Positions 1-64,000 of a stretch of DNA of 64,000 nt are shown here, one piece after another. Position 1 is the first letter of the stretch. Each line of letters opens with the position of its first letter. Position numbers and translations under genes: made by a program. This DNA is from Tetmemena sp. SeJ-2015 (taxonomy: Eukaryota; Ciliophora; Spirotrichea; Sporadotrichida; Oxytrichidae), in contig JAJKFJ010021315.1 of NCBI GenBank assembly GCA_027382625.1, positions 25,281-89,280 on the forward strand, written 5' to 3'. Below the pieces are notes generated by a model that was not told the DNA's origin, made no database searches, and worked only from the letters and a program-made list of their open reading frames with translations.

Positions 1-1382
1 TTTAAAAATTTTACTAGAATTTTAAATTAGCTTATCGAAGAAAAGAAAAAATATGCAGAGGGAGATGATGACAAAAGGCACCGCGCAGTGAAAGATGATT
101 TCTTCACTGCTCAACTCAAGAAATTTGAGGAAGCCAATTCTAAGGTCTATATTCTATTCTCAATATGTGCTTCACTTTGCTTTGCTACTCACAACTATAT
201 TTAAAAAATTCTTATATTAAAAGCTTTAAACTATCTGATTAACTACGGTCTGCAACTGAGAAACAATTCTACCACTGTAATATATGCGGAAGGGTTTGCA
301 ATGCTAATTATATTCATATTCTATCACTTTGTCCAAGGAATCAAGAACCGAAGAATTTATGGAGTCTACTGGGCGCGTTCGCGTTCGGCTTTCTTCGATA
401 AAACTTCAGGCAGATTCTTTAATTTTAAAATAAAGGGAGTTATTCTTTGATATAAAAGATTCGCTTTTTCTACATTCGTGATAGTTATAGGAAGAGGTTC
501 TTTTCAGGGCTTGGCACTTTTAAACCTAGGAGCTATAGGGCTCTACTGCAAAGAAGCGGATATAAGTCCAAGTGTGATAGTTTCTATATTTTCCCTCACC
601 TCATTCTTTGTAGCATGCTTGTTCTTTTGCCTCTATAGAGAGCGCCTGAATTATAAGCACATCATCGGAATGTTAATGATAGTAATTTGCGTTGGCTTTG
701 TCACTAAACTTTAATTCATTTATCATTAGATGCTATCAAAGTTTTTAAGAATATATCAAAGAAGTCAAGGGAGGATAACGTTTTAGATGACACATTTGGA
801 GGAGCGGTTAACGAAGACTCAATCTAATTTGATCTACCATTTAGATATATTATTTATAGACTAGATTAAAGCACCGAATACTACCTCTCCAATAGTCTTA
901 CCAATTATACTTGGCTTGCTATAATGCGTAAACTACACCTTCACTGCATTTTTCTTGAGAACAGTTACGAACAAGGGATACTCTGCCACTCAATATACTG
1001 TAGACATGATGCTCGTTCTGGCCATTTTTTACTTATCCTTTTTCGCATACAACCACATTTTAATTCTGCAGTACTCACTCTTTGACGTAGGTTACTTTTC
1101 TTTCGGAGCAGTGCTGCTTTTCTTAGGCTGCTTTACCTAAAATGTGAAATGATTTAAAGTAATCTAATTAGAATATTTTGTGGCTTTGAAGCTAGGAAAG
1201 GGAGGTCTAGCGACTGCTTTGGTATAAACTCAAAGTTTCTTCCAGATAATAATCGAGGTTGCAGTGGAAGAGCGGATTCCTAACGCATTTGAAATTTTCG
1301 CAATTATTTTTGGAATAGGAGGTGCAATAGTTATCGCCTTCGCAAAGAACAACTTTAATTTAAATTTCTTTTTTTTAACTGA
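1..1382 (+). CDS. DMT1: EamA/DMT-like multi-pass transporter, 5' end outside window
   Basis: First member of a seven-gene tandem array. The frame is open from base 1, with a charged N-terminal tail followed by membrane segments. Family landmarks: the end of TM1 (FATHNY), then LRNNSTTVIYAE, then the block EADISPSVIV at about 560-590, a basic turn (YRERL), and a C-terminal half with KGYSATQYTVD and the glycine motif LGKGG. Small-molecule export or exchange across a membrane is the family role; the substrate cannot be told. Four IESs (AACTA, AGATTC, TGTG, AACT pointers) must be removed; each join is in frame. After the last one the protein ends AKNN then TGA at 1380-1382. TAA/TAG are Gln, so standard-code ORFs at 478 and 955 are pieces of this same frame. 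Confidence 0.8.
193..240. other. IES in DMT1, pointer AACTA (48 nt)
   Basis: AACTA at 193-197 repeats at 241-245. Removal joins CAC AAC TAC GGT (HNYG), matching the HNY motif of the paralogs. Confidence 0.8.
412..456. other. IES in DMT1, pointer AGATTC (45 nt)
   Basis: AGATTC at 412-417 and 457-462. Removal eliminates an in-frame TGA and joins GGC AGA TTC GCT in frame with the next segment. Confidence 0.8.
1143..1178. other. IES in DMT1, pointer TGTG (36 nt)
   Basis: TGTG at 1143-1146 and 1179-1182. Removal deletes an in-frame TGA and restores AAT GTG GCT TTG AAG, leading into the LGKGG motif. Confidence 0.78.
1351..1376. other. Probable IES at DMT1 3' end, pointer AACT (26 nt)
   Basis: AACT at 1351-1354 and 1377-1380. 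Removal gives AAG AAC AAC TGA, placing the stop where the paralogs stop. Without removal the frame runs on into AT-rich spacer. Confidence 0.55.
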
Positions 1383-1636
1383 TCTCTGGATGAAGTCTTT
1401 TTGCCAATAATTATACTAAAATTACTTTTTTATTTAAAGAATTCACTTTTCACTACTAAACCACTACATCAACGTTTTTGCGACTTAAGATGAAATGCTG
1501 ATGTAAAATGAATATATCAATTTGGAATGCCTTATACATTAAATAAAGTCTTATTAGGTAAGCTTTTAAAAATGTTAATAAAGTGTTTAAGATTATCAAG
1601 TCCTGGCAAAATTATTATCAGCTTTAAAATTCAAGA

Positions 1637-3182
1637 ATGAGGCAAGATAACCAATCTCTTAAAGGCTAGATTGAACTTACAAAGACCCCTGATTATAAAA
1701 ATTTTGATTAAGTTATAGAAAATTAATTTGATGGGGAAATTGACCAAGAAAAATTATGGAATATTTTCCCCATAAGATTTAAAAGAAAAGTTGTTATCAT
1801 ACTAGATCGTATCACATCAAGATTTAAAACATATGAGTCCGTCGCAATAGATTTTTATTTATATACCACTGAATCTAAATTTATGTATAAAGAATAGACT
1901 TCTACAACTTAAAAGCAGTCGTTTTGGCAAGAAAAATTGTTTTTCATTTACGCATTACTCTGCTCTTTATGCTTTGCTGTTCATAACTACATGGTTTCGT
2001 ATGGGATGAGGTGGCGTAATGATTCAACAATCCTATACCCAGAGCATATTTCATTAAAACAATAGTTTATTTTTAGAGGGGTTTTGCTTAACAGCTTTCT
2101 TTATTTAAGTTAGAAAATTAAAATATTAGCTCTTGGCTTGGGTTATCATGTGTATAACACTTACAAGTATAAGAAATCCTCAGGATAGCTATTTGATAAG
2201 AGCAACTCAGTTTTCTTTAAGAGAAGATCAGTCTCTGAACTATAGGAGCTTACTAGTTATGATTTCGAGGGCTGTAATTGCAGTAGTTGCTATTTCAAAT
2301 ACCTCAACTATCTCAAACATAAATTTGCTTCTGAAATATATCTTAAATAAAATGTAAGATCTCTTACTACACTCGAAAAGCAGGTGCAAGCTTCAGCGTG
2401 ATGCAATCCATCCTTGCACTAGCATCTTTCTTTACAGCATTGCATTCTTATTTCATGTACAAGGAGAGGCTTTATCTGAGACACTTGGCAGGCATGCTTT
2501 GCCTCATAATCTGTTTAGTGTTCCTTGCTATTTCCAAGCAACTGATTTGCATTTCATTTTAAATATATAACTGACTTTTACAGAAAGCTAACAATACAAA
2601 GATTTAATCGCCTCAGGTGATGAGATCTACTCCCTCTGGATACCGATTGGCTTCACATTTTTGCAATGCTTATACTATGTAATCGCCTCAGTCCAACTTA
2701 GAATAGCTCTTTCCAACAAGTACCCTCTTAATTAAAATGCTAATGAGAGAATAGAAATAAAGCTTTTACCCAGCTATGCAATTTTCCATTGACTTTTAAA
2801 TGTTGACAGGAGTAATATTCTTGATTGGATTTCTGGAGTAAACTTACCTTCTCAGACAAGCCATATTCTCTGTATTTGACTATCTATATAATCATAGCTG
2901 GTCTAGCAATCTTTGGAGCGCTCACTTTTCTGAATCTGGCTTTAAAGTATGGAAAAGGAGGATTGAATACACTTATAATATAATAAATATATTGGCAGTA
3001 GCAATTTCTCAGACTAATAGCTGCATCATACTGTAAATAAATATAAGAGTTATAAATATCTATTGGATTAAAAACTGCTGTTTGAGATAATTTTTGAATA
3101 AAGAATGCCAAACATTTACGAAGTGTTGTCAATAGCTTTTGCAATGGCTGGAGGAATGATTATCGCTATTGTTAAGCAGTGA
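1637..3182 (+). CDS. DMT2: EamA/DMT-like multi-pass transporter
   Basis: Second array member, closest to DMT7. The proposed start ATG (1637) opens a hydrophilic N-terminal tail of roughly 95 residues before TM1 (LCFAVHNYM), then RNDSTILYPE. The conserved central block reads ISYYTRKAGASFSVMQS, followed by YKERLYLRH; the C-terminal half has YPAMQFSIDFQML, then ALKYGKGG, FEQRMPNIYEV and a stop TGA at 3180-3182. Five IESs are supported by in-frame pointer joins. Two stretches (about 2060-2130 and 2820-2900), and the join just after GKGG, still need further small IESs that I could not place uniquely, so the internal structure is incomplete. Inferred role as for DMT1: an integral membrane carrier with unknown substrate. 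Confidence 0.75.
2239..2251. other. Micro-IES in DMT2, pointer ACTA (13 nt)
   Basis: ACTA at 2239-2242 and 2252-2255. Removal changes frame exactly as needed to join SEL to VMISRA, the start of the central membrane block. Confidence 0.6.
2310..2358. other. IES in DMT2, pointer ATCTC (49 nt)
   Basis: ATCTC at 2310-2314 and 2359-2363. Join gives ACT ATC TCT TAC TAC (TISYY), matching FISYY of DMT7. Confidence 0.85.
2540..2568. other. IES in DMT2, pointer AACTGA (29 nt)
   Basis: AACTGA at 2540-2545 and 2569-2574. Join gives AAG CAA CTG ACT TTT and removes a TGA. Confidence 0.82.
2721..2766. other. IES in DMT2, pointer TACCC (46 nt)
   Basis: TACCC at 2721-2725 and 2767-2771. Join gives AAG TAC CCA GCT ATG CAA, restoring the YxxMQFSxDF motif shared with DMT7. 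Confidence 0.85.
3030..3073. other. IES in DMT2, pointer ACTG (44 nt)
   Basis: ACTG at 3030-3033 and 3074-3077. Join gives ATA CTG CTG TTT GAG, entering the conserved FEIIFEQR end block. Confidence 0.65.
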
Positions 3183-3993
3183 GATGAGTTAAGAGCGGCG
3201 ATAATAATCAGTAATGTGAAATATCAATTCCAATAGATTCAGAATAGTATGTATGCTTATAGTCTGCAAATCAGAATTTTGACCAAACCCATCAAATTGT
3301 AAATAATTAGCGAGTCTTATCTAATTTTTTATGACTTACTTAATTAGATAAAATTAAGCAGAATATTCTAAGTTTTTGTTTTAAGACTCATAATATTTAT
3401 ATTAAATATCTTTCTTTAAGATCTGTTCATTTTTATATTTGCGTATATCTAACTAGTAATGAAAGACAAACATTTAAGTTAGTGTACATAAAAATTATTT
3501 ATAGTATAAATTATTAAGTAATGAGAAGCAAAAATTAAAAAGAAGGTGATAATGACCAGCACTTTAATTACTCCTCTATTTATTATCATTCAAATTAAAT
3601 ATATTTATCAATTCATTATTTAAAAATATACAAAATAAAATTAAAATCATCCCTTTTTTTAAATTAATTTTGAGGAATTATTCAATTTTCCAATAACAAG
3701 AACAGCTTTTGAATGGAAGTAATCTTTAGCAAAAATAACAGACAAATCTGCAGGAATACGATATCGCAAGCAGAGATTAATAAAGTCTAACTTCCTCAAA
3801 GAACAATATAAACAGAGATAAGCATTGAAACTAATTTTATTATATTTTAGCAGGACTAAGTACCAAAAATACTTGTACTCTTATTTTACACTATATTTAC
3901 CTTTTCAGTATTTTTAGATTGAAAGTTCACATAAAACGACAGGATTGAATGGATCCAAAATAACTTATAACTAGTTCAACTCCGATTCAATCC
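3183..3993. other. Spacer between DMT2 and DMT3, no gene seen
   Basis: AT-rich DNA with no sustained reading frame under the UAR=Gln code. A chromosome-breakage or telomere-addition site would be expected here if genes become separate nanochromosomes, but I recognise no consensus. Confidence 0.5.
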
Positions 3994-5651
3994 ATGAGGA
4001 TAAAGATAATTTATAATTTAATATAAATCAGTTTTGATAAAGAATCACTTCTCAATAACAAAAGATAGGAATACTAACCACCTTACGCCTCCTCATTATA
4101 AAATACTCTTCACCAATCACCTCCAGAGTCTTCAACAGCCCTTGCAATTGATAAAGAAAAGAATGGAAATTTTGGACAGCATTAAGTTTCTATACCCTCT
4201 CAAAAATTTGGGATCGAAGTTCTTGCCACCAAGTAAGCTGCTTCTTCGATGGTTGTGAATAACAAGAAATCCATATTTTTTGGCATCTTGTGCGCATTCT
4301 TAAGTGTATATATAATTATGGATATATATTTATTCTGCTTTGCCCTTCATAATTTCATAATATCCTAATGCCTTAAGATGAGAAACAACTCTGGGACAGT
4401 TGTTTTTGCTGAATGGATTACTTTCTTCCTATTTTCAGCATGCATACATGTTAAACTAGCTTATTCTAGCTATTAAAAAAATGGAAAATTATGGGTTCTT
4501 TCAGAATCACAGTTTATCAATTATGAATCTTTTATTTCATATAATGAATTATCAGCAAGCACACCAATAAATTTTCAATTAAAATTAATATACTTTAATT
4601 TTCTTGGACAGGTCCTATTTGCGTTTTCTTGAGAGGTGTAGCGATGGGCTGCATAAACTTGATAGTCGGCCTGATTGCTAAATATTCACGTATGGCTGAT
4701 ATAAGTCCAAGTGTAATTCTCTCTTCGGTCTCACTCTCCTCATTTATGGTGGCTCTTTTATTCTACTTTATGTACAAAGAGAGGATTACAGTTTATCACA
4801 TCATTTATTTCTAATGAAAATGAATTTGTTGTTTAATTCACTATGCTGGAATGCTTTTGATTGTTCTATGCGTTGTTTTAGTTGGAATTAGTTGAAATAT
4901 TTAGGGTAATAAATATTAAATGATTGAATTTCGAAAAATGGAATCGAACCTGTTTTGGATAACCCTGATTAACCAGCTCCTATTTCTATACTAGTAAAAG
5001 TAAAAGCACTGACTTAAAAAAAGAGCAGTCATTTTTTAAGGTTTACCTCTGTTCTTTGCTTTTCTGATGATGGCAGGGCTTAGTTTTTCCACAGTTTGTG
5101 TTCGCCATGCAAACTCGAATATAACAACTTTTGTTTCTAAAATTTCATTTTTTTGTGTGAATGGATACAACCCTTAATATAAAGAGCATAAATAAACTTA
5201 GAGATTTGGCATTGATTAAACTCTGGTTACTTCAGTATTTTTCTTTTTCCTCTTCTTAAAATGAAAAATAGAATATAGGCTTCTTTGAGTCACATGCTAA
5301 TTACTTGGCTTACGAGTGGGATCTGATCATTATAGTGCAACTAGCAGCTGTGGCTCTCATCACTGCAGTTTAGTGTTTTAACAAAGCTCTGAGTTGTGGC
5401 ATGGGAGGCATTATTCCTTAAATGATTTATATAATTTTGAGATGTTAAACTACACAATGATTTTTATCTTTATGATGTGATGTCAATGTCTCAGACTCAA
5501 CACTTGTTTTACATGATAATGGAGGTAGTTGTGGAGCAGAGGATTCCTAATTCTTACGAAATAGTAGCAGTCATTTGTGCAATATCTGGTGCCTCTATCA
5601 TTTAAAAGTGCATACATTATAATTTTAATCATCGGATTCTCAAAGAAATGA
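3994..5651 (+). CDS. DMT3: EamA/DMT-like multi-pass transporter
   Basis: Third array member. The ATG at 3994 opens a Ser/Pro/Gln-rich hydrophilic tail before TM1 (CAFCFALHNF after IES removal), then MRNNSGTVVFAEW, the central block ADISPSVILSS, YKERI, RHANSN and a C-terminal VEQRIPNSYEIV block ending GFSKK-TGA (5649-5651). Removing nine IESs (eight well supported, one less so) gives 401 codons, close to DMT4 and DMT5, which is an independent check on the boundaries. The ATG is not certain, since the frame is open a little further upstream. Ten-segment membrane topology and a transporter role are inferred from the EamA/DMT resemblance. Confidence 0.78.
4296..4331. other. IES in DMT3, pointer ATTCT (36 nt)
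   Basis: ATTCT at 4296-4300 and 4332-4336. Join gives GCA TTC TGC TTT GCC, aligning TM1 with the paralogs without an insertion. Confidence 0.72.
4561..4607. other. IES in DMT3, pointer ACA (47 nt)
   Basis: ACA at 4561-4563 and 4608-4610. Join AGC ACA GGT CCT shifts into the frame of the ADISPSV block. Confidence 0.7.
4796..4837. other. IES in DMT3, pointer TCAC (42 nt)
   Basis: TCAC at 4796-4799 and 4838-4841. Join TAT CAC TAT GCT GGA ATG removes a TGA and restores the xHxxGML motif. Confidence 0.78.
4881..4951. other. Possible IES in DMT3, pointer GTT (71 nt)
   Basis: GTT at 4881-4883 and 4952-4954. The join is in frame and makes the whole gene a multiple of three, but it shortens a loop present in the paralogs and the repeat is only 3 nt. 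Confidence 0.4.
4979..5045. other. IES in DMT3, pointer CCT (67 nt)
   Basis: CCT at 4979-4981 and 5046-5048. Join GCT CCT CTG TTC TTT matches VPLLF/VPLFF of DMT4 and DMT5, which carry an IES at the same place. Confidence 0.72.
5126..5194. other. IES in DMT3, pointer AACTT (69 nt)
   Basis: AACTT at 5126-5130 and 5195-5199. Join ATA ACA ACT TAG AGA TTT restores the RFxxDQ motif. Confidence 0.78.
5252..5279. other. IES in DMT3, pointer CTTCTT (28 nt)
   Basis: CTTCTT at 5252-5257 and 5280-5285. Join CTC TTC TTT GAG removes a TGA. Confidence 0.82.
5421..5484. other. IES in DMT3, pointer AATG (64 nt)
   Basis: AATG at 5421-5424 and 5485-5488. Join CCT TAA ATG TCT CAG ACT restores the QTQ motif after GKGG-like GMGG. 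Confidence 0.78.
5597..5627. other. IES in DMT3, pointer ATCAT (31 nt)
   Basis: ATCAT at 5597-5601 and 5628-5632. Join gives GASIIGFSKK-stop, matching GASIIAIAKH-stop of DMT4. Confidence 0.82.
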
Positions 5652-6344
5652 TTTGGTCAAAAAAATGATTTTCTTTCTTTTGAAAATATCAATCAAGTTT
5701 CTATCAATTTATCTTTTTGCCGAAATCATACCTATTTTTGTTGATGGGGCAATTTTTCATTTGAGTATGATGTGTTTAAGAAATTAAATTTAAAAATATG
5801 GACATCTCTGAATAATACGAAACTCCATCTGCCAAAAATAAATAATTCCATTGTTAAATTTTAATTTTTAAAATGGTTTGAGAGATGCTATTTTCTTTTT
5901 AGAGACGCTGATAAATTTTATAAGGAAGACAATTATTTCACCAATCCTCCTGAACTAAACATTTTAGAACTTTGCGATTTTCTCTTCAATGATGGTGATT
6001 TCTCTCTATCTCGTTCATTTGTAAATTAATAATTTAATATTATTTAAAATTAATTTTCTTCTCGAAAGAATATAACCAAGACGTAAAAGCATTATTTATC
6101 GATTCATACTTTATTTCTTTGGATTAATCAGTGCAGTTCTTTCAAGTTTAGAGCTATGTCCAAGTTGTTGAAAAGTTATTTCTATTAAAAATTTATCACT
6201 CACCTCAAATAGTAAATCTATGCAAAATCTTATTATTTTTTTAAATAATTTTTATACGAAATTAAAGACAGAGTGGTATTCACAATAAATAAAGGCTTAA
6301 TTTAAAGAATTAAAATATTAAAAAACGCAATTAACTTTTGTAAA
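5652..6344. other. Spacer between DMT3 and DMT4, no gene seen
   Basis: AT-rich, no sustained frame. A run of AATT repeats lies just inside the following gene (about 6375). Confidence 0.5.
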
Positions 6345-8558
6345 ATGATACAAAATGAAATAAGAGAGAACGAATTATACTCATTTAATTAATTAATTAG
6401 TGTCTATAAATGGATCGATTATTCAAGAATAAGAACAAGAGACAAAAGCTAGAGCACCCTTAATTATAAAGAATAACTAGTAAGAAGATTTAAATCATCT
6501 TCAAGAACTCTAAAATACTAAAAAGCAACTAATCTTGACATCTTAATGACACTAAAATTAATGAAATGCTAAATTATACATCATTTTTGCTTTGATCAGT
6601 TCAATTTGCTTTGCAGTTCACAATTAAATAGGTTTAAAAATAAATTAGTTAATTACTTATTGGGAAAATACATGAAGCTGAGAAATAATTCATCTTCTAT
6701 AGTTTATGCAGAGTTAATAGTTATTAAAGTCTATTTCTAAATTAAATAAATAGAGTTCTTCACCTTTCAAATCATTAACTTTATTATATTATAAGAATTT
6801 ATTGAAACTTATTCTACTTCTTAAAACAGTGGATGGATTCTAAAAAGTAGAAATAATCTTATTAACAACTCTGATAAGTATCTCCCTATACTCAAGAATC
6901 AAGCAGCAAGTATAACTAATCTAAATATAAGAATTAATCTTGATAAATATTTTCCAATTAGTTTATTTAGCTTTTGCACTTGTAGGAAGTCGTGCCTTTT
7001 TACTTGGTTTTTCAAATTTTAATATCGGCTTAATATCCAAGTATTCCAGAATGGCAGAGGTGAGCCCGAGTGTAATGATTTCTTTACTGTCCCTTTCAGC
7101 TTTCTTGGTGGCGCTTCTTTTCTTTTTTATATATGGTGAACGAATTACGAGCAAGCATATTCTAGGGATGCTTCTTATAGTTATTGGAGTGATAGTCATT
7201 GCTAAATTAAATGTCTTAAAAGAGAAAATATTTAAATTAAAACTAAGATTTACTTAAAAGTAAAGCTCAAGTAATTCTAATTCTGAAAAAATATTAAATT
7301 ATAATGTTATTATCTGTTCAGGGCCAATTTTTCAAAATTTAAGTTCTTTTGGAGGCCAAATAATTTTTAAAGTCAAAGGCATTTAGACTTAACTATTAAT
7401 TCAGCAATAGTTAATTGCCCTGATTCCTAATATCGGATTCTAAATTTTATTTATAAACTAAAGAAAAAAGTGCATTAAGAAATAAACTTGGTTCTTTCAG
7501 TAAAACGTGAGATTCTATCCACAATGGAAAATCTGGGCTGCCTGTTTAATACTATGGATGTCCCCAGATCCCTAAGAAAAAAAAGCTAAATATTTCAAAA
7601 CGTGAGGGCCGAAGTCGCTGAGCCTTTTATATTATATCAATCGACGAATGATTTAGAGTGTTATAATTGAAGGGTATGAGGCTTTGAAGTCATATGAATA
7701 ACTCTAATCTCTAATATTGATCTCCCTCTATGATCCCTTCTCTTTGGATAGCAGGGCTCTCAATCAGAAATTTTCATGAGAAAAATCATAATGAGGAATT
7801 GAAGGAGACAAATGTAACTGTATGATTTCAGACTAGACCGTAGGTAATTATTTTATGAATATTGTTATCTTATTGAGTAAATTACACTGTGAAGTGTTTT
7901 TATTTACTTAAGCACATGTAGAGTTTGTAGTTATATTTGCTTATCAAATTTATAATTTTATATCCTAAGAGTTTAATACTTAAGAATTCTTTTATTCTGA
8001 AAATATTACTACTTCTGTATTTGTACCCTTGTATTTTTAATAATTAATTTTAAATGTAAATAAAATGCAACTTGCTCTTTAGTTGTATATCGATAGGAAC
8101 CTTTTCTTTATCTGCTTTTATAATCAGACATGCTAATAAAATTGGATTTAACTCTCTTAGATTTTCACTTGACTGTTAAGGTGTAATGGGCATGGGTTAC
8201 ATGGCTTTTTTCATCTACTCGCATTTCAAATATAAATTGTTAACTATGTAAAATAGAATAATTATTTTAAAATTTCACTCTATCTCCCTATAATTTGAAG
8301 TAGATAATTCCCATGCAGTTCGCCGCTTTAGCTTTAGCAATTGCTGTGCTTCTTTTCAATTACGCTTAAATAATATAATAATATTAAGCTTTGAGAATTG
8401 GTAAAGGAGGAATCGTGCTGGCACTTGTGTAAACTTAGAGCATTTTCATGTTATTTTTTGAAATTGGTTTTGAATAACGTATTCCTAATATTTATGAGGT
8501 AGTCTCAATAAGTTTTGCAATTGCTGGTGCCTCAATAATAGCTATAGCTAAACATTGA
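6345..8558 (+). CDS. DMT4: EamA/DMT-like transporter with a 714-nt IES
   Basis: Fourth member and a close sister of DMT5. Start ATG 6345-6347; stop TGA 8556-8558. After removal of the listed IESs, a 22-nt interruption near 6845 and a 4-nt AATT unit near 6378, the frame is 395 codons. Order: hydrophilic tail (about 70 residues), TM1 ending ICFAVHNY, LRNNSSSIVYAEFFTF, WMDSKK loop, VGSRAFLLGFSNFNIG, EVSPSVMISLLS, YGERITSKHILGM, a Ser/Asn-rich loop (where the 714-nt IES sits), SAFIIRHANKIGFNSL, DCQGVMGMGYM, FAALALAIAVLLFNYAL, IGKGG, and a C-terminal GASIIAIAKH. Integral membrane carrier by family resemblance; substrate unknown. Confidence 0.85.
6518..6568. other. IES in DMT4, pointer CTAAA (51 nt)
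   Basis: CTAAA at 6518-6522 and 6569-6573. Join AAT ACT AAA TTA TAC removes TGAs and enters TM1. Confidence 0.8.
6622..6650. other. IES in DMT4, pointer AATTA (29 nt)
   Basis: AATTA at 6622-6626 and 6651-6655. Join CAC AAT TAC TTA (HNYL). Confidence 0.85.
6710..6751. other. IES in DMT4, pointer AGAGTT (42 nt)
   Basis: AGAGTT at 6710-6715 and 6752-6757. Join GCA GAG TTC TTC (AEFF). DMT6 has the same protein sequence with no interruption. Confidence 0.88.
6777..6805. other. IES in DMT4, pointer AACTT (29 nt)
   Basis: AACTT at 6777-6781 and 6806-6810. Join ATT AAC TTA TTC TAC removes a TGA. Confidence 0.82.
6845..6866. other. Probable IES in DMT4 with minimal pointer AA (22 nt)
   Basis: A frame change is required between AAA AA and AAC TCT GAT. 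DMT5 has a 22-nt IES (pointer AAGT) at the same codon. Here the repeat is only 2 nt and the right edge is ambiguous by 3 nt. Confidence 0.45.
6922..6943. other. IES in DMT4, pointer TAAATAT (22 nt)
   Basis: TAAATAT at 6922-6928 and 6944-6950. Join AAT CTA AAT ATT TTC is in frame with QLVYLAFALVG. Confidence 0.85.
7280..7993. other. Long IES in DMT4, pointer ATTCTGAAAA (714 nt)
   Basis: The 10-nt repeat at 7280-7289 and 7994-8003 flanks a 714-nt insert. Removal joins TCT AAT TCT GAA AAT ATT and restores the loop NSNSEN found uninterrupted in DMT5. The insert has no convincing gene and no terminal inverted repeat that I can see; a GC-richer core lies at about 7500-7850. Confidence 0.85.
8028..8070. 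other. IES in DMT4, pointer CTTG (43 nt)
   Basis: CTTG at 8028-8031 and 8071-8074. Join GTA CCC TTG CTC TTT AGT. Confidence 0.8.
8223..8271. other. IES in DMT4, pointer ATTTCA (49 nt)
   Basis: ATTTCA at 8223-8228 and 8272-8277. Join CAT TTC ACT CTA TCT CCC TAT. Same pointer and position as in DMT5. Confidence 0.88.
8364..8387. other. IES in DMT4, pointer GCTT (24 nt)
   Basis: GCTT at 8364-8367 and 8388-8391. Join TAC GCT TTG AGA ATT. DMT6 reads through this point with no insert. Confidence 0.88.
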
Positions 8559-9305
8559 TTTTTAAAAAATAGATTACTTATTTTTAAGGAAAAAAGTTTT
8601 TTAATATTTAGCGATAATATTAAGTGCATCTTGATTTAAGTTTCGCTAAAAATTTGAAAATATTAATTTATTATAATAGTAAAAATATTAAAAGAAAATT
8701 AAAAATAAAGTTATTAGATAAAATTATCAATTTGAAATTAATTTTACTTTAATAACCATATTTTTTTTAGTGAAATAAAATTAAAAATGATAATAATTTC
8801 TTCCCTCTATTATTGATATAATTTTTCAAGAATCAGAGTGAAGGTCAAAAGTAAAAAAATAAAAGATCAGTCTACGGATTAAATTCTCCCCAGTGCTTAC
8901 TTTGAGTTCAAATCCCTTTAGCTGAAAATCTAATCACTACTCATATATGTAGTGAGATCATTAAAATATATGAGAGGCTGATTTTCAGCGAGAAAAATCG
9001 AGTACTAGCAATGCATTAAAGTATTTTATGAATGCGGCAACCTCACATAAAGCTTTATTTTTAATTTAAATAGTTTAAAATTTTTAATCTTTATTGGCTT
9101 TAATACATTTTTATATTTTATAAATATTTTTTATCGAAATATGGTTTAAAATAGTTTAATAGACAACAAATTTCTAATTATATTTTATAGTTTATTCATT
9201 GAATAGAATAAAATATAATATAAAAATTAAAGTGTTGTGAGAATATTGAATGGCAGTTTGAATTTAATATAATTAAAAGATATTATTTACAAGTTTTAAC
9301 CTAAA
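8559..9305. other. Spacer between DMT4 and DMT5, no gene seen
   Basis: Very AT-rich with long A and T runs, no sustained frame. Confidence 0.5.
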
Positions 9306-10812
9306 ATGATATAAAAAGAAATTAGCACTCACGAATTAAATTAATATTTTTCATAATTAGTCGCAAAAAGAGGATCGTAAATTCAAGAGATAGAATTAGA
9401 AACAAAGCAAAGAGAACCTTTAATAAAGTAGAATGTTTAAATAGATTAACATAATAGTCTTCATGAAAACGAAAATAATTAAGAGAAACAAAAAGATTCA
9501 GCTTCTTAATGACACTAGAATTAATGAAATGCTAAAATCTACATCATTTTGGCTCTGATCAGCTCAATCTGCTATGCGGTACATAATTTAATTAACTATA
9601 GAATAATCATAGTTTAATTACTTGGTGGGAATATGTATCAAGCTGAGAAATAATTCCTCTACTATAGTATACTCAGAGTTTATAATCAATTTCTATTTAA
9701 GCTTTATTAAATTGAGTTCTTCACCTTTCAAATCATAAACTTATTATATTTAAGATTAGTTATTAACACTTATTCTACATCTTAAGGAAGTGGATGGATT
9801 CTAAGAAGTAGAAATAATCTTAATCATAAGTCTGATAAGTATCTCCCTATATCCTGGAATCAAGCAGCAAGTTTAGATAATCTTTGTTTAAATCAATTTC
9901 ATAATAAATAATCTTCTATAAATTTATTTGGCTTTTGCTCTTGTTGGAAGTCGTGCCTTCTTACTAGGCTTTTCAAACGTTAATATCGGCTTCATCTCAA
10001 AGTATTCCAGAATGGCAGAAGTAAGTCCGAGTGTGATGATTTCTTTGATGTCTCTTTCTGCTTTCTGGGTGGCTCTGCTTTTCTTTTTAACGTATGGGGA
10101 GCGAATTACTGGCAAGCATATTTTAGGAATGATACTTATAGTGATTGGAGTAATAGTCATTGCTAAAATTAATATCTACTAAGAGGAAAATATAAAATTA
10201 AGCCTTAAGATTTACTTAGAAGTAGAGCTCAAGTAATTCTAATTCCGAGAATATTCCAACTTCTGTATTTGTGCCATTGTTTATTGATCAGTTAATTTAA
10301 GACTTAAATTATTTGAAACATGTTCTTTAGTTGTATAGCTATGGGAATCTTATCTGTATCGGCTTTTATAATCAGACATGCTAATAAAATTGGGTTTAAC
10401 TCTCTTAGATTTTCACTTGACTGTTAAGGTGTAATGGGCATGGGTTATATGGCTCTTTTCTTTTACTAGCATTTCATTTAATTATATAGATTTCATTGAC
10501 AAAATGGATTTAGATTTTAAGATTTCACTTAAACCCCCTATGATTTGAAGTAGATTATTCCCATGCAGTTCGCCGCTTTAGCTTTAGCAATTGCTGTGCT
10601 TCTTTTCAATTACGCTTAAATGAAATGAAATTTTAATTATAGCTTTGAGAATAGGTAAAGGAGGAATAGTGATGGTTCTTGTTTAAACCTAGAGCATCTT
10701 CATGTTATTTTTAGAAATCGGTATAGAAGGGCGCATGCCTAATATTTATGAGGTGGTTTCCATAAGTTTTGCAATAGCAGGTGCTACTATAATTGCATTA
10801 GCAAAGCACTGA
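9306..10812 (+). CDS. DMT5: EamA/DMT-like transporter, fully resolved MDS/IES structure
   Basis: Best-resolved gene in the window: ATG 9306-9308, TGA 10810-10812, ten IESs totalling 310 nt, leaving 1197 nt = 399 codons with no stop. Domain order: polar Gln/Lys-rich tail (about 70 residues), TM1 ALISSICYAVHNY, LRNNSSTIVYSEFFTF, RKWMDSKKSDKYLP loop, IYLAFALVGSRAFLLGF, SRMAEVSPSVM, YGERITGKHILGM, a Ser/Asn loop, CIAMGILSVSAFIIRHANK, DCQGVMGMGYM, YDLKQIIPMQFAALALA, GKGG, EVVSISFAIAGATIIALAKH. This is the two-repeat EamA/DMT layout, about 400 residues where a typical EamA protein has 280-350, the excess being the N-terminal tail and loops. Carrier in an unidentified membrane; substrate unknown. 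Confidence 0.88.
9501..9530. other. IES in DMT5, pointer GCT (30 nt)
   Basis: GCT at 9501-9503 and 9531-9533. Join TCA GCT AAA ATC TAC removes TGAs. Confidence 0.75.
9584..9614. other. IES in DMT5, pointer TAATT (31 nt)
   Basis: TAATT at 9584-9588 and 9615-9619. Join CAT AAT TAC TTG (HNYL), same codon as the AATTA IES of DMT4. Confidence 0.85.
9676..9713. other. IES in DMT5, pointer GAGTT (38 nt)
   Basis: GAGTT at 9676-9680 and 9714-9718. Join TCA GAG TTC TTC (SEFF). Confidence 0.87.
9739..9767. other. IES in DMT5, pointer ACTTATT (29 nt)
   Basis: ACTTATT at 9739-9745 and 9768-9774. Join ATA AAC TTA TTC TAC, same codon as the AACTT IES of DMT4 with the repeat shifted. Confidence 0.87.
9806..9827. 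other. IES in DMT5, pointer AAGT (22 nt)
   Basis: AAGT at 9806-9809 and 9828-9831. Join AAG AAG TCT GAT AAG. Confidence 0.8.
9877..9907. other. IES in DMT5, pointer ATAATCTT (31 nt)
   Basis: ATAATCTT at 9877-9884 and 9908-9915. Join GAT AAT CTT CTA TAA ATT enters IYLAFALVG. Confidence 0.88.
10198..10204. other. Micro-IES (or 7-nt duplication) in DMT5, pointer TTAAG
   Basis: TTAAG at 10198-10202 and 10205-10209. Removing 7 nt gives TTA AGA TTT ACT, aligning with KLRFT of DMT4. A longer 19-nt choice with pointer TAAG from about 10180 is also in frame. Confidence 0.5.
10278..10320. other. IES in DMT5, pointer TGTT (43 nt)
   Basis: TGTT at 10278-10281 and 10321-10324. Join CCA TTG TTC TTT AGT removes a TGA. 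Confidence 0.82.
10471..10521. other. IES in DMT5, pointer ATTTCA (51 nt)
   Basis: ATTTCA at 10471-10476 and 10522-10527. Join CAT TTC ACT TAA ACC. Confidence 0.88.
10614..10641. other. IES in DMT5, pointer GCTT (28 nt)
   Basis: GCTT at 10614-10617 and 10642-10645. Join TAC GCT TTG AGA ATA. Confidence 0.88.
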
Positions 10813-11059
10813 TTTTTAATTAAATTTACTTTTTTATTTCTTGCCATAAAAATTACATTTAGATTTAGTATTTAGAGTATTTTTAATTAATTTACCTCAT
10901 AACAAATAATCAATATACAATTATTTGCTTTACTGTAAATCTTCCAAAAAATAATAGAATTTTAAAGCGCGTGAGGAAGATCAATTCAATTTAAAAATCA
11001 AAATTATAAACAAAATTTTAGCTTAATAATTAATTAAAGTAAAATATATTGTATTACTG

Positions 11060-12794
11060 GCATAATAAATTACTCTTTCTTTCAAAAATACAAAATTAGA
11101 AACACCAATTTTTCATACAGATGTTTAAGATGAGAATAAAAATAACAAGTAAGCTTTCAGATTTCATTAAACTCAAATTAAAAACAACTCTGAAAAGAAT
11201 AACTCAATGAGAGAAAATTGGGCAGAAGTAAACTCATTATCAATTTAGTTTCTGAATTAAAGTTGACACATTTCAAAATTGAATTTTAAAATGAGAATAA
11301 TTGATATAAAAATAACTCTGCAAAGTAAGAATATGAATATGAGTAATCTGAAAACCATAAGCCTGAGGCTAAATTCAGGTAATAAATAAGACTCGAAAAT
11401 AATAAAGAATAGCATTAAAGCTTAGAGATTTTTCAGAACTAAGTCCAATATCTTTAAATTACAAAAGATTATGGGACTGAAAATTTGAAGAGCAATCATT
11501 CCAAAATATACCTATTTTACTCTTTGATTTCAGCAGTCTGTTTTGCTGTGCACAATTAAATTTAAATGAATTTTAATGCATTTAGTATGATTAATAATTT
11601 TTATTTATGTGGTGGGAATATGCATCACACTAAGATCTAATTCTTCCTCCATCATTTATTCTGAATTTTTCACTTTTCTGGCAACTTATGCCCTTTACAT
11701 AGCAATATAAATTAATCTTTATTATAAATAGCATATCAGAAATATTCGAAATTTTAACAAAATGTCAAAATTGGTCAAAACCAAACAGCAAATTACAATT
11801 CAAGATCAAAGAATCATTCATAAATTCTATTTATAAAAGTCAATGCTTAAGATTAATAATTTTGCTTTATCTGAGACCAATCTTGGTAATTATTAGAGCT
11901 TTTATGATAGGTTTTTCAAATATAAACATCATCCTTTTGGCTTATTTCTCACGTTTGGCTTGTGTAAGCCCTAGTGTAATGATTTCTTTGTAAACTTTGT
12001 CTTCATTTTTTGTGGCACTAATTTTCTATGTATTCTTCCAAGAAAAACTAAGAAGCAAGCATTTGATTGGTATGATGCTAATAATTTTAGGAGTTTTAAT
12101 GATTACTAAATAAATATTACAAATTTATTAAAATAGCATTTATAATTTAGATTTATCTTTCGAGGTAATCGAGATTATGAATAGAATGGGAATTAAAGTT
12201 CTGCAGATAAGTCAAGTGCTCCTGATAATACAAATTAATTTTCCTCGAGATCTTCTATCCTAATAAAATCTTCTATCCTAATAAAATAATATTTTAATTA
12301 ACTAATAAATTTTATTAGCTAAGAAGATTTACCTTTGCTTTTGAGTATGATAGCGATGCTCAACCTCACATTTTCAGCAATAATAATTAGAAAAGCTACT
12401 CAGATTGGTTATGAGCCTTTGAACTTTACATTTGATTGCCAAATAGTGGTCAGCTTAATCTATCTATTGATGTTTTTAGAATCTCAATTCAACTTAATAT
12501 TCTATTTATAAGAATAGTTCTTATATCTCCATTTTTAACTTCCAGTCCTATGACTGGTAATAAATATTGCCTATTTAGGGAGCCGCTTTAGCCTCAGTGA
12601 TAGGCACAGTATTTTTCAACTAAGCAATAAAATCCGGAAAGGGTGGGATAACTATGGCTTTAGTTGAATTGCAGTGTATCGTCATGATGATGTTTGAAAT
12701 AATTTTTGAAGCAAGATATCCGAGTTACTCAGAATTATTATCTATATTTCTAGCATTATCAGGTTCTGCAGTTTTAGCAACTGCAAAAAATTGA
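11060..12794 (+). CDS. DMT6: EamA/DMT-like transporter, 5' end approximate
   Basis: Sixth member. The frame is open from about 11060 but no ATG lies in it, so the start codon is probably on an upstream segment separated by an unplaced IES. A long polar tail leads to TM1 ISAVCFAVHNY, then LRSNSSSIIYSEFF read without interruption, IGFSNINIILLAYFSR, CVSPSVMISL, QEKLRSKHLIGM, a Ser-rich loop, SAIIIRKATQIGYEPL, DCQIVVSLIYL, GAALASVIGTVFFNQAIKSGKGG, and TGA at 12792-12794. Four IESs are placed; one or two more are needed between 12110 and 12350. DMT6 lacks the IESs that DMT4/5 carry at AEFF and at NYAL, useful evidence that these are insertions. Confidence 0.75.
11186..11313. other. IES in DMT6, pointer AACTCTG (128 nt)
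   Basis: AACTCTG at 11186-11192 and 11314-11320. Join AAC AAC TCT GCA AAG removes several TGAs. Confidence 0.8.
11556..11604. other. IES in DMT6, pointer TTA (49 nt)
   Basis: TTA at 11556-11558 and 11605-11607. Join CAC AAT TAT GTG (HNYV), same codon as in DMT1, DMT4 and DMT5. Confidence 0.75.
11844..11862. other. IES in DMT6, pointer TGCTT (19 nt)
   Basis: TGCTT at 11844-11848 and 11863-11867. Join TCA ATG CTT TAT CTG is in frame with the following membrane segment. Confidence 0.8.
12251..12286. repeat. Perfect 18-bp tandem duplication in DMT6
   Basis: The unit TCTTCTATCCTAATAAAA occurs twice head to tail (12251-12268, 12269-12286), in a loop region where an unplaced IES boundary lies. 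Length 18 keeps the frame. Confidence 0.9.
12491..12536. other. IES in DMT6, pointer AACTT (46 nt)
   Basis: AACTT at 12491-12495 and 12537-12541. Join TTC AAC TTC CAG TCC TAT GAC aligns with HFTQTPYDL of DMT5, which has an IES at nearly the same codon. Confidence 0.82.
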
Positions 12795-13016
12795 CAAGAA
12801 AATCCTAATTTGTTGCGGTATTTTCTTAAAAAGTTATTTTATTTAGATCGAAACTATATGCATAAAATTGATAATCTTGAAGCAATTATTTCTTATTCAC
12901 AGCTCAATATTATAATTAATTAATGTCTTAGGCTAATATACCTGAAATTATATAACATCTTTGGGTTTTTAAAATTGAAAATTCGGCAATAATGACTTTA
13001 TTACGAAAGTAATTTA

Positions 13017-14388
13017 ATGAGACCTTTAGAAGTGTAATAAGAAAATGACAAGTTGAAAGCTCCTCTTTCGAGACTGTATGAATCAATGCTGCCTCATCGA
13101 TCCATTTCAGAGCCGCATCTCGAAGCTAATAACATTCTCTTTTAATTAGAATGATCAGTTGCTAAATGTTTTTTTCTTTATAAAGGAAGACAATTCCCAA
13201 AGCCTTTTAATACAGAGAAAGTATTCTTTAACCTCAGCAAGCGGCTTAAGGGAGTGGTTTTATAGCAAGCTCTATTTCTTCTTTGCAATTTTAAGTGCAT
13301 TCTTTTTCGCACTCCACAATTACATGCTTTCCTTCGGATACAAATGGAGAGGTGACAGCTCCCTAATTTTTCCTCAGTGCTTCACTTTCTTACTATTTCC
13401 CATGCTCTATCATGGAATTTCAGCACTACTGAACAAATAAAAGATTGGAGTGTATATAGACGTCAAGAAATCTAGAATTTACAACTATGAAGAAAGAAAG
13501 CTAAAGTTCACTTGCTTACAAATGTATTAAATTGTATATCAAAACTACTTATTTTTACTTAAAGCTTAATGATGTTAGTCTTAAGAGCCATCCAATAAGT
13601 AGCTGCAACCCGATAAACACGACTTTCATTTCGTACTATTCACATAAAGCAGGAGCGAGTTTCAGTGTTATGTCCTCTATCATAGCTCTCACTTCTTTCT
13701 TTACTGCTATTCTCTTCTATATAATTTACAAAGAGAAGCTGTATGTGAGGCATCTGTTTGGAATGATCTCGCTGCTGGTGTGTTTGATTTTCATTGCTTA
13801 CTCTAAGTAGACTAACATTTCAATAGATGCCATAACACACAAGACATAAGATATAGAAGAGGCCCCTCTTATCATACCGATTCTGTTTGCACTACTCTAG
13901 TGCATATACTTTACATTTGGCTCTCTCATATTTAGAGTAGCCTTCTTGAATTATATTAATTTTGATTCCTTCAATTATTAAATATAGTATTAATCTTACG
14001 AGGGTACTATACGATGCAATTCTCAGCAGACTTTTAATTTTTAGCTGGACTAATCTATCTTTACTTTTACGGGAAAGAAGTGTTCATCGATAAGCGAGAC
14101 TATGATAGTTCACTCTTTTGGTATATAGTTCTCTCTGGCGTCATAATCCAGATTGCACTGATCTGCTAGAATTCAATTTTAGATGATAACTAAATCTTTT
14201 ATCTGTATTAGAATTTCGCATTAAAGCACGGGAAAGGAGGTCTGAGCTAAGCAATAATTCAGAGTTAAAGTTTTATAGTGCTCGTATTCGAGATGATATT
14301 TGAGTAAAAAGAACCCAATATGTTCGAAGTGTTCGCTATAGTATTTGCACTTATCGGAGCCCTAATTATAGCAGTTGCTAGGTAGTGA
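13017..14388 (+). CDS. DMT7: EamA/DMT-like multi-pass transporter
   Basis: Last array member, closest to DMT2. ATG 13017-13019; TGA 14386-14388. Polar N-terminal tail (MRPLEVQQEND), then FFFALHNYMLSF with no IES at the HNY site, WRGDSSLIFPQ, a Lys-rich loop, FISYYSHKAGASFSVMSS, YKEKLYVRHLFGM, a linker, ALLQCIYFTFGSLIFRVAF, YYTMQFSADFQFLAG, FALKHGKGGLSQ, FEQKEPNMFEVF, and a final AVARQ. Four IESs are placed. One further frame change at 13601-13620 can be explained only by a very short insert (8 or 11 nt, 2-nt repeat), so this point is unresolved. The total length is consistent with a complete frame once that change is made. Confidence 0.8.
13138..13174. other. IES in DMT7, pointer TCTTT (37 nt)
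   Basis: TCTTT at 13138-13142 and 13175-13179. Join ATT CTC TTT ATA AAG removes a TGA. Confidence 0.8.
13522..13571. other. IES in DMT7, pointer ATGT (50 nt)
   Basis: ATGT at 13522-13525 and 13572-13575. Join CAA ATG TTA GTC TTA AGA GCC restores the xMxxxRA block seen in DMT2. Confidence 0.72.
13953..13981. other. Probable IES in DMT7, pointer ATAT (29 nt)
   Basis: ATAT at 13953-13956 and 13982-13985. The join is in frame with YYTMQFSADF, but AT-rich flanks allow other repeats. Confidence 0.45.
14167..14208. other. IES in DMT7, pointer TAGAATT (42 nt)
   Basis: TAGAATT at 14167-14173 and 14209-14215. Join TGC TAG AAT TTC GCA TTA; frame-neutral length but a 7-nt repeat at the paralog IES position. 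Confidence 0.82.
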
Positions 14389-14730
14389 AAGCATCGCAGA
14401 GTATACATATATATTGTAAATATAATCTTGAACTTGAAAATTAGAAGAATAAAAATTGACTTTGTTTCCTTCACCTTCAAAATATAAAAATAAGTTTAAA
14501 TGGAAAATAAATCAATTTTGGCTGTTCACATATTGAAATACCTAACTCATATCTATAAAATTTTAAATAGGAGTTTATACTGGAGCTTAATTTATTAAGC
14601 ATTTCATTGATAATTTGTTTTAATTTATCAAAAAACAGCGTGCTATTAATTAACTGATTCTGGATAATTTCTTCTTCCAAATGGCAACTAGTTTAGTTAT
14701 GTGTTAACATGCTTATTCTTATATCGCTTT
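14389..14730. other. Spacer after the DMT array
   Basis: AT-rich; minus-strand frames at 14265-14680 have low-complexity content and no family features. Confidence 0.4.
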
Positions 14731-14739
14731 TTCAACAAC

Positions 14740-15559
14740 TAAAAAATGAAAACGCGAATGTCTTATCTTAACATAATTTATAATAGAATACTATAGATCC
14801 AAGATAATTCCAAGCTGCAAAAGTTATTAAATTCTAGTAAATAATATCAATGCTATATAAGCATCAGAATCTTAATAAAATCAAATTTAATTTTTGCATT
14901 CATTAGTTTTATCCTTACTTTTGATTTTATTATTTAAGGAGCTTTCGAAATATGAATTTAATGTAGATGCAGACTACATCAACGTCTTGCTCTCAACTTC
15001 CCGATAATCTTGATTTCCGAGGAAAATTTACTTGCCCGGAGTTTATATTTATTATGAGAACTTAATAGCAGTTTAAAGGGTCGCTTTCATTCTATATAAT
15101 TCATTTATCCAGTCTAGCTAAAAGAATTTTTCAATGTTTATTTAGGTCAAGGCCAGCCATCTCAGCCGTCACCTAGTTTTATCCAGAGTTTTACGAAGCA
15201 GTAGACATGTTTGAAGGATTAAAAAATTATTAGGAAGATTAAATTATTTTTAATAGAGATTTTGACCCTCAAGATCTACAAGGGGTAGAGATACATCATT
15301 ATCTTAGGATTTTAAACTTATAATAAAAGTTAATTATTTATTCCAGATTTTTGTTTAACCATCGCTCTTTGACTTGCATTTCTTTTCCACTGCTTGCCAA
15401 TTTGTTTCTACACCAAACTGTAAAAAATACGTCCTAAATTACCAAGAAAACGATTCTGTGTATTGGTGTCAAAGCGTTGTGAATATCAGATTCAGTCACC
15501 TCACTTATAAAACTTGTCCTACAGATTAAATATTAAATGAAAGCTTTGGTGATTCATGA
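14740..15559 (+). CDS. Unrecognised Cys-containing protein, convergent with the kinase
   Basis: Several plus-strand segments have protein-like composition and must be joined across IESs or introns. An early part has NVDADYINVLLSTS and YLPGVYIYYENLIAV, a middle part FYPEFYEAVDMFEG, and a C-terminal part FFSTACQFVSTPNCKKYV followed by YWCQSVVNIRFSHLTYKTC. The last segment runs unbroken to TGA at 15557-15559. The C-terminal Cys spacing could form disulfides or a metal site, but I match no family. Starts and internal joins are not resolved (a 9-nt GAT-flanked insert near 15017-15025 is one candidate). Its stop codon overlaps the kinase stop on the other strand. Confidence 0.5.
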
Positions 15560-17448
15560 ATTAATTTAAAGAGAAAATTATCTCTCTTACTCTTCTTCTA
15601 TGAGCGAAGTCTTGCCCTCATTTATCCATTCGTTCTCTCTTAGTTCCTAAATAGTCGCCCTTGTCAAAGGATTTCTATCGAGCATCCTTAAAAGAAGTTT
15701 CCTCAAACCAGGGGAGATTTGCCTTGACTCACTAATCTTGAGCCTATTTAAAGTTATTGAATGTAATGCTTATTCGGGATATTTTTTTTTAATTTGGGGA
15801 GATATCTTACTCTTCTTTGTGGATTTTTTGGATGATGCCAAAGTCAGTTTCATCCCAGTAGGGTAACTCATTGAAAATCATACAGTATAGAGTCACTCCT
15901 AGGGCCCAAATATCTGCTGCCTTTCCGCTGAAGGAATCCACATCGGCTACAAATAATTTCTCATAACTGCTAAATTGCTTTAAACTTACGATCACAGCAT
16001 TCAGGAGCCATAAAATGATAGGTGCCCTCAGTTTTACTTATCTTGTCATCCTCTTCTTTCTCATTTAGTTGACTCACACCGAAATCTCCAAGCTTCGCTT
16101 TCAGGTTGTGAGTTATTAGAATGTTCTATGGCTTAATATCTCTGTGGACTACATTGTTGCTGTGCACTATAGATGCCTTATTGCTTGCAAGATATGATTT
16201 TTGCACAGGAGAGTTACACATTATTTGTAGAAATGATGAATGTGCCTGATTTTACAATTTCATTATCTCAAAATTAAAATGCCACTTACTGAAGTGTAGC
16301 CCTCTGATGCAGTGGCGCATATATCTCTTGATTTCAGACTCCAGCAAATGATCTTGCCCTTTTCTGAAGGGATTAAATCTTAGAGTCTTAGGATTCCAGT
16401 GCAAAACCTCCCCATAAAATGCGTAGTCCATTACTATAGAAATTGTTTAGTCTTGAGCATGGATAATTTTTCAATAGAACTTTAAGATGATATAACTGAT
16501 TTTGAAAATACAAGCAAGCTTGAAATCGGTATTCTTATACTCTAAAACAAACTTACTCATGTACAACTTATCTCCTTCATCGTAGTCAATTACTTCATAC
16601 AACTGTATCAAGTTTGGGTGCACCAGCTTCTTCATGATTGCAATTTCTTGAAGTACATTTTATAGCTGACTTTTGAAGCCCATTCCACCTTCCTTTTTGC
16701 GGAAGTACTCTTTTTTCTTTAGCAAAGTAGATTTTCTGAAAACTTTGACAGCCTATTCAAGTTAAATAGATCTCCTCCTCAATCTTTGATTATAAAATAA
16801 AATTGTAGTTATTGGAGTAAATTAGTCTAGATAAAATTAGGAATCCATCCATTTACAATTAATCTTATTCATCTTTTGAGGAATAGTAGCGTTTAACTTA
16901 CAAAGAATTGAGATGGGTCATCTCTCAAATGAGCTAGCTTCACTTTCCCGAAGGCACCCTGTCCGATATACTTAAAGTTAAAAATATAGTAAAATATTTC
17001 ACGATCGTTTTGAGGAAGACATACTGGTTAACTTATTTTCTCCCCTAAACATTATTTAAATATTATTCTTTGTCTTCAAATCTAATTTGGGATCCAAGAA
17101 TTCCCATGGGCATTTATAGTATTTGAGAATATTAACTGAAGTTATTTAAGAATCTTTGAATAGTATTCCACTTTTGAGATCCTGATTAAATCGAAGGAAT
17201 TTTCTATAATTAGACTTACTTGATCGTCATAGCACTCTATAACCTCATTAGTCTCAATGACCTGATGTTGAGGACTGCCGCAAGTCACCGGCGAAGTCAA
17301 CTGGTTATCTGAGGATCTTTTCATGAGAAGTAAAGACGCTCTATATAAGAGTTTAATTAGCTTTTCCTGTTTTGTTATTTGAATACTTTTCTTACTGCTG
17401 ATTGACAGCGTTTTTGGTTTCCACATTTGAGTTTGATCTGTCTACCAT
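15554..17448 (-). CDS. CaMKK-like Ser/Thr protein kinase
   Basis: A complete kinase domain is visible. Gly loop GQGAFGKVKLA, ATP-anchoring Lys in FAVKV, a basic RKSTLLKKKEYF stretch, catalytic loop VHRDIKPQN, DFG in KLGDFGVSQL, APE in FMAPECC, then FSGKAADIWALGVTLYC, the wording typical of Ca2+/calmodulin-dependent kinase kinases and their fungal Elm1/Sak1 relatives, which phosphorylate the activation loop of AMPK/CaMK-type kinases. Five GT-AG introns are resolved (15744-15810, 15947-15989, 16167-16289, 16434-16556, 16753-16901); exons downstream of 16902 sum to 843 nt in phase. The N-terminus (probable ATG 17448, MVDRSNS) has an unplaced IES or intron near 17240-17000. Stop TGA at 15556-15554. 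No calmodulin-binding tail is obvious; the C-terminus ends shortly after the kinase fold. Confidence 0.85.
15744..15810 (-). other. Spliceosomal intron in kinase (67 nt)
   Basis: Donor GTAAGA, acceptor ATAG. Splicing joins GAA GA|G CTC AAG, continuing the C-lobe. Confidence 0.8.
15947..15989 (-). other. Spliceosomal intron in kinase (43 nt)
   Basis: Donor GTAAGT, acceptor TAG. Splicing joins GAT C|CC GAT GTG between APE and the FSGKA segment. Confidence 0.82.
16167..16289 (-). other. Spliceosomal intron in kinase (123 nt)
   Basis: Donor GTAAGT, acceptor CTATAG. Splicing joins TTC A|TG CAC AGC just before HRD. Confidence 0.8.
16434..16556 (-). other. Spliceosomal intron in kinase (123 nt)
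   Basis: Donor GTAAGT, acceptor CTATAG. Splicing joins ATG A|TA ATG GAC TAC in the hinge region. Confidence 0.8.
16753..16901 (-). other. Spliceosomal intron in kinase (149 nt)
   Basis: Donor GTAAGT, acceptor ATAG. Splicing joins TTC TTT|GCT GTC AAA, placing the ATP-binding Lys in frame. Confidence 0.8.
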
Positions 17449-17663
17449 TACTTTTCTGGGGATGTTAATAAACAAAACGAGATTTCGATTATAACTTTAA
17501 ATACGAAATTAAATTAGCTGCAATCTTGGACTCTCAGATTTCAAACGAGATGAATAAATTAATTTTCTTTTTATTTTTTAGCAATATAAGGTCTAAGAAG
17601 AAAATAATAAAGCAAGTGGCGTTTTCAAGAATTCAAGAAGTAGAATAAAATACCATCAATAAA

Positions 17664-20600
17664 ATGAAAAATAAAGATATTGTCCATGATCTTATATTGT
17701 GCTTTTGAGTTATTTAATTTTAATATGGCAATAATGAAAGTGGTTCTAAAGAGAAGCTAATGAAAAATAAAGAGTAAAAGCAAAACAACAACTAAAGTGA
17801 AGATGAACTAGAATCAAAGTAAAATCTTGATAAACAAGTTAAATTCTCTCAGTCCATAGAAGAGGAACTATTTAAGAGCATATAAAAGCTTACTAACAAA
17901 AATTATAGATTTTAAGAGTAAAATTTTTAATAAATGCTGGTTCTAAAGTAGGTCTACCACCAATATACCAAAAGACAAAGAATATTAGACTATATTTTTA
18001 ACTTAAATTAAATGAATATAGCTTATGGAAAACCGAAATAGAGTCACTCTAAATCGTTATCTCAAGACCTATAATATCATATCAATCATAATTAAGATTA
18101 AAAGAAAGATTTATCACCTTAAATTTGGGGATACTTATAGAATGAAAAATAATTATGAATAAAGTTATAATATTATTGCATTTTTTATGTTGCAAGCAGT
18201 TATCTTACTAAAATGTAAATTATTTTTTTAGTTCAAAATAAGGTACAGATCGACTAGGCGAAGTCTAGAACGGTTGCGAAGACTGAATTTCGCTAAGGAC
18301 ACGTTAATCATCATCTTCATAGTCAATAGTCTAGAAGTCCTATATTTCAACCAACCCCTTTCCTACACAATAACATTTCTTAAAAAATTTTTTCTTTAAA
18401 GATTTTCCCCGGGGGGGGAAAAAATTTCTCTAAAAAAAAGGGCCCGGGGAACCCAATTTTCCTTTAAATATTTTTCTAATTTAAAGGGAATTCCAAAAAA
18501 TTCCTTTAAAGTCCCTGAAAAGGCGGATTGAAAGCTCTAGAAAGGAGGCAAGAGGACAACTTATGAGCTACATATGCACGAAATATTCGAATAGCAACCT
18601 AAAATCAAGCTATTTAAACAAGAAACAGATAATCCATAATAGAGACTACAATTTGGTGCAAGCTTTGGTTCATTTAAAAAACTTTTAAAATTTTTCTATG
18701 GTTTTGGGAAATAAAAGAAAGAAAATATTGCTCATTAGGATAGTAAGGATACTTCTTGGGTGTAAAGTAATTTCCTCATGCTAGGGCAGTCATCAGTCTA
18801 GCGCTAATCAAGTAATTAAAGTAATCAAAGGAAAAGTAAAGCCAACTTTAACTCTTTTTTTTTTAATTTCACTTCTTATAAAAAACATAGATGAGTCAAA
18901 CAATTTCGATCCCTCATACTTTGATCAAAATAGCATAGTTTTATCTAACAAGCATCCAGAGAATAGCTTTGGATATCCAGACTCAATTAAGTACAAAAAT
19001 AAAAGCAATAATAGCCCTATGAGAAGACATGGATCTCCAAAGCCTCGATTATCTAAGTTTAACTCTAGCTTGATGGTAGATAACAATTCGTTTGCTCAAA
19101 AGAGATCTAGTGACGCTAATAAGTCAGATAGCAATCTTGGCTCGTCATTTCAAAATTAAGTATCTAGAGGATTAACTGCGAAGCAGTAAAATCCAAGCTT
19201 TCATGAATCACCTCTAGTTGAAAAAATCTTCAAAGTTAATACCCTTACTGCTAAATAGTTGAGGTCTTATCACGGAGAGGAAGAGAAATCAGAGGATAGT
19301 GAGGATGGATCAGAGTCGGACGAAGATGCGGATAGTCAAAGCCTTGATTCACTTAAGAGTTCATAGCTATCAGATGATAGCAATAAGCAGATCGCTTAGA
19401 TTTTGCATCAAACAGAAATCAAAAAGCGGAAAAAGATTGACAATAGCTCTATGACAGTTGGAAAGATGAAAATATCTGACTTTGAGCGAATTAACTTATC
19501 CTATATGAGACATCTTTAAAGAGAAAAGTATGATCAGAGAGTTATACTTGATTTCAGATCTCAGAACATCATCAAAATCAAACTATTATTTCTCTATTTT
19601 AAGGATTGATGCTCTATATAACTAAACAGTAAAGGCTATTGGTCAGCTTATACTAGTTCAGCCATGGGATTCCGTTCCTATTCCCAAAAAGGGTTAAAGA
19701 GAACTCAACACTAATTAGGAAAAAATTAAAAGTAGAGAGCGCTCTTAAATTCAATTTCTAAATATATTTAATGACTTTATCTTGAGTATCATCGAAAAAT
19801 CTCCCTTTTAGCAGATTAGGCAAAATATGATTCCAGCAAAAGTTAAAAGCTAGGGAAGCTTCGCAAAGCAGATAAATTTATTTAAGAGACGAGAACTAAG
19901 CAATAAAAATGGCAAGACCAGAATCAATCTAGATATGTCCATGGCAGATCAAAGTCTAATAAGGAGCAACAGAAGTATATAATTGATCAGTCTTTTATTT
20001 TTTGAGTAATGATTTGAATGATTCGAAGCATGATTTTCATAGAACATCTGTAAAAGGAACTTATTTTTTCAATAAATAAATTTTTAATTGAACTTAAATG
20101 ACCTACACTCAAAAGCAAATGACAAATATTTTTCTTCAAAAGCTTTTGCTCCAAAGAGATAAGCCTCTTTTTTCATAATATATAGTTTTAGCCTAACTTC
20201 TACGTTCTTACCCTTTAGAAGTCTGGAATAGGAGGACAATCTTTAAATGCGGATATTGCAAGTTACAAGAAATTAATCTCATCTACAAAAATTTTGTAAC
20301 GTGATCAGCTTTTGGAATAAATTTTGCACTCGAAAGGGCTAGCTCAAATCTTAGGATTTTCAAGAGTATAAGATCTCAAAAAATTTTCGTATTCCCTATA
20401 ATTATATTGAGATCTAGTTTATTAAGCGTAGCTTTTAGAATACCGTCGCTACTATAAGAATATTTAATCGGCAAACTAAAACTAGACTTGAGCTCTATTC
20501 GAATGGAGGTAAAAAACTTCTATTCGTTTTAAAGGTAAAAAAGCCAAGCCTGTTGAACTGTTAGGGAACCTTATTAAATATTTATGTTTGCTATCATATT

Positions 20601-21747
20601 TTAGAAGCTAAGGTTGTAATTGCTGCTTTACAGATGAGGATGAAAGCAGAAGGCGGAAAATGATTGAGCTTTTTCATTTCTCCAAAGATAACGTGAAGCT
20701 GAAACTGAATCTGATAAACTATTTCAGTGATATGGTTGGTGATTAGATGAACAATTTCATCACTATGCAGACTATTCATCATTCACTCTATCACACATAG
20801 GTTGATCATACGAGTTAACCAGCTTCTCCACATTTAGGCAAGCGCTAGTAGCCTTTCTTCACTATGGAATTCCCCAACTATTTCTCTTGGCAAGATAAAC
20901 TATTACTAACTGCTCTGTTCATGCTTTATTTGCAACTTTTCAAGTCTGGTAAAAATGGAGCTGGCAATGCTTTATAAAAGTTATAGTCATTTATTTGAAT
21001 GCTTTAAAGTCCTCGCTCTATCATAGATAGTAGTCTTGATCATAATATGAGTTAATTATAACTAGATTTATCAAAATGTAATACATAAATGTTGCAATGA
21101 ATGTATTTAAGCATGAATTCTTCTTATATTGCTTCTTGTTTCACTATGATATCACACTTGGATAATTAAGATTAAAAGGTCAAATTATGATGATAAGAGG
21201 TTCATGATTTCGAGAACGCATAAAGCTATTAGCATCTCAAAGCGAAGAGTACCTCTAACGAGCCAAATCCTCAAGAATAAAACTACCCTCATACCTTACA
21301 AGGCTTTCCTAGTTCTATTCAGTATTAAAATTATTATGAATGCATACTTTAATCTCTATTCTACTTTATAACGTTGGGATTAAGAAATAAAATGACTAGG
21401 AGCTCCTTGCGAACATCGAATAACTTTCTTTTATTGAATCTGAGGAAGATAGAGACGTTGCAAAATTTAAGGACGAGAGAGATCTCATACGCCGCAACTA
21501 GATTCGAATAAAACAGCAGATTTAAGCTCTTGAAGAGAAGCTTGGCTATCAAATTGACCATTATTACAAAGTCTAAGCTGGGTTCTCATCATCTGTAACT
21601 GGCGGAGCGGGTGCTGGGTCATTCCATGCTCATAAATCAGCAGAAATTTAAATTCAAAAATTCTAATTCTTTGAGTACTTCTTGGAAGAAAAAATTTTAA
21701 ATACTATAAATTCATGCCATTTGGTTAATATTTTAAAACTTTATTGA
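17664..21747 (+). CDS. Long low-complexity protein with acidic and coiled-coil segments, unknown function
   Basis: Long stretches are open on the plus strand under UAR=Gln with biased, protein-like content: a Gln/Asn/Lys-rich start (17727-18180), a Ser/Asn/Pro-rich part (18890-19200), an acidic Ser/Glu/Asp run (19270-19360), a basic Lys run, a helix-rich part (20610-20990, with RRRKMIELFHFSKDN and a CNCC cluster) and a Glu/Arg/Gln coiled-coil-like C-terminus (21430-21600, ESEEDRDVAKFKDERD). Stop TGA 21745-21747. Several frame changes between these blocks show IESs or introns; two with pointers are listed. The GC-homopolymer patch at about 18395-18520 falls inside. The start ATG is tentative. 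I recognise no domain; a scaffold or regulatory role is only a guess. Confidence 0.6.
18395..18520. other. Anomalous G/C homopolymer patch
   Basis: Runs such as CCCCGGGGGGGG, AAAAAATTT, AAAAAAAAGGGCCCGGGG follow one another in homopolymer steps, unlike anything else in the window, and break the surrounding reading frame. This looks more like low-quality base calling or consensus error than biology. Confidence 0.6.
18844..18883. other. Possible IES in the 17.7-21.7 kb gene, pointer AAC (40 nt)
   Basis: AAC at 18844-18846 and 18884-18886. Join GCC AAC ATA GAT GAG is in frame and removes a T-run plus a TGA; the repeat is short. Confidence 0.45.
19983..20001. other. IES in the 17.7-21.7 kb gene, pointer TTGA (19 nt)
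   Basis: TTGA at 19983-19986 and 20002-20005. Join TAA TTG AGT AAT GAT removes an in-frame TGA. Confidence 0.55.
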
Positions 21748-21781
21748 GTTTCTACACTTTTATCTTTATTATAAATAGTCA

Positions 21782-24700
21782 TCAGTTTTTGAGATTAAGC
21801 TGAGATCTTGTGAGATTTAATTCTAAATCCGCAGTAAGGCCTGTCAGCTTGCGTTTAGATAGTTCTCTCTCCTCATTTATTTTCTCAAGACCGCCACTTG
21901 GCTTTCTATAAGCTTCTTTAGAAGATTACTTCCCATGAGCTCTCAGTAACCTCATTTATCCAATATTTGCTAACTTTATGCAAAATAAATTAAACTTTGG
22001 AGTAAAGAAAAGTTCTTAGTGCTGAATTTAAGCCAAGTAAGTGTCTCTCTTTTTGGCAAGTTTCTTGTCTTTTTGGCTCAGCCTTTAAATTTATAGAAAT
22101 TCATCTTCGGCTTTCTTATAAATCTCCTAATTAAGTATACTAACAAGCACTCTTTTGCTTCCAAGCTAGCTCGGACTATTGGAGCTGGTTTTTTCTAGCG
22201 TTAGATCAGGCCTAGATCCAGGCGATGAATTCTAAAACTAATACATTTTAATCATATGTTAAGCATCAGCAAGTTTTTTTTTAAACTGAGTAGTTTTAGT
22301 GGCTACGCTCTTTGAACTTTTTCTAAGTTAAAGCACCGGAGGAGGTGAAGGTATTTAAGATTGAGTTATAGAAACTTGCCCGCTGACTTCTTTCATTCTC
22401 AGTTCAAAATCTCTTAAAATAAATTAGAGTAATTTATTGTAATTAATCTCCTAATCCCTAACAAATAAATAACAAAAAAGCTTAATAAGTTCCCTCAAGA
22501 CCTTTTTACTCCAAATCTATATCTTCATTCGGAACATCAATTTGAGTCATCGGAACTAGATTAAACGTGATTTTTCTTTCTCCACCCATTTCTGTAGTGT
22601 TTGTTTACTTGGAAATACTCTAATTTTAAATCCTACTTTGCTCCAATCGTTTTAAAATGCTCTCATCTTTTTTCACCCCAACATGATCTAAAATTATGCC
22701 CTTAGCTCTAAGATTCAAAAGTTATTTTACTTTAAATCAAATTATGCAATCTATAAATTATTTTAGCTGAAGCTATTGCATTCTAATCTCATCATTTAGT
22801 TTAGCATCGTTCAATATCTATTCGGCTTTAGAAATGTTCTAAGTCGCATTTTTCTATGAAAACTGGTCATACACATTATTTTGTGGAGATTGCCGCACCG
22901 GGCTCTATTGAGTATCAAATGGGCGGCTCACTTGACTCACTAATCCAATATCTTTCCCATCTTATGACTTTGCTCGAGACAGTTGTATATTTTCTTCTCT
23001 CACCTTGTTATTGATCTTTGGTCTCATGCAAAAAAGGCGCCCAAATATATTAGAGACACTTTTATCAATTCAATCATCAATGATGAACTGAAAAATAATT
23101 TAACTTTTGCTCTAGCTTAACTTTTTCTGTTGTTAAATATTGTCTTCTCCTCTCTAATTAGCATCTTGGTTTTAAGCCATTTATTTGAGCTTCGCCATAA
23201 TCTAAGCATGTCCTACTTTTTTACTGAGTATGACCAAGCATTTTTTGAGCAAGCGAATTCGCTACTATTAAAGTAAAGTTTTAGGAGAAATCAAATCGTC
23301 TGTCGTATCCTAGCTTTACTTGACAACTAAGGACTTAAAAATGTAGAAATCCTTATAAAAGTATTCAAGATAAAATAATGTTGAGGGAAGATACTAAGTT
23401 GAATTTAATTTGCATCTTTAGAAGATAACTTAAAGCATTTTCATAGTATTGCTCTCTAAAATCACCCACTCTTTAAAGATTACTTCTGTCAAATCCTCCA
23501 TAAAATTGAAATGAGGGTGGACATGCTTTTAACTTATCCTTATCAGAATCGACATCATTACTCAAAGTAATCATCATTTAAAAAGTTAAAAAATTATTTG
23601 AGATCTATAATCAGATTAAGCATCAACTCAAATCTTTCCAAATCACTCAACTTTTTCTAGATTATATTCAATTAGCTTTAATCCTTCTCTTTGGTTATTG
23701 AATTAAGTGTTTAATTATGAAGCTATATTATTTTGCCAAATTTTTTCAATTTCCTAATCTATGATAAATCCTCAGAGAGCTTTCCAGTTTAGCGCCTACC
23801 ACTAATTAAGCTTTTACTCACATCATAATCACTTTTTTAGGAAAGTTATCTCTCGGATTATCTTGCTGTACTTATCCTTATATCAGCATCTTAACTCTTT
23901 TTTCCTTTTAGATTTTCCATATTCATCTGTTCTTAAGCAACTTCTCTTTGAGTGTTTAACTTTCTGAGACCAGTTTCCTTGTTTTATTCTAAATAGGATG
24001 GAAACTAATTTTCAGATTTAAAGTTTTAAACTTCTTTTGCATCTTCCTTTTCAAGATTTTAAGTCCTAGATTTTTACAGCCCACTCTCTCTTTAAAAAGT
24101 GTATAAATTTCATCACATTTTGATAATATACTTTACCCATAGTTTTAGCCAAGGATTGCCTCCTTATTAAAGAAGAATTATCTGTCTTGGGAAATATTAG
24201 AATGAATTATTCCCTGATCTTCCCTATCATGCTTTATAATTTCTCTAGTGTCCCTCTTGAAATGAAGGTCTTAAAATTTACCAGTCAGCTGCTCTATTTA
24301 GTTTTAGCCTCTGTACTTGAGATCTTTATTTGTAAATGTCTAAGCCTGGGCATCATTTTAAGGCAGTTGGGGTGAAAAGGCACTGACTACTATTCGAGGT
24401 TCAGAAAGAGCAGAGAAGGAACCATTTGTATTGAAAGCAATTTAAGGAGGCTTGCTTGTGTTATTAGCTTCCTAATCAATATTCTATCCCACAGAAAGTT
24501 TTCTGTTTAACTAGTCAATCTGCTATTGTATAGAAAGTACTTAAAAATACATATAAACACTCTCAAGCTAAATATTTTATGCTTAATTCGTGTTGCTACC
24601 ACTTTATGTCTGTATGGGCGAAATCTTAAAGTCTTTGTCTGGTTGCTACTACAACTCAAAAATATTTTCTTGCTAAGCCTTCTAGAGTTTAAAAGTCTTT

Positions 24701-26077
24701 AAACTTTGTGCAAGTAAACTAAATAAGCCTTTTTCTTGCTTTTTGTTTTGAATTATTTCATTTCCTTCAGTTGGATGATCTGAAAATTAAAGTGAAAGAC
24801 AAATTAAATGATCAAGGCCTTGGAAAATTCTTTTCCAAGAAAAGTAAGGATCCTCTAGTACGACTTCATCTCTTTTTTCAAGGTTCTTCACTGCGCATTT
24901 CAAAATGGTGTTAAAAATATTATTATATATTTTGATGTTCTAAATTCTACAGATTATATAAAACTCTATGTTTACAATTAAATAGTCCTTGACACTCTGA
25001 CCATGAGTTAATGCCTCATAGGCAATTTTCATCTTAGTTTTCATGATTCTAAATATTTCTAAACACGACTTTAAACAACAAAAGGATATAATTTACTCAT
25101 ATCAAGAGCCTATAATTAAAAGATACTTTTCCTCCTCTCTCGCACCTCTTTGTCTTTTATTGAATTCTCTATTTTGGCTTATATTACTCTCATTTGATTT
25201 TTAATATTAAAAATTATTGAGGTTTCAAATCAGATAGTAAATTTTTATTAACTTATGATTGGTATTTACTATTTGCTGCATGAAATTAATAAATGCGAAG
25301 AGATCCTCGTCATCATCAAAAACGAAATCCACTGTCCGCCAATCTGTGAACAAAGATACACATTACCAACAATTAAAAGGCTACGTTTAAGTTGAAGATA
25401 TACCAAAGAAGGTAGTTAATCGCATTGAATTCTCAACTATATCGTAATTTATAATAAATTAAGCATAGAGAGCGCAGATTAAGTGTTATTCATTGAAGAA
25501 GCTCTTTGCGCTTTAGTTTTGAAGTCTCCTTTGTTTGTTGGAGATTTTTAATTGCCTTAGTTTATACCTACTTGCTCATTCTGAAGAAAAGGAGTGTTAA
25601 CGTTTCCTTCAGAATTGTTGGCTTATTATTCTTCTAACTCAGCTTATTGCTCATCCACTAACTCTTGATTCCTCTGTTTCACAAACTTAGCGATATCATT
25701 TTTATATTACTAAAATGTGAAAGAGTGAGCTCCATAAACGATACCAGTCACATCACTCAGAGCAAAGTAAGATTTTTTCCCATGAACTTCTCCTTGCTTG
25801 TTGCAAGGCTACCAAATTATCTAGTCGCAGTTGTCATTCAGACTAATCCAGCAAGTTTAAATATGCTTAAAATTATTCCTTATAGTGTTTTAAACATAAG
25901 CAAGGCTTGCTACTCTTTTTTGAATAGTGAAACTTTGTCATTTTGAAACCGATTTTGAGTTCATGTGTGCAAAATATAAACTTATAAAGAAAATTAAAAT
26001 GAGAGCGACTCATAATCAAACTCCTTTCTAACTTTGTAAGGGAAATTGAAAGACTTAGGTTTAATCCTCGGTTCCAT
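21782..26077 (-). CDS. Long low-complexity protein, unknown function
   Basis: Minus-strand frame with continuous protein-like content over 4.3 kb: probable start ATG at 26077 (MEPRIKPKSFNFPYKVRKEF), a VDFVFDDDEDLFAFINFM segment near 25300, a Gln/Asn/Glu-rich part (25500-25660), a long open helix-rich stretch (24420-25060, KDYLIVNIEFYIICRIQN), Ser/Thr-rich regions with prolines (22320-22390, SPPPV) and a basic coiled-coil-like end (22000-22100). Stop TGA 21784-21782, only 34 nt from the stop of the convergent plus-strand gene. Internal frame changes imply IESs or introns that I did not place. No domain recognised. Confidence 0.6.
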
Positions 26078-26856
26078 TGAAAGTTGGGTGAGAATTCTCT
26101 CTGCACTATTAACTTCCTAATTCTAAAATGAAATAATGAAAATATTTATTGTTCTTGGGCTATTCTTATTCCAAACTCCCTACTGTGAGAATATATTTAC
26201 TATTATTCAGGTCCATTTTAACTTTTTAGATTATATTAGAAAGAATATTATTTGTAATTTATGTAATAAATAGAGTAGAGAATTATCATTTGGTTTATTT
26301 GTGATGTCTTAATTTTGGTAAGGTAAGTTAGATTCCTCTAAGTTTTCATTTTCCCTAGGCCTAGGTGCAAATAAGGATAATTTATTTGAAGATACTTGCC
26401 TAAAATTTTGTTTCTTCTCATCTTAGTTCATAATTTCAGTTGCAAAAATTAAAATAGTATCTTTTCTCATCATTAAAATGCAAGCATGTTATAGATGAGT
26501 GATTGTTTGGCTACGAAATTCAATAAATTTTGTTGCAGTAAAATATGGAAATTAAATTACTTTTAATCATCTATTCGGCAAAAAGATATTTTTTCTTTGC
26601 CACCAATAATTCTTTTTAGTTTAAAGTTGAAGAACTAAAATATATGTGCTAATTACTTCCTCAGTATATTTTAAATAAGAAAATTTCTGGAAGATTGTAA
26701 CTTAATCAATAAATAAATTTAAGTTATATAAACCTTAGAGAAATAAAGGCTTTTTCAATTTAAGAATAGAGTTTTAAACTTAATTATAAAAATAGATCAA
26801 GCAATATTGATCTTGACTAGGCTAGATTAACTAGAGTTTTCATTTCTCATTCCAGC
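26078..26856. other. Spacer, no gene seen
   Basis: AT-rich DNA between two minus-strand genes; no sustained frame or RNA feature noticed. Confidence 0.45.
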
Positions 26857-28684
26857 AAAAGTTTCAAGATTATGATGAACTATGCCGCTTGTATAATACT
26901 CTTTTGGCTTTTAAGTCTCTTAATTTCCATTAGGTTTTCTTCCATTATCAATATTTATTTTGACAAGCAACTCAACTTGTCTGCTAATTATAGATAAAAA
27001 ATTACATCAAGCTATCCTTGACTCTAATGCTCTTTTTCAGTTCACTAAAAAAGTTATGTCTTGAACCCTCGTCACCGACTATGGCATCTTAGTCTATTGT
27101 TTAATCATCAAAGCTGTCCATATTTTATTTTTAGAACTCTACTTTCTACTTCTTCTAAACTGGAGAGCACTAAATATGAGATTGCTCAATATCAGTGATA
27201 TCATTTATTGATGATTCCTTCAAAGAAGGTTTGTTTGGAATCAGTTCAAGATAATAAATTATAATCTATGAGTTGCCGCTTTTCAAGAAATTCCTTAACA
27301 TTAAACTTTTGGTTATTAGAGAATCAACTCTTTGGCAAAGGCTTTTATGGAGTCCCGTATTTCACTGGTATGTCTTTCTTAGCATTTAAAACTTGAGTGG
27401 AGTTCTTCTCTTAGACAGATTGGAAAATAGGCCCCCTCTCTTTATAGATGAATGACTCGTGGTCTGATACCTAACTCTCTTCTCAGCTTTATTCCATATG
27501 GGAGTCCAAGATTTTAATAATTCCCTTTGGCTGGGATTTAGAATCTTCTGGACGAAGTAAATCTTCTTATCTGAAATTGGAGCCAGCTACTAAGGATGAA
27601 TTCTTATTTAGAATACCACTTATGTAGCTCATGCCCAGGGGAAGAACCTGAATCTAAGAAGAGCTCCTAAACAAATTCCATTTAAAAAAAAAAACCTAGA
27701 GAGTTAGCCAGGAATCTAATAATAAATGTTAAATTTAAAGGACTCGATTAATTAATCCTGCTGATCATGAAGGAGGACATTCCGGATTAATCCTATTGAA
27801 GGTTATAATTACCGTTGTTAAATGATTCTTTTGGCTTTTCCTAAATAACTCGATCAATATTTTCAAATTTTTTAAAGCTGCGAGCTGCTTATAAATCCAG
27901 AGATTGCTAATTAGATTCTTGATTTCCATTTGCTATTACAGAATTAAAGTAGCATGACAAACTTGAATGCGGTTATAGAACTGACGCGGAATAGTCTTGA
28001 GTATGAGTAAGTCTGCTCAATTAGGCTGGCTTATTTTATGGGACCCGATATTCTGCATCGCTTAATTCACTTTCCTCATCTTAATCTGAATATCTTTTAA
28101 AAAATTCTGCTTTTATAAGATGAATAAATTACAACTGATATCTTTGAGGATAGATGGTAGCTCTATTGCTAGTAATAGCTGCTGTTGATTAACTAAAAAT
28201 CCCTGTCTGCTTTTTTAAAAGCCTTTCCTCTTCCTCATTTTTAAAATCTGCAGTATACCAAAATTTTTTTTAAATATATTGCTCAACTTCATTAATTACC
28301 TATTATCTATTTTTAACCATAAATATATTACTACTACTTTTATCTGCTCAATTTCTTCATCGAAGTTGTACAATTATTATCTTCTCTTCAGATCTTAGTT
28401 CAAGTTTTGCTGCGATTAAGAATATATATGACTGATTTTATTCTGCTGTACTACTGGAGCACCTTGATAAATTAATGTAAGATTGGATACAAAAATAATT
28501 GAGTTAGAGACTTTGTGACTTGAAAACTTTTGCCTTTATTAAATCTGGATTTAATGAAAAGTATTGAAGCATTATTTAAATATGTAGCATAGTTTTTAAA
28601 ATTATTTTGGAGGGCTGTGCTTTGTTAGTTAGGCCTTTTATTACTCATTTATTAAGAACTGGAATTATTTATTATCGGATTCAT
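26857..28684 (-). CDS. Low-complexity protein, unknown function
   Basis: Minus-strand gene. Probable start ATG at 28684 (MNPIINNSSSQQMSNKRP), stop TGA 26859-26857. Content is Ser/Gln/Lys-rich with acidic patches, e.g. SSINDITDIEQSHIQ and SFDDQTIDQDAIVGDEGS near 27050-27200, then ELKKSIRVKDSLMQF and a basic helix MEENLMEIKRLKSQK near 26900. Several frame breaks indicate unplaced IESs or introns. Function not recognisable; phospho-regulated scaffold-like composition is typical of many ciliate-specific proteins. Confidence 0.55.
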
Positions 28685-29239
28685 CTTTTTCTATCCCTTT
28701 GCTTCACTCTGCTTTTATGCTAGCGTATTTTAAATTAAATTGTGTGTGAAAATAAATATTATCTTCAATATTCAGTGAACTCTAGTTCTATCAATATGCA
28801 GTTAGCATTATATTTTATTCATAATTTATTAGATAAATTACCCACTGCAAATAGGTAATAATATAAAAGCAAAATATTACTTATGATATATTTTTAATCG
28901 ATAATATATTAAAGAGGAATGTAATAGGGATTAATTTCATAAAAGGAACTAAAAAAAAGGAATTTCGTAATGTTATCATCCTAAGAGATTTTTAAATTTC
29001 AGAAGACAAGCAGACATTTTACAACTATTCTTTTTTCTCTTATTATCTCCCAATAAATTTTTTCCAAGCTCCCAGACATTTTTCCCGAATGAAAAATTTT
29101 ATTTTATTGATTAAATGCTATCCACAGTTTTATAACTAGATACGCTTTAGAAATAAAAATAATTATGGAAATATTCTTTACTAGTATACTCCATATCAAT
29201 AATTTCATATTATTTTTAATTCAAATATTTTTTTTATAA
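28685..29239. other. Spacer, no gene seen
   Basis: AT-rich; a minus-strand frame is open in part of it but has no protein-like bias. Confidence 0.4.
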
Positions 29240-32200
29240 TCTCTGCCTTACTTTTGTATTATTAAGAATGGCTTAAGAGGTCATATGCAGCTGAGAATAT
29301 TTTGTAGACCCAACACTTTACGTCTTTCCCAAGTTCGTTGAGGGTAACGGCTTAAAGTATCGCTTTATCTTTTACGGTGAGGCGCTCCTAAAGTCATTAT
29401 CAATATAAAACCGATTTGATTTAAGCCAAATTTTGATAAAATTCAGAGCAAAGTTAAAATGAAAGCAGGAGAGAATAACTTACTGCTTTTATCTCACTAA
29501 ATGAATTTAGGAATAATGCTCCTCATTAATCAGCATTTCAATATTATAAACTTAAAATTATACTCAACCAATTCTCTCACTTTTTCTCAATATTTTAAGC
29601 GCAATAAAACATTCATAAATTTAAAATAAAGAAATAAAGTCTTGAAAGTAATTCACATCAAAATTTAGCCTTTAATGAAAAGTAGGCTCTATAATTATTT
29701 ATGATAAAGTATTATCAGTTATGCTAGCTTTACTTCAATGTTGCTTAGTTAAGGCGCGAAGCATAGTCCGTATCAATTTTAAATGACTTTCTAGGTTGAA
29801 TAGGTATTTTATTCTAAATTTATGATTTATTCGTACCTTGCTTGCTCATACTCATTAATTTTATTTTAATCAAAACTAATGACCAGATATATGTAAATAT
29901 AAGTTGCTCACAATCTTGGTAGTATTATTATCCTTGATGACTTATTCTCCGTTGCTACTCTTGTTTATGGAAGCTCCTGCTCTAGAGACTTCTGAGATTT
30001 AAGTTTCACTGTACTTTCCATTAAGAAGTTTCCTGCCTGCCAATCCTCCTATTATTGCACTCTATTGGGAGGGAGTCTAAAAGTTTTGAGGCTGGAAAGC
30101 TTTAATACTTTTTGAATTAGAGTCCAGCTAATTCTGAATGATGGGATTGGAAAATCTTTGAGAGGCAGACGAGACACTCAAATTATTAGGGTTTTGGTTT
30201 GGAGCCTATTTCATTGGAGAAGATTTGCGGCCTGTTCCTAGTTAGAAAATGTTTCCTACGTTTTCAGAGCTCTCAAATTTTCCAATATAATTTTAAATAC
30301 TAAGCTAAGAAAAGTAAATAAAGCTTCCAAGGTTAGATTATCAATTTATTTTTAAAAATTAAGATTGCTTTATTGAGGGAGCTCCAGGAGTTTAGGACAG
30401 CATTTTCCCAGCAGCATTGAAAAACAAAAGTTAGATACAGTTATCATTTATTGAAAGAAGTGAGCTTGTTCTTGAAAAGAGTATTCTATTGTTCGTTCTT
30501 CTTTATTTTTAAAATTTTCTGGCTCACTATCTCTTATCCATAAGTTAAAATAATTTAGAAAAATAATTCATAAGTTCTATCACTTTATTCTACGCTAAAA
30601 GGCCCGTTGAAACCCTCAGACGAAATTTAAGACTCCTCTTGTATATCTTCAAATTCTTCAGGAAACTAAAAAAGATTGATAAGTTTAACTTTATAAACTG
30701 CGTTCTCTTGAGTTTGATTATTCCCATAGGCGAGGGTTTACTCACAACTGGGACGTATTCAGATTAGATATTATTTTTATGGAAGTTTTTACGCCTTGCT
30801 AAAGTATTTTAAACTGTTTTTAAGATATTGATATTTCCTTTGCTCATTCATAATTATGATATTAAATATGAAAAGACTTTGCTTTTACTTTTTGGACTGG
30901 CATCGTCTGCAGTGAATATACTTGGTCTTTACTATTCTGAGTCTTCGTAGGTTTAATTTACTGAATTTAAAAAATCCAAGCCCATAGAGTGATCTGATGC
31001 CCTTTTTTGAGCTGTTTACAGTAGGGCTTTTATCTTCTAAAGTTTAGAATTTTTGTCTTGTTGCTTCATATCTATATGGCTATTTAAATAAAAGCATAGA
31101 CATAATTATCTAGTGTCTCTTCTCTGATGTAGGACTTGCTTTTATCACTTTAAAGATACTGATTATTCTTCTCATTGTATTCGAAGTTCGGACTTCTTTA
31201 AGGTAATACTGTAGACATAACTTACTTCGTTACCTTAGCAAAATTTTTCCTTTTCATTTCTTATAATAAAATAGATGATTCAATATGATTCTGCTACAGG
31301 CTCAGATCGCCTCCCTGAGAGAGGGAAATTGATTTGATTTCCGATGTTACTGCTTTGAAAGGAGTTCTATAAAATAACTTTAAAATAAGATATTATAAAA
31401 TATCTATCCATGTAGGTAATTCTATTTGGCAAATCCGTAGTCATAGTTGTTTTTCTATATAATAAATAGGTAATAAAATTTACATTTAATTTTTCTAGTG
31501 GAGCTCATTGAGCATTTACTTTTCTGGATCTTGAACTTCACTTGCCTTTCTCAATAAATTATATAATTTAATATAGTTGATACATTTAGAGTAATTAATT
31601 TTCAAGGGTGTGCTTAATTTAGAGTTTTGCTGACCTATTTTATTAAATAGCAATCCACTTAATGTTGCACTTCTGCTGTCAGAGATAAATTATAAACTTG
31701 GAAAAAAATTTCATAAGAATCTTAATTATAATTTTAAATGGCTCTTATTGCTTGCTTTCCTGCTTGAATTCATAGCGCCAAAAGCATTTACTTGATTTCC
31801 CGAAAATATGGTGTTTTTAGAGTTGACGTTATTAGCGGAGTAGAATTGAAATTCATGTCTTAGTTATTCTCAGTAACAAGAGCACGAGAAACAGCATTAT
31901 TAAGCAAAGGAGATTCTTAACATTTAATATAGAGAAAAATTGAGTTGATTTAAAATTTAAGATTGGATACTTGCCTTTTAGCTGTTAATTGAATTTTATT
32001 TGACGGTTAGTAAACCAGGAAAATTGGTCTTAAAACCATTTATCTCATTCATGGTTTAATTTCTGTGATGAATGGACTAATTTTAGCTCTAACTTAGAAT
32101 AGTGTTTGAAGTAAGTGGCAAATTATTTGATTGAGTTGATGCCTAGGGTCCCTTTGAAAAATTCCTGAGAGCTTCCAATAGCTTTCTCTAATCCTATATA

Positions 32201-33660
32201 TTCGGACTCTCAGTTTCAGATTAACTAAACTACTTTATATATCGCAAATACTTCATAAGAATAATTATTATAAAAAGTAGACAACTTTCATAAGAGGAAT
32301 GAATTTTAATATGTGAACGAGAAAATACGAGTGTAAGTTTATTTATGGGAGATGGGTCTTCGAGAAACGAGTCAGATGACTTTGTTTGCTACTTTTTATG
32401 ATGGCTTATCTCTTAGACAAAATAAATTACTTAATTTCTTAAGATGCAGTCACCTTACGAGAGTTCATAAAATTTTACAAAATAGGTATAAATATTAACT
32501 TAGATTACTGGAAAGATGCGCTCCCAACTTATCTGGATGAATTTCCTCCGTTTCGAGCAGATTAAATTTTTTCAATGTCAATCTCTTTTAAATTTTGGCG
32601 ATTTAAAAATCTCCCAGATCTCATGCCATGCGGATGACTACTCTCTCCATTTATTTCTCTTACTGCATAACAAATGAAATAAAAAAGTTTAGTATTTTAG
32701 ATGCAGAATTTGGAATAGATTCTTAAATAATAGCAGCTTATGACAAATTAGGCAATGGATTAATTTAAGGTCGCTCCTGCCCTATCTATTTTTTAGTTAT
32801 GGTACCAAATTTGCAAATTTGCTTTCAACAATTGCTTTTTGCTTACTGTTGAGCTAATTTTTCAAAACAGCTTTGGCCATTAACAGATTAAATGAAAAAT
32901 TCAAAATAAATAGTAAGGATTTCTCTTAATTATAAGATTTTAACTGTATGAGTGATAGTTCATATCAGGATTTAGCTCATTACCGAATCTATTTTAAGCA
33001 TGGTTTGGAGTACCATCAAAAGCTGGATTTAGAAAATCATCCTAATTTAATAGAAGGTCATTTTATCTTCCTTGACTTCCCACAGAGCCAGGATAGGGAC
33101 TACCTCTTGCTTAGTGTGAAAATGCAGACTGCTTCATCTAGTTCCTGTGATAGGCTGAGGTGAAGTTTAAATTTGGAGTGAGTAAGCCTTAAGCTTCCCC
33201 TCTTTGCATTTAGGCGCCTGAATGAGTGCCAGAGTACAAGTATGGGCTGTTTTATAGTAAGTATATATTCCAATATAAACTATTGATTTTGTTTTGCATA
33301 ATGAGATTAGAATGCATCTGCCTTAAGTTATTCAAATTGCTTTACTTCACTTGTTTAAAATCAACTCTATATATTAAGTGATTTATTTTGACTTTTCTCA
33401 TAAGTTTTTATCTGAGGACTTCAGAAGTCACAAATCTGTTAGCTGCCGCTCCAGGATTCAAAGTGTTCCTATTGAAGAACTTTTGAATCAACTCATCTAC
33501 TTTCTTTACTTGTTTTATCTCTTCAGGGTAATTTAGCATAATTAATTTAGTTTTAAAGATAAGCTGCTTGATAATTCTAGAAGTCCTAATTCGAATCAAA
33601 ATCCTCTTCACTTATATAAAAGAAATATGGAAACTGTTTTCCACCAAAGTTAGGTACTGA
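29240..33660 (-). CDS. Low-complexity protein(s), unknown function, boundaries approximate
   Basis: Minus-strand coding content extends over most of this interval: SEEDFDSNQDFQNYQAAY (about 33570-33600), EEIKQVKKVDELIQKFF (33450-33530), a Ser/Gly/Asn/Gln-rich part (32940-33200, ARGSPYPGSVGSQ), a basic Ser part near 32500-32620 (RSGRFLNRQNLKEIDI), a Ser/Asn part at 31900-32210 (STQSNNLPLTSNTIL) and a Ser/Lys-rich part near 29960-30180. The C-terminal region may reach 29250-29400 (KPLPSTNLGKTQSVGSTKY). Start and stop are not fixed and it could be two genes. No domain recognised. The antisense ORF at 32948-33163 is a shadow of this frame. Confidence 0.45.
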
Positions 33661-33896
33661 TTATAGATAATTTAATGAAATAGATCCTGAAATATATTTG
33701 AAATTAATTAGCATAAGAAGAGTATATGATATGAAAAAAATTAATTTCTTATTTTTGTCATAGTCTTAATTAGAAATCTTGCTAATACTTTAGAATTAAT
33801 ATAATTTTAGGATAAAAAATTTTTCTTGCAAGCATTTAAAAATAAATATGCCAAAAAATAATTTATCAAAATTTAATTTTGAAAAAAAACTTGTTC

Positions 33897-36414
33897 TCAT
33901 TCATATATTAATTTATAAGATGATTATGAGTTGACAATTTTCCGATTATTTGGGATTAGCTGGCTTGTTATGCCTTTATTCATGAAGTTGTAAAGTTTAT
34001 CTATATTCCCTTTGGAAGCTTTGCTGTTTTTAGATGAGCTCCCTTATCCCCTTTGAGATAAAAAACTGTCGCCCATACTTATATTACCAGGAAGTTTTAG
34101 CTAAATATAATAAAAATAAAAGACTAAGCTTTACAAATTTTTCAATTTTATGGTGCAAGAGTGTTTGAAAACTTTGGATTTAAAAGGCCCTCTCCTGAAA
34201 GTTGATCTTAAGACTTTTTGAAATTTGAAATTTACTCTAGAGTTGCTATCTTAGTTTATAGCCTGTTGTATCTTGTTTTCCAAATTTTAAAGTCCTTAAA
34301 TCTCTTGCTGTATTTGCGCTTGCACCTCAAGTGGATTATGTTTCTAGAGAGATGAATTTTTCCCGCTCTAAAATTTACTTGAGCCTCTGTTGGCCTGGTC
34401 AGATCGCGTTCAAATTAGGATTAAGGTTACTAAAATTTAATTAAGCATGAGCAAAGATAAATAAATTGGAGATATCATCTTCTTGGATCTATTTAAATCT
34501 AAACTTAAACCTATTGCTATATTAAGATCATTCCCATAGAGTCTTCCAATTTAAGTCTTAAAGGACCTTCGCCATTTATGCTTGCCTAATCTTATTTGCT
34601 AGACTTGGCAAGACGGCTGGCACTTCTGCTATTAAGCTTTTGCTGTTTGGTTCCATTGCTAAAATTTTGACTTATGTTCTTGCTAAAAGCATTTTGATTG
34701 GCTTCTTAGATATTATGAATTGATGGATCCTATTGACTGCTGATGTTATGCTAAGAGTTTAAAGCCACTGGAGTCTGATTTTGAGAGTTGCTATTGGAAG
34801 GAGCTTTTAAATTGAGGGATGGAGAATTGCGAATCATATCCTAGAGTTGAGCATTGTAAGCTATTAGCTCTGCTTATGCGGCAATTTACTCACGCTTAAT
34901 TTCTTCTGCTGAGAGTTGATCTAGGGGAGATTAAGAGAGTTGAGACATGGGATATATATGCCAAAATTTAATACATTGATTTAAATTTAAATTGAGTAAA
35001 GGATTGAGAAGATGAGGTAATTGGTCGTAATCAAAGGTTTTGACATCTAAGTCAGTGTGATTCTTTATAAATATATTTCCCTTGAGATGATCTTAAGCAC
35101 TTTGGTAAATGTAGCGACTAGGAGCATTTCTGAAAATGTTCTTCATCTTTGTCGCCGCTTTCATTTGCTAGTAATGAGCATGAATTAATCTTATCGTTTA
35201 TAAAGTTAATCTTAAATTGTTATACAAATTTATTGAAAGAATATAACAGATTCAATCGATACTTCAACCAATTAATACTATAATTTGCTTGGTAATTGTA
35301 AATTTATAATTGATCTTTTTTATCTTCTCATAGTCATATTATCGCTCATGACTTCAAACTATGTTATATTTCTCTTTGAAAGTTTCTGCTGCTTGACTTG
35401 AATACTTAATATTTTTAGCTAGAAATATGCGCATTACGGCAGTCGAAGAGTAACTATTAAACTGTAATGACAGACCTATGTGTCTGTATTAGCTGCTCAG
35501 GAGCTCTGAATGAAATGCTTGCTCCTTTTTAATACTTGATATGAATATTTCGAAGAATTCCTTTAATGTGGTGATCACGAGATCCTCCCGACATAAAAAT
35601 TCCACTACGATTTCTTTTAATCCCTTAAAAGTGGTTTCTCTTTTCAGCGCATCCTTATTTAATCTGCAATGATATAAGATTTTAAAAATGATATTTCTCG
35701 TGTGATTAGTTGCAGATACATTCCTAATAGAAGTAGCGGTCCTCTCTTAGCTGTTATTATTTTCCAGTGATATGGACTAAGTAGATTGATTCGGATCTAT
35801 AAAGATGCTCTAAGGATCTTGAAACTCAACCAAGAAATGTTATTGATTTTCTTTTTCTGCTTAATTATTATTTCGGTCTTCTTTTTCTATGCTTTCTACG
35901 TTTTATTAATCTGGCAACATAAATGGAAATAATTGCAACATATCAGAGCTATTTTTATCTGTAGGCGAAGACTTTTTAATCTTTAGCAGCTTTTAAGTTC
36001 TCAATTCTTCAGCATCAACTCCTTTCGATGGGACTCTCTTTTCTGAGCGAGCATAGGCAAAAAGCTCAGAATTTAATTCCAAGCAATGAGTCGGTTACGT
36101 TTATGAGAGCAATTCCATAGCTTGCTCCACATCCTCAGACAAGAATACCTTAATTAAATTTGTTGCTATCCTTATTGTAATGACTTTTTAAATACTTGAT
36201 TCTTAGGTTTTTGTCTCATATCACATTTGACCTTGAACATATTAATCTGCTGCATGAAAATCTGTGGCTTCACTCGTAGGAGGTTTATTATCATCAGTAT
36301 CAGTCACTCCTTTTTATTTTGAACTAGTGACTCTGGAATTATTTGAAGCTCTAGCTCTTCGTACACCTTTTCTATGTTCTCGTAAGTTGGCAACAAATTC
36401 GCAGTCTTGAACAT
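33897..36414 (-). CDS. Helix-rich low-complexity protein, unknown function
   Basis: Probable start ATG 36414 (MFKTANLLPTYENIEKVYEE), stop TGA 33899-33897. A long unbroken helical segment lies at about 35340-35650 (ETTFKGLKEIVVEFL, TTLKEFFEIFISSIKKEQ), resembling an armadillo/HEAT-type or other alpha-solenoid stretch, though no repeat can be claimed by eye. A Ser/Lys/Gly-rich tail (GQGSSSKNSKASKGNIDK) precedes the stop. Frame breaks indicate unplaced IESs or introns. No catalytic motif seen. Confidence 0.55.
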
Positions 36415-36691
36415 CTTAAAAGATTATAGATGAGTTTTTTTAAAATAATTTTGAATATCTCATCCTGTTCCGAATCAAACTTCGTTCTTTAAACACAACA
36501 ACCCATTTTAAATTAATTTTGAAAAGAAAATTGCCTATTATTCGTAAAAAGGCATTTCATTACCTAATTCTAGTTAAAAAGGTTTTAAATTACTATTATA
36601 GAAGTAGGGATAATCTATATATCGGAGGTATATTTTCGGAAAGGAATTTATATTTAGCACTGAGCTTGTTAAATTTCAATAGTAGTTAAGG

Positions 36692-39261
36692 TCATCTTAT
36701 TATTGCTTGATCTTTTAACTTTAGTTCTATACTTTTTTCTATTCGTAACCTATGTGATGATTATCGACTTTAAATTCGTTTGAGATGCTCCTCTTCTTCT
36801 TCTCCCCTTGTTTACTCTCCTATGTTTTAGTTTTGATTTTATGGATATATATTGGCACTTATTACCAATTCATCTTGGTTAAATTTGTTTGCTGTTGGAA
36901 TTTGACTTTGATAGCTGCCTAACTCAATTTCTTCAAATTATGAAGTTATCTTTGCTTGATGCATAATCTAGGAATTATCCTATCGGTCTGGAGTTTGATG
37001 TGAGGACATCTGCTGCGAGTTATTCAGACTATGGGAAACTAAAAATGATGCATTCTTTTCATCATATTGATTGCTCTGAATTATGAAGAATGCGAAAATA
37101 CCACCTAAAATACTGAATTACACAAAATATACAGTCAGAATTTAGAAGCTAAAAAGTTCCAATTTAAATTTTTTACTGAAGAAAGTAAAGAAAATCATAG
37201 GAGCTGGGGCTGCTAATTCTGCAACTAATGGTGCTAAAACTACGAAAACTCTGCCAACAAGCTTTGCAAACCCAAAAGTAGTTTGCGAGAAGATAGGGGG
37301 AAAGAGAGTTGAAAAAGCCAAATAGGTCACATTCACTACAAATATCATTCCTACTCTTGCCAAAAGTATCATTATGTAACAATCATAGGTTTTATTTAAT
37401 GAATCAGTAGAGTGGGAAGAATGCTTGAATTCATTTCGAAGATGAGAGGAACCGAACCAACCAGTGAAATTCCAAAGCCAATAAAGAAGGAGCGCTAAAG
37501 TCCTAGCCACTTTATGAAAGGATTCGAGATAAATAAGAATGCAATTTCACAAGAGGCACAATATAATCTAACACATTTTTATGATTGTTATATCGTTTAA
37601 TCTAGTTTAGAAAGATTATGCCTGGCATGTATTTGATATTAAAGCATATCAGGTAATAGTTAAATTGCAGGTAACCATGAGGGTTGTTGTGATTATTAAA
37701 TTTTTCAAAAGCTTCCTGTTCTTTATCAAATTTACCAAGGATCCTTCCTTTTTCTTTTCTAGATAAATTTAGTGTTTTAAATTCAAACTTAAATCATGTT
37801 AAAGATTGTTAGCCATATTTTAAGAAACAGAATACTTGCTTTCTTTTATCTCTTAAATAAAAGATGAAGTATTTATTATGACCCATTATAAATCTTGAAC
37901 AAACTTATCACTCTCATTTAGTTAAGCATCGCTCCCACTTCTGTTAAACCAAGCTATGAAATTTAAGACTCTCCTAGTCCTCGAATACTATTTGTGAGCG
38001 TAGGTGTATTTTGGAGATTCAGGGATGAATGCAATCGCAGAAACTGTAATTATGTTACTCACAAGAGCAAATATAAAGAAGCCCTTCCAATCCTTGTTCC
38101 ATTTCCAGAAATAAAGCGCTGAAAACACGAATGTGAATGAATTCAACATTATTTATAATATTTTTAAATTGCATACGAAAATTAAAATTGGTTGCATGAG
38201 TGAGAGAACTAGTGAAATTTTTCCATTCTGAGGGTATAAGCTCGAGCAAGTATAAATATCCGATGGCGGAGCGACCAACACCAGCAATTCCAAAGAAAAC
38301 TATCAACACTGTAGTGAATTGCACTGATCTAGATGCCAGAATGCAAAAAATAAATTTTAGATGAATTAAAAGATATAAAATGAATGCCAATATATAGGAA
38401 GACTTAGAAGATAGAGCATCCTAGATAAAATGGCTTTCTGCCGTAAATATCTGACAATCGGGGCATTATCAAGCAAGCAATTGAATAGCCAATAAAGTAT
38501 GCTGAACCAAGCATAGCAATAGTTTAGCTGCTTTCACCTGAATAGAATTGGTTAGGTCAAGAAGTTAAGTAATAAAATTACATTAGGAATTCAGATAATG
38601 ATCAGTTAAAAGAAATTAAAATATTAGCTCATCAAGTAATTATTTACTCTATCCTTACATGCTAGGTTGAGATCGGTTTACCAGTTTATGAGACTTTTGG
38701 ATCGGAGTACTTTATTCGAGTCTGGTCCGAGTCGAGTGTACAGTAATCTTTTGAAGTGCACTTTTCAAATGACACTCCATCCTAGGACAGACACTCAAAA
38801 ATAGGCTCAAGTTCGAGATATGCAAAATTGTAAACCAAGTATCATTACAATACAATAAAACTTGAAAAAATAAATAGAGAGTTAAATATAAAGTAATCTC
38901 CTGTACAGTAGTTCCATATCATAAAGAACACAGCAAATACCTCAAAATTTCTTTCTACAAATATAATTAAAAGGAGCTCATGAAATATTTGAAAAGTGAA
39001 AGGAAAAATTATGAACAATGACTTACTCTCTCCTCTAACTCTTTAGACTGCTTGGTGAAATTCTAATCCTTTGATTTGTTCTTCACTTTCTTGAATTTTA
39101 TACACTTTAGGTTTCTATTAATTTTGGTCCTAATGTATTTCATATTGCTGTCCGATTTAGTTATTGTTAGAGATTTCTATATCCTCTTCCATTTAATGAT
39201 TGGCCTTTATATTTTGTCTTTCATCTTTACTTTATTACACTTAGCCGATTTCATTCCTCAT
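36692..39261 (-). CDS. MFS1: SLC22/organic-cation-transporter-like MFS protein with long C-terminal tail
   Basis: First of five tandem MFS genes. ATG 39261 opens a Gln/Asn-rich tail, then GLEFHQAVQR, the position where sister genes have AGGFG, and a GTAAGT intron (about 39034 to 38954). TM1 follows, then a luminal loop with AYLELEPIFECL and further Cys, typical of SLC22 carriers. The final membrane block includes TLFPPIFSQTTFGFAKLVGR. The standard-code stop at 37142 is a TAA (Gln): the frame continues through a last TM (ILTVYFVQFSILGGIFAFF) into a tail of over 130 residues, Ser/Gln-rich then acidic-basic (GEEEEEHLKRIQSRQ), ending at TGA 36694-36692. Such facilitators move organic ions across membranes; substrate unknown. 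Confidence 0.78.
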
Positions 39262-39524
39262 AATCTCTAGTTGGATTATAAATAATTTAGATATAAGTAA
39301 AATAGAATGTCGATGTCTTAGTCATTTATCTCTTAATGAGCATCATTACGTAGCATTTTGAATTAAGATTTATATTTAGATCCCTTAAATTCTTATTTTT
39401 AAAATTAAAGAGAATAAAAATGAAATTAAGAATTTATTGAGAAATATATGTGCAGTAGGCTGATGGACTTGTATGGAAGATTAAGCCAAGGATTGAACAA
39501 TTTTAATAATTCGATTTGGAGCAT

Positions 39525-41772
39525 TCATCTCTATTGTTCTTCGTGAATAAAGAGACTAACTATTGCGCTTGCTATTGATAAATTCAAGATCACTAAAAAC
39601 TAATCTTGGTCCTAAAGTTTAAGAATGAACTCATATGTAAGTAAGCCAGCGACACCAGCAAAGAAGTTGCAGATTCCAAAGCTTGTAGAAGCGAAAAGAG
39701 TAGGGAACATGCCGTTTGCTAAATAGAGGCCCTCGAATATTATTGCAACCCCAAATCTGGTCATCCATGTAAAAGTCATCTCTAAATACTTTTCTGCAAC
39801 TGTACTCTATAAAAAACTTTTTCTTAATAAAAATAAATGTCTTAGTTAGATTAATAAGAACCCCTACAGATCCTAGAATTGAAACTAATGAAGCAAAGAA
39901 GAATGAGTTATTTTTATATGTAAATAGCTTTATTTAATGACCGTCTAGCTTTGAATTTAGGATAAAGAAGATCCCCAGAGATAAATCCGATTAAATCTAT
40001 CATAGCACCTGCTCCAGAGCTCAGATAGTAATCGTATGGAAAGTAATTAGTGTGATTAGAAATGATTTAGTAATTCATTAACTTCTATCTTATTAAAAAG
40101 TACTTGAATTATTCATGATGATAAGAAACCAGAGAAGAGCATTTGAAATAAGGTTTTGAAGAATGATTTTGTCGCTGAGGAATTCTCTCATTGTAGTTCT
40201 TAAGCTTTTCTGTAAATTTTCTGCATACTTTAGCTCTCTTTCTCTTTTCCTACTGGTATGGTAATTACTTCCTGCTGTTATCAAACTAAATCTACTGCAA
40301 TTAATTCACAAAAGAGGATAACTTAAGTTAATCTTATTTCTTGTCTTTCTCTTTCAGAATCAAAAATGTAGTTTTCTGGAAGGGATTAACGATTTTCCTT
40401 CGATATCCAAGCTATGATATGCTTGCATTAAGGGAATTTAAAATAGCTGTAGAGATATTCAGGGGTCTCCGGGATATAAAACACTCTCAATTACAATTAA
40501 TTTATAATCATTAAATCTACTCCAATAGCACCTATAAAGCTGAGAACCACTCCAAAAATTTGAAGATAAATCCAGTGAATAGATAAATCGTAGTAAACTG
40601 CGACTATCATATTTATGATGCTGTCAGCACAAAGGAGTATAGTAGCTGCAGTAAATTTGTGATGCCTCTAAACAAACTCCTAAATCATCATTAATCCTCC
40701 GTTGTACCTTCCAACACAGCAAATTCCTAAGAAAAAGCTCAAAACAATCTTCAGCTGGATAGATTCAAATATACACACTGATTATAAGTTTTAATAGAGA
40801 GGTCAAAGATAATCGCTAAGTATAGAGGAAACTGAGCCACCATAGATATCATAAAAGGTAACCATCGCCCGTATTTATCAGTCACTCGAGGTATAAAAAG
40901 ACATCCAATGGAGTAGCCTAGATAGTACATCGACTGTAAGAATGATATTCTTACTGGAGGATCACCTATTCAGAAATTAGCCAGTTTAATGGTAAAAGGA
41001 CTAACAAGCCTAATTATTACGAAAAACTTACACATCCAATCCTCTTCATTGAACCAGTTATCTAATGAGAATTCATTTTTCCAATCTACCTTCCAGGTGT
41101 AAACACTTCCAGCACATATTACGTCTGCTTTGCAAGATGTGTATGGGTCTCCAAATTTAATTTAGCAGAGATATTAAGGAGGTTAGAGCAGGTAAACCGA
41201 TGAATAGGCAAGCACACTTCCAGATACAAAAGCAATAGTGAAGTAGATAGTCATGATTATCTGAAATCTACCTAGCTTGAGAAAATTATTAAAATTTCAA
41301 CCCAACAAAAAAGGGTAGTAGAATTTTTGAAGGAAGAAGAGGAGCCTAATGACTTACCGAAACCTCCAGCTCATTAAAGGGATTCATCGAAGGTCAAAAC
41401 TTCTATATTCGTTAGAGTTGTCAAAGTATTCTAGTTTTTGTCAAAATGATTCCTATCAACAGGAACAAAAGTTGTTCCATTTTTCTTCACTTTATTCTCG
41501 AAAACAATGGGTTCGATGTTTAAATCCTTAATACATAACTTAAAAATATTTAAATCCGTATTTGCCTAATCTTTCTCAGCAAGACGAGAGCTACTCGATT
41601 ACGAAGTTACTTCTTCTATTCCAATGATTTGAACTCTTCTAGTGCTCTAGCTGAGAGACCTTTCATGTGGCTCAATTAGCACGCTTCCATCTAGAGAAGA
41701 GTCCTCTTCCAGTATTAGGACTTCACTTACTGTATTAGTTTGATTCAGATTCATACTTGACAGTGTATACAT
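39525..41772 (-). CDS. MFS2: SLC22-like MFS protein with an in-frame TGA
   Basis: Probable ATG 41772 (MYTLSSMNLNQ). A polar N-terminal tail contains LNIEPIVFENKV after removal of a 30-nt IES. The conserved first-exon end should read like FDESLxxAGGFG before the intron donor at 41357, but codon 41373-41371 is TGA, the only stop in this code. Downstream features are intact: FFLGICCVGRYNGG, TRFGVAIIFEGLYLANGM, TSFGICNFFAG, ending HEEQQR-TGA (39527-39525). It is closest to MFS4. Either a recent nonsense mutation, a sequence error, or an unrecognised excision at the site; otherwise a normal 12-TM carrier. Confidence 0.72.
41371..41373 (-). other. In-frame TGA in MFS2 exon 1
   Basis: The 399 nt from the ATG at 41772 to this TGA are a whole number of codons (IES of 30 nt included or removed), and the codons on both sides match the family motif. 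Confidence 0.7.
41528..41557. other. IES in MFS2, pointer TTTAAATCC on + strand (30 nt)
   Basis: The 9-nt repeat at 41519-41527 and 41549-41557 flanks the insert. Minus-strand join ACG GAT TTA AAC ATC GAA CCC. The homologous position in MFS4 also carries an IES. Confidence 0.78.
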
Positions 41773-41915
41773 AATTTTAAGTAATTAATCAGCTTTATTG
41801 CTTCAAACTTTGCAATTAAGATTATCCAAATGCACTCTTTTGAATAGATGTTAGGACTAAATGTTGTTCTTAAATAATGAGGATATTTTCACTTTATCCC
41901 TCAGAATTGAATAAC

Positions 41916-44629
41916 TCAATCGTAGTTTGGATTAGGATACAAAAATTGAAGAACCAAGGCACAAGATAATGCACCAAAGATCAGCATCCAGTTTGGAAGG
42001 GGGAATTCCATCTCAGCTACCATAGGTGAAAGGATTGTTGCAAGTTTTGCAAAGAAATTGCATACTCCCATTATTGTACCTGCAAACTAAACAGGAAAGA
42101 AATTAGCGGTTGCAAAATAGCAAGACATCAAGGTTGCGCTAAATCCAAATTTAGTAAAGAGAATCATTATAGGTAGCATCAACTCGGTTTGACTTTAAAA
42201 TACAAGAATGCCGATTCCTCCTGCAAGTGCTGCTAAGTAATATATGGTAGAGGACGGCTTGAAACTGAGATAGTAATAAGTTATTGGTTGAATTAAGTAG
42301 GCTGCAAGCTCAGAAGTTGCTGATGCTATTTGATTTCCGTAGAAGCTCCCATTGATATACTTCATTGAAAAGATAAGCACGTACTGTGAAAAAGAAGTTA
42401 ATCTTATTAAGTGAAAAAATTCTCTTTCTATAAAATTTAAAAGTTACCATCCAAAGAAAAGCCATTACGAAAAGTGGGGGGGGGGACGGAAGTGCACACC
42501 CCCCACTTTTTATGATCAAAATTTATGAAAAAACATCCGTTTAGGCAAAAATCGTCTAAAAATGCCAAAAAATTAAGAATTTTTAACTTTCAAAATCTGC
42601 ATGAGGGTCAAAATTTATGATTTCAAATTTTATGAAATAACCTTAAAATTATTTGCGAGCTCTGTTTTACTCATTATAAAAAGTCTTATGAAGATACTAG
42701 AATAAATATGCATATTAATTATGATTCTCCCTTCAGTCTTTTGGATGTGATTTGGTTATTTTATCAAAATTCTTGCAATCTTATCTTGAATATTATTTAG
42801 AGAAGAATCTGACAAGTTTAAATATAATAGCTAAGATCACTATATCTGCAATTACATAAAATTACTGCTATAAACTCATTGATAAACTCTATAACATACT
42901 TAAGAGGATCTTACAATCATATGTACAATTTTTAAGAATAATCATAACAATTCATAGCCCAAACAAGTTCTCAAACAATCCAGCTATCAAAGGGAGTTAC
43001 TATTTTACTATATAGCAGATAACCTCTTTAAAAATAGCTTATTATAAAGTAATGAAATGATACTTAGTTATTTATGGGAATAAAACATAATCATAACATC
43101 AATCAGTCATCAATATTAAATTAAATAAATAATATTAATAGATCATCCATAAAATAAAGTCAAATTCGTAAAAATGACCCTCTTAGAAATTTTAAAAGCC
43201 AGAATTACTTAATTTTTTTGCATTTTTAGCTGATTTTGACACCATCTGGGCATTTTTATTGGCATTTTGTTCATATTTAATGGGGTGTGCACTTCCGTCC
43301 CCCCCCACGAAAAGATTTCTTAAGATAACTTTATCTTTGAGCATAAGTCTAATTGGAATTTTGGCTACTCCTTCTTTTCTTCTGTTAAAAGCGTATTCTA
43401 GTTCTGATTCAAACATGACCTTCTAAAAATCGAACTAATATGATCTTTAGTCACTCTTAGAGTTAAGAGCAGCTATTTTATTCAATTCCACTCTTGCTTT
43501 ATCAAATTACCGTTATTTCAAGAGCCAAGGTACAGACTCAGGTACCCAAAAGCACATCACCAAAACTTTCATTTGATTGTATTCTGAAATTATAATTGAA
43601 TAACTGAGACTTAAAGTACTACTTATAAGAGATGCAGATAAAGCCAGTGCTTTGAGATCAATAGAAAGTTAAATTTTAGAATATATTTCATTTACTCCAT
43701 TTTAAGTAGACTATGATAGTTATTGGAATGAATGCAATAAGGATGAAGACCAAAGTTCCAGACAATATTTTGTATTTCTTTGGTATGAGTTCATATTGAT
43801 AAACAAAGCCTATTGCAGTTTTTCCTACTTGAGTACAGCCAGTTAAGAAAAGGAGAACCAGAACTTAAGTTTATTCTCTGATAAATGAAAGTAGCACTGC
43901 CAGTAATACACTTGCCGTCATATTTAACACGTAGAATTTCTTCCTTCCGTAAATATTTTAAGTGTATTTAATTGCCTATTACTAAATATCACTCAATCCT
44001 GGAAGTAAGAGACACGATAAAGTCCAGCCTATGAAGAACATAGATCCTTAAAGAGCGATATCTGATTTATCGGTACCTATAATAAAGCATTGAAGCATGA
44101 AGGGGAGTCCTTACAAGCCAAGTTCATGTCTTCAACCCAATTTTAGAGACTTTCTGAGCCGCTGTAATCGAATTTGTAAGATATATCACTTTTTCCACAA
44201 AATTAGTCAGGAGTACATTTAAAATAAGTTTCGGCTATCCCCTGATTAGACGATTTATAACTACACAAGTAGTCTGGCTACAACTGGTAGTAAGGGACAA
44301 CAAGAATCGAAAATGAGGTAGAAGCGAAACCTATCACTGTTGCTATTGTAGCAATAATGGGAATTAATATCTTAAATGTTTATCTTAAATAACCTGCATT
44401 CTGCCTTATACACATTATTTAAATACAATTTCTTACCAAATCCCCCGGCCAACTAATATGCATGTTCAGCATCTTTGATTATTTCAGTTTGACCATAGTT
44501 TGACTTATCTAAATTTTCTAAGGCGAAATGCTTGTGCAAAATATTAGTAGAGTCTGCCGTACTTTGATCAATTAAAGGCTGCTTGAGATCTTCTGAGAAA
44601 TTTTCCTCTCTTGTACTTTTACAAAGCAT
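41916..44629 (-). CDS. MFS3: SLC22-like MFS protein interrupted by an 840-nt inserted element
   Basis: ATG 44629 (MLCKSTREENFSEDL), acidic N-terminal tail ending AYQLAGGFG at a GTAAGA intron donor. Central parts include FNRRKEGVAKIPIRLM and KVILRNLFV, after which the gene is broken by the 42475-43314 element; removal of the element plus one ACGAAAAG repeat restores CTT TTC GTA ATG GCT TTT CTT TGG in frame (VMAFLWMVTFKFY). C-terminal half: GTIMGVCNFFAKLATIL, MEFPLPNWML, ending PNPNYD-TGA (41918-41916). A twelve-segment organic-ion carrier by family; substrate unknown. Somatic function requires precise removal of the element. Confidence 0.78.
42476..42620 (+). repeat. Left terminal inverted repeat of the MFS3 element
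   Basis: Begins with ten G, then ACGGAAGTGCACACCCC; pairs with 43166-43306. Confidence 0.75.
43166..43306 (-). repeat. Right terminal inverted repeat of the MFS3 element
   Basis: Ends GGGGTGTGCACTTCCGT followed by eight C, the inverse of the left arm; inner part matches imperfectly. Confidence 0.75.
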
Positions 44630-44946
44630 TTTATACTGAGTAAATTATTTAAAGTTATAGATTATTTTCACCTATTTATGTATGGAACCTAAAGATGTGG
44701 AGTATTTCCTTAGAAATTATTTGATGATATGGATATGATTCAAACAGCAGATCAATTGCTTTTAAGATTAAGCCTCTTTCATTTTTTCTTTAATATTCAA
44801 ACACTAATTACTTGAATGGATTTTGTTTTGAGCGAGTCTAACTCAGCTCCTCCTCAATATTCCTTGCTCCTTTATAATAACACTTTTTCTTATTCAAAAA
44901 ATTATGTTGAATAAATATTCTTCTGATTGAGGATGAGTGTGAGTTG

Positions 44947-47120
44947 TCAGAACTGTTCCTCTTCATTGATGAAAAGGCCGATAATTAGTCCTGCAAGTGA
45001 GAGGCTGACATAAACCCAAAACTGGTTTTCATCATCGAGTTTCAAAAGTACCTCAAAGCTAAATAGTCCAGAAAGTCCTGCGAAAAAGTTGCAAATACCA
45101 AAGCTGGTTGAAGCAAACAGGATAGGGAACAAACCGTTTGCCATGTAAACTCCTTCGTAAATCAGAGATATTCCAAACCGAGTTACCCAACAAAAGGTCA
45201 TCTCCAAGTACTTCTGCTAATCAGTTTCTTTCGGAATAAATTCAATTCAATTATTCATTCATTTAAATAGGAAGATTAAGGATGACTATGACACCTCCAA
45301 ATATTGTGAGGGCAAATGAAAAGAAGAAGAATTTGCGAGCTTATAAAATTACTTATCCCAATCTTAATATTGTGATAAGCTTTGTACTTTTCATAGAATA
45401 CTTCACCTAAAACATAAGCTACAAGTTCTACAGTAGCTCCAACTGTATCACTCATGTACTGGTCTCCTGGGAAATAGTTTTCGTGATTAGATATTATCTA
45501 GTAGGCCATAATAACTAAAGTAAATGAAATAAAATAATTCAAATATATCTTCTGAACTATTATCCATAGGAAAATGTTGAGAATCAGATTCCTGAGGATA
45601 ATCTTATCACTCAAAAACTAAAGCATAGTCGTTCTTAAACTTTTATAGAGTTTTTCTGTCCGTTCGAGCTCTTGATCCTTCTCTCAGCTGCTTTAGTAGT
45701 TACTTCCAGCTGTAATGATATTAAACTTAATTTAGTCTAAAATTTACATAGAAATTTTTCTTGTTTAAATTTCCTTGCGTTCCCTTTCGGCATCGAATAT
45801 ATACTACTCTGGAAGAGTTTTCCCGTTTTGCTTGGCAATCCAACTCATTATGTATTTGCACTATGAGAAACGATAGAAACTGTAGAGATACTCCGGCGTT
45901 TCAGTTATGTAAAAAGCCCCTGCTGCTCCGATGAGGCTTAAAACCACTCCAAATATTTGGAGGTAAAGCCAGTGGTGAGTCAGCTCGTAATAGATAGCTG
46001 TGATTATAGTAACTCCGCTATCAGCTACCAGAAGTATGGTCCAAACGGAGTACTTGTAGCGAAGATGCACATACTCTGAAATCATAATGTAGCACCCGTT
46101 ATATCTTCCAACGCAACACACTCCCAGAAAGAAACTCATGGCTGTGTTCAAAATCATGTGATATACGAGTAGAGCTTTTATTTATATTCAACTCAACAGA
46201 TTTAGAGAAAAGTATCACGAGATAGAAGAAGAACTGAGCCATCATAGAAAGCATGAACGGCATCCATCGTCCATATTTATCTGTGATGCGTGGGATGAAG
46301 AGACATCCAAATGAATATCCTAGATAGTACATTGAACTTAAAAGCGAAGTTTTGACTGGAGGGGCGCACTCGAGGCCAAACTCAGTCAACCAATTATCTA
46401 AAGAATCTGACTCTTCCCAATCTACTTTCCAAGCATAAACTTCATCTGAGCAGGCTTCATCTTATTCGCAGGTTTCAAATTCTCCTTCTGCCTCTTTCTA
46501 GCACAGAAATGCTGGCTCCTGTACCAGATAGGTTGAAGAGTACGAGAGCACACTCCCAGAAATGAAAGCAATCGTGAAATATGTTCTTAATCACTTTATA
46601 TAAAAAATAGATAGTCATGAGTATCTGAAATCTACCTAGCAAAACAGAATCAACATACCAATGTTATTTTTAAGTGATCTTTGTTGATAAAGTTATATTC
46701 TTATTTCATCTCATCTAGAATACTCTTGAATTTATGACTTACCGAAACCTCCAGCTCTGTTGATAAGCTCATCTAGAGTGAAAATCTCGATACTTGACTG
46801 GCTGGTGTGACTGCCTCTTTTTTCAAAGTAATCGTGATCTATATTAATGACTGCTTCTTGCTCATCTTCCGTTATATCTTGATACTCTACCGGCTCAATC
46901 CTTAATATGATATTAAAATTTCTGATTGGTGACTATAAATCCTCATATTGATATTGCTCCCTGAATCATTTATATCCTCGATCCCTTTAAAGTTAGTTCT
47001 CTTGCTATAGTTTGAGCTTTAGTCATTGATGTATTCCTCAAGACTGTGGCTGCGATCTTCGAGCAACAGAAACCTCTCTCTTCGAGGGTTCTCGGTATAC
47101 ATGCTTTTCAAACGCTTCAT
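44947..47120 (-). CDS. MFS4: SLC22-like MFS protein
   Basis: ATG 47120 (MKRLKSMYTENPRRERF), polar tail with NMRIEPVEYQDITEDEQE after IES removal, then IFTLDELINRAGGFG split by a GTAAGT intron whose acceptor gives GRFQILM, the standard SLC22 start of TM1. Luminal loop with paired Cys, then PVKTSLLSSMYYLGYSFGCL, PRITDKYGRWMPF (MFS loop 2-3 signature), a TTGAA-pointer IES, FFLGVCCVGRYNGCY, TRFGISLIYEGVYMANGLF, TSFGICNFFAGLSG, ending INEEEQF-TGA (44949-44947). Complete-looking twelve-TM carrier with unknown substrate; closest to MFS2. Confidence 0.82.
46152..46191. other. IES in MFS4, pointer TTCAA on + strand (40 nt)
   Basis: TTCAA at 46147-46151 and 46187-46191. Minus-strand join GAG TTG AAC ACA GCC ATG fuses two standard-code ORFs. 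Confidence 0.82.
46903..46943. other. IES in MFS4, pointer AATCCT on + strand (41 nt)
   Basis: AATCCT at 46897-46902 and 46938-46943. Minus-strand join ATG AGG ATT GAG CCG GTA restores the N-terminal frame. Confidence 0.85.
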
Positions 47121-47502
47121 TCTTTATCCTCTGTGATCTGACTATTTAATAGGACTAAAATAGTGCAATGTAATAAATAATTCCTATTTTGCAATAGAAT
47201 TATAATAATATCCTTAAAATAATTTATATAGAGACTAAAATATATTCGCAATAATAAAGTAATGCCTTGTCACTGTTTGAACTCTCTTTGCTTATTTTCT
47301 ACTTGATTCGTGACATTATAATTCATGAGGAAATATAATTTTGATAATTAAGATAGATAAAAAGTTATAAATGCACCTTTTGAAATATTTTCCCTCTTTT
47401 CACTTATGTTTTAAGTTATTTCTATACAAATCTTTATTATTCGATAGCAAATATTAGTGGATATCTTTCCTCTTGTAAGTGTGTGTTCTTCTTCTTCTTT
47501 GC

Positions 47503-49990
47503 TCACTCCAGTGTCTTAGGTTTTCTAAGGAAGAAGGAAACAAACAGAGCTGCGCCTGCCATTATACAGAATATGGTCATGGGCAGAGGTTTCTCAAACT
47601 CCGCAAATTGAGGAGCCAACATAGAGGCCAAGCGTGCGAAGATATTGAAGATTCCAAAAGTTGTTGAAGCATAGATGGGTGGGAAAAGTGTGTTAGCCAG
47701 ATACACCAAATTAAATGCTCCACTAATTCCAAACTTAGCCCCAAGCACCATCACAAATTAAATAAAGGAAGAAATTGAATTATCTTATCACTGGGATGAG
47801 AGATTTATGCGCCTCGCCAAAGATGATATAAAAAACTGAACCAATAATAGCCAGAGTGAAAGCTCCAATGAAGCTAACTTTAATTCCAATAGTTTTATAG
47901 AGTGCTCCTGAAACTATATATGCAACCACCTCACTTGTACATGACACTATTGTGTTCGTATACATATCACCGTCGATGAATTTTAGATAAATTATCTCTA
48001 CTTTTAAATGTACTTCATCTAGAAGTTGATAAGGAAGTAATCAAAAGAGGCAACAATCCAAAGAAGGGAAAGAACAAGCATGTTTACAAGATACTCTCTA
48101 TTCTTGAAAAAAAATATTTGCAACTGCTAACTACTTAAAATTAAAAGAATGAACAAGTCTTTGATAGCACCAGAGGGCTCTTCCTTAAAATAATGAAGAA
48201 AATCAAGTTATCTCCTTTTAAAGTGCATTTTCATCTTCATCTATTGGCTCACCTGATGTAGTTTAATTATTCGCTATAATCTTATCTTCGCTTATTTCAA
48301 GTTGCTCTTCTTTTGTGAGGAGGTTTTACTTGTCTAAAGTGTTATCATATTATGGCACATTGGTGAGATTATTTTTCACTTGATCGCGTTACTCCTTAGA
48401 GTAATCGTCCATCTTGGAGTGCAGCAGTTGCGGGTCTTGCAGTGATTTCGAGTTATACTCCTTTAATTGCCTTAATAAAAGTTAAATTTGATTTAGAATA
48501 CTCAGCCGATATAACTTTCCTCTCTCTCTTTTCTTCTTGAACTTCTTTCTCGAACTTAAACTTAGGATTATATCCAACTACTCTATTAAAGTATATTCTA
48601 GTTATTATGTCTATTGAAGCGAGCTATGAATCTGATATTCTTCCTTGATTCATCAAAACGCTTAGCGCTCCACAGGTACTTTGGAGACTCAGGAACTATG
48701 AATATTGCGACTGTGGAGATAAAAGTGAGGCAGAGGCCAAAGATTTGGTAGCCTTCCCAATACTTAGAGATGAATCTGAAGTAAATAGTGATTATAAGAG
48801 TGGTTCCTCCGTCCATGATAAGCATCAGAGTACCAACTGTAAAAATAAGTTTAATAGCACTAGATCAAATTAGAAGGAGTCTACACATATTTTTTATGAA
48901 CTGCAGTTTGGAATTTTTCAGGAATCAATTCAAGCATGTAGACGTAGACGATGTTAGACTTTCCTGGGCAAGTTAAGCCTAAGAAGAAGAAAAGGGCAGT
49001 GGTGAATTCCAAGTTGCGAGAAAGCACTAGTCCAAGGTAAACGAAGCAAGCAAAACCAGCACTAATTAGAGAAGGTATGCGTCTTCCATACAGATCCCCC
49101 AATCGAGGAACAAAGATGCAACCTACAGTCCAACCAGCAAAATACATAGAACCTAGAAGACCGATTTTCACATGATCAATACTTATTATTCATATAAATT
49201 TAAAATCAACGCCTAAAAAGATAATTAGAGGGAGAAAATTAGACAAATTTTCTTACATTCCAGATGGAACACATCTACCCAATTATGCAATGATTTATGG
49301 TCACTCCAGTCAATTATAATTTAATCAATGTTTTCTTGAAAGGGTAATTCAATCAATACCCAATAATTCTACTAGCATAAATATGATTCCAATGTTATAC
49401 GAAGTTTTCAAAAAAAATAAATAATAACTAAGTGTCAAAACTCGTAAAATATGTGCTTTAAATAGGGATGCTCTCATCTCTGCATTTATCTGCTGGCCCG
49501 CAGTTAGGTATGTTTTCTGGACATATGTAAACAGGAAAGAGCTCAAGGTAGGTGAGGGCATAAAAGATGTAGCCATTTGAGAGGTAGCAAATCATAAGGA
49601 ACAGCAGAATGTACCACTGAAACCAACCTATATGGTTTGTGAGATTGTATTTTTAAGATAGAGGGAAATATTTGAGTGTGAAAAACATTTTCTATGAAAT
49701 CTTGAGTCCACTGTTTAGGAATAAAAAGGATAGATCATATTTGATAGCTAATTAAGTAAATTAGAGTAGCGTTGGAACTGAATAATCTCATCTCATTTCA
49801 ATAATGTTTGCAATAACTTACCAAAGCCTCCAGCTCTTACTAATGCTTAATCATAAGTGAGACCTTTAGTTTGGGAGTCTCGGTGCTAGAGATTTACTCC
49901 AGGCGTAAAGAGGAGCGATGATGTTGTTTAATCTGCTGACACATTGATGTCAGTATCTACTTTTTGCTTTGATCCTTGGGACATCTTCAT
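47503..49990 (-). CDS. MFS5: SLC22-like MFS protein
   Basis: ATG 49990 (MKMSQGSKQKVDTD), then LTYDQALVRAGGFG at a GTAAGT donor (about 49823). Next exon: WYILLFLMICYLSNGYIF, a loop YLELFPVYICP with several Cys, then MYFAGWTVGCIFVPRLGDLY (MFS signature loop), a FFFLGLTCPGKSN segment, PESPKYLWSAKRFDESRK (the SLC22 PESPRWL-type motif after TM6), YKTIGIKVSFIGAF, LANTLFPPIYASTTFGIFN, ending LRKPKTLE-TGA (47505-47503). The five genes have the same first-intron position. Some IES or intron joins in 48000-49500 are not placed. Organic-ion facilitator by family. Confidence 0.8.
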
Positions 49991-50291
49991 TAAATTAGAA
50001 GTGGAAATGATAGACAATTTATTAATTATCAATTATAATAAAATAGATATATTCAATAACTTAGCACTCCTCTTTATATGATTATGATATGTTAGCATTA
50101 ATATCTCATAGATTATTCTCTATCTTTATTTACACTCTAATTATAAATTGTAAATATAATTCACAGTCCTTTAGCGTTCTGTATTTCTACTATGTTCATA
50201 CGATTCATTAATCTTGGATTTAGTGTCAGTTTTTAGTGTAAAGTAGAGTCTCTTAATTATAAATCTAGATTTCATATTAGAAAATAGGCAT

Positions 50292-52012
50292 ATGATGATG
50301 TCACTTTTGAGGCTAATTTATCATCCTGGAATGAGGTCTGATCTAGTGTGGAAACGAATCAGGTTCTTTATCTTTATAGTGCTGCTTTTTTACTTTCCTC
50401 AGCATATTGCTTTTATCATCCATCTCATTTATAGCTATGTTCTGCGGCTGCTAGTTTGCAAGTATTATGGATTTCATCGAGTGATGCTAGGACTTGACCT
50501 AATGATGTTACGCTCAGAAACTTATGTAGTCACTTGGATTAAGACCACCAGCAAACTTAAAGAGTTAACATCAATCAAGAAATAGATCATTAAAAATGGG
50601 CAACACTTGATAGACTTCAGATCCAAATTCGTAGAGATGATGGGAGATGTTTATCTCAAAGAGTTATCTCCTCAAGAGCAAAAACAGCTTTTTAAGGACT
50701 CAATTATAATTGTAGATGATGAAGTAAAGTCTGAAGATTAGCTCCACCAATTTATTCAAAAAATTGGACAGGAAATCATTCCACTAAATAAGCTTCAATA
50801 CTAAATCTACATCATCCCTTCATTTAAAGGAAGTTCAGATGCTGAAGAGAGCGTTGTTATCTTAAAGTCTAATCACTGTATGACTGATGGAATAGGCATT
50901 CAAACCCTCTTTGCAGATCTTTAAAAGTCAGAGGAACTGGATATTCTAAGACTTCCGATTATTAGACAGTAATCAAGGAGGGAAGTTGTAATTAAGCACC
51001 TGAACATCCTTTTAGTAATATTCTACTTTGTCAGAGATTCCCTCTACAGCTTCATACCATGGTGGAATAATTATCCACTTAACAACGTTATGGCTAAAAG
51101 AGAAATTAATGACAGCACTCATTTAGAAATTTCTAAGGCTACATCAGAATCAGACGACAAAGATAAACTAATAAGCTAAACTTTGGAATCGACTATTTAA
51201 ACTGACACTAATGAAGCTTTCCCAATTATCTTAGCCAATTCCTAGCTTTACGATGTTGAATAAATTAAATCCATTAGTAAATCACTTAACTGCACGATTA
51301 ATGACTTGCTTTTGGCCGTGTTCGCTTATTCACTTTACAAAATCATCCCTATTAAACAGAGCGAGTCCTCATCTAAAGCCAGTCAGTAAAAGCCTTAAAA
51401 ATTTAATCTATTGACAAACGTAGTTGCAAATCAAAAATTACCTCCGAAGAATAGAGATGATATCAACTATAGAAACTATCTTAATTTTGAATAATTTTAG
51501 TTGGCTTAATCTTAACCTTATGAAACTATCTTCACAATATAAAACTAATATTGCCCATAGAATAAGACCTTAAAGCATGCCTTTCTAAAATTAAATCTTG
51601 CATGAATAGAGCAAAGAGCAACAACTATGATTAACTATCCTTAGTTTACTTCTCAAAATTACTAATGCTGTGTCTCCCGCGAGATGGACTGGAGTATGCT
51701 TAAAAGGCGGTTGTCTCATAGCAAATGAGATTTAACTTTTCAAACATAAATGGATCTTCTAAACCACTTAAAGTTGGAGATGCTCTTTCAAAAGAAATGG
51801 GCTTTGCCTCTTTCTTAAACAATACTGCTATTGAATATTTGTAAGAATTATAATTATTATATACTGAAACTATGACTGTGTCAGTTCTAACTCACTGCGA
51901 TAAGTTAAGATTATCTATAGCATCAGGAATAAAGCCATTAGATTCTAGAAGTCTTATTAAAGAGATAGATCTCGCCCTTCAAGAGATAATCAATCAATAG
52001 CTTAGAAAATGA
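50292..52012 (+). CDS. WS/DGAT-type O-acyltransferase
   Basis: ATG 50292; after removal of an 11-nt IES the frame is 570 codons ending TGA 52010-52012. An N-terminal hydrophobic segment (FFIFIVLLFYFPQHIAFII, about residues 27-45) suggests a membrane anchor. The condensation-type active site HHxxxDG appears as NHCMTDG at about residue 195, so the second His and the DG are kept while the first position is Asn. Further family features: NDLLLAVFAYSLYK, then NVVANQKLPP and a C-terminal MRFNFSNINGSSKPL with a late MTVSVLTHCDKLRLSI block. Members esterify diacylglycerol or fatty alcohols with acyl-CoA to make storage lipids. Divergently placed to a START-domain gene. Confidence 0.82.
51536..51546. 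other. Micro-IES in the acyltransferase gene, pointer AATAT (11 nt)
   Basis: AATAT at 51536-51540 and 51547-51551. Removing 11 nt gives TTC ACA ATA TTG CCC ATA GAA and makes the entire gene one frame. Confidence 0.78.
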
Positions 52013-52130
52013 TTAAATAAATTTGAATCTTTCACTTTCTATATCTTTTAGTATGAGCCTATAAGGACGCAATAGCAAATTTGGGATATCCTAAATTATT
52101 CAATTTTTATCCTACTTGTTGAAGCATATT

Positions 52131-53354
52131 TCAATTTTTGGCCTGCTTAGTTAATGCTTTGTCAATTAGCTTTTCCAAGAAGTCTAGCATATATCCGCTG
52201 ATAGTCTTTGCTTAATCTTCAACTCTTACATACTAGCCAGTAAACTCCATCTACATCATATAGGTTAACCTAGTGCCAGTCATTTCTCCTTTTTCATTCG
52301 TCATTCCTCCTCTGATGACTATGCCACACAGATTGTGAAAAGCTCTCGCATATTTTTTATTCTTTGGCAAAATATTTTCAAGGCCTTGAGTAGTGTAGTT
52401 GAACAAGTAGGTGTGACGAGAGTCATCAAAGTTTATCAGTCTTCTGTGAATCACCTCTCTATTGTTTAGTGGATAACTTCCTTTGTAGACTGTCGAAAAA
52501 ATTTCACTACCATCTTGAGTCAATTTTTATCATAATCCTCTATAGAACGCATGATCATTTTATTTGAGCAGTTTGTAAAAGCTTGGATTGCACTTGCTTT
52601 CCCAACCATTGAGATATCTAGAGTTGGTTTTTTAACAGCTCAACTATAGTTTTGGGAGGAAGTTTATCGTAGAGACAGTCTAAGCGGAATATAGGGTTTT
52701 CAACATCATCTTTTTGCAATACAAAAGCATTATACTCTAATAAATATATAAACCCCTATAAGCTTAATAATTTCGAACTCTGGCTTCTCTTTTATGATTT
52801 TGAATCCTTCTGGCTGGCCCTCCTCTTGGAGTAACTAGTCAAACAAGGCAGCTCTAGAAAAGTATTAAGATTTGAATATCTACTTATTTATGGGAGGTGG
52901 CTACTGCTATTTTCCTGACTAATTAGCCGCACTCGCTTATGCTCCTATTCCACCAGTCTTATTAGTGCTGCTTAAATCTCCTGTCTCAAGAATTACTCCA
53001 GATGCACTCTAGCTTATTTACTTATTCAGCCCTCCTGGGAGAGCTTGAGCATGTCTTCTTTGATTATAAACTCTTTTCTGATAGGATATCTTTTCCTCTA
53101 ATTACTATAAAAAATGTCAAGCAATAAGCTATGCTCAAACTTCATTTGAAATATTACATCTTTCTCCAAAAACTTACTGTTTTCACTCCATACATTTAAA
53201 TTTATTGGTGTTAGTAATAAGCATTTAATATATTTTTCTGATACATGAAAGTAAAGAAGATGTAGAGAAGTAGAATTAGCAGACAAAAGTGAGCGAATTC
53301 ACTGTGATTGTGTTGATTCCTGAAAACGAACTCAAATAACTTAGCAATTTTCAT
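52131..53354 (-). CDS. START-domain lipid-transfer-like protein
   Basis: Probable ATG 53354 (MKIAKLFEFVFRNQHN), stop TGA 52133-52131. The C-terminal half has START-fold features: SEIFSTVYKGSYPLNNREV (the xPLxxRxxV turn), a YLFNYTTQGLENILP strand, FHNLCGIVIRGG and GTRLTYMMQMEFTG, then a long C-terminal helix (MLDFLEKLIDKALTKQ) that would lid the lipid pocket. Such proteins carry or sense phospholipids or sterols. The N-terminal third has no clear domain. IESs or introns are needed at about 53100-53290 and around 52530-52740 but were not all placed. Confidence 0.7.
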
Positions 53355-53471
53355 TTTAATTTAACTATTTCATTTTATAGGAATCTGAAAGACTTCCTTC
53401 CAATTATTATGAGCTTAAATTTAACTGATTGAATGTGTTTTATGCTCATCAAATGAATCTAATAGGAGCTA

Positions 53472-56163
53472 TCAGTTTATTTGGTTGCTATGCTTTTCAT
53501 TTAGATTCTACTCAGTTGGATGAGCTTGTCCTTTTGCTCTGTCATCCTTGTATGCTGCCTGTTAGTTGATTCTGCCTTTTTTGGCTGCTACCTCATCATT
53601 GATCTTAAGGAACTCTTTGAGACTATCTGGGTGGCGGTTACCTCCGATCTCTTCTAAATAAAGATATGTCAAGTCAATAATTATCTTCATCGATAAGGAA
53701 ACAGTGAAGAATAGTCTAGGCTGAGAAGGTAAATACGGAGAGAGTAACGCTTGCGAGAAGCCAAGCTATGGCAATAACCACGATAACAATTACTCTATTA
53801 TTTCATTGTTATTGCTTTTAAAACAGGGAAGACTGGAGAGTAAATATCATCCCTGAGATATGAGTTCATGATGATGATGTACCCAATCCAGCCGCTGAGA
53901 GCGCAGATTATCATTTTGCCTACGAAGATCAGGATAGCTCCCACGTTCATGCTCATTCCAAAACGAGCTGCGTTTCTCACAAACAAAGTCCATCCCTGCA
54001 GTGCTGAGGAGCAGAAATTGTTTGAAGTGAGGGCGATTTGAATGTATGCGATGGTAAATAAATTAATAGTATGATACTTTAATCCATTATTTTTGCGTTC
54101 TTGGTGATGAATTTGACGCATTAATCGAGACACTGAATGCAACATCTGACCAAGCAGAGTAAACATTTGACGCATTAGTTTCCTCCTGAAGCCTTCTCAA
54201 TCTTGCGAGCTGCATATTCAAAGATGAGCTTGATCATTTGCATAATAGCGATAAGGAGAGCGCCAAATGCAATGGAGCCAACATGGTAGCGGAAGATCCA
54301 CTTGAATCCCATTCTCATTGAAGCCTTAGCCTTATCATCTGCATTTCCTCCTTGAGCGAAGTACCACAGACTGCAAACTGCAGCGATGATGAATTGAGAA
54401 CAGCCAATGATGAAGGCGCTGATCCAGAACATACCAAAGATGTGATAAATCCACACATATCGAGTTGTCTCGTTCCAGTGCATCTAGGCGAAGGGAGATC
54501 CCTGAGATTTATAGATATCTCCTACTGAATACACCCAGATAGCAGATATCACCCACCATGCTATCCAAGCTCCTACTATTAAGAAGAAAAGAACTGGAAC
54601 TAGCAGGATTTGAGGAGTACTCCTGACGAAGTCACTGGCAGCTTGCATGATATATTACAATTTGCATTTTATTATTCTTTAATGATAGCAGCTGCTAGCT
54701 TGATAGTACTCCAGCAGCAGAAAACTACACAGACATATAGAGCAGCCATGATCCATATCATAATCGCCATGCCTATCATAACTGATCTTGTGTGGTCCTC
54801 ATCCTTGTATTACACTCCCAAGAACAAAACATAGAAGCAAAATGTAATAGAAGATATTTTAATGAAAAATACTGCATTTTCATATTAAAATATTTCTTTA
54901 AAAGCCTCCTCCCACTAAGAGTAAGAATATGGCCACCAGTGAAAGATAAAGGATTGGCTTTGCCATCCATCTCAGTAGAATAAGGTAAATGAAGCAAAGC
55001 ACATAAGCGATTCCTCCCATAACTAAGAGAACCCACCATGTTGGACCGAGGTCTCCAAAATATCTAGCAAGGTTTCCTGAAGCGTAACGCTTAATTATCT
55101 CCTGTTGAAGAGTGGAGTTAGTTGGAATGCAATACCTTCCAATATCTATAGGGGAGCTCAGCAATGAGTTTAATCACGATTGGGGAAGTCTTACATCTAG
55201 TTGAGGTGTATGAAGCTGTTGGGCAAGTAGTAGTGTTTGTGTTAACTTGACAATCTGCAACGGCTCCATTAAATTTAAAAAATAGTCGTAAAAAATGAAG
55301 CATGTAGATTTTATGTTTATCAGGGCAGTATCTGACACAAACTGTCTAGTCTAGAACTCCTGTATTATAGTAGTACTGCTCAATCTTAGGCCAGAAATTA
55401 AATATGAAAATCAGGATATTGAAGTTTATATTTTAAGAATATAGCTTTGTAATCAGCGAATCTAGTGTCTTTCTGACCGCATTAGTTTCCTATAATAAAA
55501 CCGTTAGAGATATATTTTAAAGAGGTTTTAGAATTTATCAGCATGTTTTAGCAATCGATCAGGTCGGCAAATCTTTAAGCTGATAAGATCTGAATTATTT
55601 CCTCTTCTCAAAGTGAGACTTTATTTTTTATTTTTGGCCACATAACGGCTCTCAAACTATCTCTTCAACCTAAGTGAAGGTTCTCAATTTATAAAGTATA
55701 GAGAGATTAATGTCTGCTTCTAGTCTTACCATCTTAATCAAAGACAGTGATGAGTTTGTAGGGATCCCCTAGTGCATAGCCATAAGCTGCAACTGCAAAC
55801 ATTCCCGCGAAAAACAGAGTGAATATAAGGCAAAATATCACATCTGTGCAAGATCTGTTCATCACAACACCATTCTTTAGTTCGTCAGGGGTCTTATTCT
55901 TCCCATCTTTCTAATTTCAATAAAAGTTAGCAAAAGAAGTTTTGATGAAAATGGATGTAAGTCCTTTTGTTCATGCTTTCTAAGGGTACTCAGGATATTA
56001 TGAGGCTCAAATATTTTGTGATAAGCAAAGTTCTGCTCATTATAAAGAATCAAGTTTAGAGCAAGTGAAAAGGAAGCTACTATTTGCATTTCCTTAAACT
56101 TACAGCCCTCTGGACGTCTTTGTCGGAGTAGCCGCCGTTTTCGTTACTAGAGCTGTTTCCCAT
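53472..56163 (-). CDS. Choline-transporter-like (CTL/SLC44) membrane protein
   Basis: ATG 56163; the N-terminus MGNSSSNENGG fits an N-myristoylation signal. After a first intron (donor GTAAGT at about 56105), multiple membrane segments follow; the SLC44 signature is clear in the C-terminal half: a Cys-rich CLLCLVRCCIQCLDQ stretch, then, after IES removal, TKNAYIQIALTSNNFCSSA, then RFGMSMNVGAILIFVG and IGYIIIMNSYLRDDIYSPVF. The C-terminal cytoplasmic tail contains LEEIGGNRHPDSLKEF and ends with TGA 53474-53472. CTL proteins are linked to choline uptake and phospholipid synthesis. Several standard-code ORFs in 53800-55300 are parts of this gene; remaining IES or intron joins in 54480-55900 are only partly resolved. 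Confidence 0.82.
54051..54097. other. IES in the CTL gene, pointer TGCG on + strand (47 nt)
   Basis: TGCG at 54047-54050 and 54094-54097. Minus-strand join AAG AAC GCA TAC ATT CAA restores the NAYIQIA signature. Confidence 0.85.
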
Positions 56164-58039
56164 TATTTTTATTCAATATAACTTATTCTCTAATGACTTT
56201 ACCAGCACAATTGTAACTTTATTTCAATTAAAATATCTCCTACTCGTATGTAAATTTGCTACAATAATTGTTTATTTAATGGACTTGGAAAATTTTTCTC
56301 AAATTCCAAGTTTAAAAAATGCAATTCAAGAGATTGGAGTAAGCAAATTGATCATTATATCCTTCTCAAAATTTTAATAAAGCAAGTTTGATTCAATTCA
56401 AATTGATAGATCTAATTTATATGACTTATTTTATTATTCTCGGCGTTCTTCGCATATTTAAGCAAATTCAAACGTCAGTTACTTTAAAATAGTTAACTTA
56501 TATAAATTAAATCCATCTAAGTGGAATAAATTAAATTCATAATTTGCTCAAACTTTAAGGAAAATTTTAATATAAAGAAATACTCATACAATCAACTCAA
56601 CAACAATATTGCAGAGCCCATATATTTCTGTTAAATTAAGAATTAGAGATTTAAACACTACCATAGATCATATTTTCTTAATTGTTTTATACTTGCAGAA
56701 CCTCTTCTTATTATAGTCGAGATGAGATGCTGATAAAATTGAGAGTAAGATAATTAAAGAATTGTTTAAAAATGAAGGGCCAGTTTTAAATAAGAAAAAT
56801 TTTAGTACAACATTATATAAATACTAAGTTTTTATAGGTAAATTAGACTGAAATCTGCTTTAGATTCTTTCAGAAATCTGAAATCATAAATTTTAGCTCA
56901 TGGAGATTTAGAAAGTAAAAATCTCTTAATTTTTTGGCTTTTTCTTCGAGTAATGGCCTCTTTTCGAGTTTTTACCATAAAAAGAGTGGGAAAACTTCAG
57001 TAGTGCTTCCCTCCATTTTTAATAGTTTAAGTATTAAATTTCCTTAATGGAGTAACTACTACCTCATCAGAATTAGCCATAGGAAAAGAAGGGGGAATCA
57101 AACAATGATAAAATGATACAATAAATTACTGATAAAATACACTAGTGCCATTATCTAAATGTAGATAGTGTTGTGAAATTCAAAATTTATATATCATTTT
57201 CAATTGTTTCTTCTTATACTGCCAACTAACGAATCAGACTTTATTCATTCCTGTCTAAAATAACTTAAGCTTTATCATTAAGATCATTCATTAAAAATTA
57301 TTTCATGATTTTGAAAAAATAAATGCCAGACTATATATTTTTAAAAGGAAGAGAATTCTTCCTTCATTTATAGTTGAGAATTTAATTGAAAACTGAATTT
57401 ATTATTAAATTTAATTATGATTGAATAAATTAGTGCTAGTTGAATTGTATCATATGTAAATAATTATTAGACCATTCGATTTAACATAAAATTCCAAGAT
57501 TTTATTATTCTTACAATTTTTGTGCTACAATGCTCAGTTAATATATATAAGATACACAAATTTATTTTTTTTTAACTTGGATTGTGAATTTCATGGAATG
57601 CGCATTTAATTTCTCGCTTCAAAAAGATACTTATGAGGTTATTTAAGAAAATTTTTTATTGTATTTTGAACAAGCTACAGATAAGCGGAGCTTAAATCTG
57701 AGATTTAAACTGTCTCGAAGTTGGAATTCCCCATTTATTAATTTAAACAATTGTCCATTTTAATTAATTTCATTTATATTAAGGTTTTATTTGCTTTTTA
57801 ATAAAAAAAATTATAAATATTGAGAGAATCTGGAGTCTTGCTAATTTTTATTTTAAGTTAAATCAGATATACTGACTTAAAACTCATTAAAATTAGAAGA
57901 AAGATCATAGAATCTTTATCTTGAATTAATATGGCTTGACGAGAATATTGTAAATTCCTTATCATAATTTAATTCCCTTCCCTATTAGTCGTATATCGAA
58001 GAGAGGATCTAGTTTAGTAATCTATCTAAAGAAGGTACT
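56164..58039. other. Gene-poor AT-rich stretch
   Basis: About 1.9 kb with long A/T runs and no sustained frame on either strand under the UAR=Gln code. Probably germline-limited or intergenic DNA. Confidence 0.45.
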
Positions 58040-59200
58040 ATGCCTAAAAGAAGTAAATTGAGTCAGGACTTTAAAATTTGTTAGAAGTGATTGAAGGACT
58101 ACCAGATTACAAATATGATAATATAAGCAATTTTATGTTGTAGGGGATATCATTGAGTCTAGACTAAACTAATGTAAGCAAACTGAAATCCCAAAGATTT
58201 TCCCAACGACTATTTTATGTAAGAAGATATTTAAAAAAGGAAGTTACAAAAGTTTGATCAATAACTTTAATTTCATAAAAGAGTTTCAAATTTCTTAAAA
58301 ACTTTCATTTTTATATTTAGCTCAGTAAAGTATCTTGTATCGCTTAAAGAACTGCTTCTAAAGAAAACCAAAATTAATTAAATCAAAGTAGATGCAAGAA
58401 ATATCTTCCAAAAGAATGAGGTCATTTATGTTTAAAAGATATTAAAATTAGGAGTTAAATTATGAGCATAGCAAATGAAGGGTCCCTAATTTTGGAACTT
58501 TTGCGGTTAGTAACTTTTAGGGAACTTCTTTTAATTTAAAGAAGAAGTTAATTAATGTTAGAAACGTTCGAGCAGCATTGCTTACTTGTAAGAGGAACCT
58601 CATCTCACTAAAATAACTCTGCCTAATTGATGACAGATTTGAAGAGCAGCTGAACACTGAATAAGAGAATGATTAGCAAAAGGTATTTACTTTCAGTAGA
58701 TTTGGGTAATTATTTTTAAATTTAAGTCGAATTTTTCAGAAAAGTGTTCTGATCTTATCAGTTCAAGTCTAAGGCAAGTTTAATATTGCATTATTTCATA
58801 ATAGCATTGGTAATTCATCAGACGAGCTCTTCTATTAAGTAATAAGTTCTTTTATAAAATGCTTAATTACTATTTAATTGCCTCTCTTCTCGAAGATATA
58901 CATTACTCTTTCGCAATGGTAATTAAGCTGTCGAGGTATGAGATTCACTACTAGCTTGACAGACAAGTTTAATAATTTTAATATCCTCAAATTCCCCTCT
59001 AGCATGATTATGCCATTTATTATTATTCAATTTAAATCTAAAATCGAAAAAGTGATAGAGGTTATAACTCTTGTTGATAATTTAAAACTAGTTTTTAAAA
59101 AATTATGCTTAGTATCAAAGAGCGGCTCCCGACAAATTGGCTCAGATTTGGTAAAACTAATTGCATGTTTATAAGATAAGAGCTTCAAAATATGATTGCC
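58040..59200 (+). CDS. Hypothetical protein with leucine-rich segments
   Basis: Several plus-strand blocks look coding: MPKRSKLSQDFKI at the proposed ATG 58040, LEVIEGLPDYKYDNISNF, VSLKELLLKKTKINQIKV and a longer block (58505-58700) with LLTCKRNLISLKQLCLI. The spacing of leucines and asparagines resembles leucine-rich repeats, but no repeat consensus can be proven by eye. Blocks lie in different frames, so IESs or an intron (possibly 58710-58739, ending TTTTTCAG) separate them. Start and stop are tentative. Confidence 0.4.
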
Positions 59201-59474
59201 TAAAATAACTACTATCTATGCATATTTGAGATATTTCAGCCAGATAAATCAAATTATAGCTGAGAATATTGATTTGGAAACTTCATTAATTTTTTTGAAT
59301 TATACCTTTTTTAAATAAAAAAAAAATTATTTTTAATAGATGATTTGAAAGACCTTTAAATTCTATTTAGGTTTTAATAGATACTTTCTATGTTATGATT
59401 TGAAATTTGGTATTAAATAAATAACATTAAATTTTTTACCAATTTACATTTTATAGTTAAATAGTAGTTAAAAT

Positions 59475-59882
59475 ATGATAAAAACTGCTCCTGCAGAAGA
59501 TTCGTAGTCTGAGTAAGAAATTCAAGTATAATTTCCCCAAGCTGTTTTAAACAATGTTCCTTGAAAATTTTGACTTTATTCACTTTAGAATGCTGTCTTA
59601 AAGTGAAAATAATTCATCTCAGACTCCAGACCATACTCAAAGAGAAAATGCAGAAACGAAGGATGCTCAAATCTAGCATCTTTTACAAAGTGTGAGAAAT
59701 CAAGATGAAGCTTTAAGACAAAACTAAATCATGCTCAATCACAATGATAATCATAAAAACAATTTTATAAATCAAAAAAATAAGAGTTGTATTTAATATT
59801 AGAGAAATTATAATTGTAATGATAAATATAAAATCAAATCATCATCAATACAGCTTCCAATTAACTCATTTGCTCTGGAATA
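59475..59882 (+). CDS. Small Gln/Asn-rich hypothetical protein
   Basis: ATG 59475 opens MIKTAPAEDSQSEQEIQ; after removal of a 58-nt IES the frame continues NNSSQTPDHTQRENAETKD and a Gln/Asn/His-rich end. The frame stays open past 59882 into AT-rich DNA toward the transposase remnant, so the true stop is uncertain. No domain recognised. Confidence 0.4.
59553..59610. other. Possible IES, pointer AAT (58 nt)
   Basis: AAT at 59553-59555 and 59611-59613. Join AAC AAT TCA TCT removes two TGAs; short AT-rich repeat, so low certainty. Confidence 0.4.
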
Positions 59883-60031
59883 AATTAAATTAATTTTTTT
59901 GTTTTGTTTTGTAAAATATTATAAATCATTAAGTTATATTGGCAGAAATAAAAACATTTGTCTAGAGTACTATATTAATGAAAGCTGCCTATATGGTTTT
60001 ATTCTTACAAGTATCAGCTTAATAAAGATGA

Positions 60032-60325
60032 AAGTAAAGAGTACACAAGACAAAGGAAGCGAAGAAGGCAAACGCTGAGTTGAACATCACTCCTGTTTTT
60101 AATGTTCCATACTCGCCAGAGTTCAACGGCATTGAGTTTTACTGGAACTTAGTTAAGGGACACTATAAGAAGCTGCTGCTCTATCACTTGATGCATGATT
60201 AAGCTATCGATACAGAGGATTTAATAGTGAGTAGTTGTAAGAGAGTGGAAGAAGAGAAGACAAAGTTATGTGCGAGATAAGGTAGAGTGAATATTTAGGA
60301 AAAGTATTTAAGCTTAACTTAATGA
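60032..60325 (+). pseudogene. C-terminal remnant of a TBE/Tec-like DDE transposase
   Basis: The frame contains FNVPYSPEFNGIEFYWNLVK, the C-terminal DDE/D-type block of Tc1/mariner-IS630 transposases, where the Glu after NGI is the third catalytic acid. Spirotrich germlines carry thousands of such TBE (Oxytricha) or Tec (Euplotes) elements, whose transposase acts in genome rearrangement. The N-terminal catalytic part is missing and the frame is closed upstream by TGA at 60029-60031. It ends TGA 60323-60325, seven nt before the stop of a convergent ORF, an arrangement consistent with a multi-gene element. Confidence 0.75.
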
Positions 60326-60331
60326 CTTAAG

Positions 60332-61202
60332 TCACTTTTGCTTATCTGGGAAGAAGGGATTCTTAAGAGGTTCCTTTCTCTCTTCTGTTGGGCCAGCACA
60401 TGGACCTAGCTTCCTCATCTTCGAACCTGCTCCCGCATCTATGTGCATCTCGTCGTCCCTAAGTTTGTATAGTGATAGACGCTTGCTTCACCTCGATGCT
60501 TGTATTTTGCTTCCGTGCTCTGAATACCTTTGCTCTCTCCTTCATTAAGTAGATGCCAGTGCCAGGTTTCTCTACACAGTTAAACTCTAAAACTTACTAG
60601 ATAACTATTCCTTGCTTCTTTGGGTCGTTCTCCTCTACTTAGAATCTCTTCCTGTGTGCATCTTCAATGATCTCTTTGAGGTACTCTGCACGTACAGTAG
60701 CAAGAACGCCAAGTAATGAGTGATCAAATATAATTGTGGAATTGAATAATCTAGATACAGGTTTTGAAAATATTGGATGACTCAAATGAAGGATAGATTA
60801 GTAGTTGTCTACCTCTGTAGCTGCTCCTTGAAGGAGCTTCTTTGATTCTTGTCCTAACTCAATTTTACTTTAAGGTAGTTGCTGAGCCAATTCTGAACTT
60901 TCATATTGACAGTGCAAACTCTTTATACACTTCTTCGCGATACCTGAAAACTCGATAAGAGTCTGATTGTGAGTTCCAAATATGTGGTTGATCGCCGAGA
61001 CTTGATAATCATACTGATGTCAAATGTGCATTCTCTACTGCAAGGCTTTTATCTTACTAATAGTTTAAGTCTCTTTTAGAAGGAGTCTTCTCTCTATCAA
61101 AAAAGTATGGTCCAAGTCTGGAATGAATCAATTTTACTATGACGAGGTAAGTTTAGAGCTCTGGAATGGATGGCTTTTGTTTTCTTGAAGGCCAGGTTGC
61201 AT
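60332..61202 (-). pseudogene. Second ORF of the same element, decayed
   Basis: Minus-strand content converges on the transposase remnant: a block ATVRAEYLKEIIEDAHRKR, then FNCVEKPGTGIYLMKE, and in a shifted frame RDDEMHIDAGAGSK to KNPFFPDKQK with TGA 60334-60332. A possible ATG at 61202 is followed by in-frame TGAs. The composition differs from flanking DNA (more G+C). TBE elements encode 22-kDa and 57-kDa proteins beside the transposase; this could be one of them, but I cannot confirm which. Confidence 0.5.
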
Positions 61203-61240
61203 TAGACATTCGACTCCATTATCACAAGTCTGTAAAAATA

Positions 61241-62532
61241 AAGCTTAATTTTGTGAGATTAACTCCTCATTACAATTGATCATACACTAAAAGAAGAACC
61301 TTCGTTCTGGCAACTTGTTTGAGGGCTTGTACCTTGTTAGGAAGGAATAGAGCAACCTCCAGGATCTCCTGTTCTTGAAGGAGTTTAAGGGGATCCAAAC
61401 CCTTATTCAGGTAGAAATAATTATGAGAGATATGCACTAAAGTTATAGTATTTTCTAATCTCTGTTATTAGATAACATTCCATTTTCTGATTCTAGATAT
61501 ATTCCCCAATTTCAATTAGCTAAGATTAAATTTATTGGCTTATTTTTAAAAAAATATTTTGATTATAATGACTACTTCACTAAAGAAATTAATTATATAA
61601 ATCTTATTCTCACTTTCTTATCATTTTTACATTTTGAATGAATCAGTCCCATCAGGAATCCCAATTTAGTAAGAAACCTTTCTTTAATGATTTATTTGAA
61701 ATTATTCTCTCGAAAATATTTTTTAAATCTCTTAAGCTTTCCTTTCTTATATTTAAAAATTCGCCAGGTCTAATGCTTCTTTTCATAGCAGCACAATTCC
61801 AGACAATGAGAACCTTCAAACATAAGCCAACAATCCCTTTTTCCATAATCTCTTACCTCTTATTTGTATATTTTTAATTTAAATATACTTGGGAATAAAA
61901 ATTCCTTAATGCTTATAAATAAGTCCGAAGTAATCTAAAAATTAATTAGTGAGTATTTCATCATTCTATCCTAGAAATTGAAAACTTTTTAGACCATTGT
62001 TCGGCATATTTCCAAAACCGAGTAGCTAGAAAATTATATTTTTACAATTCTTAAAACACAAGTAAGCTATTATTTTGCCTCCAAAACACTGATATAAAAT
62101 ATGATAATATAAATTTAGGTTAGATCTATGTAAAAAAAAATTAGAGCCAGTCGATCACCTACTAGATCGTGTTGTAGTTAATTTTACTAAACAATAACTT
62201 TTCCTAGATTTTCTTTTTATAATAGAGGTTTGTATTTAATAGTTGGCATGCCCTTCATGCAAACTAGTTAAGACGTTAGAAGTTTATTCCCCACCTGAAA
62301 CTAATTTTTAGCTAACTCTTTAAAATTATTTTTAATTTATAATAATGAAGGTTAAAATTAAGATCCTTTTGAGAGGAGACTTCCAAATCTTCACGAAAAC
62401 AATATCAGGCATTCTTAAACGATTTAAGCAGCATAGAATTATGCAAATTAAGAAGCACCTTCGCTTCAAATTTATAATGGAGGAACTATTCGAAAATCGA
62501 AAACAGTGCCGATATGAGTAAATACTGAAAAT
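61241..62532. other. Gene-poor stretch
   Basis: No convincing gene. Overlapping ORFs at 61638-61877 exist on both strands, mutually antisense and without family features. A 73-codon frame at 62345-62563 overlaps the next gene and is probably fortuitous. Confidence 0.4.
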
Positions 62533-62976
62533 ATGGAAAGGAGAGAGAGTGATGGAAAAGTGAATACTTTTTAAATTGAATACAATTAATCTCGAATTGT
62601 ATATTGCAGGAGATGCGATAAAGAAAAAATTACTAAAACAAACTATAACTGCTTCTGTTCATCGCTAATAGTATTTGTGCATATTATATGGCTACTTATT
62701 GCTGTAACAATAGCACTAATTGCGCTAGCTTTTTGGAGCTTATTACTTCTTATATATTATTCTTATAAATATGATTTAAAATTTCCAAAATATAATTCAG
62801 TTAAAAAAGTCCATTTACCCTCGACCAACTCGAAGCCATTAGTATATAGGCTCACTAATATGAGTTCTCTCTATTTGATTAAGATATTAATTGCTTCAGT
62901 ATATTTATAAATGTAATAAGTAAATGAAGTTTCATTTAGGATAAGCAACGGTGGATAAATTATTTAAAATGAATGA
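62533..62976 (+). CDS. Small membrane protein with CxxC motif, LITAF-like?
   Basis: An uninterrupted 148-codon frame (ATG 62533, TGA 62974-62976) with no IES. It has a polar start (MERRESDGKVNTFQ), VYCRRCDKEK, a second Cys pair (CFC), then a long hydrophobic stretch (about residues 53-78) and a Lys/Ser-rich tail. A CxxC knuckle followed by a membrane-embedded helix recalls LITAF-domain proteins of endosomal membranes, but the second HxCPxC knuckle of that domain is absent, so this is only a suggestion. Confidence 0.55.
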
Positions 62977-63059
62977 TTTGAAATTTATTATGCTATCTAA
63001 AATGAAAATGAGTTATCAAGCATGCTTTCTTTAGAATTAGTGAATTTATTATATTTTAC

Positions 63060-63680
63060 TCACTTACCTTGAGACTCCTTTCAAAGCAGAGTGAAGATAA
63101 ATAATTAAACTTATAATTGATGAATTGATGATTGAATGTAATTTCAATATGAAGGCAGAGTTATTAAATGCTTTCAAAGTGCGATTGAAGAACTGTTAAC
63201 TGCTTCCCAAATAGCTCGTGCACGAATTTATATTGGTATATTTTGAGTTTATAATGCAAGCAAATTTAAGAATAATTATGCTATTGTATATGTAAAATAA
63301 AAGTTGATAAAGATGAAATTTTAGCATTTGAGTTGAATTGCAATTAGGTACAAAATGGCACTCATTATAAGGGATTTTCATACTGGCAGGTGCTGTTTCA
63401 GTGTGCTTCACTGACCTTTGCATCCTCTAGGTTTTCAATTATTTCAGTATTGATGAGCAATTTCCTCTCTTGTATATTGAACTCCTTAGCAGATTCTTCC
63501 TGAGATATCATAGTCTGACTTCATGCTCATGTAGCTGCGAGGATTATGAGTGTCTTGACATCATTTTGTCTCTGTTTCTCTAGAAGAACTACAATCTTTA
63601 AATGAATCTTGTGTTGATATTTTACCTTTTGCTTTGTATTGTAGATGAGTTCACTCCATTAATACTAGCTGAAATTTATC
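63060..63680 (-). CDS. Hypothetical minus-strand gene, fragmentary
   Basis: Helical Glu/Lys-rich blocks on the minus strand: IVVLLEKQRQNDVKTL (about 63540-63590) and SQEESAKEFNIQERKLLIN (about 63440-63510), in different frames and thus separated by IESs or an intron (a GTAAAA...AAAG candidate lies near 63595-63625). No domain recognised; ends not defined. Confidence 0.35.
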
Positions 63681-64000
63681 TAGAAATGAGATTCTTAAAT
63701 TAATAATCACTCTATTTAAAATTAATTAAGTTGGAAATTTTTGAATAGTTGGATGTTAAAAAGTAACACTATATTTTAAAGGAAATAATTTAAAATTTTG
63801 AAATTTATTAAAATATTAAGTGTTTTAAAATTTTTTAATTGAATGGGTTAAAATTGAAATTGAAAATTTTAGCATTTAATGGGGTAAATCATTAAAAACA
63901 AAACGGAAAATATCAAAAAGATTCTTTAAAATTTATTCTTCTAAAAAAAAAAAAAGATTCAAACACTTAATTAGCAATGGCTAATCAATTTAAATTATCT

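Follow-up and report, generated by a model that had tools for sequence, protein, structure and literature searches.

A germline MITE family of probable Merlin affinity in Tetmemena, with one copy inserted in an exon of an MFS transporter gene

Introduction

Merlin DNA transposons carry ends beginning with 5'-GG, terminal inverted repeats of 24-462 bp, target-site duplications of 8-9 bp and a transposase with the DDE_Tnp_IS1595 domain, and according to the accessible part of the same survey Merlin matches occur in 24 of 33 ciliate genomes, with inverted repeats and duplications missing from the curated Stentor genomes (PMC8101967). The closest working analogue of the element analyzed here is, as far as the available text of its description goes, BogoMITE of Blepharisma stoltei, a pogo/Tigger element of approximately 389 bp with a TAA/TTA duplication that is reported as an internal eliminated sequence (IES) and forms part of the so-called "MITIES" (PMC9942856). 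Both are gene-less germline MITEs with a homopolymer C/G-run terminus, a duplication at the junction, many copies and few autonomous elements, whereas the element in this study differs in its 8-bp duplication, its length of approximately 820 bp and the fact that excision is a prediction only. The TBE elements of Oxytricha and the Tec elements of Euplotes are assigned, in the sections consulted, to the Tc1/mariner class and have three ORFs (PMC9797194). Finally, the macronuclear genome of Oxytricha encodes 11 proteins with an IS1595 domain that lack terminal repeats and are expressed almost only in conjugation, and the part of that report available to us draws no link between them and MITE excision (PMC3558436). 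A search of titles and abstract openings, a scope that leaves preprints and most subscription literature outside, returned no description of a Merlin-type MITE in a ciliate germline.

Here we describe a repeated element that interrupts the MFS3 gene of Tetmemena sp. SeJ-2015. We propose that it belongs to a non-autonomous Merlin-type MITE family in the ciliate germline which is mobilised in trans and probably removed as an IES, and we give this reading as a whole a probability of roughly 65%.

Results

The window, that is the entire 64,000-nt stretch of contig JAJKFJ010021315.1 analyzed here, belongs to an assembly of 146.2 Mb in 5213 contigs, and its gene frames were read under genetic code 6. 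MFS3 is a tandem MFS-transporter gene on the minus strand with the element sitting in an exon. Upstream of the insertion in gene direction the coding sequence (...KDKVILRNLF) occupies 43315..43566, where the start is approximate, and directly downstream the joined reading frame continues with MAFLWM at 42448..42466, followed by a 64-nt GT..AG intron at 42384..42447, as judged from the frame and the flanks, and by the last exon (YVLIFSMKY...PNPNYD stop) at 41916..42383. Removing 840 bp, equal to the element and one copy of an 8-bp flanking repeat, joins the two minus-strand frames to read ...KDKVILRNLF-VMAFLWM and then onwards through the intron and the last exon, while with the element kept in place the frame stops within it. 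A product of 384 residues assembled from the joined pieces gives a Pfam MFS_1 match (4e-12) that runs from residue 2 to 349 and thereby spans the junction; a comparison of the predicted product with 5.8 billion proteins (7998 scored candidates) gave no uninterrupted relative at E 0.001.

The element itself covers 42475..43306 (832 bp). By direct reading its left end consists of the flanking repeat ACGAAAAG (42467..42474), a single T, ten G (42476-42485) and then ACGGAAGTGCACACCCCCC, and its right end of GGGGTGTGCACTTCCGTCCCCCCCC, finishing in eight C at 43306 and followed by the second copy of ACGAAAAG at 43307..43314. The left terminal inverted repeat is found at 42476..42610 on the plus strand and the right one at 43175..43306 on the minus strand. 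They share an exact core of 25 nt with 100% complementarity (42478-42502 on the left) and become imperfect further in, with 73% identity over 134 alignment columns between 42478-42610 and 43175-43306, so that G-run ends are combined with inverted repeats of 25 bp (exact) and approximately 134 bp (imperfect) that fall within the range reported for Merlin. The first-pass annotation had placed an 840-nt element at 42475-43314 with ends of 8-10 G, repeats of about 140 bp and a nearly perfect 27-bp core; the element is real, but that interval adds the right flanking repeat to the 832 bp, and of the described ends the G10/C8 runs and the long imperfect repeats stand while the exact core shrinks to 25 bp.

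A search of the assembly for other copies brought up 686 candidates at first look, and scores were computed for 40 of these, the window copy included. All 39 others are 88-93% identical to the window copy over approximately 820 bp, figures that are biased towards its close relatives since the 40 copies are the best of the 686. The exact 21-mer terminus GGGGACGGAAGTGCACACCCC occurs 217 times (104 forward and 113 reverse), compared to none in either direction for the reversed control, which corresponds to a family of about a hundred elements or more if each has two such ends, some of them on duplicated contigs. In the 40 copies the terminal cores lie 800-816 bp apart. The pairwise identity has a median of 0.919 and a minimum of 0.883 among 37 copies, leaving out L011, L021 and L033, which scored 0.57 and were probably set in the wrong orientation. 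Two pairs, L010/L013 and L035/L036, have 100% identical flanks, and the 40 copies therefore represent 38 places. It is clear from these numbers that the single-copy status which would have spoken against the earlier claim does not apply, and a single-copy or chance repeat is rejected.

Other repeat arrangements were seen along the way. The copies L014/L020 and L028/L031 have one flank in common at 98.9-99.9% and the other flank different, and such one-flank sharing, also seen in the repeats L052/L053/L054 described below, is due either to chimeric assembly or to recombination by way of the element. A degenerate relative of the inner terminal region of the MITE is present at 56859-56943 in the window (82% over 88 bp), adjoined by a weak counterpart of the other end. 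Another dispersed repeat of approximately 420 bp, 67-93% identical between loci, is found at 57369-57767 in the window and also in L012, L015, L016, L018, L032, L035, L036, L047, L051, L053 and L054.

None of the 40 copies has a long coding frame, the longest stop-free stretch under code 6 being 87-260 codons; it is by this frame length that the copies were checked for a transposase, and the 12 genome-wide matches to the transposase profile PF12762 all lie outside them. Being short and repeated, with terminal inverted repeats, target-site duplications and no transposase gene, the window element is a non-autonomous DNA transposon of the MITE type, as had been suggested from its sequence. It resembles the TBE and Tec elements as abundant germline DNA transposons able to interrupt genes, but it is without their three ORFs. 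The ends of TBE elements are C4A4, and since the window element shows neither such ends nor a long coding frame, a TBE identity is rejected in agreement with the first-pass annotation. Elsewhere in the assembly an array of C4A4 telomere-type repeats was observed at C2828:3864-4156 along with single matches on C204 and C2542; reversing the pattern leaves it unchanged, so that the reversed control carries no information here. Together with the code 6 frames and the IES-like insert described below, these repeats suggest a hypotrich-like ciliate.

An exact 8-bp direct repeat flanks 25 of the 40 copies when the scoring allows for the variable G and C runs at the ends, a further five have one mismatch, and the remaining ten have two to five. 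Counted by independent places, the exact duplications amount to 23 of 38. When homopolymer repeats were dropped, 24 exact repeats were observed, whereas 500 rounds of shuffled right flanks gave 0.8 on average and never more than 4. Most copies have a repeat sequence different from that of the others, with a tendency to be A-rich and then T-rich. A query with the joined flanks of the window copy retrieved a natural empty site on contig C1642 (10,052 bp), which has a single ACGAAAAG and no element (locus L058) and gives the same reading across the site as the joined MFS3. Three stretches of C1642 were compared with the window: positions 4266-7686 correspond to 40722-44973, with 97% identity to the left and right of the element, the initial 700 bp to 36458-37158 (99%) and 164 bp near the end to 46742-46905 (96%). 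The spacing between the three stretches agrees within a few bases, showing that the window and C1642 are colinear. The last approximately 437 bp of C1642 (L061:165-601) are unlike the window from 46906 onward, a second difference between the copies. Because the copies carry repeats of their own and a natural empty site exists, the 8-bp repeat is primarily a target-site duplication, of a size in agreement with the 8 or 9 bp of Merlin, and the assembly contains both a filled and an empty form of the site. The 8-bp repeat may in addition serve as the pointer that had been suggested to restore the MFS3 frame, which the 840-bp removal does join.

The sequence of C1642 fits either a second haplotype or a duplicate of recent origin. 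A macronuclear contaminant is an unlikely source, because a repeat-flanked insert in MFS motif A is retained there too. In the window this IES-like insert (SDI|YGRKK, minus strand) comprises 33 bp at 43950..43982 with the direct repeat TAAATAT at 43950-43956 and 43983-43989, and in C1642 (L058) it measures 35 bp, shifts the frame and has a shorter repeat. Inspection of the sequence shows no GT..AG exit that would restore motif A, and the presence of the insert in both copies suggests that the window and C1642 are both germline DNA. The two MFS3 copies differ by 19 synonymous and one non-synonymous codon over 242 codons of two exons, so that their products were under constraint for most of the separation, which leaves the insertion undated.

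Apart from the window copy, the most informative coding context was found at L016 on contig C2939, where removal of the element creates an open frame of 897 codons with the junction at codon 531. For comparison, frames at 377 positions drawn at random from the flanking sequences of the 40 copies had a median of 218 and a maximum of 546 codons, although each drew on a single flank and was hence more confined than a joined site. Kinase-domain exons (1.6e-37 and 1.8e-25) follow downstream in other frames and would form one gene with the 897-codon frame, whose end by itself has no kinase match, the only hit being Nup188_N at 0.064, below the cut-off. A search with the joined flanks of L016 returned only the filled site and thus no empty copy in the assembly. 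At L032 the element lies just upstream of the likely ATG of a kinase gene (1e-21, with the match beginning after the junction); no near-identical empty copy was found, and two related stretches cross the position at 71-73%. A Pfam scan of the joined frames of six of the 40 copies gave a match in L032 only. The other joined frames are within the random expectation, as are the 255 codons of the window copy on length alone, and it is therefore the MFS match that constitutes the coding evidence for the latter. Altogether a convincing coding context was found for two of the 40 copies, namely the window copy and L016.

These results also bear on the predicted fate of the element during macronuclear development. 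The most serious alternative accepts the same MITE and the same duplication without any precise somatic removal, in which case the insertion would segregate as a knock-out of one MFS3 copy and the copies in AT-rich DNA would be discarded in bulk or kept. The 97% identical sister locus without the element speaks for this alternative and means that excision is not required for the window gene, so the earlier proposal that the insertion is tolerated because it is precisely excised is not needed at MFS3; the small number of convincing coding contexts points the same way. The interruption of the long L016 frame ahead of a kinase domain argues against it, as does the excess of synonymous changes in MFS3, although these may pre-date the insertion. 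On balance we find this alternative unlikely. Precise excision is made plausible by L016, which splits its frame with no empty copy found and is a better case than the window locus. From L016 and by analogy we regard it as the likeliest fate of the MITE, somewhat better than an even bet.

The origin of the mobilising activity was approached through the 12 matches to PF12762 (DDE_Tnp_IS1595, the Merlin transposase domain) in the assembly, seven of which were read (L048-L054). L052-L054 are repeats of approximately 1247 bp with 148-bp inverted repeats starting with G7, GGGGGGGCCTTTCCTCG. The only clean duplication among them is the 8-bp gttttcca flanking L052, and since L054 has one flank in common with L052 and the other in common with L053, they do not represent three clean places. 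One of the open frames of L054, used as a protein query, led to the further relatives L055, L056 and L057. L055 and L056, 98% identical throughout, have the terminus G10-TGGAACAGAAAATCTCTT-CCCCC-TTTTTAT without a C-run counterpart in the stretch examined, and L057 has no such G-run terminus. L048-L051 have neither ends in common with the MITE nor G-run or inverted-repeat ends within at most approximately 1.5 kb on each side, and a parent among them is rejected. In its own right, L048 contains a 481-codon open frame (L048:841-2283) that matches DDE_Tnp_IS1595 at 3.9e-20, and the 3.4 kb examined show neither G-run nor inverted-repeat ends; L048 shares the catalytic domain and the absence of terminal repeats with the macronuclear IS1595-domain proteins of Oxytricha, appears to be of similar kind, and is possibly a domesticated transposase.

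The left end of the MITE, where the subterminal CACTTTTTATGATCAAAATTT of the inverted repeat resembles the subterminal part of the transposase-bearing repeats, aligns with these repeats just inside the terminus with scores of 36 and 30, and such left-end scores were reached by 0.15% (L055) and 0.41% (L052) of approximately 2000 random window stretches. The right end lacks this resemblance, since 22% and 32% of the random stretches do at least as well, and a comparison of the two Merlin-type ends with each other is at the 3.2% level. These percentages are uncorrected for six comparisons, and the random set probably includes the degenerate MITE relative mentioned above. As to an autonomous parent, no transposase-bearing element with the termini of the MITE came to light among the matches listed (100 of the 217 places, up to C2647), while the IS1595-domain repeats with G-run ends emerged as the candidate transposase source. 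Among the same 100 places exact ends face each other in at least 28 pairs, which span 705-882 bp, and no facing exact ends lie 1-10 kb apart. Where a contig carries exact ends of both the left and the right type, as was seen on 13 contigs, they are invariably 778-806 bp apart.

A second alternative holds that the MITE was moved by another superfamily (hAT or P element) or by a MULE, and that the resemblance to Merlin ends is convergent. Duplications of 8 bp also fit hAT and P elements, five MULE profile matches just over the Pfam cut-off (29.7-30.7 bits) are present genome-wide, and both the missing Merlin parent with the same ends and the dissimilar right end could be explained this way. None of the five MULE contigs is among the termini listed (the same 100 places), a hAT transposase (dimer domain) gave no match in the genome, which weighs little as the control was silent as well, and the G-run ends together with the left-end similarity point to the IS1595 repeats. 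We therefore consider such an origin doubtful and the MITE family to be most probably of Merlin type, judging from its ends.

An ordinary intron or scrambled-gene IES with coincidental long inverted repeats would account for the position in a coding segment and the repeats at both ends, but has practically no probability left and is rejected, given that by reading there is no AG where a frame-restoring acceptor is needed, the same sequence recurs genome-wide with other 8-bp repeats, and an empty site exists.

Discussion

The reading that we prefer, a Merlin-type MITE family moved in trans, can be put as follows. The MITE inserted into an exon of MFS3 on one of two near-identical germline copies and in doing so duplicated its 8-bp target. 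It was most likely mobilised by a Merlin-type (DDE_Tnp_IS1595) transposase recognising the G-run termini, a step that we infer from the shared end architecture, the duplication size and the left-end similarity. In the developing macronucleus the MITE would then probably be removed between the 8-bp duplicates as an IES, restoring the MFS3 frame. The likeness to Merlin/IS1595 elements (IS1016-like) lies in the GG ends, the repeat length, the 8-bp duplications and the occurrence of IS1595 repeats with G-runs in the same genome, while the long G-run ends, the lack of a transposase in the family and the parent that was not found set the MITE apart from them.

The best-known germline transposons of spirotrichs, TBE and Tec, are of the Tc1/mariner class, from which a Merlin-type MITE with 8-bp duplications differs. 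The unrelated Blepharisma transposons have C-run ends, a hint that homopolymer G/C termini might be a recurrent feature among the germline elements of ciliates. Going one step further, and quite tentatively, the hypotrich could possess a Merlin-derived class of IESs, in which G-run MITEs with 8-bp duplications undergo exact somatic excision, possibly by IS1595-like proteins such as those that the Oxytricha macronucleus encodes and that are expressed during conjugation. The transposase-bearing relatives and the possibly domesticated IS1595 gene make the cutting of Merlin-derived DNA by IS1595 proteins a testable question, for which the MFS3 locus with its filled and empty forms is a ready assay. 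If true, hypotrichs would gain a source of IESs outside Tc1/mariner and a candidate substrate for their IS1595-like proteins.
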